Source of the DNA: Polytrichum commune
Taxonomy: Eukaryota > Streptophyta > Polytrichopsida > Polytrichales > Polytrichaceae
Reading direction: 5' to 3'
DNA: 64,000 bases
Assembly: GCA_950295325.1 (NCBI GenBank)
Contig: OX485804.1
Span: forward strand, 14,138,001 to 14,202,000
Below, piece after piece: positions 1 to 64,000 of this stretch (position 1 is its first letter; each line of letters begins with the position of its first letter). A program made the position numbers and the translations under genes. A model generated the notes under the pieces. The model saw only the letters and a list, made by a program, of their open reading frames with translations. It did no database searches and was not told the DNA's origin.

Positions 1-175
1 TTACTAACACTAAATTCAACCATGTAACTTCCACATATTACCATAGTTGATATTTAGTGTTTGAGTTTACATTTAATGTTACTTACTTTCATAGGGTTAT
101 TGATATTTAGTGCATGCGTTTGTATTTAGTGTATCAAACACTGAATATCCTATTTAGTGTAGTGGTATCCAAATG
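1..175 (-). mobile_element. MITE, CACTAC-TIR family, cut by the window edge
   Basis: The right end reads GAATATCCTATTTAGTGTAG, and the body matches the inverse of 15898-16218 and 54455-54764 (for example TTGATATTTAGTGTTTGAG). The other end lies outside the window. Confidence 0.65.
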
Positions 176-545
176 ATTCTCAAAAACAAGCGGTCTTGGA
201 CTTTGGGCTCATCACTCTGCTTTTCAAAAGTTTCTTTGAAAATTTGTCCGAGTCTGATTTTGAAGTGAGTTGCAACTAATAAACGTGCAATAATTTGAAT
301 AGCCTATTTAAAAATCAGACCATGTCATATCCCTAGATCTATAACCAGTGTTTGGGAAGATTTGGGGCATAACCAGTCAAGCTCCTAGTGAATTTCCAAG
401 TCCAACTGGTTACATGTGGACATCTTTCGGTTTTTAATTTTTTAATTTTTTAATTTTTTTTGAGGTAGAATCTATGGGTTCCTCTAAAATAATTGGTAAT
501 TTTCTTTAAAGTAGTTATATTAATAAAAGAATTAATTTTAAATTT

Positions 546-690
546 GGAACACATGAGGCGCTTGACCACACGGCTAGTTTTCAGTCAAGTAGAGAGACGA
601 TTTCACAAGCAAGAATCGAATCGCCAACCACTCTGTTCAGTTTTAGTACTTCTCCATTATCATCTGGTAGTTTAAGGTCATCTTGGACCA
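546..690 (-). mobile_element. tRNA-derived SINE, copy 1 (decayed)
   Basis: On the minus strand this matches the SINE copies at 9.1, 17.1 and 33.0 kb: GGTCCAAGATGACCTTAAAC, a GATAATGGAGAAG A-box region and a mutated B box (GATTCGATTC). A T-rich stretch at about 428-460 may be part of a poly(A)-like tail, separated by unrelated sequence. Confidence 0.6.
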
Positions 691-748
691 ATTTCCCTGA
701 AGTCTTGAACTTCAACTCGTTATTCTTCAAACTCGATTGATTCATTTG

Positions 749-973
749 TAACTACACAAAATAAGATGTTTCGTGTGACTTGCTATTTGAAATTGCACAA
801 TGCTATAATTGTTTATTGTGCATCTCATGTTCTACCAACCATGGTCGAATTGGTTGTTTGCACACTATAGAACATTAACATCTTTATATTGGTAAAAATA
901 TACATTAATAGTAAAAAGATATAGGAACATGTAACTCCAAACGGTAAGTCACACTAAACATCATATTTTGTGT
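749..973. mobile_element. MITE with ACTACACAAAATA inverted ends
   Basis: The left end ACTACACAAAATAAGATGTT and the right end ATCATATTTTGTGTAGT are inverted partners, and both continue into a GTGTGACTT / AAGTCACAC pair. There is no coding frame. Confidence 0.6.
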
Positions 974-1026
974 AGTGGTCGGTTCGTCCTGTACAACGAA
1001 CTTGGACCAGTCACTAGACTAAATAT

Positions 1027-1355
1027 GATATTTGGTGTCATATGGTATTTTATGTCCCTATGGTAACTTTTCGGATGACACTTGTTATGAATTAAGTAAA
1101 CAAATAGTGTCATGGGTGATGGATGAGTTCATCCATTGGCCAAAACCCTACCTTCTCTTGTCACCAACTTGTGATGAAACATTGTCATGGATGATTGAGA
1201 TTTGGATGAAAAGATCACTCGGCAGAGTGACAGCAATTGCAACACTGTGAATCTATAATCCCCTCAAAAAATTTACAAGGATTGACAAATAATGTTGGGT
1301 TAACGTTTAGTGTTGGTGACACTATACCACGGTTTACAATTATCATTGAGCAAGG
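1027..1355 (+). repeat. Direct repeat of about 330 bp, copy 1
   Basis: It is collinear with 2435-2763, with shared blocks GGTAACTTTTCGGATGACAC, GATGGATGAGTTCATCC-like and TGTTGGGTTAACGTTTAGTG. Short frames here are not conserved between the copies. Confidence 0.8.
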
Positions 1356-2434
1356 AGGTTTTTCAACCTTCCAAGACTTCTCATTTGGATTAAAACATCC
1401 TCATGGAACGATAATAGGAGTTCAAGTATACAATGCAAGTGAATCTTAGATGTTTTGCACTAAATCATGATCTCTCCTTTCTTGCTATAATATCCTCCTT
1501 TCAGTGGTGACCCCCATGAATTCTTGACATCGCCGGTACTTCTCTTTATATCAAAGTATTAATTGTCTCATTATATTACTAACATGTCTATGTGTGTGTT
1601 GTTATGCTAGTTCGGGTGAATACTCCTAAATGCTACTTTGCCGTTGTTGTGCTTAGGGTGAGATTCGTTGTCTAGTATCTATAAATGATCAAAGGTCTTT
1701 TATTAAAAGGGTCAAACCGCAATTACATCTACAAACTAACAATCTCCAAAAATCCGACATAATAAACCCGGTAATAATACACGATTAGTGCACATGCCTA
1801 CATCTAAAATACAAAGAACGTCTTGCTTGATGTTGTTCATGTAGCTAGTCATATTTAATTAGACTTGTATACGTCGACCTTTTTATATGGAGACATGAAT
1901 CCATTGGGTGCACTCTAAGAACTTGCCCCTCTCTCTATTCCCGGCCTAGGTGGTTTGAATGACTACTTTTTGACATTTGATAAACCTCCTTCGTTTTGTC
2001 ATTTCTTTTCGTTTCGGTTTTGAACATAAAGAACATGCCCCCCATGTAGTCGAAAGTGTTACCTCTTTGAAACAAACTACACAAAATTATAGAATACCAT
2101 ACTCCCACCACTTTACACTTATAAAGGGCCAATTGTAGACCCAAGGACACGTCATGAGGTCATCACCATGATGGCGGTGTGAAACTCACATGCCCCGGAT
2201 TCACAAATCGTGCATCGAAGTGAAGCCCGAGGTGTGGTTGAAGCACAAGCGGCAAAGGTAAAGTGTGATGGAATGATGACCATGTGCACATGCAAATCCC
2301 ACCCACATTGCTTCTTCCTCCTCCTCCTCATGCTCGAGAGGCAAGTAAGTGCTAGCTTCACTCATGTTAACTTAAAGCTTAGTCGCACAATATCTATCAT
2401 CACAAACCTTCTACACCAAAACTACACTAATTGT

Positions 2435-2763
2435 GGTATTTAGTGTCACATGGTATTTTATGTCACTACGGTAACTTTTCGGATGACACTTCTTATGAGT
2501 ATGTTTACAACTACCGTGGTGGATGATGGACGAGTTCATCCGTTGGCCGAAACCCTACCTTCTCTTTGTCGGTGGCAACTTGTGATGAAATGTTGTCGTG
2601 GATGATTGAGGTTTGGATGAAAAATCACTTGGTAAGTGACAGTAATTGCAACATTGTAAATCTAGAATCCCCCTAGAAATTTACAAGGAATGGCAAAGAA
2701 TGTTGGGTTAACGTTTAGTGTTGGTGACACTACACCACGGTTTGCAATTCGTATTGAGCAAGA
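2435..2763 (+). repeat. Direct repeat of about 330 bp, copy 2
   Basis: This is the second copy of 1027-1355, diverged by substitutions and small indels and followed directly by the MITE at 2786. Confidence 0.8.
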
Positions 2764-2785
2764 CAGTTAGAATTGGTGACACTAA

Positions 2786-3321
2786 GGGCCGCTTTACACC
2801 TAGAGGTTGGGCCAATTCTCCTTGAGGCTGATCGCATGAAAGTTTAGCCCCTTTTGGGTTGGAGGCCAGCCTCGACTAAACATTACAATAAGATGATAAT
2901 GGGGGCCAATTTCCCCATATGTAAAGGCCTTAGGGTCAAGAAGCCATGCCGATTCAATAAATATAACATAATCCAACGGATCTAGCATAATCTAGCATAG
3001 AGCCGCTCAGATTTTCACAAAATCCAATGAATTCGGTTCACTGCAAAAAATCATATTTTATTTTCATAATAAAATTCTATTGAAATCTGACATTGATCCC
3101 GAGGCCAAGAATTGGCCCTCCATTTTGGGTGCACCCAATTCAACGAGCTCGGACCATGTCAGAACATGCATTCTTTGATTAAAAACTGCATACCACCAAA
3201 TCGGCCCGGCCTCTAGGTGTAAAGAGATTGGGGCCGATTTCAGCCTTGTGACCAATCACAAGTGAGGATTTCAAGCCTCTTACACAATGAATTGGCCTGG
3301 CCTCTAGGTGTAAAGTGGCCC
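2786..3321. mobile_element. PIF/Harbinger-like MITE (GGGCC family), TAA target duplication
   Basis: The ends are GGGCCGCTTTACACCTAGAG and its near-complement ending GGTGTAAAGTGGCCC, flanked on both sides by TAA (2783-2785, 3322-3324). The TIR type and 3-bp TAA duplication fit Tourist/PIF-Harbinger elements. An internal copy of the CTAGGTGTAAAG motif lies near 3214. No transposase is encoded. Confidence 0.75.
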
Positions 3322-3757
3322 TAACTATCATGTTTAGTGTAATGGAGTTCGTACATTGTGATTTTTTTTTTTGGTTTATTTCCGCCATAGCTGGAAAGCT
3401 TCACTTTGTGTGGGACGATGCAAGACACCTACGCCAAGTTATCCACACACATTGGGATCTTCATGTCTCTAACTAACTCGGTGCAAATAAGCCACCGCCG
3501 GCAACGTCCGATCCAACCAACACGCAAAAAAAATTGGAGAATTTGGTTGAGTTCTAAATGAAACTCCACACTAATTGAGTAAAGGTGTAGCTTCCACTAC
3601 AAGGAGCACGTAGCCGAACCCTTGGACCATACTGCCCCCTCGGTGGGGTCGACACCTAGGGGCCAAGATGTTAGCATTCATTTTCAAAAAGCGAGAATCT
3701 AAGCTTTGAGTTCAAGATTTATTAGAACACAAGGGAATGTGATTAGTATCATTTGTA

Positions 3758-4124
3758 AGGTAGGGGTGGCAATTTCCGTTCGGGTCCTAAAGTCGACCCC
3801 TATGTCGGAAGCACCTTTCTAGGTGCTTTTACCTGGGTTTACAAAAGCACCTATCAAGGTGTTTTTACCGTTCACAGCGCTGCCAACGGTCGGTTTTAGA
3901 AATCCACCCTGTGGATATACCACGTACCGTATGTGCGAGTGTTGGTCACTCTACAAGGTTTCCTTTAAAAATTTGTAGGAAATCACAAACATGCTGGAAA
4001 ATTTTGATTTTTTCATAGTTGCTCTTGCACTAGCTTTGCGGAGCGCTCAAAATTTATAAAAAAATAGTTTCAGCATCCCAACTAGGCACATTTGAAATTT
4101 CGACAGAAATAACCACCCCGACCT
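3758..4124 (+). mobile_element. TIR element, family T, copy 1
   Basis: It begins AGGTAGGGGTGGCAATTTCC and ends with a related complement (ACCACCCCGACCT). Nearly the whole length recurs inverted at 49235-49624. An internal short palindromic set, AAGCACCT-AGGTGCTTTTAC, lies near 3808-3870. The target duplication is unclear and no coding frame exists. Confidence 0.7.
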
Positions 4125-4342
4125 TAGCATGTGTGTACATTGTTTACTCAAAGAAGTCGGGCATGTAACCGAGTTGTCCACCGGAGAGTGACCGGGCTCC
4201 TTCAACATAGAAGCGGGACATGATTTTTGTTTTAGTAAAACAAAAGCAAGTGGTATACCCCCCCCCCCTCCCCCCTCCTTAAAGAATGTTATAACTCACC
4301 GGTGCATGGATCATTGTGACAATGCAACACCAACAACACTAA

Positions 4343-4847
4343 GGGTTGCTTCACACTATGGCTGTCCAAGTCGAGAGGTCATAGGATTGAGTGGCCAAAC
4401 TTTGTGGAGAGTCCAAAGAAATGGGCTGAAAATATATTGCCAATAAAATATAGGAATTGGAGCCTTCGGCCAGGTATAGTGTGAAGCCCCCAAAGACCAA
4501 GCCCAAAGTCCAAACCCAAAGGAGCATCCCCACGAGCATCCCACTTTCTTCCTTGCCCAAAACAACCCCTCTAATCTAATGGCCCAAATCTCGCCAATGA
4601 TTGGTTTTTTAATGAAGAAAAACCGATGACCTCTCAACCATAGTTTGAGTTTCCATTCCCGTCCAACCTAAACTTCCTTCAAGAGTCTGTCACCTTCGTA
4701 AAAAAAAAAACAAGCATTTCAAATTGTGACAACCTTTGGACTTTGATCACAGTGTGAAGGGCCGAGAGGCCGAACTCTTGGTTTCTTACAATATGATTGA
4801 TGGAAATCGACGGCCTCTCGACCTTCAGCCATAGCGTGAAGCGCCCC
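4343..4847. mobile_element. PIF/Harbinger-like MITE (GGGCC family)
   Basis: The element begins GGGTTGCTTCACACTATGGC and ends CATAGCGTGAAGCGCCCC-like, between TAA trinucleotides at 4340-4342 and 4848-4850. Internal complementary copies of GACCTCTCAACCATAG and GTGTGAAGGGCCGAGAGG suggest a nested or composite element. Confidence 0.65.
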
Positions 4848-5467
4848 TAAGAATCCCACCGGTTTCCATATCCAATCCAATAAGGTAGAGGGGCCCTTTT
4901 CCGCTCGGGTCCTTAAACCGCTCACTAGACCTATCCAAACAAGAGGTACATTATAGCTTCCAACCTCAAATTTTTATGTGATCATGGTGTACATTTTTGG
5001 GGTGAGTGGTTTTGGGAACCCCTATGAGTTCTCCTTCCAAAATTCATAACTAATTCAATATTAATCCAAATTTAATTATTCCAATTGGTCCAATTTCCAA
5101 TGTACTTTGCACAGCTTTCAAGATTGATTCCCCCTTAATAACTCCCCAATGAACATGCCAATCTGAAATTCGAGCGGGAAAGGGCCCCTCTACCTTACAC
5201 GTAGAAATTGAAAAGAAAAAGAAAGCGAAAGGGGCTTTGTTGTCCAAAGTCACTAGGACCACTTATTGGAAACCATGCAGTTTTGCACACAGCCGCCATA
5301 GAAACGGTGCAATTCCAACCCACTTACATGGAAAGCGCTTCCTACATAAGAGCATGAATAAAGACTTTAGGCAATGGTGCCTAAGTACTATTGCAATTCA
5401 CAAACATTGAAGTCCAAGATGCTGGCACAAAAAGGCCAGCTCTCCCTGTAAGTTACATTGTGTCTAA

Positions 5468-5967
5468 GGGCCACTTCACACACGAGCCAAGAGCCGAGAC
5501 CATGTAATTGTGAGAGCCCAAAAGAAAGTGTCCAAAAGCCATCCCAACACACCTCCAACATCGTGTAGTGTGGTCACGGACCCTCAAGTGTAGTGTGAAG
5601 TCGTATGTGACCGGGCCTTCAACCAAATGTTATTTCAATGAATGTCTATTCATGCGGGTCTTCATATATGATAAAATAGAATAAATTATAGTTGTGAGCG
5701 TTCGGAATGCCATGGTCTCCTGGTTTTGTGTTAAGCCTACCTCCAAAGAAGTCGTTTTTGAAAATAGGTTAAGGGATCAAATAACATGATTCATTCGATG
5801 CCATGTAGGAATCCATGTAGACTTTACATCCATCTTGCATTCACATACTCTGTTGGTCCCTCAAGCATAGTGTGAAGCAAACTTGTACCGGCTCCACCTT
5901 GTCCACTAATGAGGGTGCCTATAGTGTGATGGTCACGGGCTCTCAGTCGTGAGTGTGCATTGGCCTT
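5468..5967. mobile_element. PIF/Harbinger-like MITE, subfamily H copy 1
   Basis: It starts GGGCCACTTCACACACGAGC after TAA (5465-5467) and ends before TAA (5968-5970). It shares its whole length of about 490 bp with the elements at 18049 and 46685, including AATTGTGAGAGCCCA, GTTCGGA-TGCCATGG and AAGCGAACTTG-like blocks. Confidence 0.75.
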
Positions 5968-6205
5968 TAAGTCCCACCCATGTCAACAAATCCCAACATG
6001 GAGGCAAAAGTCCCAACTTTCTAAGCCTCAAGAAACCATTCAAATACAATTAATTATCATTAAAATTGGATCTTGATAATTTTTTGCAAAAATATTTGCG
6101 GAACTTGTGTGGAGAGTCGGGTCTTAGCTTTTTGCTCCACCCAACTCTCAACACAAGTCCCAAGATTCACCTCCACAAAATGTTACCATGTAGGCATCCA
6201 TGTGG

Positions 6206-6529
6206 TACTTGAGACTTAGGACTTGGGACTTCATGTGAAGTGATAAGTCCCAAGATTAACAAGCTCTCAGTAGCTGGGATTGCACATATGGACCTCAAGT
6301 GACTTGGGACTTAGGACTTGGAACCCCATGTGAAGTGATAAGTCTCAATTTCCATGCTCTGAATGATTGGGATTGCAAGGATTGACCTCAAGTGACTTGG
6401 GGCTTAGGACTTAGAAGCCCACATGAATTGATAAGTCCCAACTTCCATGATCTCAATGGCTGGGATTGCATGGATTGACCTCAAGTGACTTGGGACTTAG
6501 GTCTTGGGACCCCATGTGAGAACCGGCCC
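6206..6529. repeat. Tandem repeat of about 93 bp ending in a MITE-like terminus
   Basis: About 3.4 units begin with GACTTGGGACTTAGGACTTGG near 6206, 6301, 6394 and 6487, and each carries a GTGATAAGTC-type segment. The last unit runs into AACCGGCCC followed by TTA, the terminus of the GGGCC MITEs, so the array may be the inner part of such an element. Confidence 0.7.
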
Positions 6530-7042
6530 TTACATACCAACATGTCTCTAACATACACAAATGGCTCCTCCATTACACTCAAGGTAGTACGTCCATACAA
6601 GAAACACATCTCATATTCTTCTCTCTCACACACACAACAATAAATTGCACATGAGACACGTATGTGGAAAGCTCCCTCGTGAAGGCAACTCAAAAGGATA
6701 ACAAACAATATTCCTCCAATGCAAAACTGAACATATATATATATATATATATAGAAGAAGAAGAAGAGAAAGAAGAGAAACTTCGGTCTCCGTTGGGAGG
6801 CCGACGTGAATGAAGTGTTTGTTCATTCCACCCCCAGACCTATGTCCGTTGGACAAAGGAAAGGGGGTATAGAACTACTTCCCCCTTTCGAGAGTAGACA
6901 CTATTATATATATATATATATTCAGATAACTGAAGATGTAACTACCCCGTAACTATGGACATTTCTTGGCAAACAAACGACATAACGGATACAAGACCAC
7001 GGGAATATGAGCATTGACAAAGGCTCCCCAAGATTATGGAGG

Positions 7043-7262
7043 GGGAGAACCAACCGCTAGTTAGAGGTGAACCGGTTGAGTTTGAGAAATCACCGCTTGA
7101 AGTTCAAGGCTTCGGGAGAATTACCGATCATTTTTGGGAATCTATGAAATATACCTTGAATTAATAAAGAAAAACCGAGAAATATGATAACATCATGTAA
7201 GTGGTTGGACTTGGAAACACTACGATCTCGATGGATTATATACATGCCCGAAATTTCCCTGG
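7043..7262 (+). mobile_element. AACCGGTTGA-family element, copy 1
   Basis: It shares GGGGAGAACCAACCGCTAG, GAACCGGTTGAGTTTGAGAA and GGTTGGACTTGGAAACACTA with the copies at 18561 and 51865. GGGGAGA-like starts and TTTCCC-like ends suggest short TIRs. Confidence 0.6.
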
Positions 7263-7345
7263 CACTTGGGGCCCAAGAGCCTTGAGGTCTTTTGATTACC
7301 GTGACCTCACTTCGTGTCCAAGTAAGAACGAACCTGCACATGTAG

Positions 7346-9060
7346 CTCCAAAAAAGTTCTAAAAGTTTCTTTGGATATTGAATTTTGTGTCATTGGCCAT
7401 GTATTGGTTTGTATTACTTGCAATTTATTTTAATCTCGGGTAGGTCAGTTAGTGCATTTTAAAAATGACGTGCAGACTAATATAGGGAGGATTGAATCCC
7501 TTTGACATGAAGTTTATGAAAGACTTCCACATAATTTAGGGTTTGTTGAAAGTAGATTATCCTATTACAAGTATTGTAGACAAAATTTAAATGTGGATCA
7601 TTCAAATTTCTCGTTGATTATAGAGGGGGTTGAAGACAAGGACCTCATGACTGTTGTGTTTCCACTCTAAGCCTTTTTTTCTTTTTTCTTTTTTCCTTTT
7701 TGTTTGGTGATGCATGATGATATTGTAATATTGAACCCTAAATATGTAGACTTGTAAGTAGTGCATAAATTATTTGCCTAATTTTCTCGTTGCATTTTCC
7801 ATTCAAGCTACAGTCTTGGAATGGGTTGCTTCATGTTGTTGAAGTTGTATTATGTTGTGTCTCTCTGAAGTGTTGCACTTGTATGGTTTTGCAATGGTAT
7901 GTATGCATTACGCATTTTTGTTGCCATGCTTTTTTGCCAACACTTTTGAAATGAACTAGGATTCTAGTAAATATGGACAAAAGACTTATCCAAAATTAAC
8001 AACGCCTTTGAGAGTATTTTTTGCAAAGTTGGGACATGCATATTGCAAAAAACAAGTATTTGGGGAAAGGAACTAGAAGACTATGATGGAAACGCCAATT
8101 TTAGATACTTTAAGAAGTACTACGGTCAAATAATCCATTTGGATGTGTTATTATTGATAGTGTGCATGCAACTAACACGTGCTACAACAAATGATGCAGT
8201 GGACATCTAAAATTAATTGGTGTCATTTCTATCATAGGGTCTACCGGTAAAAGTGCACATATAAAATTTCAATGTATCCATAATTCATGCATAAGTCTAG
8301 TTTTACTTTGAAACATAATTAATGCATATACTACTGAATGAACTTTTTTTTTAGTTAAGAGGAATATAGACTACCAAAAAGTGCAATAACATTGGCAATA
8401 TAACTAATGATAGGGTGGAATAAAATTGGTCATTTCAAGAATCAAGTGATTTGAAAGAGTTTTTAATTCATGCCTTGGAGGTAAGTAGCCTTTACACAAA
8501 TACCCCTCAACCACACACTATGCACAAAAGTTCTAAAGAATGACATACCCAAGAATTTTATAATGGGTTTGATTTTGAAAACATGTTGGATAAAGGCTAG
8601 GCTTGTCTCCATTGCATGTGATCACGTAAGTGGGTCTTCAACAAACACTTTTCTCTCTTGCGCACCCACTTCTTGTGGGATATGAAACATGCAATTAGTG
8701 CAAGATGATTAATTAGCAAATCCAAATTGTGTTGGTAGCCACTTTCCTCATAGTTTTTGAAGCTCTTGCACATTTCCTATTCATTGTCAAAGTGAAGATT
8801 CTACGAGTTCATAAATGAACATATATATGGTCCGTCAAGTATATTGAGTATTACTTCTAGAATGGTTAACAAACTTTGAGCATGTAGTCCAATCTTTTTT
8901 TTCAACAAACATCTTTTCAACGAATGTTTTTAGATCCACACCTAACCATCAAATACCAAATATAGGTGATAAGAAACTAAATTAGACCCATCTACCTTAC
9001 AATTGGTTCTCAAGATGCTTTCATGACGCAAGCTTCCAAAATTGTTCCAAAGTGGATAAG
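7346..9060. other. Gene-free AT-rich stretch
   Basis: I see no exon-like frame, splice-bounded block or recognised repeat here. It is probably old, decayed repeat DNA. Confidence 0.5.
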
Positions 9061-9065
9061 TGAAA

Positions 9066-9225
9066 GTCTGAGATGACCCTCAACTACTAGATGATAGTGG
9101 AGAGGTACCCAAACAGAACAAAGCGATTGGCAGTTCGATTCCCAACCATGAAATTTTTTCTCTACTTAACGAAAAACTAGCCAGGTAGTCAAGCGCCTTC
9201 TGTGTTCCACAAAAAAAAAACCAAA
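9066..9225 (+). mobile_element. tRNA-derived SINE, copy 2
   Basis: The pol III A box TAGTGGAGAGG is at 9095-9105 and the B box AGTTCGATTCC at 9132-9142, 37 bp apart, an ordinary spacing. The body then reads CTCTACTTAACG and CTAGCCAGGTAGTCAAG, as in copy 3, and ends at an A-rich tail near 9211. Confidence 0.75.
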
Positions 9226-10689
9226 CAACCAAACAAAGTGGACAAGTGAACTTGGAAGGATATGAATATTCCATATTTTCAAAATTCTGCAGTCGTCATT
9301 TTGGAAAACTAAACTCACTCATTCGTAACTACACTAGATAGTCATGTTGGTGTGGGCCATAATAATTCTCTAGTAGTCCATGTTAATTTTGTTGATGGGA
9401 ATTAATGTGGGCAATGTTGATTTTTTAAACCACACCCCATCTCTACTAATGAAGTTGCAATATACTCCATCTTGAATATTAATGTTGACACCGAACTGAA
9501 TTACAATGACAATATTCACATTATACTAGTAATTTGAAACTAGGTTGTGGAATTTCTAGCATGATTGTTGTGACCTGATGGATAATTCATTTCGAAGATG
9601 TTGCTGAAGTTGCATCATGTCACATTATATAGACATGTGAAACCAAAATTAGTGTGGCTTTTTGAATTTCCATTATTACATTGTACATGCACAAAACATG
9701 ATATGCTATACTTAGGAAAATTGGTATTTCTAAGGAAGACTTTTAACAGTGTAGTGACAAGGAGATCCCTGCACCGAGAAGTAGCCGCCTATGATAAAAG
9801 TATTTAAAGAGTTTTCAACAAAGGAATGAGCACGAGTTGTTATATTTAACTTCATGAAACTTGAACTTGCATGTAAAACAGAATGTCTATGTAACAATGA
9901 GAAACATAAGTAATTTCACTTACTTTATCGCATGTCAGAGTGTTAAATATAGAATGATAGGACCATTTCCATTGCCACTCAAACTGTATTGAATATGGTC
10001 AATGGGGTGCAATGTGTATGTTTGACAAATTTCATTTGACATCCAACTTCAAATCCAAAGTGTCACATGACGTTTTCAAGAAACAAAAATGAATGTTAAT
10101 TGACATCTACATTTTATTCTAAAATATCACCTCAATGTCACATGTCAAGTGATACGTGTCATTTCAAAATTTAAAGTGTTAATTGACGTGTGGTTTTTTT
10201 CCATCACAAGTCACACTACATGTCAAAATGTAAATTGTGCATGTCAATTGACATGCATTCTATTTTTGCGCAAGTTTTAGCATGTCAAATGTCAAAAACT
10301 TCCGAAACTTTGTCAAACATCCACATTGATGGGGTGGTTGTTTGGCTTGGCCGGGTTCACGCAATGGCCATTACCTAACAAAAAAAATTGTTGGGAAGAG
10401 ATTGTGGACATCATTGAAGAACTTGATATACAATTTGTTGGATCACAACACATTATTCAGGTGTTATTAGCCGTTCCATTTTTTTATGATATATCAATGA
10501 CAATGTGTCACTTGAATCTCACTCATTTTTCAAGTTGAATCTACTTATTGACAAGCATTCGTAAAGGTATTATTCTAGCACCTTGCATGACATATTCGTG
10601 GTCCCAACCAACATGGTCACTCAATTAAATGATGTTATGCATACGACATTTTTTGAATGAGGTGAACGTGTTTGAATGTATAACTTCAC

Positions 10690-10850
10690 CCTAAGAAACT
10701 TCGAGTGATGGATATAAGTTAATCTCTTCAAGATGGGATCAATGGGTTGAGTGTTACTTACATCACCAAGTTAGCTATGCGGCAACTTCGAACAAACATC
10801 TACTAGCTAGGTGAGAAAATCACATTATTAATAATACAACTAAGCCTTAA
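10690..10850 (+). repeat. Diverged direct repeat, copies 10690-10850 and 11405-11560
   Basis: Both contain ATAAGTTAATCTCT, CAAGATG, ACTTACAT, a GCGG-AACT block, AGGTGA and an ATTATTAATA or ATTAATAGTGCA end. A short similarity, GAGATT-TGGACATCATTGA, also links 10396 and 10883. No gene is seen between 9230 and 11560. Confidence 0.5.
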
Positions 10851-11559
10851 CAACCAATACCTAATGTAAATTTTGTTGGGTATGAGATTACGCACATTAT
10901 TGAAAAACTTCATGATAGACAATTTGTTGGACATTTGTAACGTTCCTAGAGCCATTTAACTTGGTCTAGTGTGAGTGTAGTGATGTATGAGCTGTCGTGG
11001 TCAAATACAAGGGCATAGTTCGACTAAATCTAGATAGTTGGGTGTTGGGTTTGGATGTCTTTGTGTGGGTTACATTCTTGGGCAAATATATAATTTTAGA
11101 GCAATTGTACGCTATACTTTTAAGAATGTGGCTCAATGTAAGAAAAACTTTGGACGATGTGTATAGTATCATGCCCACATTAGCACCAGTGATTGGTCCA
11201 CAACAATGGGAGAGTTTCCATCTTGATAGGCATTTATGTCTTGTAAGGTGTGAAGTGAACAAGCGAAATTGCAGTACATTACATCTAGTGAGGTTACTAT
11301 GAGTAGGACAAAAAAACCCTACTAATAACAGTAAATTTTGGAAAGAGACGAACTTCCCCTATGAAGAGGGACTCCTCATGTTGCCAAAAAAACATCGATT
11401 GGCCATAGTGTGGGTATGACATAAGTTAATCTCTCCTCAAGATGAAATTTATGGTTTAAATATAACTTACATTGCCTTGGATACGCGGTAACTCCCAATC
11501 ATGGGCATCTAAAGCCACACTAGGTGAATTAGGCCACACTATTAATAGTGCAATTGCTA

Positions 11560-12185
11560 ATTAAGCCCCTTTGCTTAGTTGACGCATAGAAGGCCCTAGA
11601 TGGAGTTGGGTGAGCCCGTTGATCGAACAAGTCGCGGCGAGAAAATGGGCGCCAGACTTGCCGCCTTGGAAGGGGTCGGCGTCGGATCTCCTGCCGCACA
11701 CAGCCGCAGCTAGACTCTTCTCTCGTCCCTTCTTCTCACTTCTCCCTTCCCTTGTGCCAATTAGCTCCCGCCCCTCCTGATCTTCGTCGCGCCGGACGGA
11801 GAGAATCATCCCAGCAGTTAATTAAATTCACATTCTAAATTCAATCCTACGCCATCAATCTCCCTCATGCAAGCGCCTTCCGCGACACTGCCTCGCACCG
11901 CTGACTTTGGATTTTGTACACTCTCATAGGCTGCTGCTTGCATCAATCTTCTCGTGTAGGTAGCTCACCTAGTCTAGGCTCAACGCCGCAGATCGAGTCT
12001 CCATCTTCTTTCGTCTTCATCATCTTAAGGTCTTATATATGTGGTTGCACTGCAGGCAACCGTGGTAAGTTCACATTCCAGCAGTTGTTTGCGGTGTCGG
12101 GGGACGTCGGGTGTGTTCAGCTCCATCTGCTGGCGGGTGCATCTGACGTGCTTCACTGGAGGAAGTCTAGGGAGCGAGGATTATC
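11560..12185 (+). promoter_or_regulatory. 5' flank and probable 5' UTR of the expansin gene
   Basis: This stretch is visibly richer in C and G than the repeat DNA before it, and it lies directly before the expansin start. It probably holds the promoter and leader. No clear TATA box or protein-coding frame was recognised, so the boundary is an inference from base composition. Confidence 0.4.
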
Positions 12186-14011
12186 ATGGCGGCAGCAGCG
12201 ATGGCTAGAGTTGTGGTGATCCTCGTCGTAACGAGTCTAGTAGTGCTCATGTGCGCCGTGGGAGGCGAGGGGGCGGGGTACGCTGGAAGTGGCTGGGGAT
12301 CAGCTCATGCGACTTATTACGGTGGAGCGGACGCGTCTGGTACTCAAGGTATGATAAGGAAATATACTTGTACGAGTTCCTCTGCGTACTCTAAAGCGAG
12401 GCTTTCATACGTCGTGCTATGATGCATGGTCGTGCAGGCATTTGGAGCTAGCAGTGTTGCTCATTATCATCGAAGGTTGCATTTCAACGTTTGGGGAGGG
12501 CCAGGCCAGGCTAGGATACGTGCATTGCTCGTGTTTGCCAATGAGCGACAATTGTCGATAGAGAGATGATTCTTACAGGCTTCTTTCCGTTCCGTGAAGC
12601 GACGAATTCAATTTACGTCGTGCTATGATGCATGCATGTATAGGGATGCGGAACTAGTGGTGTTGTTCATTGAGGTTGATACGTGCTTCTTCGCATTCGG
12701 GAGGGCCAAGCTAGGCTAAGCTACGTGCATTTGTTCAAGTTTGCGGATGAGCGTCGACTCTCGATAGAGAGTTTTAGAGAATTTTGTTACAGGCTGTGGA
12801 TGAAGCGACAATGTAAGACTTGGATGGGAGACTTAGAACCTTGTAGCGGTCGTGGTAGCCGTTTTGATCAGTACCTGGTCGCTTGGAATTTTTCTTAGTG
12901 CTCCCCGGTCCAGAGAATCGTAGCTTGTAGGATCATTTGGAGGTTTACATTAATGTTCCTGGTCGGCGTGGAGGTCATAGTAGGTTGTGCATTCTCGACA
13001 CTTTCCTCGAGAGGAGCTCATCAGGTAATGATGCGATGAAGTACAAAACGGTCGGTTTCTTGGAGAATCTTCCTGTGGTTACGGCATAGGTAGTATTGAT
13101 GTCATTGCCATTCTGTCATAACAAAATATTCGCGTGCACTTTCAGGCGGCGCTTGCGGCTACGGAAATTTGTACAACACCGGCTACGGTGTAAAAACTGC
13201 GGCTCTGAGCGCGCCTCTCTTCCAAGGCGGTCGTGCCTGTGGAGCATGTTATCAACTCACCTGTGATCGGAGAAACACAAGGTGGTGCTACGCTGGCAAG
13301 TCAATCACTCTCACGGCAACGAATTTCTGCCCAACTGGATCATTGGGAGGATGGTGCGATCCTCCAAAGCAGCATTTCGATCTCGCATACCCGATGTTCA
13401 CCACTCTCGCGCAAGCGGTCGGCGGCGTCATTCCTGTCAACTTCCGAAGGTACATCTAGCCGTGTGTGTGAAAAGGAAATGATAACCGCAATTCTTTTCT
13501 GCTACTTAGGAAAACAGCTATCGTACTTCTGAGAACTAGCTGGATCAAGTGTCGCATGTGTCTTTAAAGTAGTCTTGCGGTACGATCCAACAGAGTCCAG
13601 AGGCCCGTGGACTTTTCTTGGATGGAGGTGCATAGTGGCGTGGACGCTATGATGATGTTAACAACTGTTCATTCACTCATTCATTTTCGGCGGTTGCACA
13701 GGGTTCCTTGTTACAAGCAGGGTGGCATGCGGTTCACCGTGAACGGAAACCCGTGGTTTCTCTTGGTACTCGTGTACAATGTAGGAGGCGCCGGTGACGT
13801 TCAGCAGCTGTATATCAAGGGCTCCAGCACTGGCTGGTATGGTATGTCGCGCAACTGGGGACAGATGTGGCAGTTCAGTGGAAACAGCCGTCTGCAAGGA
13901 CAAGCACTCTCGTTCCGGGCTGTGACGAGTGACGGCCGATCCGTCACTTCCTGGAATGCAGCTCCAAGAAACTGGCAATTCGGCCAGGCTTTTGAAGGAA
14001 GCAATTACTAA
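12186..14011 (+). CDS. EXPA: alpha-expansin, secreted cell-wall loosening protein (3 exons)
   Basis: Exons 12186-12348, 13146-13449 and 13702-14011 join in phase through GT-AG introns of 797 and 252 bp and give 258 residues, the usual length of plant expansins. Residues 1 to about 28 form a signal peptide with a long hydrophobic core, so the product enters the secretory pathway. A cysteine-rich double-psi beta-barrel domain follows (about 45-155), with the [19 protein letters not shown] start, [12 protein letters not shown] at 84-95, the NFCP motif at 114-117 and the HFD motif at 131-133. The GGWCDPP stretch before HFD is typical of alpha-expansins. The C-terminal domain (about 156-258) has the aromatic surface of a cellulose-binding module, with [13 protein letters not shown] and NWQFGQ. 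Expansins loosen the wall non-enzymatically at acid pH by disrupting polysaccharide contacts. The first ATG of the frame was chosen; a second ATG five codons on is possible. No breaks were seen. Confidence 0.95.
12405..12810 (+). repeat. Diverged tandem duplication inside expansin intron 1
   Basis: Two units of about 200 bp follow one another, starting near 12405 and 12611. Both begin with ACGTCGTGCTATGATGCAT and later share an AGGGCCA-GCTAGG stretch, an ACGTGCATT stretch, a GATGAGCG-like stretch and a TCGATAGAGAG stretch. The duplication explains much of the 797-bp length of this intron. It has no coding potential. Confidence 0.7.
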
Positions 14012-15085
14012 CCGCCGAGCACGGGCCCTTGAAGGAATAGGTGTAGGTTAAAAAATGGCCCTTGAGAAGAGGCGCTGTTGTAGTTGTAATGACGTCCGCC
14101 CGCTCCCCCGAACCATGACATTATTGGCGCGAAGTCGATTGGCATGGTGAAGGTTTAAATCTTGTTACGTTGTTTCATAGTTCACAGTGGATGCCGACCA
14201 AGATTCTCGGCCATTATACGCTGGATGTGAGGGAAGGTTGCTGCGGTGTATGCAATTGTTGTTACCACCCGCCCCTTCTGTCAATCTGTGTCACCATCCT
14301 AATTAAATCCCCGCCGGGCAGTTTTTTTCAAGGGCCAACGAACTCTCAGTCCATTCTAGCTCGATCGAACTCGCAGAGTATGCAGTTGGAATTGTTTTGG
14401 AAAATTTCCAGTGGTGACATTCTCACTTTCAGAAAAATGTGCTCTAGTATGCACATGATGTAATGCGACGTCCATTACACAAATATTAATTCAATTTTGA
14501 AAAATGGGAACATCATCGTGTCCACGAAACATCTCTGTATGGAAAATCAATCTTCCGGTCAACCTTCTGGGATATATGTTCTTCATTTCATGTCACAACT
14601 TGAAATCAGCGCACGTAGTACGACCTTCCAGGACCATTCACACGAGATTTGGACATATTTATCCAATTTCTAAAAGATTTGGTAGATGCACCTCTTTCTA
14701 CCCCTATCCTATATACTAAATGGAAGTCACGAGCTCCCAAGCCTTGATGTACACCAGAGAACCTTTTAAGTCGTTGACTAGAAGCTGGAATTGGCTAATC
14801 CCATTAGCGATCTAGCCTTGGTGTCAATCGCGAACACAAACACAACGAAAGTTTAGATGCTCAGGTGAATATTATGTTTCTCTTCAAACAAACACACAAG
14901 CCTTCCACTTGTGTCTTAAACATATGCGGGGTGTTGTTCAGACAACTTTCTCTTAATCTTAATTTGATTGATGTGTGCTTCGGTGGGGGACAAACAACAA
15001 ACACAGTCCAGACTCATATTTCGAAAAAGAGATTAGACTACGCTGTCAAAATTTATCAACTCCGACACTGGGGAGGGCCTCTTAA
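14012..15085. other. Region after the expansin gene
   Basis: The first few hundred bases probably hold the expansin 3' UTR; no certain polyadenylation site was picked. The rest shows no gene and no family recognised elsewhere in the window. Confidence 0.4.
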
Positions 15086-15089
15086 TATA

Positions 15090-15250
15090 CTCAGTTTAAG
15101 GAATCAACAAACGTGCACTTCCTATACCTAAATCAGGGGAGATTCGATTCTCAGTCCGATTTTTCGTTGATTGATTTGCTAACGCAACACAAATTTGAAG
15201 ACGGTAAATCTGAACAACAGAAGATGGAGAACAAGGAACACCAGCGCGAG
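15090..15250 (-). repeat. Hairpin family W, decayed copy
   Basis: It has AATCAACAAACGTGCACTTCC then TTTGCTAACGCAACACAAAT and GATGGAGAACA, in the order seen in other minus-strand copies. The hairpin itself is degraded. Confidence 0.4.
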
Positions 15251-15889
15251 GTCTGGATCATTCCATATTTCAGTATGCATCAGATTCACGGGAGGACAGG
15301 AGCAGGATTAATTACTGGAGCATCCTCTGATCTCTTTAACCCTTTGTACAATTTTTATGCAAATGCCTCGGAGGAAAGTCATATCCGGAGATCGAGTAGT
15401 ACCTGCAATTTCCGAATGACTTCGGACTCCTCAGCAGCTGATCCTCATCAGTGGGTCGTCATCGATCGAAATACGTATAGTAAATCTCGGCTACAAGTGA
15501 GGTGAGGGGCAGTTGGGAATCTCCTGACGAGCAGCGAGTCACCGCCCTGGGAATTTGGGGCGCCAAGCATCAAATTCAAGGTGTTGCAATACACGTTGAA
15601 TATTTTCTTGCTAAAAAAAGGAAACATCGACGCCTAATTCCAGATGGGCTGCGTATTAGACCTCATTATTGCACGACGACATTGGTACTAAACTGTACCT
15701 AAATTCAAACATGAGGCTCTCAAATCAGGCTAACCCCCGAATTTCAATTTCGTCCGGGGAGTGAGGAAGGATATGGGGGACCTACCAAGACGATACTGCA
15801 CTCAATACACTAAATGTTGCACTTTGTGTCACTTACTGTTTCAAATTCACGCAATGCTATATCTTTTTCACTGAACATCTCATGTTTTA

Positions 15890-16218
15890 CAAACTACACA
15901 AAATAGGATATTTAGTGTTTGATACACTAAATACGAACGCATACACTAAATATCGATACCCCTATGAAAGTAAGTAAGATTAAATGTAAACTCAAACACT
16001 AAATATCAACTATGGTAACATGTGAAAGTTACATGTTTGAATTTAGAATTAGTAAGGATATGAAAAAAATGATATAATAAGGGAGGTGGCAATAGGGAAG
16101 GTAGCGCACATTTATGTCTAACACTAATTGTTAAAGAATTTAAAATTAGTGTTGAGCAGGGTAGGGTGGTAACAACACTAAATATAATCAAATACTAAAT
16201 ATCATATTTTGTGTAGTG
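15890..16218 (+). mobile_element. MITE, CACTAC-TIR family, copy 2
   Basis: It begins CTACACAAAATAGGATATTT and ends ATCATATTTTGTGTAG. Repeated CACTAAATA motifs occur within. It is collinear with 54449-54764. Confidence 0.7.
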
Positions 16219-16325
16219 TCACATTGGTTGTTTTGGAAAGTTAACAACTTTGCTTGGTAAAAATTTACAAATAGTGTAACTGCAAATAGTAAGGGACACC
16301 AAATATCATATTTAGTGAAGTCCTA

Positions 16326-16600
16326 TCATTGTGGATGAATGTAATTTTAAAGGCCCTCAGTAATTCACAAATGGGTCCAATCAATGTGGGTCAAATCAAA
16401 AAAAAATTCTAGAAACTATGTGAGTAAGTTTCATTTTTAACGATAAATTTGATGGAATATGTTATTTTACGTGAGGTGTAGGGTTGAAATGGAATGCTCA
16501 AGGAAAGACCCGGAGTATTAGACCCGCGTTAATTTCACCTTGACTAGAGGATTGGAGTGGCCCATGTTGTTTATTCATCCATAGTCATAGGACTATCCAA
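16326..16600 (+). repeat. Dispersed repeat shared with 43440-43800
   Basis: GGAAAGACCCGGAGTATTAG, GACCCGCGTTAATTTCA, then GTGTGGCCCA-like and TTCATCCA blocks recur around 43682-43790. A looser relative lies at 9330-9430. The family has no coding frame. Confidence 0.5.
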
Positions 16601-17077
16601 TGTACTATTGCTTGATTTAGAGAGGCCCGAGCTTTGCGGTGTCTACATGAACTCATCCATTGGGAAGGTTGGGCATGTTCCCGTGGCAAGCATGCCCAGG
16701 AATTGGGAAGGCGAAAACTTGCCCCTCCCAAGTTTGGTTGAAGTGGGTCTCCTAAAATTTAGATGTAATATGAGACTTTGACTTAGATGTTTATTTTTTT
16801 CTTTTTAAGATAGAATTATTGAGGATATACATTGCTTCATTTGTAGAGTTTTCACCTTTCTTGCTTTAAGATTTCCCCAAGTTGTATGGGTTTCCTTTTT
16901 TTACTAGAGCCCCTCCATCCACAATGGATGAGTTTACACAGACATCACAAAGGTCCAACTATCCACAAATCCAATGTCATACAATTTTTTTGCCTCTTGG
17001 TAAACCCATCCTTTGTGGATGCAGATGCTCTAGTGAAACAAGCTCCCTACAGAGTGAGGATGATTCATTCTTTCATT

Positions 17078-17285
17078 CTTTCTTTCTTTTGAGACAGAAG
17101 GCTGATAGGCCAACGCCAAAGCACAAGAGGCAGTTGACCACCTGGCAAGTTTTCCATCAAGTAGAGGGGAGATTTCACAGCCGGGATTCGAACCGCCAAC
17201 CGCCAACCTCTTCCTTGAGATTTGGGTATCTCTCCACCATCATCCGGTAGTTTAAGGTCATCTCGGACGTGAGGACGATTCATTC
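17078..17285 (-). mobile_element. tRNA-derived SINE, copy 3 (best B box)
   Basis: On the minus strand an A box (TGGTGGAGAGA, complement of 17229-17239) and a perfect B box (GGTTCGAATCC, complement of 17184-17194) lie in the tRNA-like head. The body has CTCTACTTGATGG and CTTGCCAGGTGGTCAACTG. There is no cloverleaf, so it is a SINE and not a tRNA gene. Confidence 0.75.
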
Positions 17286-18048
17286 CAACACTAGTATCCA
17301 ATTTAGTGTGATGTTGATATTGATAAGGCATGTTGATTAAAGTAGTCTAGCTCCATCATTTTGTCAAGTCCCAACAAGTGCCATCTTCTCAAGTTGCCAC
17401 CCAATGATTGCAAGATCATTTACTTGAACCAATAGTGTTTAATGTGTACCACATAAAATCATATGTGTAGTGTAACCCCATTAGACTTATTCGAGGTCTT
17501 TGACAACATTTTGAAATTATTTACTAAAAAATTGGATAATTCCTCGCTTGCTTTCATTTTCATCTTCCCAATGTATGATATTACCTCGACAACATGAACC
17601 TCTAACCACTGGGCTGAGGCTAGACATCCACCTCTTTGAGTTGGGCCTCCATCAATATTACCCAAGGTGAAAACGCAAACAACTATATATTATAACTTAT
17701 GTTTTTTTTATATTCAACAATTTGACACCAAAATTAACCCATATATCCCAAATTAGAGCCAAAAAATGCATTTCAACAAATTAACCATAAATATACGAGG
17801 GTCATGTTTTTACTAAACCCCAAAGTTTACCTCGATAATGTTGGTGGGCGGCTAGTCCCAGCCCTAACCCATGTACTAGAAAAGGCCCAATGGAATGGAG
17901 CAAGTGGAAACATGGCCGGGGGTGGCCACAATGGCAACTACAAAAGGGGAAGTACTCTGCAACTGACCACCCTCTCACCTGTCAAACCTTACATAAAATG
18001 CGTTGAAAACCATGCCCACAAATTTAGAGCATTTGAACCGACCACTTG

Positions 18049-18551
18049 GGGCCACTTCACACACAAGCCAAGAGCCGAGACCATGAAATTGTGAGAGCCC
18101 ACAAGAAAGTGTCCAAAGGCCGTCCCGGCACACCTCCCAAATCATGTAGTGTGGTCATGGATCCTCAAGTGTAGTGTGAAGTCAGATGTGACCAGGCCCT
18201 CAACCAAATGCTATTTTAGTGAATTCTTATTCATGCGGGTCCTCACACATGACAAAATAGAATAAACCAACAGTTGTGAGCGTTCGGAGTGCCATGGTGT
18301 CCCGGTTTTGTGTTAGGCCTACCTCCAAGAAATGGTTTTTGAGAATAGTCCAAGTGACCATGAAACATGATCCATTCGATGCCACATAGGAAGGAATCCG
18401 TGTAGACTTTACATCCATCTTGCACTCACATACTCCGTTGGTCCCTCAAGCGTAGTGTGCAGCGAACTTGGACCGGCTCCGCCTTTTCCACCAATAAGAG
18501 TGCTTGAAGTGTAATGGTCACGGGCACTCAGTCTCATGTGTGAAGTGGCCC
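18049..18551. mobile_element. PIF/Harbinger-like MITE, subfamily H copy 2
   Basis: It starts GGGCCACTTCACACACAAGC and ends GTGTGAAGTGGCCC, with trinucleotides TTG and TTA at the two sides. It is collinear with the copies at 5468 and 46685. Confidence 0.75.
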
Positions 18552-18560
18552 TTAGTTACT

Positions 18561-18776
18561 TATGAACCGGTTGAGTATGAGAAATAACCGGTTGAAGGTC
18601 AAGACTTCAGAAAAGGAACTAGCTGATCATTTTTTTGGAGAAATCTACAGAATATACCTCAAATTAATCAAGAACAAAAACATGAAAGATGGCAACATGT
18701 AACCAATTGGACTTGGAAACACTAGGACCTTGACCGATTATAAAGCTCAACAATCTCCCCGGCTCTTGATTCGAAA
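18561..18776 (+). mobile_element. AACCGGTTGA-family element, copy 2 (5' end missing)
   Basis: It begins at GAACCGGTTGAGTATGAG and runs to the CTCCCCGG end. It lies ten bases after one MITE and eight before the next. Confidence 0.6.
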
Positions 18777-18784
18777 ACTATTAA

Positions 18785-19157
18785 GGGCCGGTTTACACTA
18801 CGGTGGAGAAGTCCACTGGTCATGAAAAAAGGGCGTTTCTCAATTGTGATTGGTTGAAAATGCAACTCTTGACCGGTGGGTGTTTACACTAGGTGAAGAA
18901 AACAACGGTGGTGAACTTTTCTCATGGATGATAAAATGACATGGCCGCCTACATGGCGGCACTTTTTGGAGTTGGGCTTCTCCGGAAGAGGAGTTTCTTG
19001 TCCGGCCTCAAGAGGCCGGAGAAGCCCAACTCAATAGAAATATTTTATTGCCTTTAATTCTTCTCCGGCACATCCACCATTTGCCTCATATAACCATGTC
19101 TTGGCCAAGCATTCTTGACCGACCGGAGGCCTTCTCCACCGTAGTGTAAACCGGCCC
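18785..19157. mobile_element. PIF/Harbinger-like MITE with TAA duplication and internal hairpin
   Basis: The terminal inverted repeats are GGGCCGGTTTACACTACGG and its exact complement, flanked by TAA at 18782-18784 and 19158-19160. A second inverted repeat, built on GTTGGGCTTCTCCGG, lies in the middle (about 18971-19031). Confidence 0.85.
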
Positions 19158-19419
19158 TAAGTATGGTGCATGTGCGTGCATAGTAAACTGTAACTCTTTT
19201 TCACAGGTTTCAGTGCTTAATTTTAGACCTCGGATGGCATGGAGGGAACTTACTTAAAGGTACCATCACCTTGTGCATGCGCACACTCCCCTAAGCCTGC
19301 CCACGAGACCCTAAAATTACTTACTTACTTACTTATTTAATTAATTGATTAACCCACTAATTAATTGATGGATTAATTAATAAATTAATCCAAGTTCGTG
19401 CGATCCTTGCCGCATGTAA

Positions 19420-19936
19420 GGGCATCTGTAGTGGATCTAGGTAAAGCTCACTGCAAACCAAAACCTATCTTTTGACTGACCTAAAATTAGAAACTGAAAT
19501 TACCATCATTAGAAGCACACCTAAATAAACGTGAGATATTTCTCAAGAAAAAAGAATTGTAAAAATTTGACGTAGGTGAAATCCCTCATTGAAAACACCA
19601 CATTTTCAAAATTTAGAGGGAGTACACCAAATCTTGCTTAAAAATGGAAAGATCCTCCCACACTCCCTCCAAATTTTTGACATTTAGAGGGAGTGTGGGA
19701 GGATCTTTCCATTTTTAAGCAAGATTTGGTGCACTCCCTCTAAATTTTGAAAATGTGGTGTTTTCAATGAGGGATTTCACCTACGTCAAATTTTTACAAT
19801 TCTTTTTTCTTGAGAAATATCTCACGTTTATTTAGGTGTGCTTCTAATGATGGTAATTTCAGTTTCTAATTTTAGGTCAGTCAAAAGATAGGTTTTGGTT
19901 TGCAGTGAGCTTTACCTAGATCCACTACAGATGCCC
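19420..19936. mobile_element. Near-perfect 517-bp foldback MITE, TAA target duplication
   Basis: The left arm 19420-19669 and right arm 19687-19936 are complementary over 250 bp with one mismatch seen (at 19624), around a 17-base loop. The ends are GGGCATCTGTAGTGGATCT, and TAA flanks both sides (19417-19419, 19937-19939). The end motif and TAA duplication fit the PIF/Harbinger type. Confidence 0.9.
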
Positions 19937-20292
19937 TAAGGTAGTGCCATGAGGCGGGCGCATCATGGCATGAGCAAGTCAACGCGGGTGGGATCCAATG
20001 GGGCTAAAGGAACTCTAATGGGCTATTTTGGCAAAAGGTGCGTGAAATTACTTCCATCAATGGAAGTGGGGAAAGGACAAAGAAATTGAGGGGGAAAAAG
20101 GGACTCAATGGAGGGAGCCTCCAATGGCTCACAGTAAAATTAGCTGACAACCCCCCCCCCCCCCCCCTCCCCAACCCCAACACAAAGCCAACAAGGACCC
20201 AGGGGTTAGGTTAAAAGTCCCTCAAAACAACTGGGGCCACATTTTGCTCCTTTTTATCTGATGACGTTGGCCGCTTGTTTTCCCTTGCTCAC

Positions 20293-20457
20293 TTTGCTCC
20301 ATTTGCTTCGTAACTTAGCTAGGGTTTTGCTCTATTTGCTTCGTAACTTAGCTAGGGTTTTGCTCCATTTGCTTCGTAACTTAGCTAGGGATTTGCTTCA
20401 TTTGCTTCGTAACTTAGCTAGGGATTTGCTTCATTTGCTTCGTAACTTAGCTAGGGT
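20293..20457 (+). repeat. 33-bp minisatellite, five units
   Basis: Five nearly identical 33-bp units, each with TTTGCTTCGTAACTTAGCTA, follow one another. The period is 11 codons, so the 67-residue frame at 20261-20464 reads LLHLLRNLARV five times. I see no start context, introns or relatives to support a gene. Confidence 0.9.
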
Positions 20458-20919
20458 TCCATGAGGTGTGTAATGTAGTCTTGCCACGTGGCCACTACGA
20501 TTCATCTCTACATTGTTGGTTACATCTTTCTAGAGGAAGAATTCTCCTTGAAGTCATTCGGAATTTATGGCACTTGGGCCCACTTATTAAATATGATGGA
20601 TGGATGGATGGATGGATGAAAGACCTCATGCCAATGCTCGATGCGGACCATTGTCTAGGGGGGTTTTCGAGCATAATCCGTCGAGATTCTAGTGTTTGCT
20701 AGTCCAACGGGTTACATGACATTATTTAGTTGGGTGACCAAGTTGGATGGGGTTGGGAATATGTCATGGAAGGCGCTAGGATTATATGTTGTGTGGATGC
20801 TTGTCAGTAAGTAGATTCAACTTGAAAAACGAATGAGGTTTCGGGTGAAGCACTATCATTTGAGTATTATTAGAATGGAACAACTGATAGCATCTGAAGA
20901 ATGTTAGGTGTACATTCTT

Positions 20920-21030
20920 GACGACTTTTGGGTTGTCTTCATTGATTTGAGATATATTCTCTAAATTCCTCGAGAATGATCGGTAATTTTCCCGAATTCT
21001 TGATTTTCAACCAGTTGAATCTCAAACTCC
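20920..21030 (-). repeat. AACCGGTTGA-family fragment
   Basis: The minus strand reads GGTGGAGTTTGAGATTCAAC, CTGGTTGAA and GGAAAATTACCGATCATT, matching the left half of the copies at 7043 and 51865. A second fragment, of the right half, lies inverted at about 320-420. Confidence 0.5.
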
Positions 21031-21450
21031 ACCGTACATCACAATTTGTGAAAGGGTTACACGAAGTTGTTCAGTGCAATCTTAGAAATGTGGTGGTCAC
21101 TATGTGTCTGCAAAAGTAATTTCTTGAAATGAATAGTTGTTTCAATTGAGAGTCGATGAGGAGTGAAGAAGTGAGATGACAATGTAAGGGTAGGCCACCA
21201 CATATGAAATCTCTCCCTCTTTAATAGTTCACAATGTACATACTAAATTTAAATCCACAAATTACTCAAGATTTCATAATCACAACCATACACACACCTC
21301 TTTCTTTTAGTGTTTGTGGTGAACGGGATGCCCCTGGAAATCACCACATCTGTCACCAATGATACTTGGATGTCACAAGCTTAGAGGTGGCATAACCCAA
21401 ACCCTAGATGTCATCATAGTCGTGAATAGTTTCAAACATTTTTTACATAG

Positions 21451-21882
21451 TAAACAAGAAAACGGTAGAACCGTGAGGCTCTGTCCTTTATTATGAAAGA
21501 CTACAATTGTAGTTGTCCACTTTGCTCATGCCAATTCATGGCTATTCACTATACCAAACCTTTCTTGGATTTTGTGCACCTTCTTCTCAAATACAGGTCA
21601 AGGATTGAAGCTACTCATTTATCACCCAAAATTTTTAAAATAAATAATCAAGAACTACCGAAATAACTATAGTTAATTAGATTTCTTTCAATGCATTTTA
21701 GGGAGCACTTATGTATATAGAAACTATAGTTAACATTCACATTACATAAAGTGGACCAAAAATAACAAGAACAAGTAACGTCCAAGTGTGAATACAAAGT
21801 GGTTAGGAAATTTGCTCTTGAAACGAAGAAGTTGATGCATAGTCTTTGTCCTATAGACGTCCTATAGACAGAGCCAACAAAC
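21451..21882 (+). repeat. Dispersed repeat of about 430 bp, inverted copy at 56636-57117
   Basis: The sequence from AACAAGAAAACGGTAGAACC to GACAGAGCCAACAAAC recurs almost unchanged in inverted orientation at 56636-57117. An AACTATAGTTAA palindrome lies in the middle. No coding frame or TIR was recognised. Confidence 0.8.
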
Positions 21883-21886
21883 GCAT

Positions 21887-22146
21887 CACTACACCGTTTA
21901 GGGTATTTAATGTGACTTACTATTCGGAGTCACACTATGCTATAACTTCTCACTAAGAATGCAAGTTTTTCATTACCAAGTAAAGTTGTCAATGTTTGTG
22001 ATGTCCAAACGATCAATTTTTTATTATATATATACATATATTTTGGGGGGGGGGGGGGTAAAAGTGTCAATCAACAATAGTAAACAAGTTATAGCATTCC
22101 ATAAATGCATAGGGTAAGCAACACTAAATACCGTGACCGGTGTAGC
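21887..22146. mobile_element. MITE related to the CACTAC-TIR family
   Basis: The left end CACTACACCGTTTAGGGTAT and the complement of the right end (GCTACACCGGTCACGGTAT) form TIRs that continue into GTGACTTAC / GTTGCTTACC. A 14-base G run and TA-rich microsatellite lie inside (about 22021-22060). Confidence 0.55.
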
Positions 22147-22737
22147 AACGTGTTAACAATATGCTCATTGTCCATAGCATCGCTTGTTTGTAAATCCTTC
22201 AAACCACGAGGGGCCAAGGCATTGGTAAGCACAATGACATGGTTTCCAAGATTTCAAACACCTTGTGAATCTCTTCTTCAGTGCTTTGATTTCTTGCCCC
22301 TCTCCTTCTGTTGCGCAAACGTAAGCGATGGCGGCTTCGATTTCTTAGCACCTCGAATGTTCATGAAGGAACCATATGCATTCACTAGCACATTGCATTT
22401 GCACACCTCTTGTTTGGTGCAATCACTCCTTCAGGACAAGCCTGGCCTGAAATTAATTACACTCATCATCTCAATTAGTGCGTGTTACTATTCGGAGTTA
22501 CACAGTTCTATAACTATTTCATGACAATGTAACATCTTACCAAGCAAAGTCATTAATGTTCTATAATATTGGGTCAACATGTTGAGCCATTGTGGGTAGA
22601 AATCGAACTCTTGAGTAAGACGTTATTGCATTCCGTAATGGTCAAGTGGATAGCTCCTGAACCCTACATAGGTTTAAGTGAAAGTAATTCAAAACTATAT
22701 ACTAACTTTGAATTTTGTGAAGAGAAAAATCATTAAA

Positions 22738-22764
22738 ACACACACACACACACACACACACACA
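22738..22764. repeat. CA microsatellite
   Basis: An uninterrupted run of about 13 CA units. Confidence 0.95.
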
Positions 22765-22899
22765 ATGATCTACAAAGCCCAAGAAATTTATTTTGACCAA
22801 AAAAAACTCAAGAATAGTCTACATATTTTAAAAGACGGTGCAAGTGATGTGGAAGTAGGTGATATTAAACAAGTAATTGTCTAGTTTTTTAATTATGAT

Positions 22900-23260
22900 A
22901 AAATTACATTAAGTTGATGGATTTTCTGCCAATTTTTGTAATGATGCTCTCAAGTTTAGAATGAATTCAAGGATTTTGTAAAAAAAAAAAACCAACTTCA
23001 AAATAATTAAGGTCATGAAATTTACGTCCAAAACCAAATCTAGCCATTGCTTTTTGAGCATCACTTTTTAATAATAAAATTTGAAGATCTCATATTGATA
23101 TTCTATATTTAAGTATTTAACACAATAATAGAGGCCGTCACGAAAAAAATTCCAACTTAAACAACACTATGCTGCTACTTTTAGGGATGTGACCAAAACA
23201 TTTATAGCTTTAGTATGTAGCAAAGCACTTTTCTGGTACACTTGACCGTGCTTGCACTCT
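22900..23260 (-). mobile_element. Partial copy of the 52117 element
   Basis: Read on the minus strand from about 23260 it has GAGTGCAAGCACGGTCAAGT, AAAGTGCT, CCTAAAAGTAGCAGC and GTGATGCTCAAAAA, in the same order as at 52117-52400. Only one end is recognisable. Confidence 0.5.
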
Positions 23261-23261
23261 T

Positions 23262-26200
23262 GATGCATTTGCATGAATAAATCTTGGAGATAATGAAAAC
23301 ATGGCCCATTTTATGTACTAGATCGGCAAGTTGTTTTGCTATCATTTCAATGCTACCCATGTAGTCCACAAGTGAATGACCATCCGCAAGGTGAAGCATC
23401 ACTTTGTTGTCTGACACATGAATATCTTCATCCAAATTCGGTTGTGAATTGTTATGCATCGAATTTCCCACATCTTTCCATATTTATCACAATTGGCTTT
23501 AAGTACACACGGAGACACTAATCCACATATTTCCATCTACAATTTGCTTCTCCTTGTCTCCACTCCTGTAACAAGTTTCAATAGCTTCTTAGTTCAGAGT
23601 AACACGTTCATCTCAAACCTCCACAAGAGGAAGTCATTGTCAGCCAACTTTTGTATAGTTGATCGTTTGCTCATCTTTGAGCATCATCTTCAACACTGAC
23701 CAAGTTTTATTATGAACTGACAGTAGCACGTGTCCTGTCCTCAAAGAAATTGTGGGATGGTGTCTTAAGGCTGAATAAAATTAGTTGAATTGAAAATGGA
23801 AACATTTGTGAATCTCTCAACCAGCAAATCAACCACCCTTTGGACGATACATCCGACGTGAAGTAACAATTAATGAGATGAATAAACTTCAGATGCAAAT
23901 CTCCAAAGACAACGCCAATGTCTTGAGCTTTATAGAAATTCACACATTGATTGTAAACTCTCATTTCCGAAATTATGCGTTGCGCTGAAAGCCAATAACG
24001 CAATTGCCTTTTGAGACATACTTTTAGTAGTCTCTGCAACGATGACATCACCAGTGAATGTAGAAATGCTTAAGAGAGAGCTGCTTTGAATAAGGTTTGA
24101 GCCAAAATTTCACTTCGACCTGGAGCATGTTTCAGGTCTCCCTAAGGATTCCTTGCAAGCGCAATCAGAGTCTCAAGCATTGAATCAATCAGCTGTTGAC
24201 AAAATTTCTCTTGGACCTGGAATGCTTTACTAAGAAACTTTTGATCATGCATGAAAGTGTCATATATATCCGAATGTCATACCATTTTGGCCTCAAATCT
24301 CACTGTCGAGGTTTTCCAAGAAAGAGGCCTATTAAATGTAAAATGTCATTTTGTATACATAATAAAGATACAAATGTATGCAAGAACATTTCTGTAAAGA
24401 AATATGATCACAATGTCACACAATATGGAGATTTATATATATATATCTATATATATATAGTCCCATGATGATGTTTTCACCATATCATACACTACTTGAG
24501 TAAGAATTTATTATATTTTGATGATGTTTGGTGATGTTGGAAATTGGTATTTTGTTCAATTTATTCATTAAAAAAATGCTCATCACATTTGCAACTGAAA
24601 AATCTGAAGAATTCTTCAGTGCAAAATTTACTAGCAATTGGACATTCTACGGGCTTGAGGAAGCTTGACTACTAGTTTTGGGTGGTCATCCACATCATTC
24701 CCTTTCATTGGCTCTTCATTCAAATCAAAATTGATTGGCTTTTGTTGTTAGCATCTCATTAATCAAACAACAACCTCTAATGCGAATTTGGAAATAAAAA
24801 TCATTTGATTGAAATATCGACTACAAGAGAACAATCCAACATAGACCAAACTAATTTGTCATTGCATGAAGGCCAAAACAAGCGAGTGCTAGAATCCACA
24901 TTACAAAATCTAAATTAGAAAGTGTGGGAGAGATATGCATCTACTTGAACCATGCTTAAAGGGTTGACTCAAACTCTAGATACATGGCTTCTTCGGTCCT
25001 CCTGACTTCTTCAATCATCACTTGGTTGCATAATCTTCATAGTGTTTTAGAATTTGAGAAATCGAATTTCTGTTCACATCCTTTCCCACATGCTTTTGGT
25101 TAAACTCATTGGCAAGTTGTTGTTGTGTCCATCACAAAGTGGACTTATGCAATAAAGCAAACTCCGTCTCTTCTCTAGTCAAGTCTGTTCTCTTTCTCTT
25201 ACATGGATCCAACCTGCAAGAGTACAATGAGAGTACAATGCAAGAGTATAGTGCCCGTAATCACAATAACCCCAATGTGTAGGAGAAGTTAGAAAATTTG
25301 TTCCCCTAGGTTCCCTTGTATGTTCCAACGTACTAACCACCTACAAACTTTGAAATATACATGGATCCCACCACTGCCAGTTCTTCCCAAGCAGTGCCTC
25401 CAACGATGGCATAGATCCAAGACTTGGGAGTAGTTGAATATTAGGGTAACTACCAAGTACTCTTGGATGATTTGTAGCCGAGAAATAAGTACAGCTCACA
25501 AAGTACATGCCAACTGAAAAATTAGTGAGACATTTCATACTGATATGAATCGCAAAATCTACAATGAAGAATGCACCATTTCCTAGCACACCAGCCCACC
25601 TGGAGTTGCCTAGGACTGATGAATACTTAGCGCTCTTCTACTTCATCTTTCAGAGGAATTATACAGAGAACGTTGAAACCTAGAGCCACATGTAAGTGAC
25701 TCAAAGTCCATCAAAATATATTATAGAGCGTCATCCAGTGCGGCTGGGTTAGGATTAGGTGACAAAACGTGAATAGGACTAATAAGATGTGCTGTTCAAA
25801 AACATCTCATAAACATGTAACTCTCTGTAGAATATATTCCAGTGAAAGACCAACTCAATTAAAAAATGAAGAACACTACATTCAAAACCATGTTGATGCA
25901 TATGTATATGCAATGGAGAGGTGTCCCAGACACCCCATGGGACATGAATTCAAAATTTCTTGAGTGTCGATAAGGTTTCAAACTTGTGCACTTGCAAGAC
26001 CTAGTCATTGCACTGGAAATGGAATTTGACAACATCTGTCAGATGCTAGGCTAACCTCTGCCTATTACATACTGTATCCTTATTGCTAATTTTATCGCAA
26101 TGGTACAGCTTGGTGAGGTGATAGAACAAGCAAAGTTGTGAATGTACATGATAAAGTCACTGTCCCTGTATGTGTCATTCCATTTTTGACATCCCCTTGT

Positions 26201-26455
26201 GCGATGACTAAGAAAATAACCAACCAAAATCCAGAATGGGCCATTATACCTTTGTAGGTGTAAAAGTACCTCCTGTTTGAAAACCATGCTAAAGGTCGTG
26301 CACTTATGGAAAGGGTTGAACATGTCTCCCTGCAATTGGGTGTCTGAAGTTCTTGAATATCTTCACGCGGAAGGAGAAAGAATGGAGGATCCGCAAAAGC
26401 ACTGTTTGTAAACTGGTTTTCTTACTTGCCACTAACTCAACTATGAAATACCATG
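23262..26455. other. Unresolved AT-rich region downstream of ALG7
   Basis: Several frames of 60-113 residues occur on both strands, but none has a recognised motif or convincing splice structure. The part next to 26455 probably includes the ALG7 3' UTR. TA-rich microsatellite sits at 24434-24460. Confidence 0.4.
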
Positions 26456-26458
26456 CCC

Positions 26459-29400
26459 TCACTTGTACCAACCTGCCATAAGATACCGAAGCAGAAAACA
26501 GAATGCACAGGCCAGTACCTGCAGCCATGGAATAAAAACTTGTAAACTCTCCAAATCCTCTTCCAATGCACATAGACTGTTACAACAATACAGCAACTTG
26601 ATCATCAACCACATGGCAGTGAAAATGCGCTACACTACTTCACCATTGGAAAGTGACCATGGGTACGTATAATAAATGCATCAATTTTTTACCTGGAAAG
26701 CCAACAGCCTTATGCAAAGAGCTTGCTCAGAGCAACGCCCAAACCACCGCAAGAAGAGATTCACTAAATTCATATCATTGCTGCCGGTAAGCAGTCCTGA
26801 TTTGGGATCATAGCTGCAGTGACCACAGATACTTCAGAATATTGCATACATTGATTTGATGCCTCTTCAATTTTATTCTAAGTTTTTTTCTTGGAAGAAT
26901 ACAACACAGTTACACTAACAGAATTCCAGCAATGTGTAACCAACAGAGTAGATGTGAAACCTCAAATAGACGAAGTACAATCAAATAGTCAACAAAACGG
27001 GTGGAGTCCCTTACCTTGGGAGCCTATGCCGTGGGCATGGTACAATCTTGAACAACTGCAAACAATAGATACAGGCCACCCATCAAATATCATTTAAATA
27101 CCAGGGACTAGTCTTGGTGAGAAAGTAACTGATTCAGTCGGGACACATGAATTACCTGTGGAATGGAGTAAAGGAAGTTGAGAATCTGTGGCAAAAAGAA
27201 CAGCAGCAATGTTTCACTGCATCAAATATTACACTTATCAGAACCTGCAAGGTGAAAGCTCAGTCAAACGATCTGTTCAATCACCAATTTCTGCAACTGG
27301 AGTCTTTGGTTGGAATACACCACCATAAAATTGCACGAAAGAAGCAAGGCCTCACCTGAAGTGACCAAGAATGCCTACAACTGCCATAGCCATTCCTGCG
27401 AAATATGTATATGTATCACCAACAAAAACTGATGATGGATACCTGCACCCAGTGGTTTCATCCAACTTGTTCAGATTTTGTACCTGGACCCTCATTAGAG
27501 AGTAGACTACTCCTTAAGACTACATGGATTAGTATCCTTAGAATCAAATATCTGAAAGTGCATTAAGGTATGAGAAACCAGATGAGGTTTGGCAAAATGA
27601 AGGAAAAACGCAACTCACCAGTTGAAAGCCAGTAGGCCAAGAGAGGTCGCAACAAGGGGTTGCATAAAATACAACGAAAAAGCATGAGCCTGCCGAGTTT
27701 CTTCACTACGTGATATTTGCATAACATTATGTATTAACACCTGCATAACACCAGATGTCAATAAGTAATGCGCACAAACTCTCATTCAACTTCTCTACAT
27801 TTTAGCTTTGATGAAGTGATTCCAGACATGACCAACATGACCAATTGTAGAGCAACTGGTTTAGAGAGCATACTGCACAAGCTATGATGACAGTCTGGCC
27901 GACTTCCAGACCATTCACACCAGCCAAGATGTTCACAGAGTTGGTACAAAATACAGCCATCAGCCCCATATACATCTTGTACAGCCAACCTGCCAAAGCA
28001 ATGCAAGTAATACCTGAGTTCACTACCGTACAGTCATACGTGACTTGAATTACAAAAAACAGAGACATCAAAGATACTCCAAGAACCTCGAACAGTATGA
28101 TGAGAGCAACTTACAGCAAAACTTGTTGAATGAGCTAGAAAGATATGGAAGCATGGAGACTGAGGTTTAAGCAGCTTGACAGAAGAAAAGGACGACAGGC
28201 AATAAATCACAAATACAGCACACAGCAGCCCAGAACCAGTTTCAAAATCATACATACCAAGATCCAGCTCTGTAAGTCCGAGGGAGGAGCGTAGGGGTTT
28301 TGGGATAACAATGGCGGTCTTCCCAGCATATGCCATTAACAGCGGAAGAGCTGCAATAGATGGCAGAAATAATTTCCTGCCCAAATAGTAACAGTACTCG
28401 TATTAAATGTCTACCGGACACCACAAAGCTAAGCTTAACACAGCTGACAGTAACTGCATTTTACAGAGAATGTATATAAGTAATTCTTATTGTCAAGAGG
28501 AGAGCACTATTTCTGCATTTTACAGACTTCATGTATAGCTCAATTTTTTTTTTTTTTAAAAGGTGGAAGGGATGTAAATTTGGAGAATGTTTTCCTACAT
28601 TCCAACACCGAGAGATGGTCCAGGACTTACACACGCCATGGAATATCTAGAACGTCATCGACAAAGCCCAAGAAGAGCATGAAGCAAATGGACGCCAGTG
28701 CTGCATAGTACTCCGTGAGCCACTGCCAGCATACCAAGACACATCCTCAAACCCCAATTGCATGCTATTTGCCCATATCAGAACTTGTAAGCAGACTTTA
28801 CATCATAGCAAGACATAGCTTTTAAACTTCGATCACACTCATCCTTCACCTCTGATCGAGTGTAATCTACCATTTATCCATATGGGGCTCTGTAGACCTA
28901 TACACCACAATTCACCTATTAAACTGGAAGTTGAGCTACGCAGATCGTATGCATCGGTCAGCATTGTAAACCCCGTAGCCATATATCCATCCTCTCTTGC
29001 CGACTTGCCGACTGATGGAATTTGAGCTGAGGTTTGCTTTGCTTTGATGAGAGCATTCGAGAGAATGGATATGTGACAGTACGGCACACCGATGTATCTT
29101 AATAGAAATCCTAGAAGGATGATTACCGCACGAAAGGCTGGAAATAATCGCATACAGCGTTTTCAGGCGGGTAAATCTCGCGAATGCTGTTCTCGGGCGT
29201 GAAGTAGAACTGTTGGAATAGGATGGTGACCACCAAAAACACAATTCCCGTCACCAACCCCAATGACTCCGGCCTGCAAACATTTCCCAACCACAATTAC
29301 AATCACTCCCCCCTTGCATAATACACTCACCTACCCTCCATGCCAAAAACAAAATTTTAAAAAATGAAAGTCAAAAGGATCGTGAGCAATGCACGGAATC

Positions 29401-29807
29401 CGAAAAGCGTAATTCATCCAAGAATTCATCAGCGAGCAAGAGAGAGGGACTTACACTTGCACGCTCCCAGCTGGAGAGCCCTTCTTATTGATATCATACC
29501 CAAACATGTTGCGCCTCAGCACGTACTTGGATGCCACGGGGATGAGAAACAGGACGACGAAGAATCCTGCAACGCTCATCGCAAGGTTGATGAGAATGGA
29601 GCGCAAGAGGCGTGGCTGGATGGGAAGCACGAACAGGAGCAAGAGGTAGGGCGTCAGGCCAAACCCTGCCAGGATGGCCAGCTTGGTCCATTTGATGCTC
29701 ATTGGCGCTGACGATGGAGGAGCGGCAGCGGCATCGGCATCGGGTGTGGCCATCACCGCAGCGGCAGCGGGATTGCTGCCGGTCGTGCGACGGCGAAGGT
29801 CGGCCAT
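26459..29807 (-). CDS. ALG7: UDP-GlcNAc:dolichyl-phosphate GlcNAc-1-phosphotransferase (11 exons)
   Basis: On the minus strand the exons are 29807-29455, 29273-29156, 28722-28631, 28376-28258, 27989-27874, 27740-27619, 27442-27356, 27216-27156, 27055-27015, 26813-26693 and 26518-26459. All introns are GT-AG, phases agree, and the sum is 1290 bp (429 codons plus stop), close to plant ALG7. The enzyme moves GlcNAc-1-phosphate from UDP-GlcNAc to dolichyl phosphate in the ER membrane, the first step of N-glycan assembly and the target of tunicamycin. Visible family features are the YDINKKG loop near 107-113, the acidic DDVLD at 179-183, [11 protein letters not shown] at 244-254, [11 protein letters not shown] at 313-323, CPRHRLP at 363-369, and about ten hydrophobic membrane segments. 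The exon 2 donor at 29155 is the least certain junction; it leaves an extra [10 protein letters not shown] before exon 3. The N-terminal 35 residues are Ala-rich and probably variable. Confidence 0.95.
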
Positions 29808-30205
29808 GGCGAAACAATTCTCAAAACCCTGATGAAAGCAAAACCTCGGAGGCAGGTCAGCTATGGCGATGAAGCTCCCTTCCCTTCCCTTCCCTTCCCT
29901 TCCCTTTGCGTGGCTCCCTCCTCCGTCTTCGTCTTCGTCTCCGTCTCCTTTCTCCCCCTACATGGCTCCTGTCCAATCAGAACGCAGTGCCACATGTGTT
30001 TTCCTTTGGCCAGGTGGGATGATTTGGCATTCCTATGTGGCGCTCCGTCTCGTCATGTTCGTGCAGAGAGCGAATGGCGACGTGCCATGTGGCCACCTCC
30101 TTCCCTTCTGCTTCGTTCCCTCTGTTCATCTTCCGAGTCTCCTTTCTCCTCTAACTCACATGGCTCTTGTCCAGTCAGAAGGCAGTGCCATATGTGGCTT
30201 TATGT
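29808..30205 (-). promoter_or_regulatory. ALG7 5' flank with duplicated segment and CCCTT microsatellite
   Basis: This C-rich stretch lies just upstream of the ALG7 start on the minus strand. It holds a run of CCCTT pentamers at about 29878-29905. A segment of about 40 bp around 29960-29998 recurs near 30158-30197 (shared ACATGGCTC, TGTCCA and GCAGTGCCA parts), so the putative promoter contains a diverged duplication of roughly 200 bp. A promoter role is inferred from position only. Confidence 0.45.
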
Positions 30206-30210
30206 GGCTA

Positions 30211-30480
30211 AGAGTATGTGGGTGTTATTCGGTTTGTTTTTCATGCTCTCCAACTTCTACCAAATCTATTTATTACACAACAAAACTTTTATTGCATTGG
30301 CAAGTCTACAATGATGCATCAACACAAATCATATTCAAAATAGGATCTTCCGTTATTGAGTTAAAATTATCGGAAGGGTGTGTTTGTTGATTCCATTTGA
30401 TGAGTTGAAACACACATATGTCCATCCAATCATGGTTATTATTTGAGTGTAGAGTAGTTGATAAAATTTGAAGATGTAAT
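30211..30480 (+). repeat. Hairpin family W copy
   Basis: It begins GTATGTGGGTGTTATTCGG, has CTCTCCAACTTCTACCAAAT, ACACAACAAAACTTTTATTG and GTGTTTGTTGATTCC, and ends near a GAGTGTAGAGTAGTTGATAA block. This order is shared with copies at 39, 47 and 54 kb (+) and 35, 42 and 44 kb (-). Confidence 0.65.
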
Positions 30481-31084
30481 CTAGTTCCATTGATGACCTG
30501 AAGGGGTTGTGTAAATAGATGCCCTTTGTGATGGACTCCGAAGTGCTCAACCATCAAAGCTTCAACTACACCTTTTTGGGCATGTTCCATACACGTATAA
30601 TTTCAACACTAGGGTTGATCTGAACATGTTCTTCACATTTGCAGTAGTTTTGATGAAATAGGTGAAGGTGTAAGAATAGAAAGAAGAGGATTTAAATTAC
30701 TCATAAAGTGTACTAACAATTGTAATAGTATAGCAAGACCAGAGCAAAGCAAAGCACAAACCAAAAAAATTGGGTAGTCCATGTTAGCAAATTGTGGCCA
30801 AAAAAACCTTCATTAAAGGACAAAAAAAACAAAGACAAACTATCCTAAATGGCCTCCTCTAGGCTACTGGTGTGGGGCCCCGCACCGGCGCATAAAGTAA
30901 AACATGGCTAGACATGCGACTCTAGCCGCTAGCAGAAGAGGCGAACATGTTAGAAACCGCCCATGTGTGGCTACAACTAGAAATGGTTCCCCGACTCCAA
31001 CCAATTACTAAGGCTGGAAACCACCACTGTGCAACAAAACCCAAACCAAGAGCTCCAACGCATGAGGCTCCAAACCTCCTCACA

Positions 31085-31896
31085 TCAATGATCAAGCACA
31101 AGCTCTTGCGCTCTAAAATACCTCATGTTGGAGACATCCATCATGGTGTCAAAGAAGATATTGGAGATGTTGTCCATGGTGATATCGTGAGGGTTCATCA
31201 TTGTCTTCCATATGGCAACCACACGCTTGACATCCATCCCTACATATCTCAATGGAATTACCCAAATTGGGTTGGGGTAGAATTGCCCGCTCTTGCAAAT
31301 ATGGAAAAGAGTGTTGGGGAGACAAACACCCAAATACTTTTCATACAAAATCATCATGCCCATTGATGAGCTTTTTGCAATATGTTGCTATGAGAGAGAT
31401 TCACACAATTGTTCAAACTAACTTTCCCAAACTTCGCATATTCCAGTTTCCCTCATTCATGTCCTCCACGGTGACATTATGATGGTCAAACTCAAAATGC
31501 TCCTCCCCTTTATCCTTCATGCAATATTCAACCATCCCTAGGAGTATATGCAAGCCTTCACCCCTCAAGTGCTTGCAAGACACCACATGACTCGTGGGAA
31601 AACTCTCATCCCATCCCAAACAAATCTGAATATTTTTTGTTTAACATTGGCAGTCTAGTGCCATTCCCCTTCACAATCACTTGAAAATGTTTGTGCGTCA
31701 ATGCGCCACCCCTCTCCATAGAGCACAACACCACAATGCACTCCTCCTTCATAAACTTCCTCAATTTTATAATAACTCTAATGTCCATGTCCGTTCCTCC
31801 CACGGCCATTGTCACGAAAGCTTCGGAATACTTGAAGCAAGCATGAGTCCTCTCTTGCCCTCGAGAGCGGACGAGAGCGCGCATTCTTGGAGGCAT
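31085..31896 (-). pseudogene. Decayed HUH (Y1) transposase, Replitron-like
   Basis: Read from 31896 down, three overlapping frames make one broken protein. The first (31896-31606) has FVTMAVGG, then MERGGALTHKHFQ with the HxH metal-binding pair at 31695-31687. The second (31619-31413) continues with GWDESFP and then VEYCMKDKGEEHF, whose Tyr (31526-31524) and Lys fit the YxxK motif of one-tyrosine Rep endonucleases. The third (31363-31085) has YLGVCLP, PNPIWVIPLRYVGMD and a tail like the extra C-terminal domain of such transposases. Motif order HUH then Y1, with no helicase domain seen, fits Replitrons, copy-and-paste elements of non-seed plants and algae, better than Helitrons or ssDNA viruses. 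At least two frameshifts and stops show it is dead. Family assignment is from motif memory, not a search. Confidence 0.65.
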
Positions 31897-32984
31897 AGTG
31901 AGAAATTAGAAAGGAGGCATACTCAATTCATAGCAACCAGACAATCATATACCAAAACGGAGCACCAAACCTTGTCACGGAAGCTTGCAGGTACTCAAAC
32001 TGCAAAGCACCAAAGCCCATTGCTACGCATTGTGTTCCCATGCAGAACTCTTGTGCCGCACTCATGGTTACCCAGTCCCACTGGACTTCACCGTAGCAAA
32101 TCTCATCACCTATCAACTATCCCACCGAAATTCAACACAACCATACCCATCCACCTATCCGGCTATTGGCCAACCCCAATACTTCTCCCAAAAAATGACC
32201 AACCCACCCCCAAACCAATCCCAAGGTTGGCCAAACAAAGTTATCCCCGTCATTGCCCCCCCCCCCCCTCCCTCCCCCCCTTAATGTGCTTGATCAGGTC
32301 TTACTTATTGGGTTGGCTTGGCTTGGCTTCGAATCCGGTGTGCATGCAAGAAAGAGAACATGGGAGGGGGAAGTTTTGTGAAGTCTTTTTTCCCTTCTGT
32401 AATCTTACTTTTGACACCCAAAATCGGTGTTGCATTCATTTCTACTCTTCTACACAAATACTTTTCATTTCAACCAAACCCTTGGCATGTGTTATGCCAC
32501 AATCGCACACTTCTAACAATGTTCTTCATCCTCCTTGCAATCTTCTTTGCAAAATTTTAAATTTTTAAGCATTTCATGGTTTTCTTCAGGGTAGTAATTT
32601 GCTCCTAGCAACTTTGCTTTTAGTGTTTTCCTACACATGGAAGATCTTACCCGTACATTGATGCCTCAATGATGCATGGTTCAACACTTTGAGTGCCAAA
32701 AGCCAATTTCCACGTTAACTTGAGCATGAGCCTACCCAAAGTGTATACGACACGTCATAAAATTGTTTCCAAAAATAATTTGTGTGGAACCAAACAACAC
32801 TTACAGTGTTGTCCGTCAACTATGTAGGATTGGGTTATGTATGGTTTGAGCTCTATTAGGAGTGTATAGAAAGTTTTGTGTCATGAAGTGACTACAAACC
32901 TATCATTGTGTTAGGTAAATTTCAACAAAATGAATCATACAGAATCATATAGGTTTGGACACTAGCTGAGAGGGATGAATCTTT

Positions 32985-33155
32985 CGGTCCGGGATGATGA
33001 CCCTAAACTACTGGATGATAGTGGAGAGGTACCCAAACCAAACGGAGTGGTTGGCAATTCAATTCCTAACCATGAAATCGAAATTGTCTCTCTACTTAAC
33101 AAAAAAAAAAAAAAACCAAATGATCGAGCACCTCATGTGTTCCAACCACTAAATA
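32985..33155 (+). mobile_element. tRNA-derived SINE, copy 4
   Basis: The A box TAGTGGAGAGG is intact at 33019-33029; the B box at 33056-33066 has decayed to AATTCAATTCC. The body has CTCTCTACTTAAC followed by a 14-A run and a GTGTTCCAA end shared with copy 2. Confidence 0.7.
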
Positions 33156-33329
33156 GGGAAAAAACGAAGACAAAAAGAATCTTCACTTGTGCTGCACTTT
33201 GTTTACAAGCGTAGGGTTTCATTTATCACCATGCTTGTGGCATGGGGGAAAAATGGTTATCATTGAGGATACTTATCATGTATCCCCATTGTCATTTAAA
33301 AGCCTTTTCCTTCTTTGTAGGGTTCGGCC

Positions 33330-33650
33330 ATCTCTCGGTGACTACTATAGAAACTTAACGCAGTCAATTACTCCCCTCACATTGTCACTGCCACTCAGAC
33401 TTTATTATTTACTATTAACACATACTCCTAATTTCTACATCAATCCCAATTGCTCCTACCCCTCATAAACCCTCTCATGAACTTTTTAACTTACTGCCTC
33501 AATGTTGTGCTTAACTTAAGTCCACCAATGAGCACATCCTTCATCTTACCAGAAAACAAGCCATCGGTGTGGATTACATCATTTATTGGAGATACTTCAT
33601 CACCTTCACAGGGCTTCAGTTTACGGTTTTAGAGACCTCCCGTGAATTTC
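33330..33650 (+). repeat. Dispersed direct repeat, copy 1
   Basis: Blocks CACATTGTC, TCTACATCA, GTTGTGCTTAA-GTC, CCAATGAGCA and CTTCAGTTTACGGTTTTAGA recur in order at 36340-36650. Frames are not shared. The source element was not recognised. Confidence 0.6.
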
Positions 33651-34834
33651 CCAATGCCAACATTGATCGAGATTCTCACTTGATCTTGATCTTGCCAAGT
33701 CTTCATCATGGAAAGTATGATCCTACAAAGTTTAAATTGGGTGGGCACCGAAAGGGGCAATCCAAAAAGAAGGGTATGTATGTCTGTGGGCATACCCAAC
33801 ACATAGATTTCTTCAATAAAAAAACAAAGGAATAGTTCGCTTTGTGTTGAGTACCCAATTTTGTAATATCTACAATGGCCAAAACGTTTTAGAATTAGGT
33901 AGTTCTTGGGATTCAGTAGGCTTATCAATATTATGAGGCAATGGCAACTCCAGAGTCCCGAAGGTTTGTTGGAGAGGTAAAGGAAAGTTACTTGCCCATA
34001 TTGTAAACAATTGAAGCTTCTCGGTGAGGTCAGCGATGCTTATACACACTGGTTTATAGAATGAGCATGTAGATCATCATTGTTTTTTGAAGAAGAAAGA
34101 AAGAAAGAATGTTCACAACACCTATTCATTAGACATACTACTTGACAATTATGTCAAGGAGGCCACATGTAGTACTATAATTCACATCGAATTCCGCAAA
34201 ATAATGTTGAGGTCACATGCCATTTGACAAACAAAACAAATCTTGATTGAATGTTATGGGATTGTTGCAGTGTTGATTGAGCAATTATCATCACTTGACA
34301 CTTGTACTCCCCAAAGTGGTCAACTAAAACACCCAATAAAAGTGTTGATTTCACGTGTTCATACGACATAGGTTTTTATGTAGTGGTTTGTGTCAAATGA
34401 ACGCCCTTTCTCCACATGTGGAGATTCCAGTGCAAATAGTTGGAGTCTTGTTATTTACAAACATATGGTCTGCATACCTCCTGGTTGCATTTGTATGTTT
34501 CTTTGTATTCGTTGATAGACCTACTTGCTTCACTGGACCTGATTGTAAAGACTTCTGTCAGCATGGTCTAGTCCCACCAACTTTGGAATGAAGAACAACT
34601 CCTGATTCCTGAAGACACATGTCTCTTCTGTTGTTAAATAAAACGCAAAGGGATTTGAAGGTAAGGCATCCCGATGAGCTCAACAATGGTCTCACCATCC
34701 TCATTAATGTGCTTTACCACGCTTGAATCCATAGAAGCAAAGAGCTGTTGTGATATTTGATACTCACGCACAGGAAGTTGTTGTCACGATCAAAGAACAA
34801 ACACCATAAAGACACATGTTAATTTATAAGAGAC

Positions 34835-35095
34835 TGAAGTATGTCTTCATATTTAATAACCTTTCCACACTCAATAGTGAACACAATTGGGAGCACGTAC
34901 GTATTAAATCAAGCAATCAACAAACATCCACTTCCAATAATCACAACAATCATGGTAAGTCCAATTTCCGATTAGTGCCGATGCTTCATCATAGATTTGC
35001 TAATGCAACACAAGTTTCGTTGTGTAAATGCAATCAATAGAAGTTAAAGAACATGAAAAACGAACTGTACAACACCCACATATCTTACATGGACT
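34835..35095 (-). repeat. Hairpin family W copy (inverted)
   Basis: It carries AATGCAACACAAGTTTCGTTG and TGTGTAAATGCAATC, then GAACATGAAAAACGAA and AACACCCACATATCTTA. The complement forms the stem ACACAA / TTGTGT around a six-base loop. Confidence 0.65.
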
Positions 35096-36339
35096 CCAAT
35101 TATGTCTGAAGCTTCCGATTAGACACAATGCTCTCCACCGTATACATGTATGATTTCGCCTTCAACTCTCATATTACACTGCACACTCCTCCTGCTTGAA
35201 TTTGAATTGGGTGGGCCTTTTGAAGGGGCGATCTATCCCAAGAGGTGTATTCAGTGCACAATAATCTTTAGTAAAAAGCGAAAGAATAGTTCGCTTTGCA
35301 CTGAGAGCATCCGGCATTGTGATTTCTCCAGCAGCTCATAGGGCTTCTGTATCTTGCTGCTTCTCAAGTTATATATTCCGCCCCAAGTGTCTGGGGCAAT
35401 GGAATATAGCTTCACTTCTGCCAATCATACCATGACCACTACATTTGTGTCTCGGCTGAATCCACACACTGCTTAGGTGTATCTGTTGAAGAATATGAGA
35501 TCAGCAGCGTTGCGCTCAAGAGGAAGTTGGAGTCTGCTTCATTACCTCCATTGGTTGATGTTGATATGAGCGTGCAAAGGACTACATTTGTGTGAAGATA
35601 CACATGACTCCGTGAGAGAGATACCAGGTCATTCAACACAATCTGTGCATTTACAGAGCTTGGGCTTATCTTGGAGCTTTATCATTGACTTCGATGAATG
35701 TTGATGTTTAAACAAGCAGTTATTCATGATCCACAAATAATGCTTTTGCAAAGTACACCCAACATATTTTCAAGAATTAGCTTCACGATCAATTTGTTGA
35801 ATCATGTCTGAGATGTGAAGAGTACACATGCATGAGAGCAAACCTCAAAGATCATCACCGATTGACACAACAATCATTATGTTTATCTTGCAGTTCAACA
35901 TAAGATTGCCCTAGAAATTGACATATACAACACTTAACAGTCTTAGCCAAAAGGGTGAGAAAGGTGTGCTCCTCCTCCCCTCTTGTTATACCTTCTCTTC
36001 AATCGCCATTCACCATTGTCTGCAATTCCTATGGGACAACCGCTACCTCCCTCCCTCGTTGCTTCTCCAGCACATGAATTACATGTTAACTGCTCAACAC
36101 CAACTCCACTCTAACCACTTACCAAAGATCGCTCAAATATGTGCTCTTTGAGAATTTGCCATAGTTTGACATTTTGTCACCTTATCTTATTCTCATGAAA
36201 TTGAATTTGTAAAATATTCGTTAAACAACGGCATCCCCCTCCCCCCCCCCTTATGATTGCACATAAGAAAAGACCAAAGCTCTTGAAAGTAACTATCGGA
36301 TGCTACTCGTGTACCTTAGTGCTCTTGGAATGTGGGGCA

Positions 36340-36650
36340 CTTGTCACATTGTCCTTACCACTTGGACTCGATCATTTATTTACACATCCCCTGAATTTCC
36401 ACATCACTCCCAAGTGCTCTCACCCTCAAATCCTCTGATTCATAAACCCTTACCCTTAGAAATATGTGTCTTGTATTCCTCATGTAACAAATTGATGTTG
36501 TGCTCAAGTCTACCAATGAGCATGTCCTTCATCTTCACTAAAAAATACAACCCATGCTTAGTATGAATTGCATATTACTTGTTGAAGAAGATACTTGGCC
36601 AATTCCTAGACAAGGCTTCAATTTACGATTTTTGAGACCTCCAATGAGTT
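36340..36650 (+). repeat. Dispersed direct repeat, copy 2
   Basis: It is collinear with 33330-33650, ending with CTTCAATTTACGATTTTTGA and GACCTCCA. The copies differ by many substitutions, so the duplication is old. Confidence 0.6.
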
Positions 36651-38969
36651 CTGTCATGCATGGACATAGCCAACATCACTATGCTTGCTCTCTCCCCAAA
36701 TCTTGCACAATTTGCCAATGTTGAAGCCAAGTAATTAAGTCTTCACCATGCCCACACAAACATGTGTAAACAAGAGGAATGGATTTTGCATGATTGTGCA
36801 AAAAAACACAATCGTTCCCTTTCTTCTTTTTTTCTCTCGTTTCTAGTCCCACCATATAACCACAATTCATAATTAAAGACAACAACGTATAATATTCTAG
36901 AATAGCTTCCAACCATTGAGGAAAAGGGTATTGTCTTAGTAAGTGGCCAATTTTAAGCTTGCCAACATGTCACATTTTGGTTGGCGTTGAGGACGAGTTC
37001 CCCAACACTAAATACTTTGACCTTTGTTTTGTGAATATGCGAAGACTTTATGCATTTTTGTAGAAAAATCTTATCTTCTACCTATCAAAATCCGTTGTTT
37101 TTACCATGTTGATAGTGATTGACATCAGAGGCTTAGGAGGTTGAGCAAATCACATTGTGCAAATTTGGGTCGCATGCAAAAGAAAAGACATGTAGCAAAT
37201 TGGAATTTTTTTAATTGGTGGCATTCGAAAGCATCTAGGCCATTAATAGCAAGGTCCTTTTGGATGTAAATTCGATCCAACAACTTGTGGAAGACCAAAA
37301 TCAACTACATAAGGTAACTAATGGGGCTCCCCTTGCTACCCTCATGGGAATTTGGGACCCAAAAATGTAAGATGGACATTTTTTCTTCCTTGTATGTCAT
37401 TTTACCTTACAAGCATGCAAGGTCATATGTAGTTCTAGGCATTTTACCACTTGCAAGGGAGCTCCTCCGATGAGGGACAAAGACTAGGGTCTTAAATTTC
37501 CAACTAAGTTTATTTTATTTTATTGTTGTTCTCTATCCACCATCTAATATTAATGCATGATTTTAATGATCCTTGATATGTTGATAAAGGATTTCCCACT
37601 AATGTTCACCATCTATCATTCATATCCCTAATTAAACTGACATCTAAGTATATGTCGACAAACCACTTTGTCCAAAAATAACAAAGGGATGTGTAGTTGT
37701 GGGACAAAAACATCAAATGACAACAACAAAAGCAACAACCACAACTTTAAATGTTTGTATTCCATGTTCGCTTGGGGGGGGGGGGGCAGTGTGTTAAAAA
37801 GTTCAGGATATAGGTGCGAACAACCACTATTTTATAGGGGGGTATTACTTTCAATTCTCTTTTTTTTTTCACATGCTATCATTATGTAAATTTCTACTTT
37901 GGGTTAATAGAAAAATGGCTTGCATTACTTATAATTCCAAATGACCTATTATTCCATACCCTATAGTACTTTAAAGATGTCCAGTGCCATTTTTGATACC
38001 CTATATTACTCTTAAGTCCATTTATAATTTTTAGCCCCCATGTTTTTAAAATACCCTATCATTTGTTCGCACGTATATTGCTACTCCAACCAATGACTAC
38101 CCCCCCCCCCCGAGCATGTTCGCCACCACCATATTTGTGTAGTTTTGCAATCTAGTACGTCATATTGGCCGTTGGAATAGTCCAAAACTCATGCATAAAT
38201 CCAAATATACTTAAATATTAGTTAATATATTTTTGAATATCCATTTAGTATATGTAATTAAGATAATTATGTGAAAAAGGCAAGCAAGAGTCTTGGAGCC
38301 AAAGAGTTGTAGAGAGCTTTTGATTTATATTGTTGTCCTTGACATACAAATTTGTTGGTGTCCTATTCTTTGTTGCCATGATTTGAGCCACAATGAAAGC
38401 AAGAGAAGCAAAGAAGTTTGAGAAATTTTGTCCCTTGGGCAATTCATAACTTAGGCATAACTTGGGTAAGTGTGTAAAGTAAAGGCTAATCTACATAACA
38501 TCAAGTCTTGCATCCATATCAGGTCTTTATCTCAGGCACTAAGGATTTGCAAGGCAATAAATATCACCCATCTTTGAATCTTACTCAAGGGGCCAAATCA
38601 ATTAGTAGTTCTATTTGTTGTTAAATGTTTCTAATTGTTGTAATGAAAAGCAATAATTCCCATTCCCAAATAGGGCCTCATCCGCATCTATAGGGTACCG
38701 GAATTTTGATCAAGCTGGGACTGAATTTTTGATCATGCCATAACCAATAGTGTCATGACATATGTCTTGGTTTTGAGTGCTAATGTAAGGAGGAGCAAGT
38801 GGTTAAAATGAGCGGTTATGGTAAACTCTAGACATTGGTAATATGTTATGGTTAAGTTTTGGCTTCAAAAATTCACAATAATTTCAAAAAAAATCGCAAT
38901 CCTAGTGATTTCTATCTTCCTACGTAGGAAAAAATTGCACCGCCTTATATTTCTCCAAATTTGGCACAA

Positions 38970-39260
38970 AAATCTCTTAAGTCATTGGTTTTGGGCGCCT
39001 CTACTCTCGATTTACACAACAAAACTCATGTTGCAACATCAAATCTGGAATGAAACACCTACAAAAACCGGATTGAAAATCGGACTTGGACCCTTGATTC
39101 AGTTATGGTTATCTGAAGTTTATGTTTGTTGATTTCTTAATCAAATACTTGGATCCTCCCAATTGTCTTCACTATTGAGTGTAAAGCAGTTATTAATACT
39201 TGAAAATGCAGTCCAACCTCTTTTGAACACGTGTCTTTAGTATGCATGTTCTTTGATCCT
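38970..39260 (+). repeat. Hairpin family W copy
   Basis: It has TTTACACAACAAAACTCATG, AAAACCGGATTGAAAATCGG, TATGTTTGTTGATTTC and CTATTGAGTGTAAAGCAG, collinear with the copy at 54 kb. The 5' end is diverged. Confidence 0.65.
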
Positions 39261-39713
39261 CACCGAACCACATATGTTACCAATCAAATGTAGGGTTCCG
39301 ATTAAGACAAAGAGCCACTTAAGACCCATCTAGATTACCTTAATAGAAGACATACACCATGAGACCAACAATGAGGAGGGGCCAATGGGAGAGCAAATCG
39401 GGGGTTGCGAATTAGATCGCATGCAGGCGCCAGCGACGCCGCGTGTCGCAACTCCTTATCCTGCAAAATCCGTCGCTCCACGTGTCAGGAGCTGGCAGCC
39501 CAGCCTCGTCAGCCGCCACTTCTCTCCCCTGCGCTTCTTCTTACTTATATCGCAGCCCCTCCTCTACCTTCACATGCATCGCAATTCAACAACACAATAC
39601 GCCTATCCATCTCGATCATCCACCATCCAATTTCTCCCCCTTCCCAATTTCTAGGTCACTTTCTGCAATCCGTTGCGCAACATTTGAGTGTGCGTTTGGA
39701 GGGCTTTGTTGCA

Positions 39714-41738
39714 ATGGCATCGACGACAGCTGCTATGGTTGGATCCAGTGTTGTGGCTGCTGCTCCCGCGAGCTTGTCTTCCACCTCTGTGTTTGGATCC
39801 TCGTGCGGAGTGTCCAGCTTCGCCCCTGTCGCCACTCGGGTTAACAGTGCCCGGTCTGTCGCCGTGCGAGCTAGCCAATCTTCCAATGAGGTGAGAGGTT
39901 GTTGCATTTTGAGTTTCTTGGACATAACTGAGTTATTCTCTAACTCGACTTGAGATTTGGATGTTTTGCATACAACACTTTCCATGTTCGGTAAGTCTTC
40001 GGGGAAATGCGAGGAGGTAGTATGGACGTTTGAATGAACAACGTTTTACATGGCTTCGTTGAGGATGAAACTCAATTTGGCATGTCAGGAGGCGCTAAAA
40101 CGAGTTTAGCCCTCGATGAATCAAAATCATGGGTTGCTGTTCAATTTTAAACACAACCTCCAAGTATGCATCACAAGTGGAAAGACAATTTTATGTTTTT
40201 ATGTGAAGCAACCAATGGGATGGGATATGATAGGGAACCAACTCGTAAACGAGAAGTCTGATTGAGTTAATCAAGGATTCAACTCTAAATAACTGTGGTG
40301 GAAGAGATTGGAGCAATGCCTCCTCTGGCGGATCGGTAACGATTTCGTCGTGTGGAATTTAGTTGCATGTGGCATTGAGATTGCCTGTATGTAGCGGTGA
40401 TGGATGTTGGATTGCAAACTGTGCGATCTGTCTCTGTCCATTTCATTCGTCTGCGTGGACTGACCAATTAGCGAGTGGTTTGAATTTGTGGAAACTTCAC
40501 CAGATTTAGTACATTGAGATTCACGCGTCGCAACTGCGAATCATTGCTAGTAACCTAACACGACGATGATGTCCTGTGAGCAGGAGATGAAGGCAGCAAG
40601 GAGAGAAGTGATCACCGGCCTGTTCGCTGCAGGTGCTCTATTGGCCTCCGCACCAGCGTTCGCATTATCTGGTCCAGGTGGCGATGGCGCTGAGCGCACT
40701 GCCAAGAAGGCCGATGAGCTTTTGAACAGCGCAGATGAGTTAACAAAGAATGACTCTCCCCCGTTGTTCGGGAAAGGTGGTGTGCAAGGTGCAGTGCAGG
40801 AAGCCGGATCCACAGCCAAACAGTAAGTGATTCTCCTCCCTATTTGTTTGCATTACAACGTAAAGAATGCTCAATGCTTGCAACATGATAAAAACTTGAT
40901 AAACAGGGCACATTAAGTAATTATCATCACATTTTGTTGGCCTAGCAATGTAAAGAATGCTAAATGCAGCATGATAAAAAAATTTATAAACAGGACATGA
41001 AAGTAAATGTCATCCCATTTTGCTCACATAGCAATGTAAAGAATGCTAAATGCTTGCAACCTGATAAAAATTCTATAAACAAGCTGCATTAAGTACTTCT
41101 TATCCCAATTTGTTTTTGCGTAGCATTGTAAAGAATGCTAAATGCATGCAACATGATAAACATTCCATAAAAAATATACAGTAAGCACTTCTCATCCCAT
41201 TTTTTATTCATAGCAATGTAAAGGAAGCCCAATTGCTTGCAACATGGTAAAAGCCTCCATAAACAGCGCTGAATACAAGTTCAAACTAAACCCTAAGCTT
41301 GTCCTTGGTGCTGATAATTTCTGTAAATTTTGGTTTGCAGGGCGGGGTCAGGCACAGCAAAGAATGTGCAGGATGTTGCAGATGCAGCCGTGACAAATGC
41401 CAGGAACAACTTGAACAAGGCTAAAGCTAGTTTCGGCGACCTCATGGGAACAGGTGAGCAGCGAGATTACGTAACTACACTCGTAATGTCACTCTAGCAA
41501 GCGTTGGTGTTCATGCTGACGATATGTTTCATCAGATTGTGTTGTTCGGTAAATGGCAGGGTTGCGGGAACTGTATAATAGCTCTGCTGTTCTCAATCAC
41601 ATCTCCATACCATCAGATTTGGTGATGGATATGTTTCTGAGCTGCACATTTGAGATTTGGCTCAAGAAGCTTTATCAATGGCCTGTCCAATTGTGATATT
41701 TGTGATAATGAATCATGTGTTTTTGTGCAGGTAAGTAA
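39714..41738 (+). CDS. Putative thylakoid-lumen precursor protein of unknown function (4 exons)
   Basis: Exons 39714-39890, 40584-40822 and 41341-41453 join in phase (177, 239 and 113 bp) through GT-AG introns. The last exon is uncertain: the simplest solution uses the acceptor before 41731 and adds Gly-Lys and a stop, giving about 178 residues. Residues 1 to about 52 are Ser/Ala/Val-rich with few acidic residues, like a chloroplast transit peptide. Exon 2 then encodes AARREVITGLFAAGALLASA followed by PAFA, a twin-arginine, hydrophobic core and AxA cleavage pattern, as expected for Tat import into the thylakoid lumen. The predicted mature part is small, hydrophilic and rich in Ala, Lys, Asp and Asn, with amphipathic helical character (AERTAKKADELLNSADEL). 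I do not recognise the family. An alternative acceptor before 41561 would lengthen the C-terminus. Confidence 0.75.
40845..41285 (+). repeat. Minisatellite of about 90 bp, five units, in intron 2 of the lumen-protein gene
   Basis: Units share GTAAAGAATGCTAAATGC, a GCAACATGATAAAAA stretch and an ATAAACA stretch. The GTAAAG landmark occurs near 40860, 40951, 41036, 41128 and 41218, so the period is 85-92 bp. The units are diverged and non-coding. The array makes up most of the 518-bp intron. Confidence 0.8.
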
Positions 41739-42579
41739 ATGTTCTTCAGGTTGAAGGAAGCTGGGGTATGACCAAATGACGGAATAGCCATTTTGACAAG
41801 AGTTTGATTTTTGTATTTTTGTAACCAGCAATACCGAAAGTGATGTTTTGTCCGGCTGCATATGGAAAGTCTAGCCATTGGCGTAACCAGTACCAAGATG
41901 AAGATGTAACAATATGTAGGGAAACCAAATATCTCAGAGCGGCACTGTGTGCATGTGTATCATAGCCTAGAATCGCTGCAAGAAAATGTCTGCAGCAAAC
42001 AATTGAAATTGTACAAGTATTGCAGTTGTAAGGAGATTGCATTGCATTTTTCTGACATGTCCAGCTCTCTCTAAGAAACGCTCAACTTGTTTCAAACGTC
42101 TCACATGCACACATATCTCACATGCATGCAAGATATTCTGAGTAGTTCTGACATTTCTGCATTGTTATGCTGGCTTTGTATCACAATAAGTTAGCTGCTC
42201 TACACCAATGCTCTCTGTGAACCTCTCTATGTCGTGCTATGGTGCAAGCTAGTTGTCAGCTCGAGCATTGTTCAGTAACGTCCAAATTCATGTCCGGCAG
42301 TTAAGAACAATCACCGTAATGTGACATCAGAGAACAATTATTGAGTCACCACATCCGTTCTTGAACATTTCTACCTTATTGTGACAATAAAGGTTTGATG
42401 CATTTTTGTATACATATACGGCTCAAGACTACCACATTGTTGCTCCAGATTTTCTAATCAATCGTAATCTAACTCACCACCCCTGAGACCAGCAATGTTA
42501 ACGCCGTGTGCCTTTGTATCCAGCTAACAACTCCACAACCATGCACTTCTGATAACCATAACTAAATAAGTGGAGGTAT

Positions 42580-42720
42580 GATTTTCAATCCAGTTTTTGT
42601 AGATGTTTCATCGCAAAGTTGCTAATGCAACAACATGAGTTTTGTTTTTGTTATGTAAATCTAATCAATAGATGTGGAGAACATGAAAAACGAATCAAAT
42701 AACACCCACATACCTAAGTT
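42580..42720 (-). repeat. Hairpin family W copy (inverted)
   Basis: It has GATTTTCAATCCAGTTTTTG, AATGCAACAACATGAGTTT, GAACATGAAAAACGAATC and AACACCCACATACCTAAG, the inverse order of the plus-strand copies. Confidence 0.65.
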
Positions 42721-42929
42721 CATGCCAATCATCAATGGCAAAGGTAACCACTACACTAAATATTGTGCTAGTGTTCACCAATTCTATTTGTCTTGCTCAG
42801 TACTAACTGTACACCACTCATGTAAACCTAACATTACTTGTCAGTTCTTGCGAAAAAATCGGGCATTATAGAAGTGCAATGTTGCGATCACTGTCACGTA
42901 CTAAGTGATTTTTCATCCAAATATTAATC

Positions 42930-43085
42930 ACCCATTATAATATTTCAATACAAAATGTTCAGATGCAAAATATATGAAGTTTCCTTTTCTAATGCTCGGC
43001 ATGGATTTCATACAATATTCAATCATCCACGACAGTACTTGTAAACTTATTCATAATGAAGTGTCATTAGAAAGTTACCACAGTG
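42930..43085 (-). pseudogene. Possible second, more decayed fragment of the same transposase
   Basis: The segment around 43007-43050 resembles 31518-31560 (shared TTCAT-CAATATTCAA-CATCC order), which encodes the Tyr motif of the relic at 31 kb. A CATTAT-AT and CAAAATG stretch just before it is collinear with the DNA beyond that motif. Roughly 30 bp of extra sequence lies between the two blocks, and no frame survives. Chance similarity is not excluded. Confidence 0.3.
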
Positions 43086-43439
43086 ACATTAAATACCTTA
43101 TGGCACTGAATACAATACTTAGTGTAACACTTCCAATATGCATATGAGACCGGTCACCAGTGAAGCAGGGACACACATGTGCTTGTGACGTCACAATTCG
43201 AGGGATCGGAAGGCACTCTTTTCTTGATAAATGCGGTAGTAGAACTGTCACGAGGTTTTAGGGTTTTAGGGTTCATTTACATTTCATACTCTCTATTCTT
43301 CTCAATTGATAGGTATGCTGATAATCATAAAACTCACACAAGTATTGGACACAATGGCCCATGGATGCAGTTGCCTAGGGGTTTAAGTGCGCCCTTACAA
43401 AAAAGGCTGTGAACAATGAACGGGGAGAGCTAGCTGCTA

Positions 43440-43800
43440 CACTAAATAGTCCTATTGTTGTGGGCCACAAAATTTTTTTAGAGCCCATGCTAATTCCCAT
43501 TCTGAAAATTAGTGTGGGTCACATTAATTTTTCATCCACACTAACCTTCGAGTAGAAAATTAGGGTGGACCATAGAAATTGTTTTCCTAGAAAATTGATG
43601 TGAGGGATCATTTTTATTTTGTGTTAGTTTTATCCTACAAGAATTGTTCAGTGTATTGGTCGGAAGTCTTGATGAAGACTTAGGGGAAGACCCGGGGTCT
43701 TCGACCCACGTCAATTTCATGTTAACTAGAAAATTAGTGTGGCCCAAGCTAATTATTTCTATGCTAATAGATTCATCCAGCTTCACTCCTATGATAGATT
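43440..43800 (+). repeat. Partner of the 16326 repeat
   Basis: Short AAAATTAGTGTGG motifs recur at 43505, 43556 and 43731 in both orientations. The block GGGAAGACCCGGGGTCTTCG is its best match to 16 kb. Confidence 0.5.
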
Positions 43801-44344
43801 TGGTGACTCACTGTTCTTATGGGATCTCATTTGCAAGGGTTAATTGTCCATCACGACCACAATGGGCGACATGAATGAATCCTAGCCCAATCTTAGTGCA
43901 CTAGAAAACCTCGTTTGATAAAGGAGAAGGTCATATTTAATGTCTCAAAAAAAGAACTAAAAAATCTCTTCGGAAGTTGAAATTCTTATTGTGAGATAGT
44001 ACCATGAGCATAAATCTTAATAATATTCAACAAATATGTGGAAGGTCCCATGAATATGTGCATTGCTTTATGGTCCCCTTTGAAATACCCCTTTATTTTA
44101 TATGGTTTATTTATGTTCAACCCCTCTACGTTCACTCTCGCATAAGAGAGAGGTAATCAACAATATCATGCCTATATAAATAAGTGATGCGAAGACACCC
44201 AAAGTTGCAGGGGACAAAATTAAGGTAGATGGGCTGTGAGTGGTTTGATTTCTTAATGAAGCCCCTGAATTCGATCGGTATGTGGTGCGGTGAGAATCAA
44301 AGAGCAAACATCATAACGGCAGATGTTTAAAAGAGATCAAAGTG

Positions 44345-44625
44345 CATCTTCAAATATTGATAATTACTCTACACTTAATAGTGAACACAATTGGAGGACT
44401 TGTGTATCCAATTAAGAAATCAACAAACATGCACCGTTTCAATAACCATAACAAAATCCGAGGGAGGGAGAGGGAAGAAGAAGGGGGGATCCAAATTTCA
44501 ATCCAGTTTTTGCAAATGTTTCATCGTAAATGTGCCAATGCAACACTAAGTTTTGTTGTGTAAATATGATTGGTAAGAGTTGGAGAACATGAAAACGAAG
44601 CAAATAATACCCACATACATTAAGT
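44345..44625 (-). repeat. Hairpin family W copy (inverted), longest
   Basis: It runs from CATCTTCAAATATTGATAAT through AATCAACAAACATGCACC, TTCAATCCAGTTTTTGC and AATGCAACACTAAGTTTTG to AATACCCACATACATTAAG, with a purine-rich insertion at 44459-44487. Confidence 0.65.
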
Positions 44626-45113
44626 GAACAAAAGTTGGTGGAGTGGACATATTGATAAGTTCACTTTGAGATGAAGGGAAGTCGAATAGTGGCTCCATCA
44701 ACATTCTCAATGACGCGGTCAATTGTCTCCATGTAGTGGTAAAGGAACCTCAAACGCTAGGGTTTGCCACTTTGGAAGAGAGACATGGACTCGTGTGTTT
44801 TCTCAAGTCTGTTTGAATTTTGAATATTACATGTACAAAAACTAACGTTGGTGGTTTTGTCGTTGACGTGAATGTGAACCCCTTAGCCTTTAAAGGGGCC
44901 TAATAATGCACAAGAGGTACCCTTATGGCATACAAGAAGCATAGGTAATCTACATATTCCCACATTGCTCATAAAATTATTTTTTAAATAAATAATAAAA
45001 ATAAAACACACACACAATGAAAATTATTCACCAACTAGCCATTAAATATCCCACATATCTCACATACCTTGTATTTCATAAAAGAAAGCTTGACAATAAA
45101 CAAGAACCCATAA

Positions 45114-45149
45114 CCCCCCCCCCCTCCCCACACACACACACACACACAT
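45114..45149. repeat. Compound poly-C plus CA microsatellite
   Basis: A C run joined to CA repeats. The same compound occurs at 48233-48267 and 52630-52662. Confidence 0.9.
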
Positions 45150-45599
45150 AATAAATGGTTATTAAAATGTTTTTTTACAGATGTTAACTAGTATTATTAT
45201 TTTTCTAAAAACAAGAGCCTACCCACCACAAGGTATGTAATATACTCCACCCTGCATCAAGGGGACTCTTGAGCAAGCTACGGCCAACATGCTCAACTTC
45301 ACGTTGGTTTTCTTTTTCTTCTCTTTTAGGTGGGCTCATTGGGTGTGCTTGGTCAAGGCTCATTCTATTTGAGGTTCGGAAGTTCCAAACATTTGAATGT
45401 TGTGAGTGGTTGAGCTATTGTAGCCTTTGCCGTCATTGCACTCTCTAGCATTGACAAATAAGAATGTAATTGGAAAATTGAATTGCAAAAGGTTAAATGT
45501 TCATGTCATACATAGAAGGATAAATATGTTGATGGTCGGAAAACACACTTCCCCTCTTTTTGGGAAGATTGTAGCAAGATATGAAATTTGTTAGTTTGG

Positions 45600-45899
45600 C
45601 ATGCATGACATTACAACGCACCTTGGCTAAGGATAGGAGCCCATGGAGAGCCTTTGATTGGCATCATGGGATTTTGGGAAGAAGTTCCTTTGTCTCATAG
45701 CAAGTATGCTAGAAGTTGGTTTCTTTTCAGTGGCATTACCTCATGGACTATTTGGTTTGAAAGAAATGATCTTCTCTTCAACATTGTTCTAAATGGGTTG
45801 AGGGAAAGAATACGAAAACCATGTGGAAAGGCATTAATGACTATGTTGTACCCTAGAGAGCTCCCTATTTTGACATTGAATTACAATTTCCCCTTTTAA
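45600..45899 (+). pseudogene. Possible LINE-type reverse transcriptase tail relic
   Basis: The frame at 45654-45899 contains WFLFSGITSWTIWFERNDLL. Plant LINE polymerases often carry a W-x(2)-W-x(2)-ERN pattern near their C-terminus. Only this short piece is seen, with no flanking reverse transcriptase motifs, so the call is weak. Confidence 0.25.
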
Positions 45900-46124
45900 A
45901 AAAATTGCCACATGTCATGCTCGCATTCGCTAAGACCCATGTGTATCGCATGTGGAAACTATATTCTCGCACAAATGAAGATAAAATATAGAGCCCTCTA
46001 TGGTAGTTGAGTGGGAGAAAGCCTCAAAAGAATCACAATGTCTTGGTAATTAAGGTGATAGAATATTGGTAGAGAGTAATCCTGGTGTGTTCCCGAGGCC
46101 AAGGTTGTAGGTGGACCACTAGCA

Positions 46125-46450
46125 ATTGTTAATCTCAGTGTTGTCCCATCTCACCTCATAACATTATTCAGTTAGTATTGTATGATGGGTGGGGCCAGGA
46201 ATAAGTCATATTCAATTCAGAATTATACCCTACTTCTTCTCTCTTACCAACACATTCAACTTGATAAACTCGGGTGAAACATTGTCAGTTATTAATCTCA
46301 ATATTATCCCATCTCACCTCATAACATTAGCCAGCTAATATTGTGTAATGGGTGGGACCGGGAATAAGCCAAATTCAATTCGGAATTATACCTTGTTTCT
46401 TGCCTCTTACCAACACATTCAACTTGATAAACTCGGGTGAAGCATTGTCA
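46125..46450 (+). repeat. Tandem duplication, two units of about 163 bp
   Basis: Both units carry CCCATCTCACCTCATAACAT, GATGGGTGGG or AATGGGTGGG, and AACACATTCAACTTGATAAA. The second unit starts near 46288. Confidence 0.85.
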
Positions 46451-46684
46451 TTGATATTATTAGAGCGGAACAACCAATAGCAAGTATATAATGTTATGTA
46501 GTTAGATTCAACATTGAAGCCGACATATGAGAGAATTGCTAAAGAAATTGTGCGGGGAGCAATTGCATATTATTCATGACCCAAAAACTAATGCCCAGGT
46601 GGAGGAATGTTATGACAATAGATATCGCCAACAATAGATTTTTTTTTTTTTTTTTGAGAGAGTTTTTCAAAACGAGAGCAGTAG

Positions 46685-47163
46685 GGGCTACTACACACAA
46701 GGGCCAAGAGCCATGACCCTGAAATTGTGAGAGCCCAAAAGAAAGTGACCAAAGGTTGTCCCAAGACGCCTCCTAAATCATGTAGTGTGAAGTCATATGT
46801 GACAGGGCCCTCAACCAAATGCTATTTCAATGGATGTGTCTATTCATGCGGGTCCTTACACATGACGAAATAAAGTAAATTGACGGTTGTGAGTATTCGA
46901 AGTGCCATGGTCTCCCAACGATTTTGTGTTAGGCCTACCTCCAAGAGGTGGGTTTTGAAAATAGTCCAAGTGACCATGAAACCTCATCCATTGGATGCCA
47001 TGTAGGAATCCATGTAGACTTTATATCCATCATGCACTTACTTACTATGTTGGTCCCTCAAGTGTAGTGTGAAGCGAACTTGGACCAGCTCCACCTTTTC
47101 CACCAATGAGAGCACTTGAAGTGCAATGGTCACGGGCCCTCAGTCTAGTGTGTGAAGTGGCCC
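46685..47163. mobile_element. PIF/Harbinger-like MITE, subfamily H copy 3
   Basis: It starts GGGGCTACTACACACAAGG and ends GTGTGAAGTGGCCC before TAA (47164-47166). It is collinear with the copies at 5468 and 18049, with a short internal deletion. Confidence 0.7.
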
Positions 47164-47389
47164 TAAGTTTGGCAGGGTACCGGAAGCTCCCACATAATCC
47201 CCCAAAAGCAAGGGAACAACTTTGTTGGAGCCCCATACACATGTTTTCTAAATGGAAAATAAATGTGTGGTGATCCATTCTTTTGTGGAGCCAATTTTTT
47301 AGCTTGGGTTGTCCCCAAAAACAAGGTTGGGTTTACTAGCCCACCATTTGCATGGAACAAGGCCCACTTGCTTCATATTAGCTCTAAGG

Positions 47390-47570
47390 TATGTGGGCGT
47401 TACTCCGTTAGTTTTATGTGTTCTTCATCTTCTACTAATCATACTCTTGTAACAAAAATTGTGTTGCATCAACAAATCTATGATGAAGCATTAGTCAAAA
47501 AAACAAATAAAATATCAAACTTTCTTCGATTCAATTATGTTATTCAAAAAAAACGTGTGTATTGATATTG
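47390..47570 (+). repeat. Hairpin family W copy
   Basis: It begins GTATGTGGGCGTTACTCCG, has ATCTTCTACTAATCATACTC and AACAAAAATTGTGTTGCATC, and ends in ACGTGTGTATTGAT. The 3' third is missing. Confidence 0.6.
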
Positions 47571-47639
47571 TTCCAATTTCTAAACCTAGTTGGCATTGTT
47601 CATTATTCTTTGGACCTTGTTCACTGCCTCATTAAATAT

Positions 47640-48365
47640 TGTTTACAATAATTGTTGGCCATCTCCATTTCAAATTTTTATTGGAATGGAGGCAATATTC
47701 AAATATAATTGAGTTTATGCAAGCATCCACATGGCTAGGTATTTTCCCCACCAATCCCAACTAAAAAATGTTATCATCCTTTTGCTAGGGCCACACAATA
47801 AGATACCTTACCTGGGTGGGCCAACATAAACACAACAAGATTAATTCTTGTTCCGTTGTTGTCTTTACTAATTACAATAATGGTTGGACATCCCCATTTC
47901 AATTTCAAAGTGAAATGAGGGCAATATTCAAACATATAGTTGAGTTTATGGCAACATTTGGCAGCTAGGCGTCGGCCCCACCAAACCCAACACCCCAACA
48001 GGCCACCAACTCAAGAATGTTGTGATCCTTTGACTAGGCCCACATAATAAGAGACCTTACCCGGGTGGGTTGGCATAAACAACAAAGATCAACTCATGTC
48101 CATCGTCATCTTTACGACAACGGTCAGCCATCCCCCATTTCATTGTCGAAGTGAAACAAAGACAATATTCAAATATAGTTGAGTTTCTGCCAGCATATGG
48201 GAGGCCAAGTGTTGGCCCCACTGAACCTGAACTCCCCCCCCCCCCCCCCCCCCCCACACACACACACCACCCCAAACTGAAGAATGTTATGATCCCTTTG
48301 ACTACAACCACATAATTAGATACCTTACCCTGGGCAGGACGGCGTAAACAAGAAGATTAACTCGT
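47640..48365 (+). repeat. Tandem repeat, three units of about 240 bp
   Basis: Landmarks CAATAATTGTTGGCCATC, GGGCAATATTCAAACATA-like and ACCTTACC-GGGTGGG recur near 47650, 47875 and 48114. The third unit is broken by a 24-base C run and CA repeats (48233-48267). Confidence 0.8.
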
Positions 48366-48724
48366 CTCATGGAATGTTCGTTTCCCGAGTACCTACCCCA
48401 ACTTATGACTCCGCCACACACGTATCCATTGGAAGTGAGGGGCTTTGGTTCCACATCCATGTTGTCCGTGACCAAACTCTGTTCATTCATGAGTGTCAAT
48501 CATGTCCAATCCCAAGACGGTGGCCGGTCGAGGGCGGGCCAAGTACCGTAAGGTAGGTAGGTATGTGTATATATATATATATATATATCCCCATTCCCAA
48601 ACCATGGTTGCCACGCGGGATTGATTGGGTTTCAAGCAATGTATGACTGCCACATGGCAATCGTTTTTCCAAACAGGACTTCATCATCATCATCGATTGA
48701 AAAGAAGCCGCATGCATCGAGCGC

Positions 48725-48758
48725 GAAGGGAAGGGAAGGGAAGGGAAGGGAAGGGAAG
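48725..48758. repeat. GGGAA microsatellite
   Basis: About six GGGAA units, the complement of the run upstream of ALG7 at 29878-29905. The two flanks are not clearly related. Confidence 0.9.
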
Positions 48759-48950
48759 CAGCAGCGGGATGGATATGGTACTTGGTGGAATGCCTTTGGA
48801 GCTTCCTCAACAGAAACCAACCGTATGCCCTTTCAATGCGGGTGCGGTACTTATGACCCCAACTTCCCTTAACTGGTTTTCGGTTTCTTAATGGCACGCG
48901 TGGCACGTGCGGATTGGCCCCCACTCACTCGAGGTGGTTGTGGTGGTGGG

Positions 48951-49011
48951 GCTGCTGGATTATTATTGTTATTATTATTATTATTATGACTACTATTACT
49001 ATTATTATTAT
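48951..49011. repeat. ATT/ACT-type trinucleotide microsatellite
   Basis: Runs of TTA and ACT triplets. A short GTA triplet run lies at 53367-53390. Confidence 0.85.
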
Positions 49012-49234
49012 GCAGTGAGGTCAAAACACTGCTGAGATGATCACTTCTTTAAGTGGTGTCCCCAGTTTTTCCACTTTCTGACACTGCTTGGGCCTTGGCA
49101 GTTTACGAAATTCCTGTGATCGCAAGTGCAAAGGAAATCATTAGCATGTTTATTAACCCTAGCTCGCACGCGGGACAAGAATGAGAGGGCCGGGGGTCAA
49201 TTGTAATCCACTGCATCATTTAGGGTATTAATTA

Positions 49235-49624
49235 AGGTGGGGGTGCCAATTTCCGTCCAAATTTCAGATGTGCCTAGTTGGGATGCTGAAACTATTTGTT
49301 TTTTTATAAATTTTGAGCGCTCCGCAAAGTTGGTGCAAGAGCAACTATGAAAAAATCAAAAATTACGGGCATGTATATGATTTCCTACAAATTTTTAAAG
49401 GAAACCTTGTAGAGTGACCAACACTCGCACATAGGGTACATGGTATATCCACAGGCTGGATTTCTAAAACCGACCGTTGGCAGCCAATGAAATGTTGGCA
49501 GCGCTGTGAACGGTAAAAGCACCTTGATAGGTGCTTTTGTAAACCCATGTAAAAGCACCTAGATAGGTGCTTCCGACCATAGGGGTCGACTTTAGGACCC
49601 GCACGGAAATTGCCACCCCTACCT
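49235..49624 (-). mobile_element. TIR element, family T, copy 2
   Basis: This is the inverted counterpart of 3758-4124, with GGTGCTTTTAC motifs near 49529 and the TIR GGAAATTGCCACCCCTACCT at the right end. The two copies differ by scattered substitutions and a small insertion. Confidence 0.7.
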
Positions 49625-51655
49625 GAAGTGCCCACTGTTACAGTCTGGAGTTACACATGTGTAACTCAACCATTTTCACTACGAATGTAAGTAAGTGTGT
49701 GTTTGCAATATGAAAATGGGACACCTTGGCGTTCCACGATGTTCAAATACCCTACTATATATGTTTACCCTGTGTCGGTGAGAAGTGAAATCTACAGTAT
49801 GAGGTTATATATATATGGACTTGCGTGATTTCAACTAGTAAAGTGACACTAAAATACTGTAAACAGTGTACATGCCTCTCAAGTTTAACCACGAGCACTA
49901 TGTTGTGGAGTTTAACACTAAGAGAGCCATCAAGACCATAGGACATGACATGTAATACACGACACATGATGCGGCCAGTAAATTGGATTGTCACAGTCTA
50001 GTAACCATTATAGCTGCCCTCTCTAATGGGTGATGGCAACAAGAATTTAGAATATGTGTGTGTGTGTGAGAGAGAGATACATAAAGCTTTAATGTTTAAT
50101 GAATGAATGAATGAAAGAGAGGTATCATATGTGAATCGTAATAGTTCCTTATCGCCCTCGAGATCGCCCTTGAGAAGCACTACAAGATGGAATTTTAATT
50201 TTTTCACCACAAATAGATGAGCAAGATGAAGGACATTTCATCGTTTGAAGAATCTAGGCAAGCTTTAGAGGCTAGTGTTTTCCTTGAAGGGAAAATTTGG
50301 TAATGATCACCTGTTATTTAGTATCTTCCCATTTCAAGGTTAGGGTTGGGGGGGGGGGAGGGAGTTCACTTGTGAAACTTCTTAAAGTATGTGAGAAAAA
50401 TATAGGGTGTTGTTTGAGCAAAAACTTAGAATGCTCTTAGATATAAATAAGGTCTATGATTAAGAATATCTATAGACTATCTCAAGGATACCATCTAGAT
50501 TAGCGGAATATCTTCAAAACACAAATTACAATGTCTAACCCCCTAGGTTATCGATAGGGACCACCTCTAACAAGAGGCAGTAGCAGTTGTTCCATTGTAC
50601 TACTCCATAAATCCATTTGGAGCTCGTTGCTATGATCAAGGTGAAATGTCCCATATTCACCCATGTCCCATGGGACTGGCATGGTCTTTCTTTAATCCCT
50701 CGGACCCTTTGAAAATACCCTTTGTTCTCAAGTGGTGTCATCAAATATAAAGACTGACCCTTTGACTCCCCCTCCCCAAAAAGAAAGCCACTCGTCCAAC
50801 ACCTAGTCTTACATTACAATCCCAGATAAGCTCCCACATGCTACCACAATTATATACACAACAAGCCTTTAGTGACCCAATGCCGTAGCTCATATCATGG
50901 CATGCATGTACGTGGTCAATTTTCTCAATTAGACACCTATATTTAGTGGATATATGGCAAGGTTTGTTCCTAAAAATGAAAAGCAAAAAACATTACAACG
51001 AGATTGTGTTATGTGCTCAAAATATATCAACCATTTTAGATTTAATTCTAGTACAATCGAAAAGTCCTTTGTGATCACTCAAAGAGAACTAAATTTTGTT
51101 TTTTCATTTTGACCTCCGATACATTTTGCATCAACTCCAATTTTAAAACTTGAAACAAGAACCTACATGATTTGGAATTGCCAACCAGATGAGAATATTG
51201 TTGATTCAATGCAACAACCACAATTGTCTCTAGAGCTGAAAGTGCCCACAATAGGACCTACGATTTGAGTGGTCTATGGTTGGACGCGGATCTTAAAACA
51301 TACACCAAAGAGCCCATTTTAAAAACCATTGGCCTACATGCACAAAAGTTTGTTAACCAATCTAGGCACAACAATCAACATAATCGGGGGGGGGGGGACA
51401 CTAAGATTTTCTATTAAGAAAGAGAAAAAATGACTTTGATTAAATGAACAAGTATTCATAAGAGCTCCAAAAAACACAAAAGAAACATGGCTACGACTCT
51501 GAGTTGGATATGTAAACATGACAATGATGTATTCTCCAAGTTTTCAAGGTAGCCAAATGGGTGACAATCGTTGGAGTCACAAAAGCAAACATGGATTATG
51601 ATACATCTTTACATCCAAATATAAGAATACCCATTCCCCAAATTGGCAACCACCC

Positions 51656-51820
51656 ATAACATTATTAAGCAGTGTGTGCTCATTCACGTGGACCCCGAGA
51701 ATATAACCATCAATGCCGCAACTAGTGCAAATTCAGTCTGAATGTGCACCAGCTACGGCATCCCATGGTTCCATTCTCGGGGCCCACCTGAATGAACGCA
51801 AAACTGCTTAATAATGTTAT
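51656..51820. mobile_element. Foldback element of about 165 bp
   Basis: ATAACATTATTAAGCAGT at the left is exactly inverted at 51803-51820. Complementarity continues inwards (GTGGACCCCGAGAAT with ATTCTCGGGGCCCAC) to a centre near 51738, where GTGCAAATTCAGTCTGAAT begins a palindrome. No other copy was seen in the window. Confidence 0.7.
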
Positions 51821-51864
51821 GCCCATCTTCTATGATTTCGTTGCATGTTTTTTTTTTACCAATG

Positions 51865-52085
51865 AACGGGGAGAACCAACCGCTAGGTACAAATGAACCG
51901 GTTGAGTTTGAGAAATAACCGGTTGAAGTTCAAGAGTTCAAGAGAATTACCAGTCGTTCTAGAAGAATCCATGAAATGTATACCTCAACATAATAAAGAA
52001 AAAAAAAACTAAAAGATCACAACATGTAACCAGTTGGACTTGGCAACACTTGGACTTTGACCGATTATGCCCAAAAATCCCCCTA
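51865..52085 (+). mobile_element. AACCGGTTGA-family element, copy 3
   Basis: It begins AACGGGGAGAACCAACCGCT and is collinear with the copy at 7043, with AACCAGTTGGACTTGGCAAC near 52027. Confidence 0.6.
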
Positions 52086-52116
52086 GCGACCGTTTTCGAC
52101 GATTTCATTATTCAAA

Positions 52117-52573
52117 AGGGTGCAAGCATGGTAAAGTGGACCAAAAAAGTGCTCTGGTATACTAAAACCATAATTTTTTTGGTCAAAGGCCTAAAAGTAG
52201 TAGCAAAGAGTTATTTGAATTGGAATTTTTTTTATATGATGACCTCTATTGTTGTGTTAAATACTCAAATGTAGAATATCAAGTTGAGATCTTCAATACT
52301 TAGCATCAAAAGTGATGCTCAAAAACAAATGGTTGAGTCTGGTTTTGGATGTAGATTTCATGACCTTAACTATTTTGAAGTTAGAATTTTTTTTTTATTC
52401 CTTGAATTCATTATCTACTGTCATCATAAATTGCTTGGCTTTGTAGATCAAGATGTTTTTAAAATGTTTATGGTTTATTTCTTCACAAAATTCAAAGTTA
52501 GTACATAAAATTGAATCACTTTCACTTAGCACTAGGCAGGGATCAGGAGTTGTCCACTTTACCGTGCTTGCAC
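52117..52573 (+). mobile_element. TIR element with 24-bp ends (GGTGCAAGCAYGGTAAAG)
   Basis: GGGTGCAAGCATGGTAAAGT at the left is inverted at the right (52551-52573). Most of its left part matches, inverted, 22900-23260. The body has no coherent coding frame. Confidence 0.6.
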
Positions 52574-53999
52574 CTAAAACACTTGGAACTTTTCAAAATA
52601 ACCATGATTCGATAAGAGGATGTAAAATCCCCCCCCCCCCCCCCAACACACACACACACACATTGATTATCATGCGTTTAATGCTCTAGTAGAAGACGTG
52701 GGCTCGTCCGAAAAAAAAAGCAACCATTTCAACACCCGTGTACTTTAATTTACCCCAGGAGACAAAACACCAGGACACACGAATCCGATGCAGTCAATGT
52801 AAAATGGCAACATTAATTATTTCTTTTCCTTAAATCTTGCTTTCCGAATGAATGGCCGAGCCACAAAATGCCATGGCAGGGTGTGTCAGCTTACTTCCAG
52901 GAACAAATTTGCATGATTAATTTTGTTTCAGAGTAAATTCTTACCCTCACATGCAGTGAGTGAGTAACTGAGTGGGTGGGTGGGTGGACGGGCTGGTGAC
53001 TGATGAGAGACACCATTAATTTAGCTTACTTTCCACTTAACTTATTTACTGAGTTAGCCCACTCTCGGGTTGCCAAGTGTCACATAGCGTCACAAGTGTC
53101 CCTCGCAAGGGTGAATGAACAACCGTTGAAGATTTGGGGACCACGAACGAACAATCGATGACAAGCTTCATGCACGAGGAGTCGGTCACACTTGTGACGT
53201 CCTGGGCCTTCACTTCAAAGGCCGGACACAAGGCTTTACAATAAAGTGTGTAATAAGTAAAGTACTTTAAACGTTTCCGCACTAAACCTCACGCCTCTGA
53301 AAAGTGGGAGATTCACAAAGTAGTACTTGATCACTTCTTAATTACTGCATGTTCAGTTGGTCTCGTAGTAGTAGTAGTAGTAGTAGTAGCTAGTGTAGTA
53401 TGCATGCGAGGCGCAAAGATGGATGAAGGAAAAAGAAAAAAAACCAATCATGACCACTTGCAAATGGAATTTAAGACTTGATAAGGTTTGTGTGCCTTGC
53501 CATTTAATGGAGCTCGGGTGGCCCTTAAGGAAGACATGCCTACTTCGGTTTGCTCATCGTTAACGGACACGTATGTGTGGGTTAGGTGTCCGCTTAAAAG
53601 ATGGGTGCCAGAAAGATGTTTGTTTGAAAGAGATAGGATTACGTGCTGAAAATGTGATGACCGTTCTGAGTTCAATGATCAATATGATCAGGGGTTGGGG
53701 GAAGGACTTGTATGATTGTGTAATGAGCATGAGGATTTTCATTCAAGCTCCGGACTTATGAGGAAAGTGGTTACAAAGCATATCCCTCTCCCCTACTGTG
53801 TCCTTAATCTAAGACTTCCATCTTCGTGATCAGATGGTATGCATGAAGGGGGGAGGGGGGTCTCGAGATGGTTATGTCTAGTAACCCCACTCGGTCCTCC
53901 CAACTCTCGATGGTTACCTACTCCTGAATACCTACCGAAGAATGGATTTTGAAGACCTCAACATCTCCAAGTACACACACAGTAAGATTCAATTGACGT

Positions 54000-54345
54000 G
54001 TAAGGTGTGTGGGTGTTAGTTGGTTTTTTCCATTTTAGTTTTCAAATGTTCTCCAACTTCACCAATTAGGTTTACACTACAAAACTTGTGTTGCATTAGC
54101 AAATATGTGATAATACATGTGCAGAAACCGGATTGAAAATCGAACCTCCCCTTATTTATTATGGATATAAAAAATACATGTTTGTTGATTTTTTTCATAG
54201 AAACACCACATAGGTCCTCCCAAATTTTTATGTTCACTGTCGAATATAGAGTAGTTGTTAATACTTGAAGACATAGTCCCCTCTACCTTCGACTCCACGT
54301 CTTCTTGTGCTTGTGGATTATTATTATGTGCAGATCTCAACACTT
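54000..54345 (+). repeat. Hairpin family W copy
   Basis: It begins GTAAGGTGTGTGGGTGTTAG and has ACTACAAAACTTGTGTTGC, AACCGGATTGAAAATCG, ATGTTTGTTGATTTTTTTC and GAGTAGTTGTTAATACTTGA, the full order of the family. Confidence 0.65.
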
Positions 54346-54448
54346 CAACCGCCGGTCCACATCGTAACCTTACCTTTTACAAATGAGCCAAACGGGTCAA
54401 ATTTGTACCGCAATGGGAAAACGATCGTGGTTCTTTTTTGCATAGTTT

Positions 54449-54764
54449 TCTACTACATTAAATAGGATATTTAGTGTTTGATACACTAAATACGAATGCA
54501 TACACTAAATATCACTAACCCTGTGAAAGTATGTAACATTAAATGTAAATTCAAACACCAAATATCAACTATGGTAATATGTGGAGGTTACATGTTTGAA
54601 TTTAGTGTTAGTGAGGATATAAAAGTAAATAACAATGATAAAAGGAGAATTCTAATATATCTTCTAACACTAATTATCAAAGAATTGAAAATTAGTGTTG
54701 AGCAAGGTAGGGTGGTAACAACATTAAATATAAACAAACACTAAATATCCTATTTAGTGTAGTG
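54449..54764 (+). mobile_element. MITE, CACTAC-TIR family, copy 3
   Basis: It begins CTACTACATTAAATAGGATA and ends TATCCTATTTAGTGTAGTG. Direct and inverted CACTAAATA motifs and a GAGCAAGGTAGGGTGGTAAC block match copy 2. Confidence 0.7.
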
Positions 54765-55022
54765 ACAACACAAGGTACATGTCACATGTAAATTACATTA
54801 CACATGTACAAATGAAATCGCTCATTCTTTTGTAAAAATTGTTGTGAGAAGATTCGCAAGCCACATCTTCGACACATCTAACAAGAAGGGAAGACAAGTG
54901 AAGCCCAAGAGAAGACAAGAGAATGGTCGCACTTGAATTTTTCTCAAAACTGCCCTTTCAGGACATGTATTAGAAAAATCAGCACCCTCACTTTTTGGTG
55001 CATGGTCATTCTTCTTGATCCA

Positions 55023-55162
55023 CATTTGGTTTACACCTAGTGAGCTAGGGACCCAAGGCTTTCAAAACTTTTTTTTTTAAGAAGTCAGACCATGGAAGTT
55101 GGACCATTGATATAGGCCACCTTCCATGGTCCGACTTCATGGTCCATAGTGTAAACCGGCCC
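55023..55162. mobile_element. Short MITE of the GGGCC family, left end decayed
   Basis: The right end is ATAGTGTAAACCGGCCC before TAA (55163-55165), the same end as the element at 18785. Inside, GAAGTCAGACCATGGAAG near 55081 is nearly complementary to CTTCCATGGTCCGACTTC near 55121, so the core forms a hairpin. The left end (GGTTTACACCTAGTG) is diverged. Confidence 0.55.
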
Positions 55163-56635
55163 TAAAATACTTGCACATGTTTTTTTGGCCACACTTTAAT
55201 TTGACGCTAAACAAACTTACACCAACGAGTGCGGTGAAATTATCATATGCAATTAAAGGTACATGAAATCACGGGTACAAGTTGAAGTTTGTGTCTCATC
55301 GCCATATTAATGCTTCTCAATCCATGTGCATTTGTTGCTTCCAGTGTGTGTGAAGAAAGGGTTGCTCTTTCTAGTCCTTGCGGTCACTTGATGTTGCTTG
55401 AAGTACACCACAAATTTCCGGGCACGTGATTATTATTACGGGAAAATGATCTAATGTTGACACACCATGAGAGTTATCCGTGAAGTCCTTCAAAGAGGGA
55501 CGAAACCGTGGGTTTGATCCTTCTCTTGAATTGAGAACACATTTTATTAAGAGCTCGAAACACATCATAAGTTTCCGGAGGCAAGAGTGTATTTATTGTG
55601 AGAAAATGATCTAATGTTGACACGGGTAGATCACTTAGTGCATTTTAAAAAGACGTGCAGCATAATATAGAGAGGATTAAAATCATTTGAAATAAAAATT
55701 ATAAAGGAATTCCAAATAATGAAGGGGCCATGAAATGTAGACAATCCCATTATAAGTAAGTTAGATGGACATAAAACATGGGCCATTATTTTTTTGTAAA
55801 ATAAATATAGGGGCTGAAGATAAGGATCCTAGAAGGTATGCTTAGTATGATATGTAAATGGGTTTAGGACTCACGGGGATGGATGATAATTGGGATTTCC
55901 GTCCATCCAAAATTACTTAAAAGGAATATAGAGTACAAAAAATTGCAGTGACTTGGACAATATAAGTAATGGAAGGGTGCAAACAAATGGGCCATTTTTG
56001 AAATCTAAGTAATTATAGGGAGGCTTTAATTCAACCCTTGAAGGTAAATAGCCCCAAAACAAAAAAAAACCCAGCCGCACGTGGTGCACAAAAATGCCTT
56101 AGAGTGATCTACCCGTGAATGTTGACATAATGTTAGAGTTGTCCGTAAAGTCTCTCAAAGAGGGACGAAACATTGATCAACAATGGGAGAGTACTCCATG
56201 GGATTTCGGGTATATGTGAAAAGTGTTCATGGATAATGGGTCTCTAAATTTTTCATAAGACCCCCGGTTTGGAGGTCCAGCAAGCATGGACAATTGGGGA
56301 TGTTGTTGGTTTTCAGAAGCGGAGCACCCTCTCACTAATGATCATCATTATGAAATTTCCAATAAACGTCATGAGAATTAGAATATTAGAATATTTTCAT
56401 TGATCATATGTCATGTTATACAACAAAAGTAAACGTATGTGTGTATATATAGATATAATGAAGCTATACACCACTAAGTGTACTTTTGACGTTTAATAAT
56501 TTCACAATTGGAACTTTATGATGTAATTACTAATAGTTGCTTGGGTATAACGACCCCACATCATCACGGATCACCTTGTATGTGAGAGTAACATGATAGT
56601 GACTATTAAAAACAAAGAAAAAAGAATCATTTGTG

Positions 56636-57117
56636 TTTGTTGGCTCTGTCTATAGGACAAAGTCTATGCATCAACTTCTTCGTTTCAAGAGCAAATTTCC
56701 TAACCACTTTGTGTTCACACTTGGACGTTACTTGTTCTTGTTATTTTTGGTCCACTTTATGTAATGTGGATGTTAACTATAGTTTATATATCTATATCTA
56801 GATATATCTATATATCTATATCTATATATCTATATCTATATATCTATATCTATATATATGTGCTCCCTAAAATGCATTGAAAGAAATCTAGTTAACTATA
56901 GTTATTTCTGTAGTTCTTGATTATTTATTTTAAAAAATTTGGGTGATAAATGAGTAGCTTTGATCCTCGATCCGTATTTGAGAAGAAGGTGCACAAAATC
57001 CAAGAAAGGTTTGGTATAGTGAATAGCCATGAATTGGCATGAGCAAAGTGGAAAACTACAATTGTAGTCTTTCATAATAAAGGACAGAGCCTCACGGTTC
57101 TACCGTTTTCTTGTTTT
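56636..57117 (-). repeat. Inverted partner of 21451-21882, with TATATC microsatellite
   Basis: It matches the copy at 21 kb at both sides, but a run of TATATC units (about 56786-56858) sits where the other copy has only GTATATAGAAA, so the microsatellite expanded in this copy. Confidence 0.8.
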
Positions 57118-57343
57118 ACACTAACACGCGATGTCGGTTCACTGTCTCTAGAGTCTTGTCCATGTCCATGTGGTCATAGGGGACGGAGGTGACATAGTAC
57201 CTATTCTTCGTAGATGGACCGTGAGAGTGACTATTACTATAAAGGATAACATTTATTGCAAGTTGAGCGCATTCATATGTTTTCTCATGTTGCGAGGGGT
57301 GGGGATCATTTCTACAAGTTTCAATAATCTCCAAAAATATTTA

Positions 57344-58112
57344 CAGTCTAGCCTCCTTAATACGACACTCGTTTATACGACACCCTTGACATTATGACAC
57401 ATTTTTGCGAGGCCAAACTTTTTACTTCAAAACTCCCTCTTTTATACGACTCCGACACTCGATAATGCGACATTTAGAATCTCCGTTTTGTCATATTAAA
57501 GAGGTAGTTAATGCTGAAATTCCTTTCATCTATGTTATGTACATCTAAAATACATTCATTTTCACTTGGGAATTACTTGGAAACTTCACTAATCATTGGG
57601 AATTTAATGAGAATTAGGGTTACTAGTGTAGAATGGACATGGTTAGGCTTAAAGTGGCCTCCTGCCTAGTATGTTGCCTTGTACACGGTTGATGTAATAT
57701 CACCGGTATCTTGATGTTAAACGTCATGCATCATTGTTGTCTAGTTTCTTATTAGAGAACTCTTTATATTTTGGTGTTAATGAAATTATTAATTTTCAAA
57801 AGTTAGTAGGGGATTTAGATAAGATGACAGTTGCTAACTTGGGTAAGCAACACCAAAGATCTTTGGACTCCTATTTCAAGAATTCTTGAGAATATCTGTA
57901 TATGTTTGGAGTTATTAGTTATTATTTCATACCATCTATAATGCTTAAACCCATTGCACATATTTTAAAACTCATCTTACTTATGTTTTCATATTCCCTC
58001 AATAATACGACAACTTTACATCATTTGTCAAACTAGTGAGAAGACGGCACCTCGATAATACGACCCTTTTTTTTGTGTTTCCCAAATGTGTCATACTAAA
58101 AGGCGAGAACAG
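57344..58112. mobile_element. pogo-like (Tc1/mariner) non-autonomous element
   Basis: The left end CAGTCTAGCCTCCTTAATAC and the complement of the right end (CTGTTCTCGCCTTTTAGTAT) are diverged TIRs, each with TA outside (57342-57343, 58113-58114). Subterminal AATACGACA / CGACACTCG motifs repeat near both ends (57361, 57376, 57465, 58009, 58053), as in plant pogo-like elements. No intact transposase frame was seen. Confidence 0.6.
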
Positions 58113-58359
58113 TAGTGTAATTATTTTGAATCGCCCACTAAATGCTAAGAATATCCAATGTGTGGAGATTGGTGGTAGGTGCACTAACCTTTCCAATGAA
58201 CATTCAATAATGAATACATTAAGAGATTCTTGCGGGTTTCTCCAAGAATATGAGTCATGCATAATAATATTGTGGAGAGAGGTCTATACCATCTTGACCA
58301 ATCCGGAATATAGTTTTCACATGGGAATCAATTTGGTTAGACCAACGTAAGAATGACAT

Positions 58360-61300
58360 CTGGCAAATTTTGAAGGAATATTAGTTTCTTCTTTTCTTTT
58401 CTTTTGGTTTGAAATAGGGAGTCCTCTATGGTAGTTATCATTTGTAAACTGGTCCAAGGTCATCTACATAATTGTGGTCTTGGATGTTTGTGTAGGTAAA
58501 GTTGTGAATTTTGTACATCGTTCATGGTATTTAGTGTCACTTACAATTTAGAGTCACACCGTGCTATAACATTTTACCTAATACCTATAATACAAACCTA
58601 TACTTGGGAAAATAATTTATGTTCCATAATGCCGAAACAATCTATTAGATCTATGTTGATTTATAAATATTTTTTGACAAGAGTTTATAGCATTGAAGTG
58701 ACATTACATACTGTAGAGGTCTCTCTATTTCATCTTTACTAATGCCGGAATGTAGTTCCCAAGTGGGATTGAAGAGGTCTCAACTAATGCAAGATTGAAA
58801 CGTGGCAAAATATGAGGGGAAATCGTTACTTTATGTCAAAATAGAGAGCCGTCTACGGTATCATAAACGGTGTACTTGAATGCCAAGTCATTGGTGACCA
58901 ATATTGTGAGTTGACCACCAATGCAAGGAAAAGTATGCTTCAATGAACATAAATTTTGGTGGACAAACCATTTTACTTCCCAAAAGCTACAATCTTTGCA
59001 TGTTCTTTCACCGGTGCTCACAAGTCCCATCTCCCAACCCTAATAAAGGAGTTTTTTTGTGTTGAAGTCTTCCGCATTTATGGATTCCCTTTTGAATCCC
59101 ACATGGAAATCACAAAAAGTGAAAATTGCTAAACCAAACGTAACATTACTAAACAACTGGATGATGGTCTCTATTCAAAGAAAGAGGTTGAAATTTTAAA
59201 ACTTTGAATTTATAGTTGCTCGTTGGAAAACTCCAGAATACATAGCCCGAGGGTTTTGCATAAATGGGGAATCATGAGATTAAAAGAGAATTATTCTCGC
59301 CCAACTCACAGTCCTACGGAATGCAGCCAAGGAGTTGAAAAATGTTATAGAAGAGTTTGGTATTCCTATTAACTTAGTTTATGAAGGTTTTACTTGTCTT
59401 GCATGATTTCCAATCAAACATGTGGATTGATTGATTATGAAGTTAACCCCCAAATGTCACATGAATTTATTTATTTTGGTAAAAACAAAACCCCCATCAC
59501 TAGGTGAAATATCCAAGATATCACTTCTTATGTTCTTTAGTCTAAGAGGTTTTACTTCTCAATGTTTCACATCAGCATTGTTCATTCATATGTTGTGAAT
59601 TTTTCAAAGGTAATTTTAATACCATCAAGAACCAATGATAACAAGAAATTAAATTACTTAAACAAAATGATGAGTTTTAAGAAGTAAACTTAGTACGCAC
59701 TACAAGCATATGAGATGTGGGCAATATGTGAGGCTATGGCGATGAAAGTTGACATGGGATACGTGTAAGGAAGGCCTCTGTATATCCTTCCCTATCAATT
59801 TCATCTAGGATTTGATTCATTAAAATTTAATAATGAATTAGGGAAATTTATAGAACATTCTTATAGGGGGCGGATGAACATTCATTGAAGTTAGAGACAT
59901 TCCATAAACAAAGCACTTCAACAATGCACCAAAAACTACAAACATAATTGGCCATAAGAGTCGTTTAATCTTTAAGCTTGGTATACTTCATGATTTAGTA
60001 TATACGAGCCACCCTGACAAAGATGAATTAGTTAACTACTCTCGGGGGGTTCACTGGCGAAAATCGTAGAACAACGTGCGATAAAAAACAAGGTCCAATA
60101 TATTCATTGTAGATAAATTTTGTAAAAAATGTACATGTAAAATAGGGGATTTCAAAATAGTGAAACATGTTTACATGTAAAATACCATCACATATAATAT
60201 TTTCAGGATTTTTACATGTAAAATACCATCACCTTATAATGTTTTCTGTAAGGTAAATAACCCCCCCCCCCAATAAATAGGTCCCGAACGCACGTGTATG
60301 CAAAATATAAGAGAGAGTGAACCCCCCGAGTAACTAGTTAGAGGAGAGTGGATGATGAGTTGCGGGAGGGTTTGATTTCAATACTTGTGGAGGGCTTAGA
60401 CAAGCTAATGCGTACTATGTTAGTGAATGTGTGCCTTCAAGGGTTGACCCTTAATCTTAAATACCCCTTTTATGTATTTTCAGGATCACCAATGAAAAGA
60501 GGTTTGCAAGCTTGGATTATGGAACAATCATGAAGGAATTTGTTGACGTGAATCAAAGGTCACATCCATACGGTTGGACCTATTATATAAGGTCATGAGC
60601 TTCATGTAAGCACTTTCACAGCAAAAACTCAAAATTAAGGCTTCATATACTAGAGGTGACATTAGCTTGCATGGAAATTTTGTAGATATGTTCATCTTCT
60701 GAAGACTTATGACGTATTCTAAGAAGAAAAATTTAGTATGATCATGTTTTTATAGTGTTTGAACAACATTTGTTAATGAAATTGGCAACAAGTTGTCATT
60801 TAGTTTAACCCAAATTTTGAGTTTCGTTTTTAACTATTCTATGATGCATGCAAAATGGACGGCTTAGTGATCCAAATACCGATTTTGAAACAAAAGTGAT
60901 GAAATCAATATTTGTTATGAATAGTTTAAGTTTATTGCTTTGTAAAAAACATTTAGATAATTTCAAATTTTCACTACTATATATTTATTTATGCATGAAT
61001 AGGGAAAAGTATTCTCAAATCTTTGAGAACGGCAAGTCAATAGTTTTATGAATGTAGTAATTTCATTGGGAACTTTGTTCATTGGTTGGGAGGTTGGTTG
61101 AAAGCTTATCCACTTATCAAAACATCCTATCGAAGCAAACATTACACACTCTCTTCAAAAATAAAAAATAAAAAATAAAAATCTATCTATATACATTTAT
61201 ATATATTTAATTTTTTTTCAAAAGGACCTACCAAGGGTTAATTAGTCTCAAGGGTTGGAGGAATGATGTGACAACCACAATGTGGTCTTGAAAAGCATCA

Positions 61301-62185
61301 AGGCCCAACATTCAAACAATCTACATCATTTTCACATGTTTGCATTGACTGGTCACCAATCTCTTGAAAATATAATTCATTCTTAAGGTTTTGAAACATT
61401 TTTTTGTACAATGTTTTTGGTGAAGGAAAATTTTAAATACATCCATTTGTCCCGATATACCTAGTATAAAATTGCATCACTATGGGCACCCATGTTGTGT
61501 ATTTGAACTTGGGTGCTTATTTATATCATGATGTGGTATTAAGCATGACTAAGAGTAGGCGGTGAACTAAAACATGTGCTATGAAGTATGGTTGGGACTA
61601 GGGAGTGATTAATAACTAAAAAGTGAGAGGGACTTGTTGTACCTTTCATCTAGCCATGTTAAAAACCTATCACTGTTTGTTTGTGGTTGACTTGTTTCAA
61701 ATTTCGCTCACACTATGGGGTCATGTGGTCTTCCTACTACAAATTTCACACCTAATATCGTGGTTTACCATTTGGAGTTTCACACTACTATAAATGCTTG
61801 CTTAGAGTGTCATTTTAAATCAAGTAATTTATAATATGTTCCTTAACGTGTACACTATAATCATGTTTTGGGGTAAAAAGTGATAATATTGGTACACCGT
61901 TGTAGCAACACATAACTCCAAATGGCAAACCACTCTAATAGGTGTGAAAAGCATACTTCTCTATCACAAGATGGTTCTATGATCCACTACTATGTTAGAT
62001 TCTAAATCCACACCCATAGATTTTATATCCATCTAATGGAAGACGGCCAACATTAAGACCACCATACCATGTAGTCCCCATAGTGTCATTGGACTAAGTA
62101 AAGGTCTTTGAAACTAATTATGGGATGTCAACATATCTAAAATTAGTAACTTACAAACTAATATCATTTAGGGAAATTATCTTGG
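58360..62185. other. Gene-free stretch with short shared repeats
   Basis: A GAG-CC-TCTA-GGTA segment near 58850 also occurs at 45990 and 58420, so at least one further old repeat family is present. A GGTATTTAGTGTCACTTAC piece near 58528 resembles the CACTAC MITEs. No gene was recognised; the small MITE at 61744 is listed separately. Confidence 0.4.
61744..61951. mobile_element. Small TIR element with ends of about 40 bp
   Basis: The left end TTTCACACCTAATATCGTGG, continuing into TTTACCATTTGGAGT, is inverted at the right end (ACTCCAAATGGCAAACCACT then AGGTGTGAAA). Its inner motif resembles the CACTAC MITEs, so it may be a distant relative. Confidence 0.6.
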
Positions 62186-62189
62186 TGGT

Positions 62190-63660
62190 TGTAGTGTACT
62201 ATCTTTGATTTTATTTATTTATTTATTTATTTTGGGGGGAACGGTCGGGGCACAACCAAGGATATTTCTGGGAGGTATGAGAAGGAATGATAAGGTGCAT
62301 TGATAAATGCCAACTATAAGAACCACTACCAATAATTAAGTAGTGTGTTTGCTCCTCAATTCTACGGTGGTGATGATGCCTCGTGCACTCAAGGAGGGTA
62401 AGTTACATATTGTTTGCTATGCTAATTTAGCTGGTGCATGAGCTCTTGCTCAAGGCTTACAAATTTGGTGTGTTTGGGGACAAAAGTTTGAGGATATGGT
62501 GGACATGCATATTAGAAGGTAGCTAGTTGCATAGCAAGATTGGTGATGAGGTGGGTATGGTGGTGTGAGTTGGTGTCAAAAGGGGTGTAATGTACACACA
62601 ATCACAACCATGGTGGTTGATATTCGATGGGTGTAGTTTACTTTCTTTGGCTCTATTTTTTGAGGCATGTGAAGGAGAGTTAAGGTGCATTGATCAATGT
62701 TGCCAATCGTAATAAGCGCTTCAAAAAAAATTAAGTAGTGTGATTTTCCCTCAATTCTATGGTGGTGCTGACACCCCATGCATTCAAGGTGCATAGATAG
62801 TTGTTGTTGGCTACTATGCTAAGTTACTTAGTTGCATCTTGTATGAATCATGCAAGACAAGTACATGAGCTCTTGCTTAGGACTCATGAATTTGGGATAT
62901 TCAAGGAATCTTACTATGGTATCTTAGTTGTTGCATGAATCATGCAAGATGGGTATATGAGCTTTTGGGCAAAGTTCACGAATAATTTGTGATTTTTTGG
63001 GATCAAAATGCGGGGGATGTGGTGGGCTACATTGTAAGCTTGAGTCAGGGTGTGTCGGTGTGATGAGTATGTGACTTGTATGTGGGAGATATGGTGTTTC
63101 AAGGGGCGCTTATGAATCAGTTAAGACAAGTACGTGAGGTCTAGCCCGGGGCTCACAACTTTGGGATGTTTGAGGACCAAAATGTGGGGATATGGTGGAT
63201 TGTATGCATGTCAGTAGCTAGCTGCATAGAATGCATTATAGGCAATGGATGGCAGTGGGAGTTCTTGGTGTTCCATGGCGTGTTTGCTTAGAATCGTAAC
63301 CATGATGGTTGTTGTTGATGAATGGAGTTATTTCCTTTGGCTTTATTTTGAGGATGAGAAGGGAGGGATAAGATCCATCGACGCCAATGGCAATTCCAAG
63401 TACTCTAATCTCATCATTACTATGATAAACGGGCCTGGTTGAGGTGGGGTTGTCAGTATATTGTAGATTTCTTTCTTTTTCTTTGGTTCTATTTTGTTTG
63501 TAATTACTATGTTGTGTTAACTAAGATAGAACTTGGATCCCAAAGCATGGGGGAAGGTTTGTGTGGATGTTTAAGAAACTTTTTCTCTACCCACGGCAGA
63601 ACTGGGTATTCTTACCGGACTCTACATCGTATGAACTAGGTAGCTAACATAACTCTGACC
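62190..63660 (+). pseudogene. Tandem relics of the 5' part of an expansin gene
   Basis: At 62361-62398 the frame reads FYGGDDASCTQG and at 62755-62790 FYGGADTPCIQG; both match the first-exon end of expansins ([12 protein letters not shown] in the intact gene at 12 kb). The blocks are preceded by matching AAGGTGCATTGAT and AATTAAGTAGTGTG segments. A third unit, at 63245-63440, keeps a short frame with a hydrophobic start like a signal peptide (LLRIVTMMVVV), but its expansin block is lost. Downstream, 63556-63612 reads GLCGCLRNFFSTHG, similar to [14 protein letters not shown] of exon 2. Between blocks, an ATGAGCTCTTGCT-type segment recurs near 62440, 62855, 62950 and 63130. The units look like tandem duplications of exon 1 plus intron that then decayed. 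Confidence 0.45.
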
Positions 63661-64000
63661 TCGTGGTTACTACTGGCTCCTCCCTTTCTATTGGTACTGC
63701 TCCGTCCATGTCACTCTGCCATGAACATTGCCTTCTCTAGTAGATGATGTTGTGTAACCTATTCTAACTAGTAGATCAACATCATCCTTTAAGTATCTCG
63801 TGCAACTACATTTTCATTAGGTGTGGGAGGATACTAAAGTGGCTACCCTACTTTTGACTTCCCTAGTATTCCTCACATTATTGGTACCGGTACTAACTTC
63901 CTTTACTTGTACCACCACCTTAGCCGTCATTAGTAAGATGTATCTTACTCAACGAGATCTTATCACCTTTCTATTACAACTCTGCATGTAAACTAAACGC

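Follow-up and report, generated by a model that had tools for sequence, protein, structure and literature searches.

A minus-strand relic in the window (the whole 64,000-nucleotide stretch analysed here, positions 14138001-14202000 of its contig) is most probably a dead, old copy of a Replitron, whose ancestor of about 1.7 kb would have carried one gene, for an HUH/Y1 endonuclease with a Replitron C-terminal domain. We give this reading, made from sequence, a probability of about 0.94. The Replitron class is known already and this member of it is new; a literature search confined to open papers found no published description of the family. The relic is an unremarkable remnant of a type of transposon described only recently, one among many dead copies in the same genome. 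Its parts are the following:

30638..32309, minus strand: whole putative Replitron relic, about 1.67 kb; 5′ end clear (model match), 3′ end tentative, length like that of other copies
31076..31896, minus strand: conserved core of the transposase ORF, broken in frame; core model match at 31896-31077, E 1.4e-232 (24 seeds, the window among them)
31616..31896, minus strand: frame piece 1, with start codon, N-terminus and HUH motif THKHFQ; 17.2 bits to PF21859
31416..31640, minus strand: frame piece 2, with Tyr motif EYCMKD; 28.9 bits to PF21859
31088..31342, minus strand: frame piece 3, Replitron C-terminal domain; 34.0 bits to PF21860, also found in the genome scan
32265..32309, minus strand: 5′ terminus AATAAGTAAGAC...CAAGCACATTAAGGGGGGG, common to other copies
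30614..30984, minus strand: decayed C-terminal tail together with the 3′ untranslated part and a probable 3′ end; weak tail-model match

The original prediction had named three conserved blocks lying in collinear order but in three frames. Reading the frames of the window, we found them as described on the minus strand, ERGGALTHKHFQ at 31713-31681, YCMKDKGEEHF at 31526-31494 and PNPIWVIPLRYVGMD at 31276-31232 (positions counted by hand). The ATG at 31896 is common to most relatives. The reading frame changes three times or more and, read in the frame of the family, meets two stops; the copy is dead, as had been supposed. The span first assigned to it, 31085-31896, holds for the ORF core, while the whole element has about double that length. 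In the window copy, similarity ends at exactly 31076 against six copies in one comparison and against L022 and L009 in another (loci carry the prefix L); other copies continue past the core into a fast-changing tail.

Both transposase domains were recognised by curated Pfam models, in the right order. A profile search with the frame pieces had been suggested along with the prediction, and the joined pieces, with X at the breaks, gave 44.9 bits (E 1.9e-11, cut-off 28.5) with PF21859, Replitron_HUH, and 25.6 bits (E 1.7e-5), just below the cut-off of 27, with PF21860, Replitron_C. Taken alone, piece 1 stayed below the HUH cut-off although it carries the HUH motif, piece 2 was just above it, and piece 3 exceeded the cut-off of the C model; scanning the genome with PF21860 gave 33.3 bits for the C domain of the window. 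Relatives read letter for letter reached 57.7, 58.2, 60.3 and 40.7 bits with PF21859 (cut-off 28.5). Judged by these model scores, the domain matches exceed chance. The Pfam scans of the ORF pieces, covering the coding parts, listed no model of a helicase.

An HUH-family match with the His pair and the Tyr aligned, whose absence had been named as an argument against the prediction, was present in the window copy, which keeps all three residues. This is also the case in 41 of the 62 copies readable at all three positions, the window included. Of 66 copies readable at the Tyr, 62 keep it, and it ranks 5 in conservation among 273 positions. The second His is kept in 57 of 67 (rank 67), and the first, at rank 108, in 52 of 65, barely more than the median position (0.80 vs 0.78). 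Between the two His, 58 of 65 copies have a Lys, not the hydrophobic residue given for the general HUH motif in PMC13231165. Two AlphaFold models were of low confidence (mean pLDDT 62.7 and 55.6) and too poor to demonstrate the HUH fold. A phmmer search for a relative of solved structure gave none at E <= 10.

The YCMKD motif around the Tyr seems to resemble the YxxK of CRESS Reps, and the relic could be taken for what is left of a Helitron, or of a Rep gene from an endogenised CRESS-DNA virus. However, when the window pieces and five relatives were scanned with Pfam, HMMER filters dropping most matches above E 0.1, Replitron_HUH and Replitron_C were listed and no Helitron or Rep model was, and one ORF with its flanks takes up almost the whole of the element's roughly 1.7 kb. 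We regard such an origin as extremely improbable, and keep to the Replitron reading.

The genome measures 408 Mb, of which 406 Mb are in seven large contigs, and its owner is photosynthetic, with 19 Rubisco small subunit matches from 20 candidates (a cyanobacterial control matches too). With the relic DNA as query, at least 41 matching pieces were found in its own genome, itself included, when the best 40 of 138 candidates were scored; the closest other piece is 77% identical and the rest 69-76%. At E <= 0.001, Replitron_HUH had at least 74 matches, 71 of them over the cut-off, and Replitron_C had 32, the window's own included. The HUH part of the window is missing among the 74 listed because it is split over frames. 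Neither model found any match in 14 control genomes. We compared 72 distinct loci, window included, L002 and L003 having been dropped because they coincide with L018 and L021; the ORF core is at least partly present in 69, and these are a subset of the listed genome matches.

No young or intact copy was seen among the loci examined, and all examined copies are dead. Over the 69 ORF-bearing loci, one open frame reaches 270 aa and the median is 121. The pair with the highest score among 65 copies shares 82% identity. L068, added later, is 84% identical to L032, 48 kb away on the same contig. This likeness may be a segmental duplication, and because of that possibility the longer 3′ stretch common to the two was not used to define the ends. 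Differences per codon position over 24 of 25 copies (L024, which is split, was left out) were 0.23, 0.20 and 0.45, the third position differing about twice as often. In the 15 closest pairs they were 0.13-0.20, 0.13-0.21 and 0.20-0.36, with a mostly smaller third-position excess. These figures indicate that the deep branches were under protein selection and that the recent ones decayed more freely, as for a once-active transposon.

Could these loci instead be members of a host pseudogene family, or of a domesticated family of transposases, and not transposon copies? The third codon positions are the most changed, and strong similarity is limited to the ORF at ordinary DNA sensitivity, both of which would suit a host family. 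Yet the matches are spread over all seven large contigs, and no open frame runs across the whole conserved core at any of the 69 ORF-bearing loci examined, the longest (289 aa, at L021, the same place as L003) being without the N-terminus. The 5′ and 3′ signatures described below, at a fairly constant distance from the ORF, and two loci with both ends and no ORF also speak against it, so that a host family is very unlikely and the loci are best read as Replitron copies.

The ends of the Replitron copies were both found by softer alignments. The 5′ signature is AATA[A/T]GTGAGAC...CATGCACATT[A/G]G followed by a G-run, mostly 327-433 bp before the ATG, and the 3′ signature is a C-run followed by TTAATCAAACACCCAATA, mostly 440-530 bp past the core. 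In the window copy the 5′ end lies at 32309 (5′ model match at 32314-32268, E 1.3e-8, the window being one of 10 seeds). The 3′ end is tentatively placed at about 30638, within a match at 30984-30614 to a model built from the tails of 22 other copies (E 1.7e-6 for the window, score 20.9 bits, bias 12.2 bits). In the reversed window the tail model matched nothing at E <= 1, and the 3′ end model itself had no match at the presumed 3′ end of the copy. A DNA search with the flanks 31897-32290 and 30650-31076 gave, at its sensitivity, no second match.

The 5′ terminus is common to the seeds L011, L012, L063, L028, L061, L059, L004, L015 and L032, and was recovered unseeded in L017, L033, L007, L044, L047, L038, L043, L025, L065 and the ORF-less L070. 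The 5′ model matched 20 of the 72 loci on the expected side at E <= 0.1, 10 seeds and 10 non-seeds. Counter-cases were L006, matched on the wrong strand, and L049, matched on the wrong side of its ORF (E 0.031) and removed by the position filter in the 72-locus search. The 3′ model matched 18 of the 72 loci, comprising 11 seeds, five loci chosen by that very motif (L069-L073) and the independent L007 and L068; independent support for it is thin, because its matches are mostly seeds or motif-picked loci.

In near-complete copies the ends are about 1.55-1.72 kb apart: the seven copies L032, L059, L061, L043, L015, L011 and the window (3′ end tentative) have both ends and measure 1641-1721 bp, L005 measures 1581 bp and L038 1552 bp. 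L007 is 1146 bp long. Of twelve copies examined with both ends, 9 have AATA at both, the ends having been picked by eye on that motif. L043 has a 7 bp direct repeat, AATAAGT, only if its 3′ flank is included. The 12 copies gave no convincing target-site duplication, and the ACAA that flanks L070 on both sides may be due to chance. The hunt for intact copies and their termini proposed with the original prediction yielded end signatures and, among the loci examined, neither an intact copy nor a convincing target-site duplication.

Two earlier delimitations were dropped. A 0.9 kb element ending at the ORF borders was given up when softer alignments showed longer common stretches, and the end signatures settled the limits; a TATTGGG...CCCAATA inverted repeat was abandoned as the ends once a better common 5′ block appeared farther out. 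Some individual copies have peculiar 3′ ends. The terminal CCCAATAAGT of L043 and a CCCAATATGT-like unit in L005 are tandemly repeated there, perhaps as traces of insertion or slippage, and in L019 a young repeat, of which 54 bp recur unchanged at 26 or more of the places listed, starts from about 3427, right at the relic's 3′ end.

The genome was also scanned with the end patterns. For the 3′ end, allowing up to 3 mismatches, 63 matches were obtained vs 46 in the backward control; we used the 10 matches with 0-2 mismatches, the control figure not being divided by mismatch number. Three of the 10 lie in known copies (L014, L058 and L059), and five were newly fetched: L071 and L073 with an ORF, L070 and L072 with both ends and no ORF, and L069 with a 3′ end only. 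The 5′ end pattern gave 1 match vs 0 in the control, which is uninformative.

L070 (394 bp) and L072 (994 bp), both outside the window, are candidate non-autonomous kin. For L072 the match at the 5′ end is weak, with E 0.0096 among 5 loci, and is absent at E <= 0.1 among 72. L067, with a piece of the ORF and a 3′ end, looks like a deletion derivative. It had been suggested that the window itself might hold such kin; this was not borne out, as the ORF model and both end models matched solely the element itself there, and the best other 3′ end match had an E value of 0.11. The tandem 5′ pieces of L014 were considered as short kin and rejected, being a local tandem duplication that takes in upstream DNA: at 1594-2333 of that locus, in coding strand orientation, the 5′ part of the relic and upstream DNA form three tandem repeats spaced by about 250 bp.

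Other features were seen in the window. A repeat of about 0.5 kb, probably another mobile element, occurs three times (5464-5970, 18042-18554 and 46682-47168), adjoins the Replitron copies L014 and L053 as well, and is 76-88% identical between places. The ORF at 39405-39953 contains a stretch resembling, by eye, a chloroplast transit peptide (MASTTAAMVGSSVV...), and has no Pfam match over the cut-off. An overlapping pair of ORFs at 29832-30390, 160 and 175 aa long, shows internal repeats by eye; the first of them was scanned and gave no Pfam match over the cut-off.

Two other groups of elements share features with this family. The Y1 transposases of IS200/IS605 elements work by one-Tyr HUH chemistry in a small element without helicase. 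In these three respects they are like the present family, from which they differ in being bacterial and in belonging to another protein family (set apart by description). Helitrons are also HUH-based eukaryotic transposons, with a helicase and, as a rule, two Tyr; for the pieces scanned here, the Pfam scans listed no Helitron model. The original Replitron paper is said to be that of Craig in 2023 (PNAS 120 e2301424120). Replitrons were named only in 2023, and the summary in PMC10741241 gives for them a size of 0.9-4 kb, direct terminal repeats of 5-11 bp with no inverted ones, and a target-site duplication of 2-8 bp. The present family agrees with Replitrons in the HUH domain followed by a Replitron C-terminal domain, in the ORF pieces showing no helicase, in a putative short direct terminal repeat, in the photosynthetic host and in the length of the near-complete copies, which falls inside that size range. 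It departs from them in that the confident direct repeat, AATA, is shorter than the 5-11 bp given in PMC10741241, in the lack of a convincing target-site duplication here, and in that all examined copies are dead.

By analogy with HUH enzymes, the His pair would bind a metal ion, and the single Tyr would nick one strand at the element ends and stay joined to the 5′ phosphate; attachment to DNA through a 5′ phosphotyrosine link is described for HUH enzymes in PMC13231165. A single-stranded copy would then move to a new site with host replication, which is invoked because the element encodes no helicase. The sequence that is recognised and cut may include the putative short direct repeat AATA at the two ends. 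After insertion, the window copy would have decayed through frameshifts, stops, and the loss or strong divergence of the DNA just beyond 31076. A bolder version of this scheme, which we consider rather unlikely, would make the family an extinct, undescribed Replitron lineage with an AATA repeat, a G-run inside the 5′ end and a C-run inside the 3′ end, whose ends could pair with each other across the single strand, or could make quadruplex-like marks, for the transposase to read, and whose short ORF-less kin were moved by it.

The general picture of what Replitrons are is unchanged by this family. Its roughly seventy examined relics, together with the recoverable end signatures and the two candidate short kin, are useful for defining Replitron ends, and the family is also informative on how a Replitron lineage dies out in a plant.
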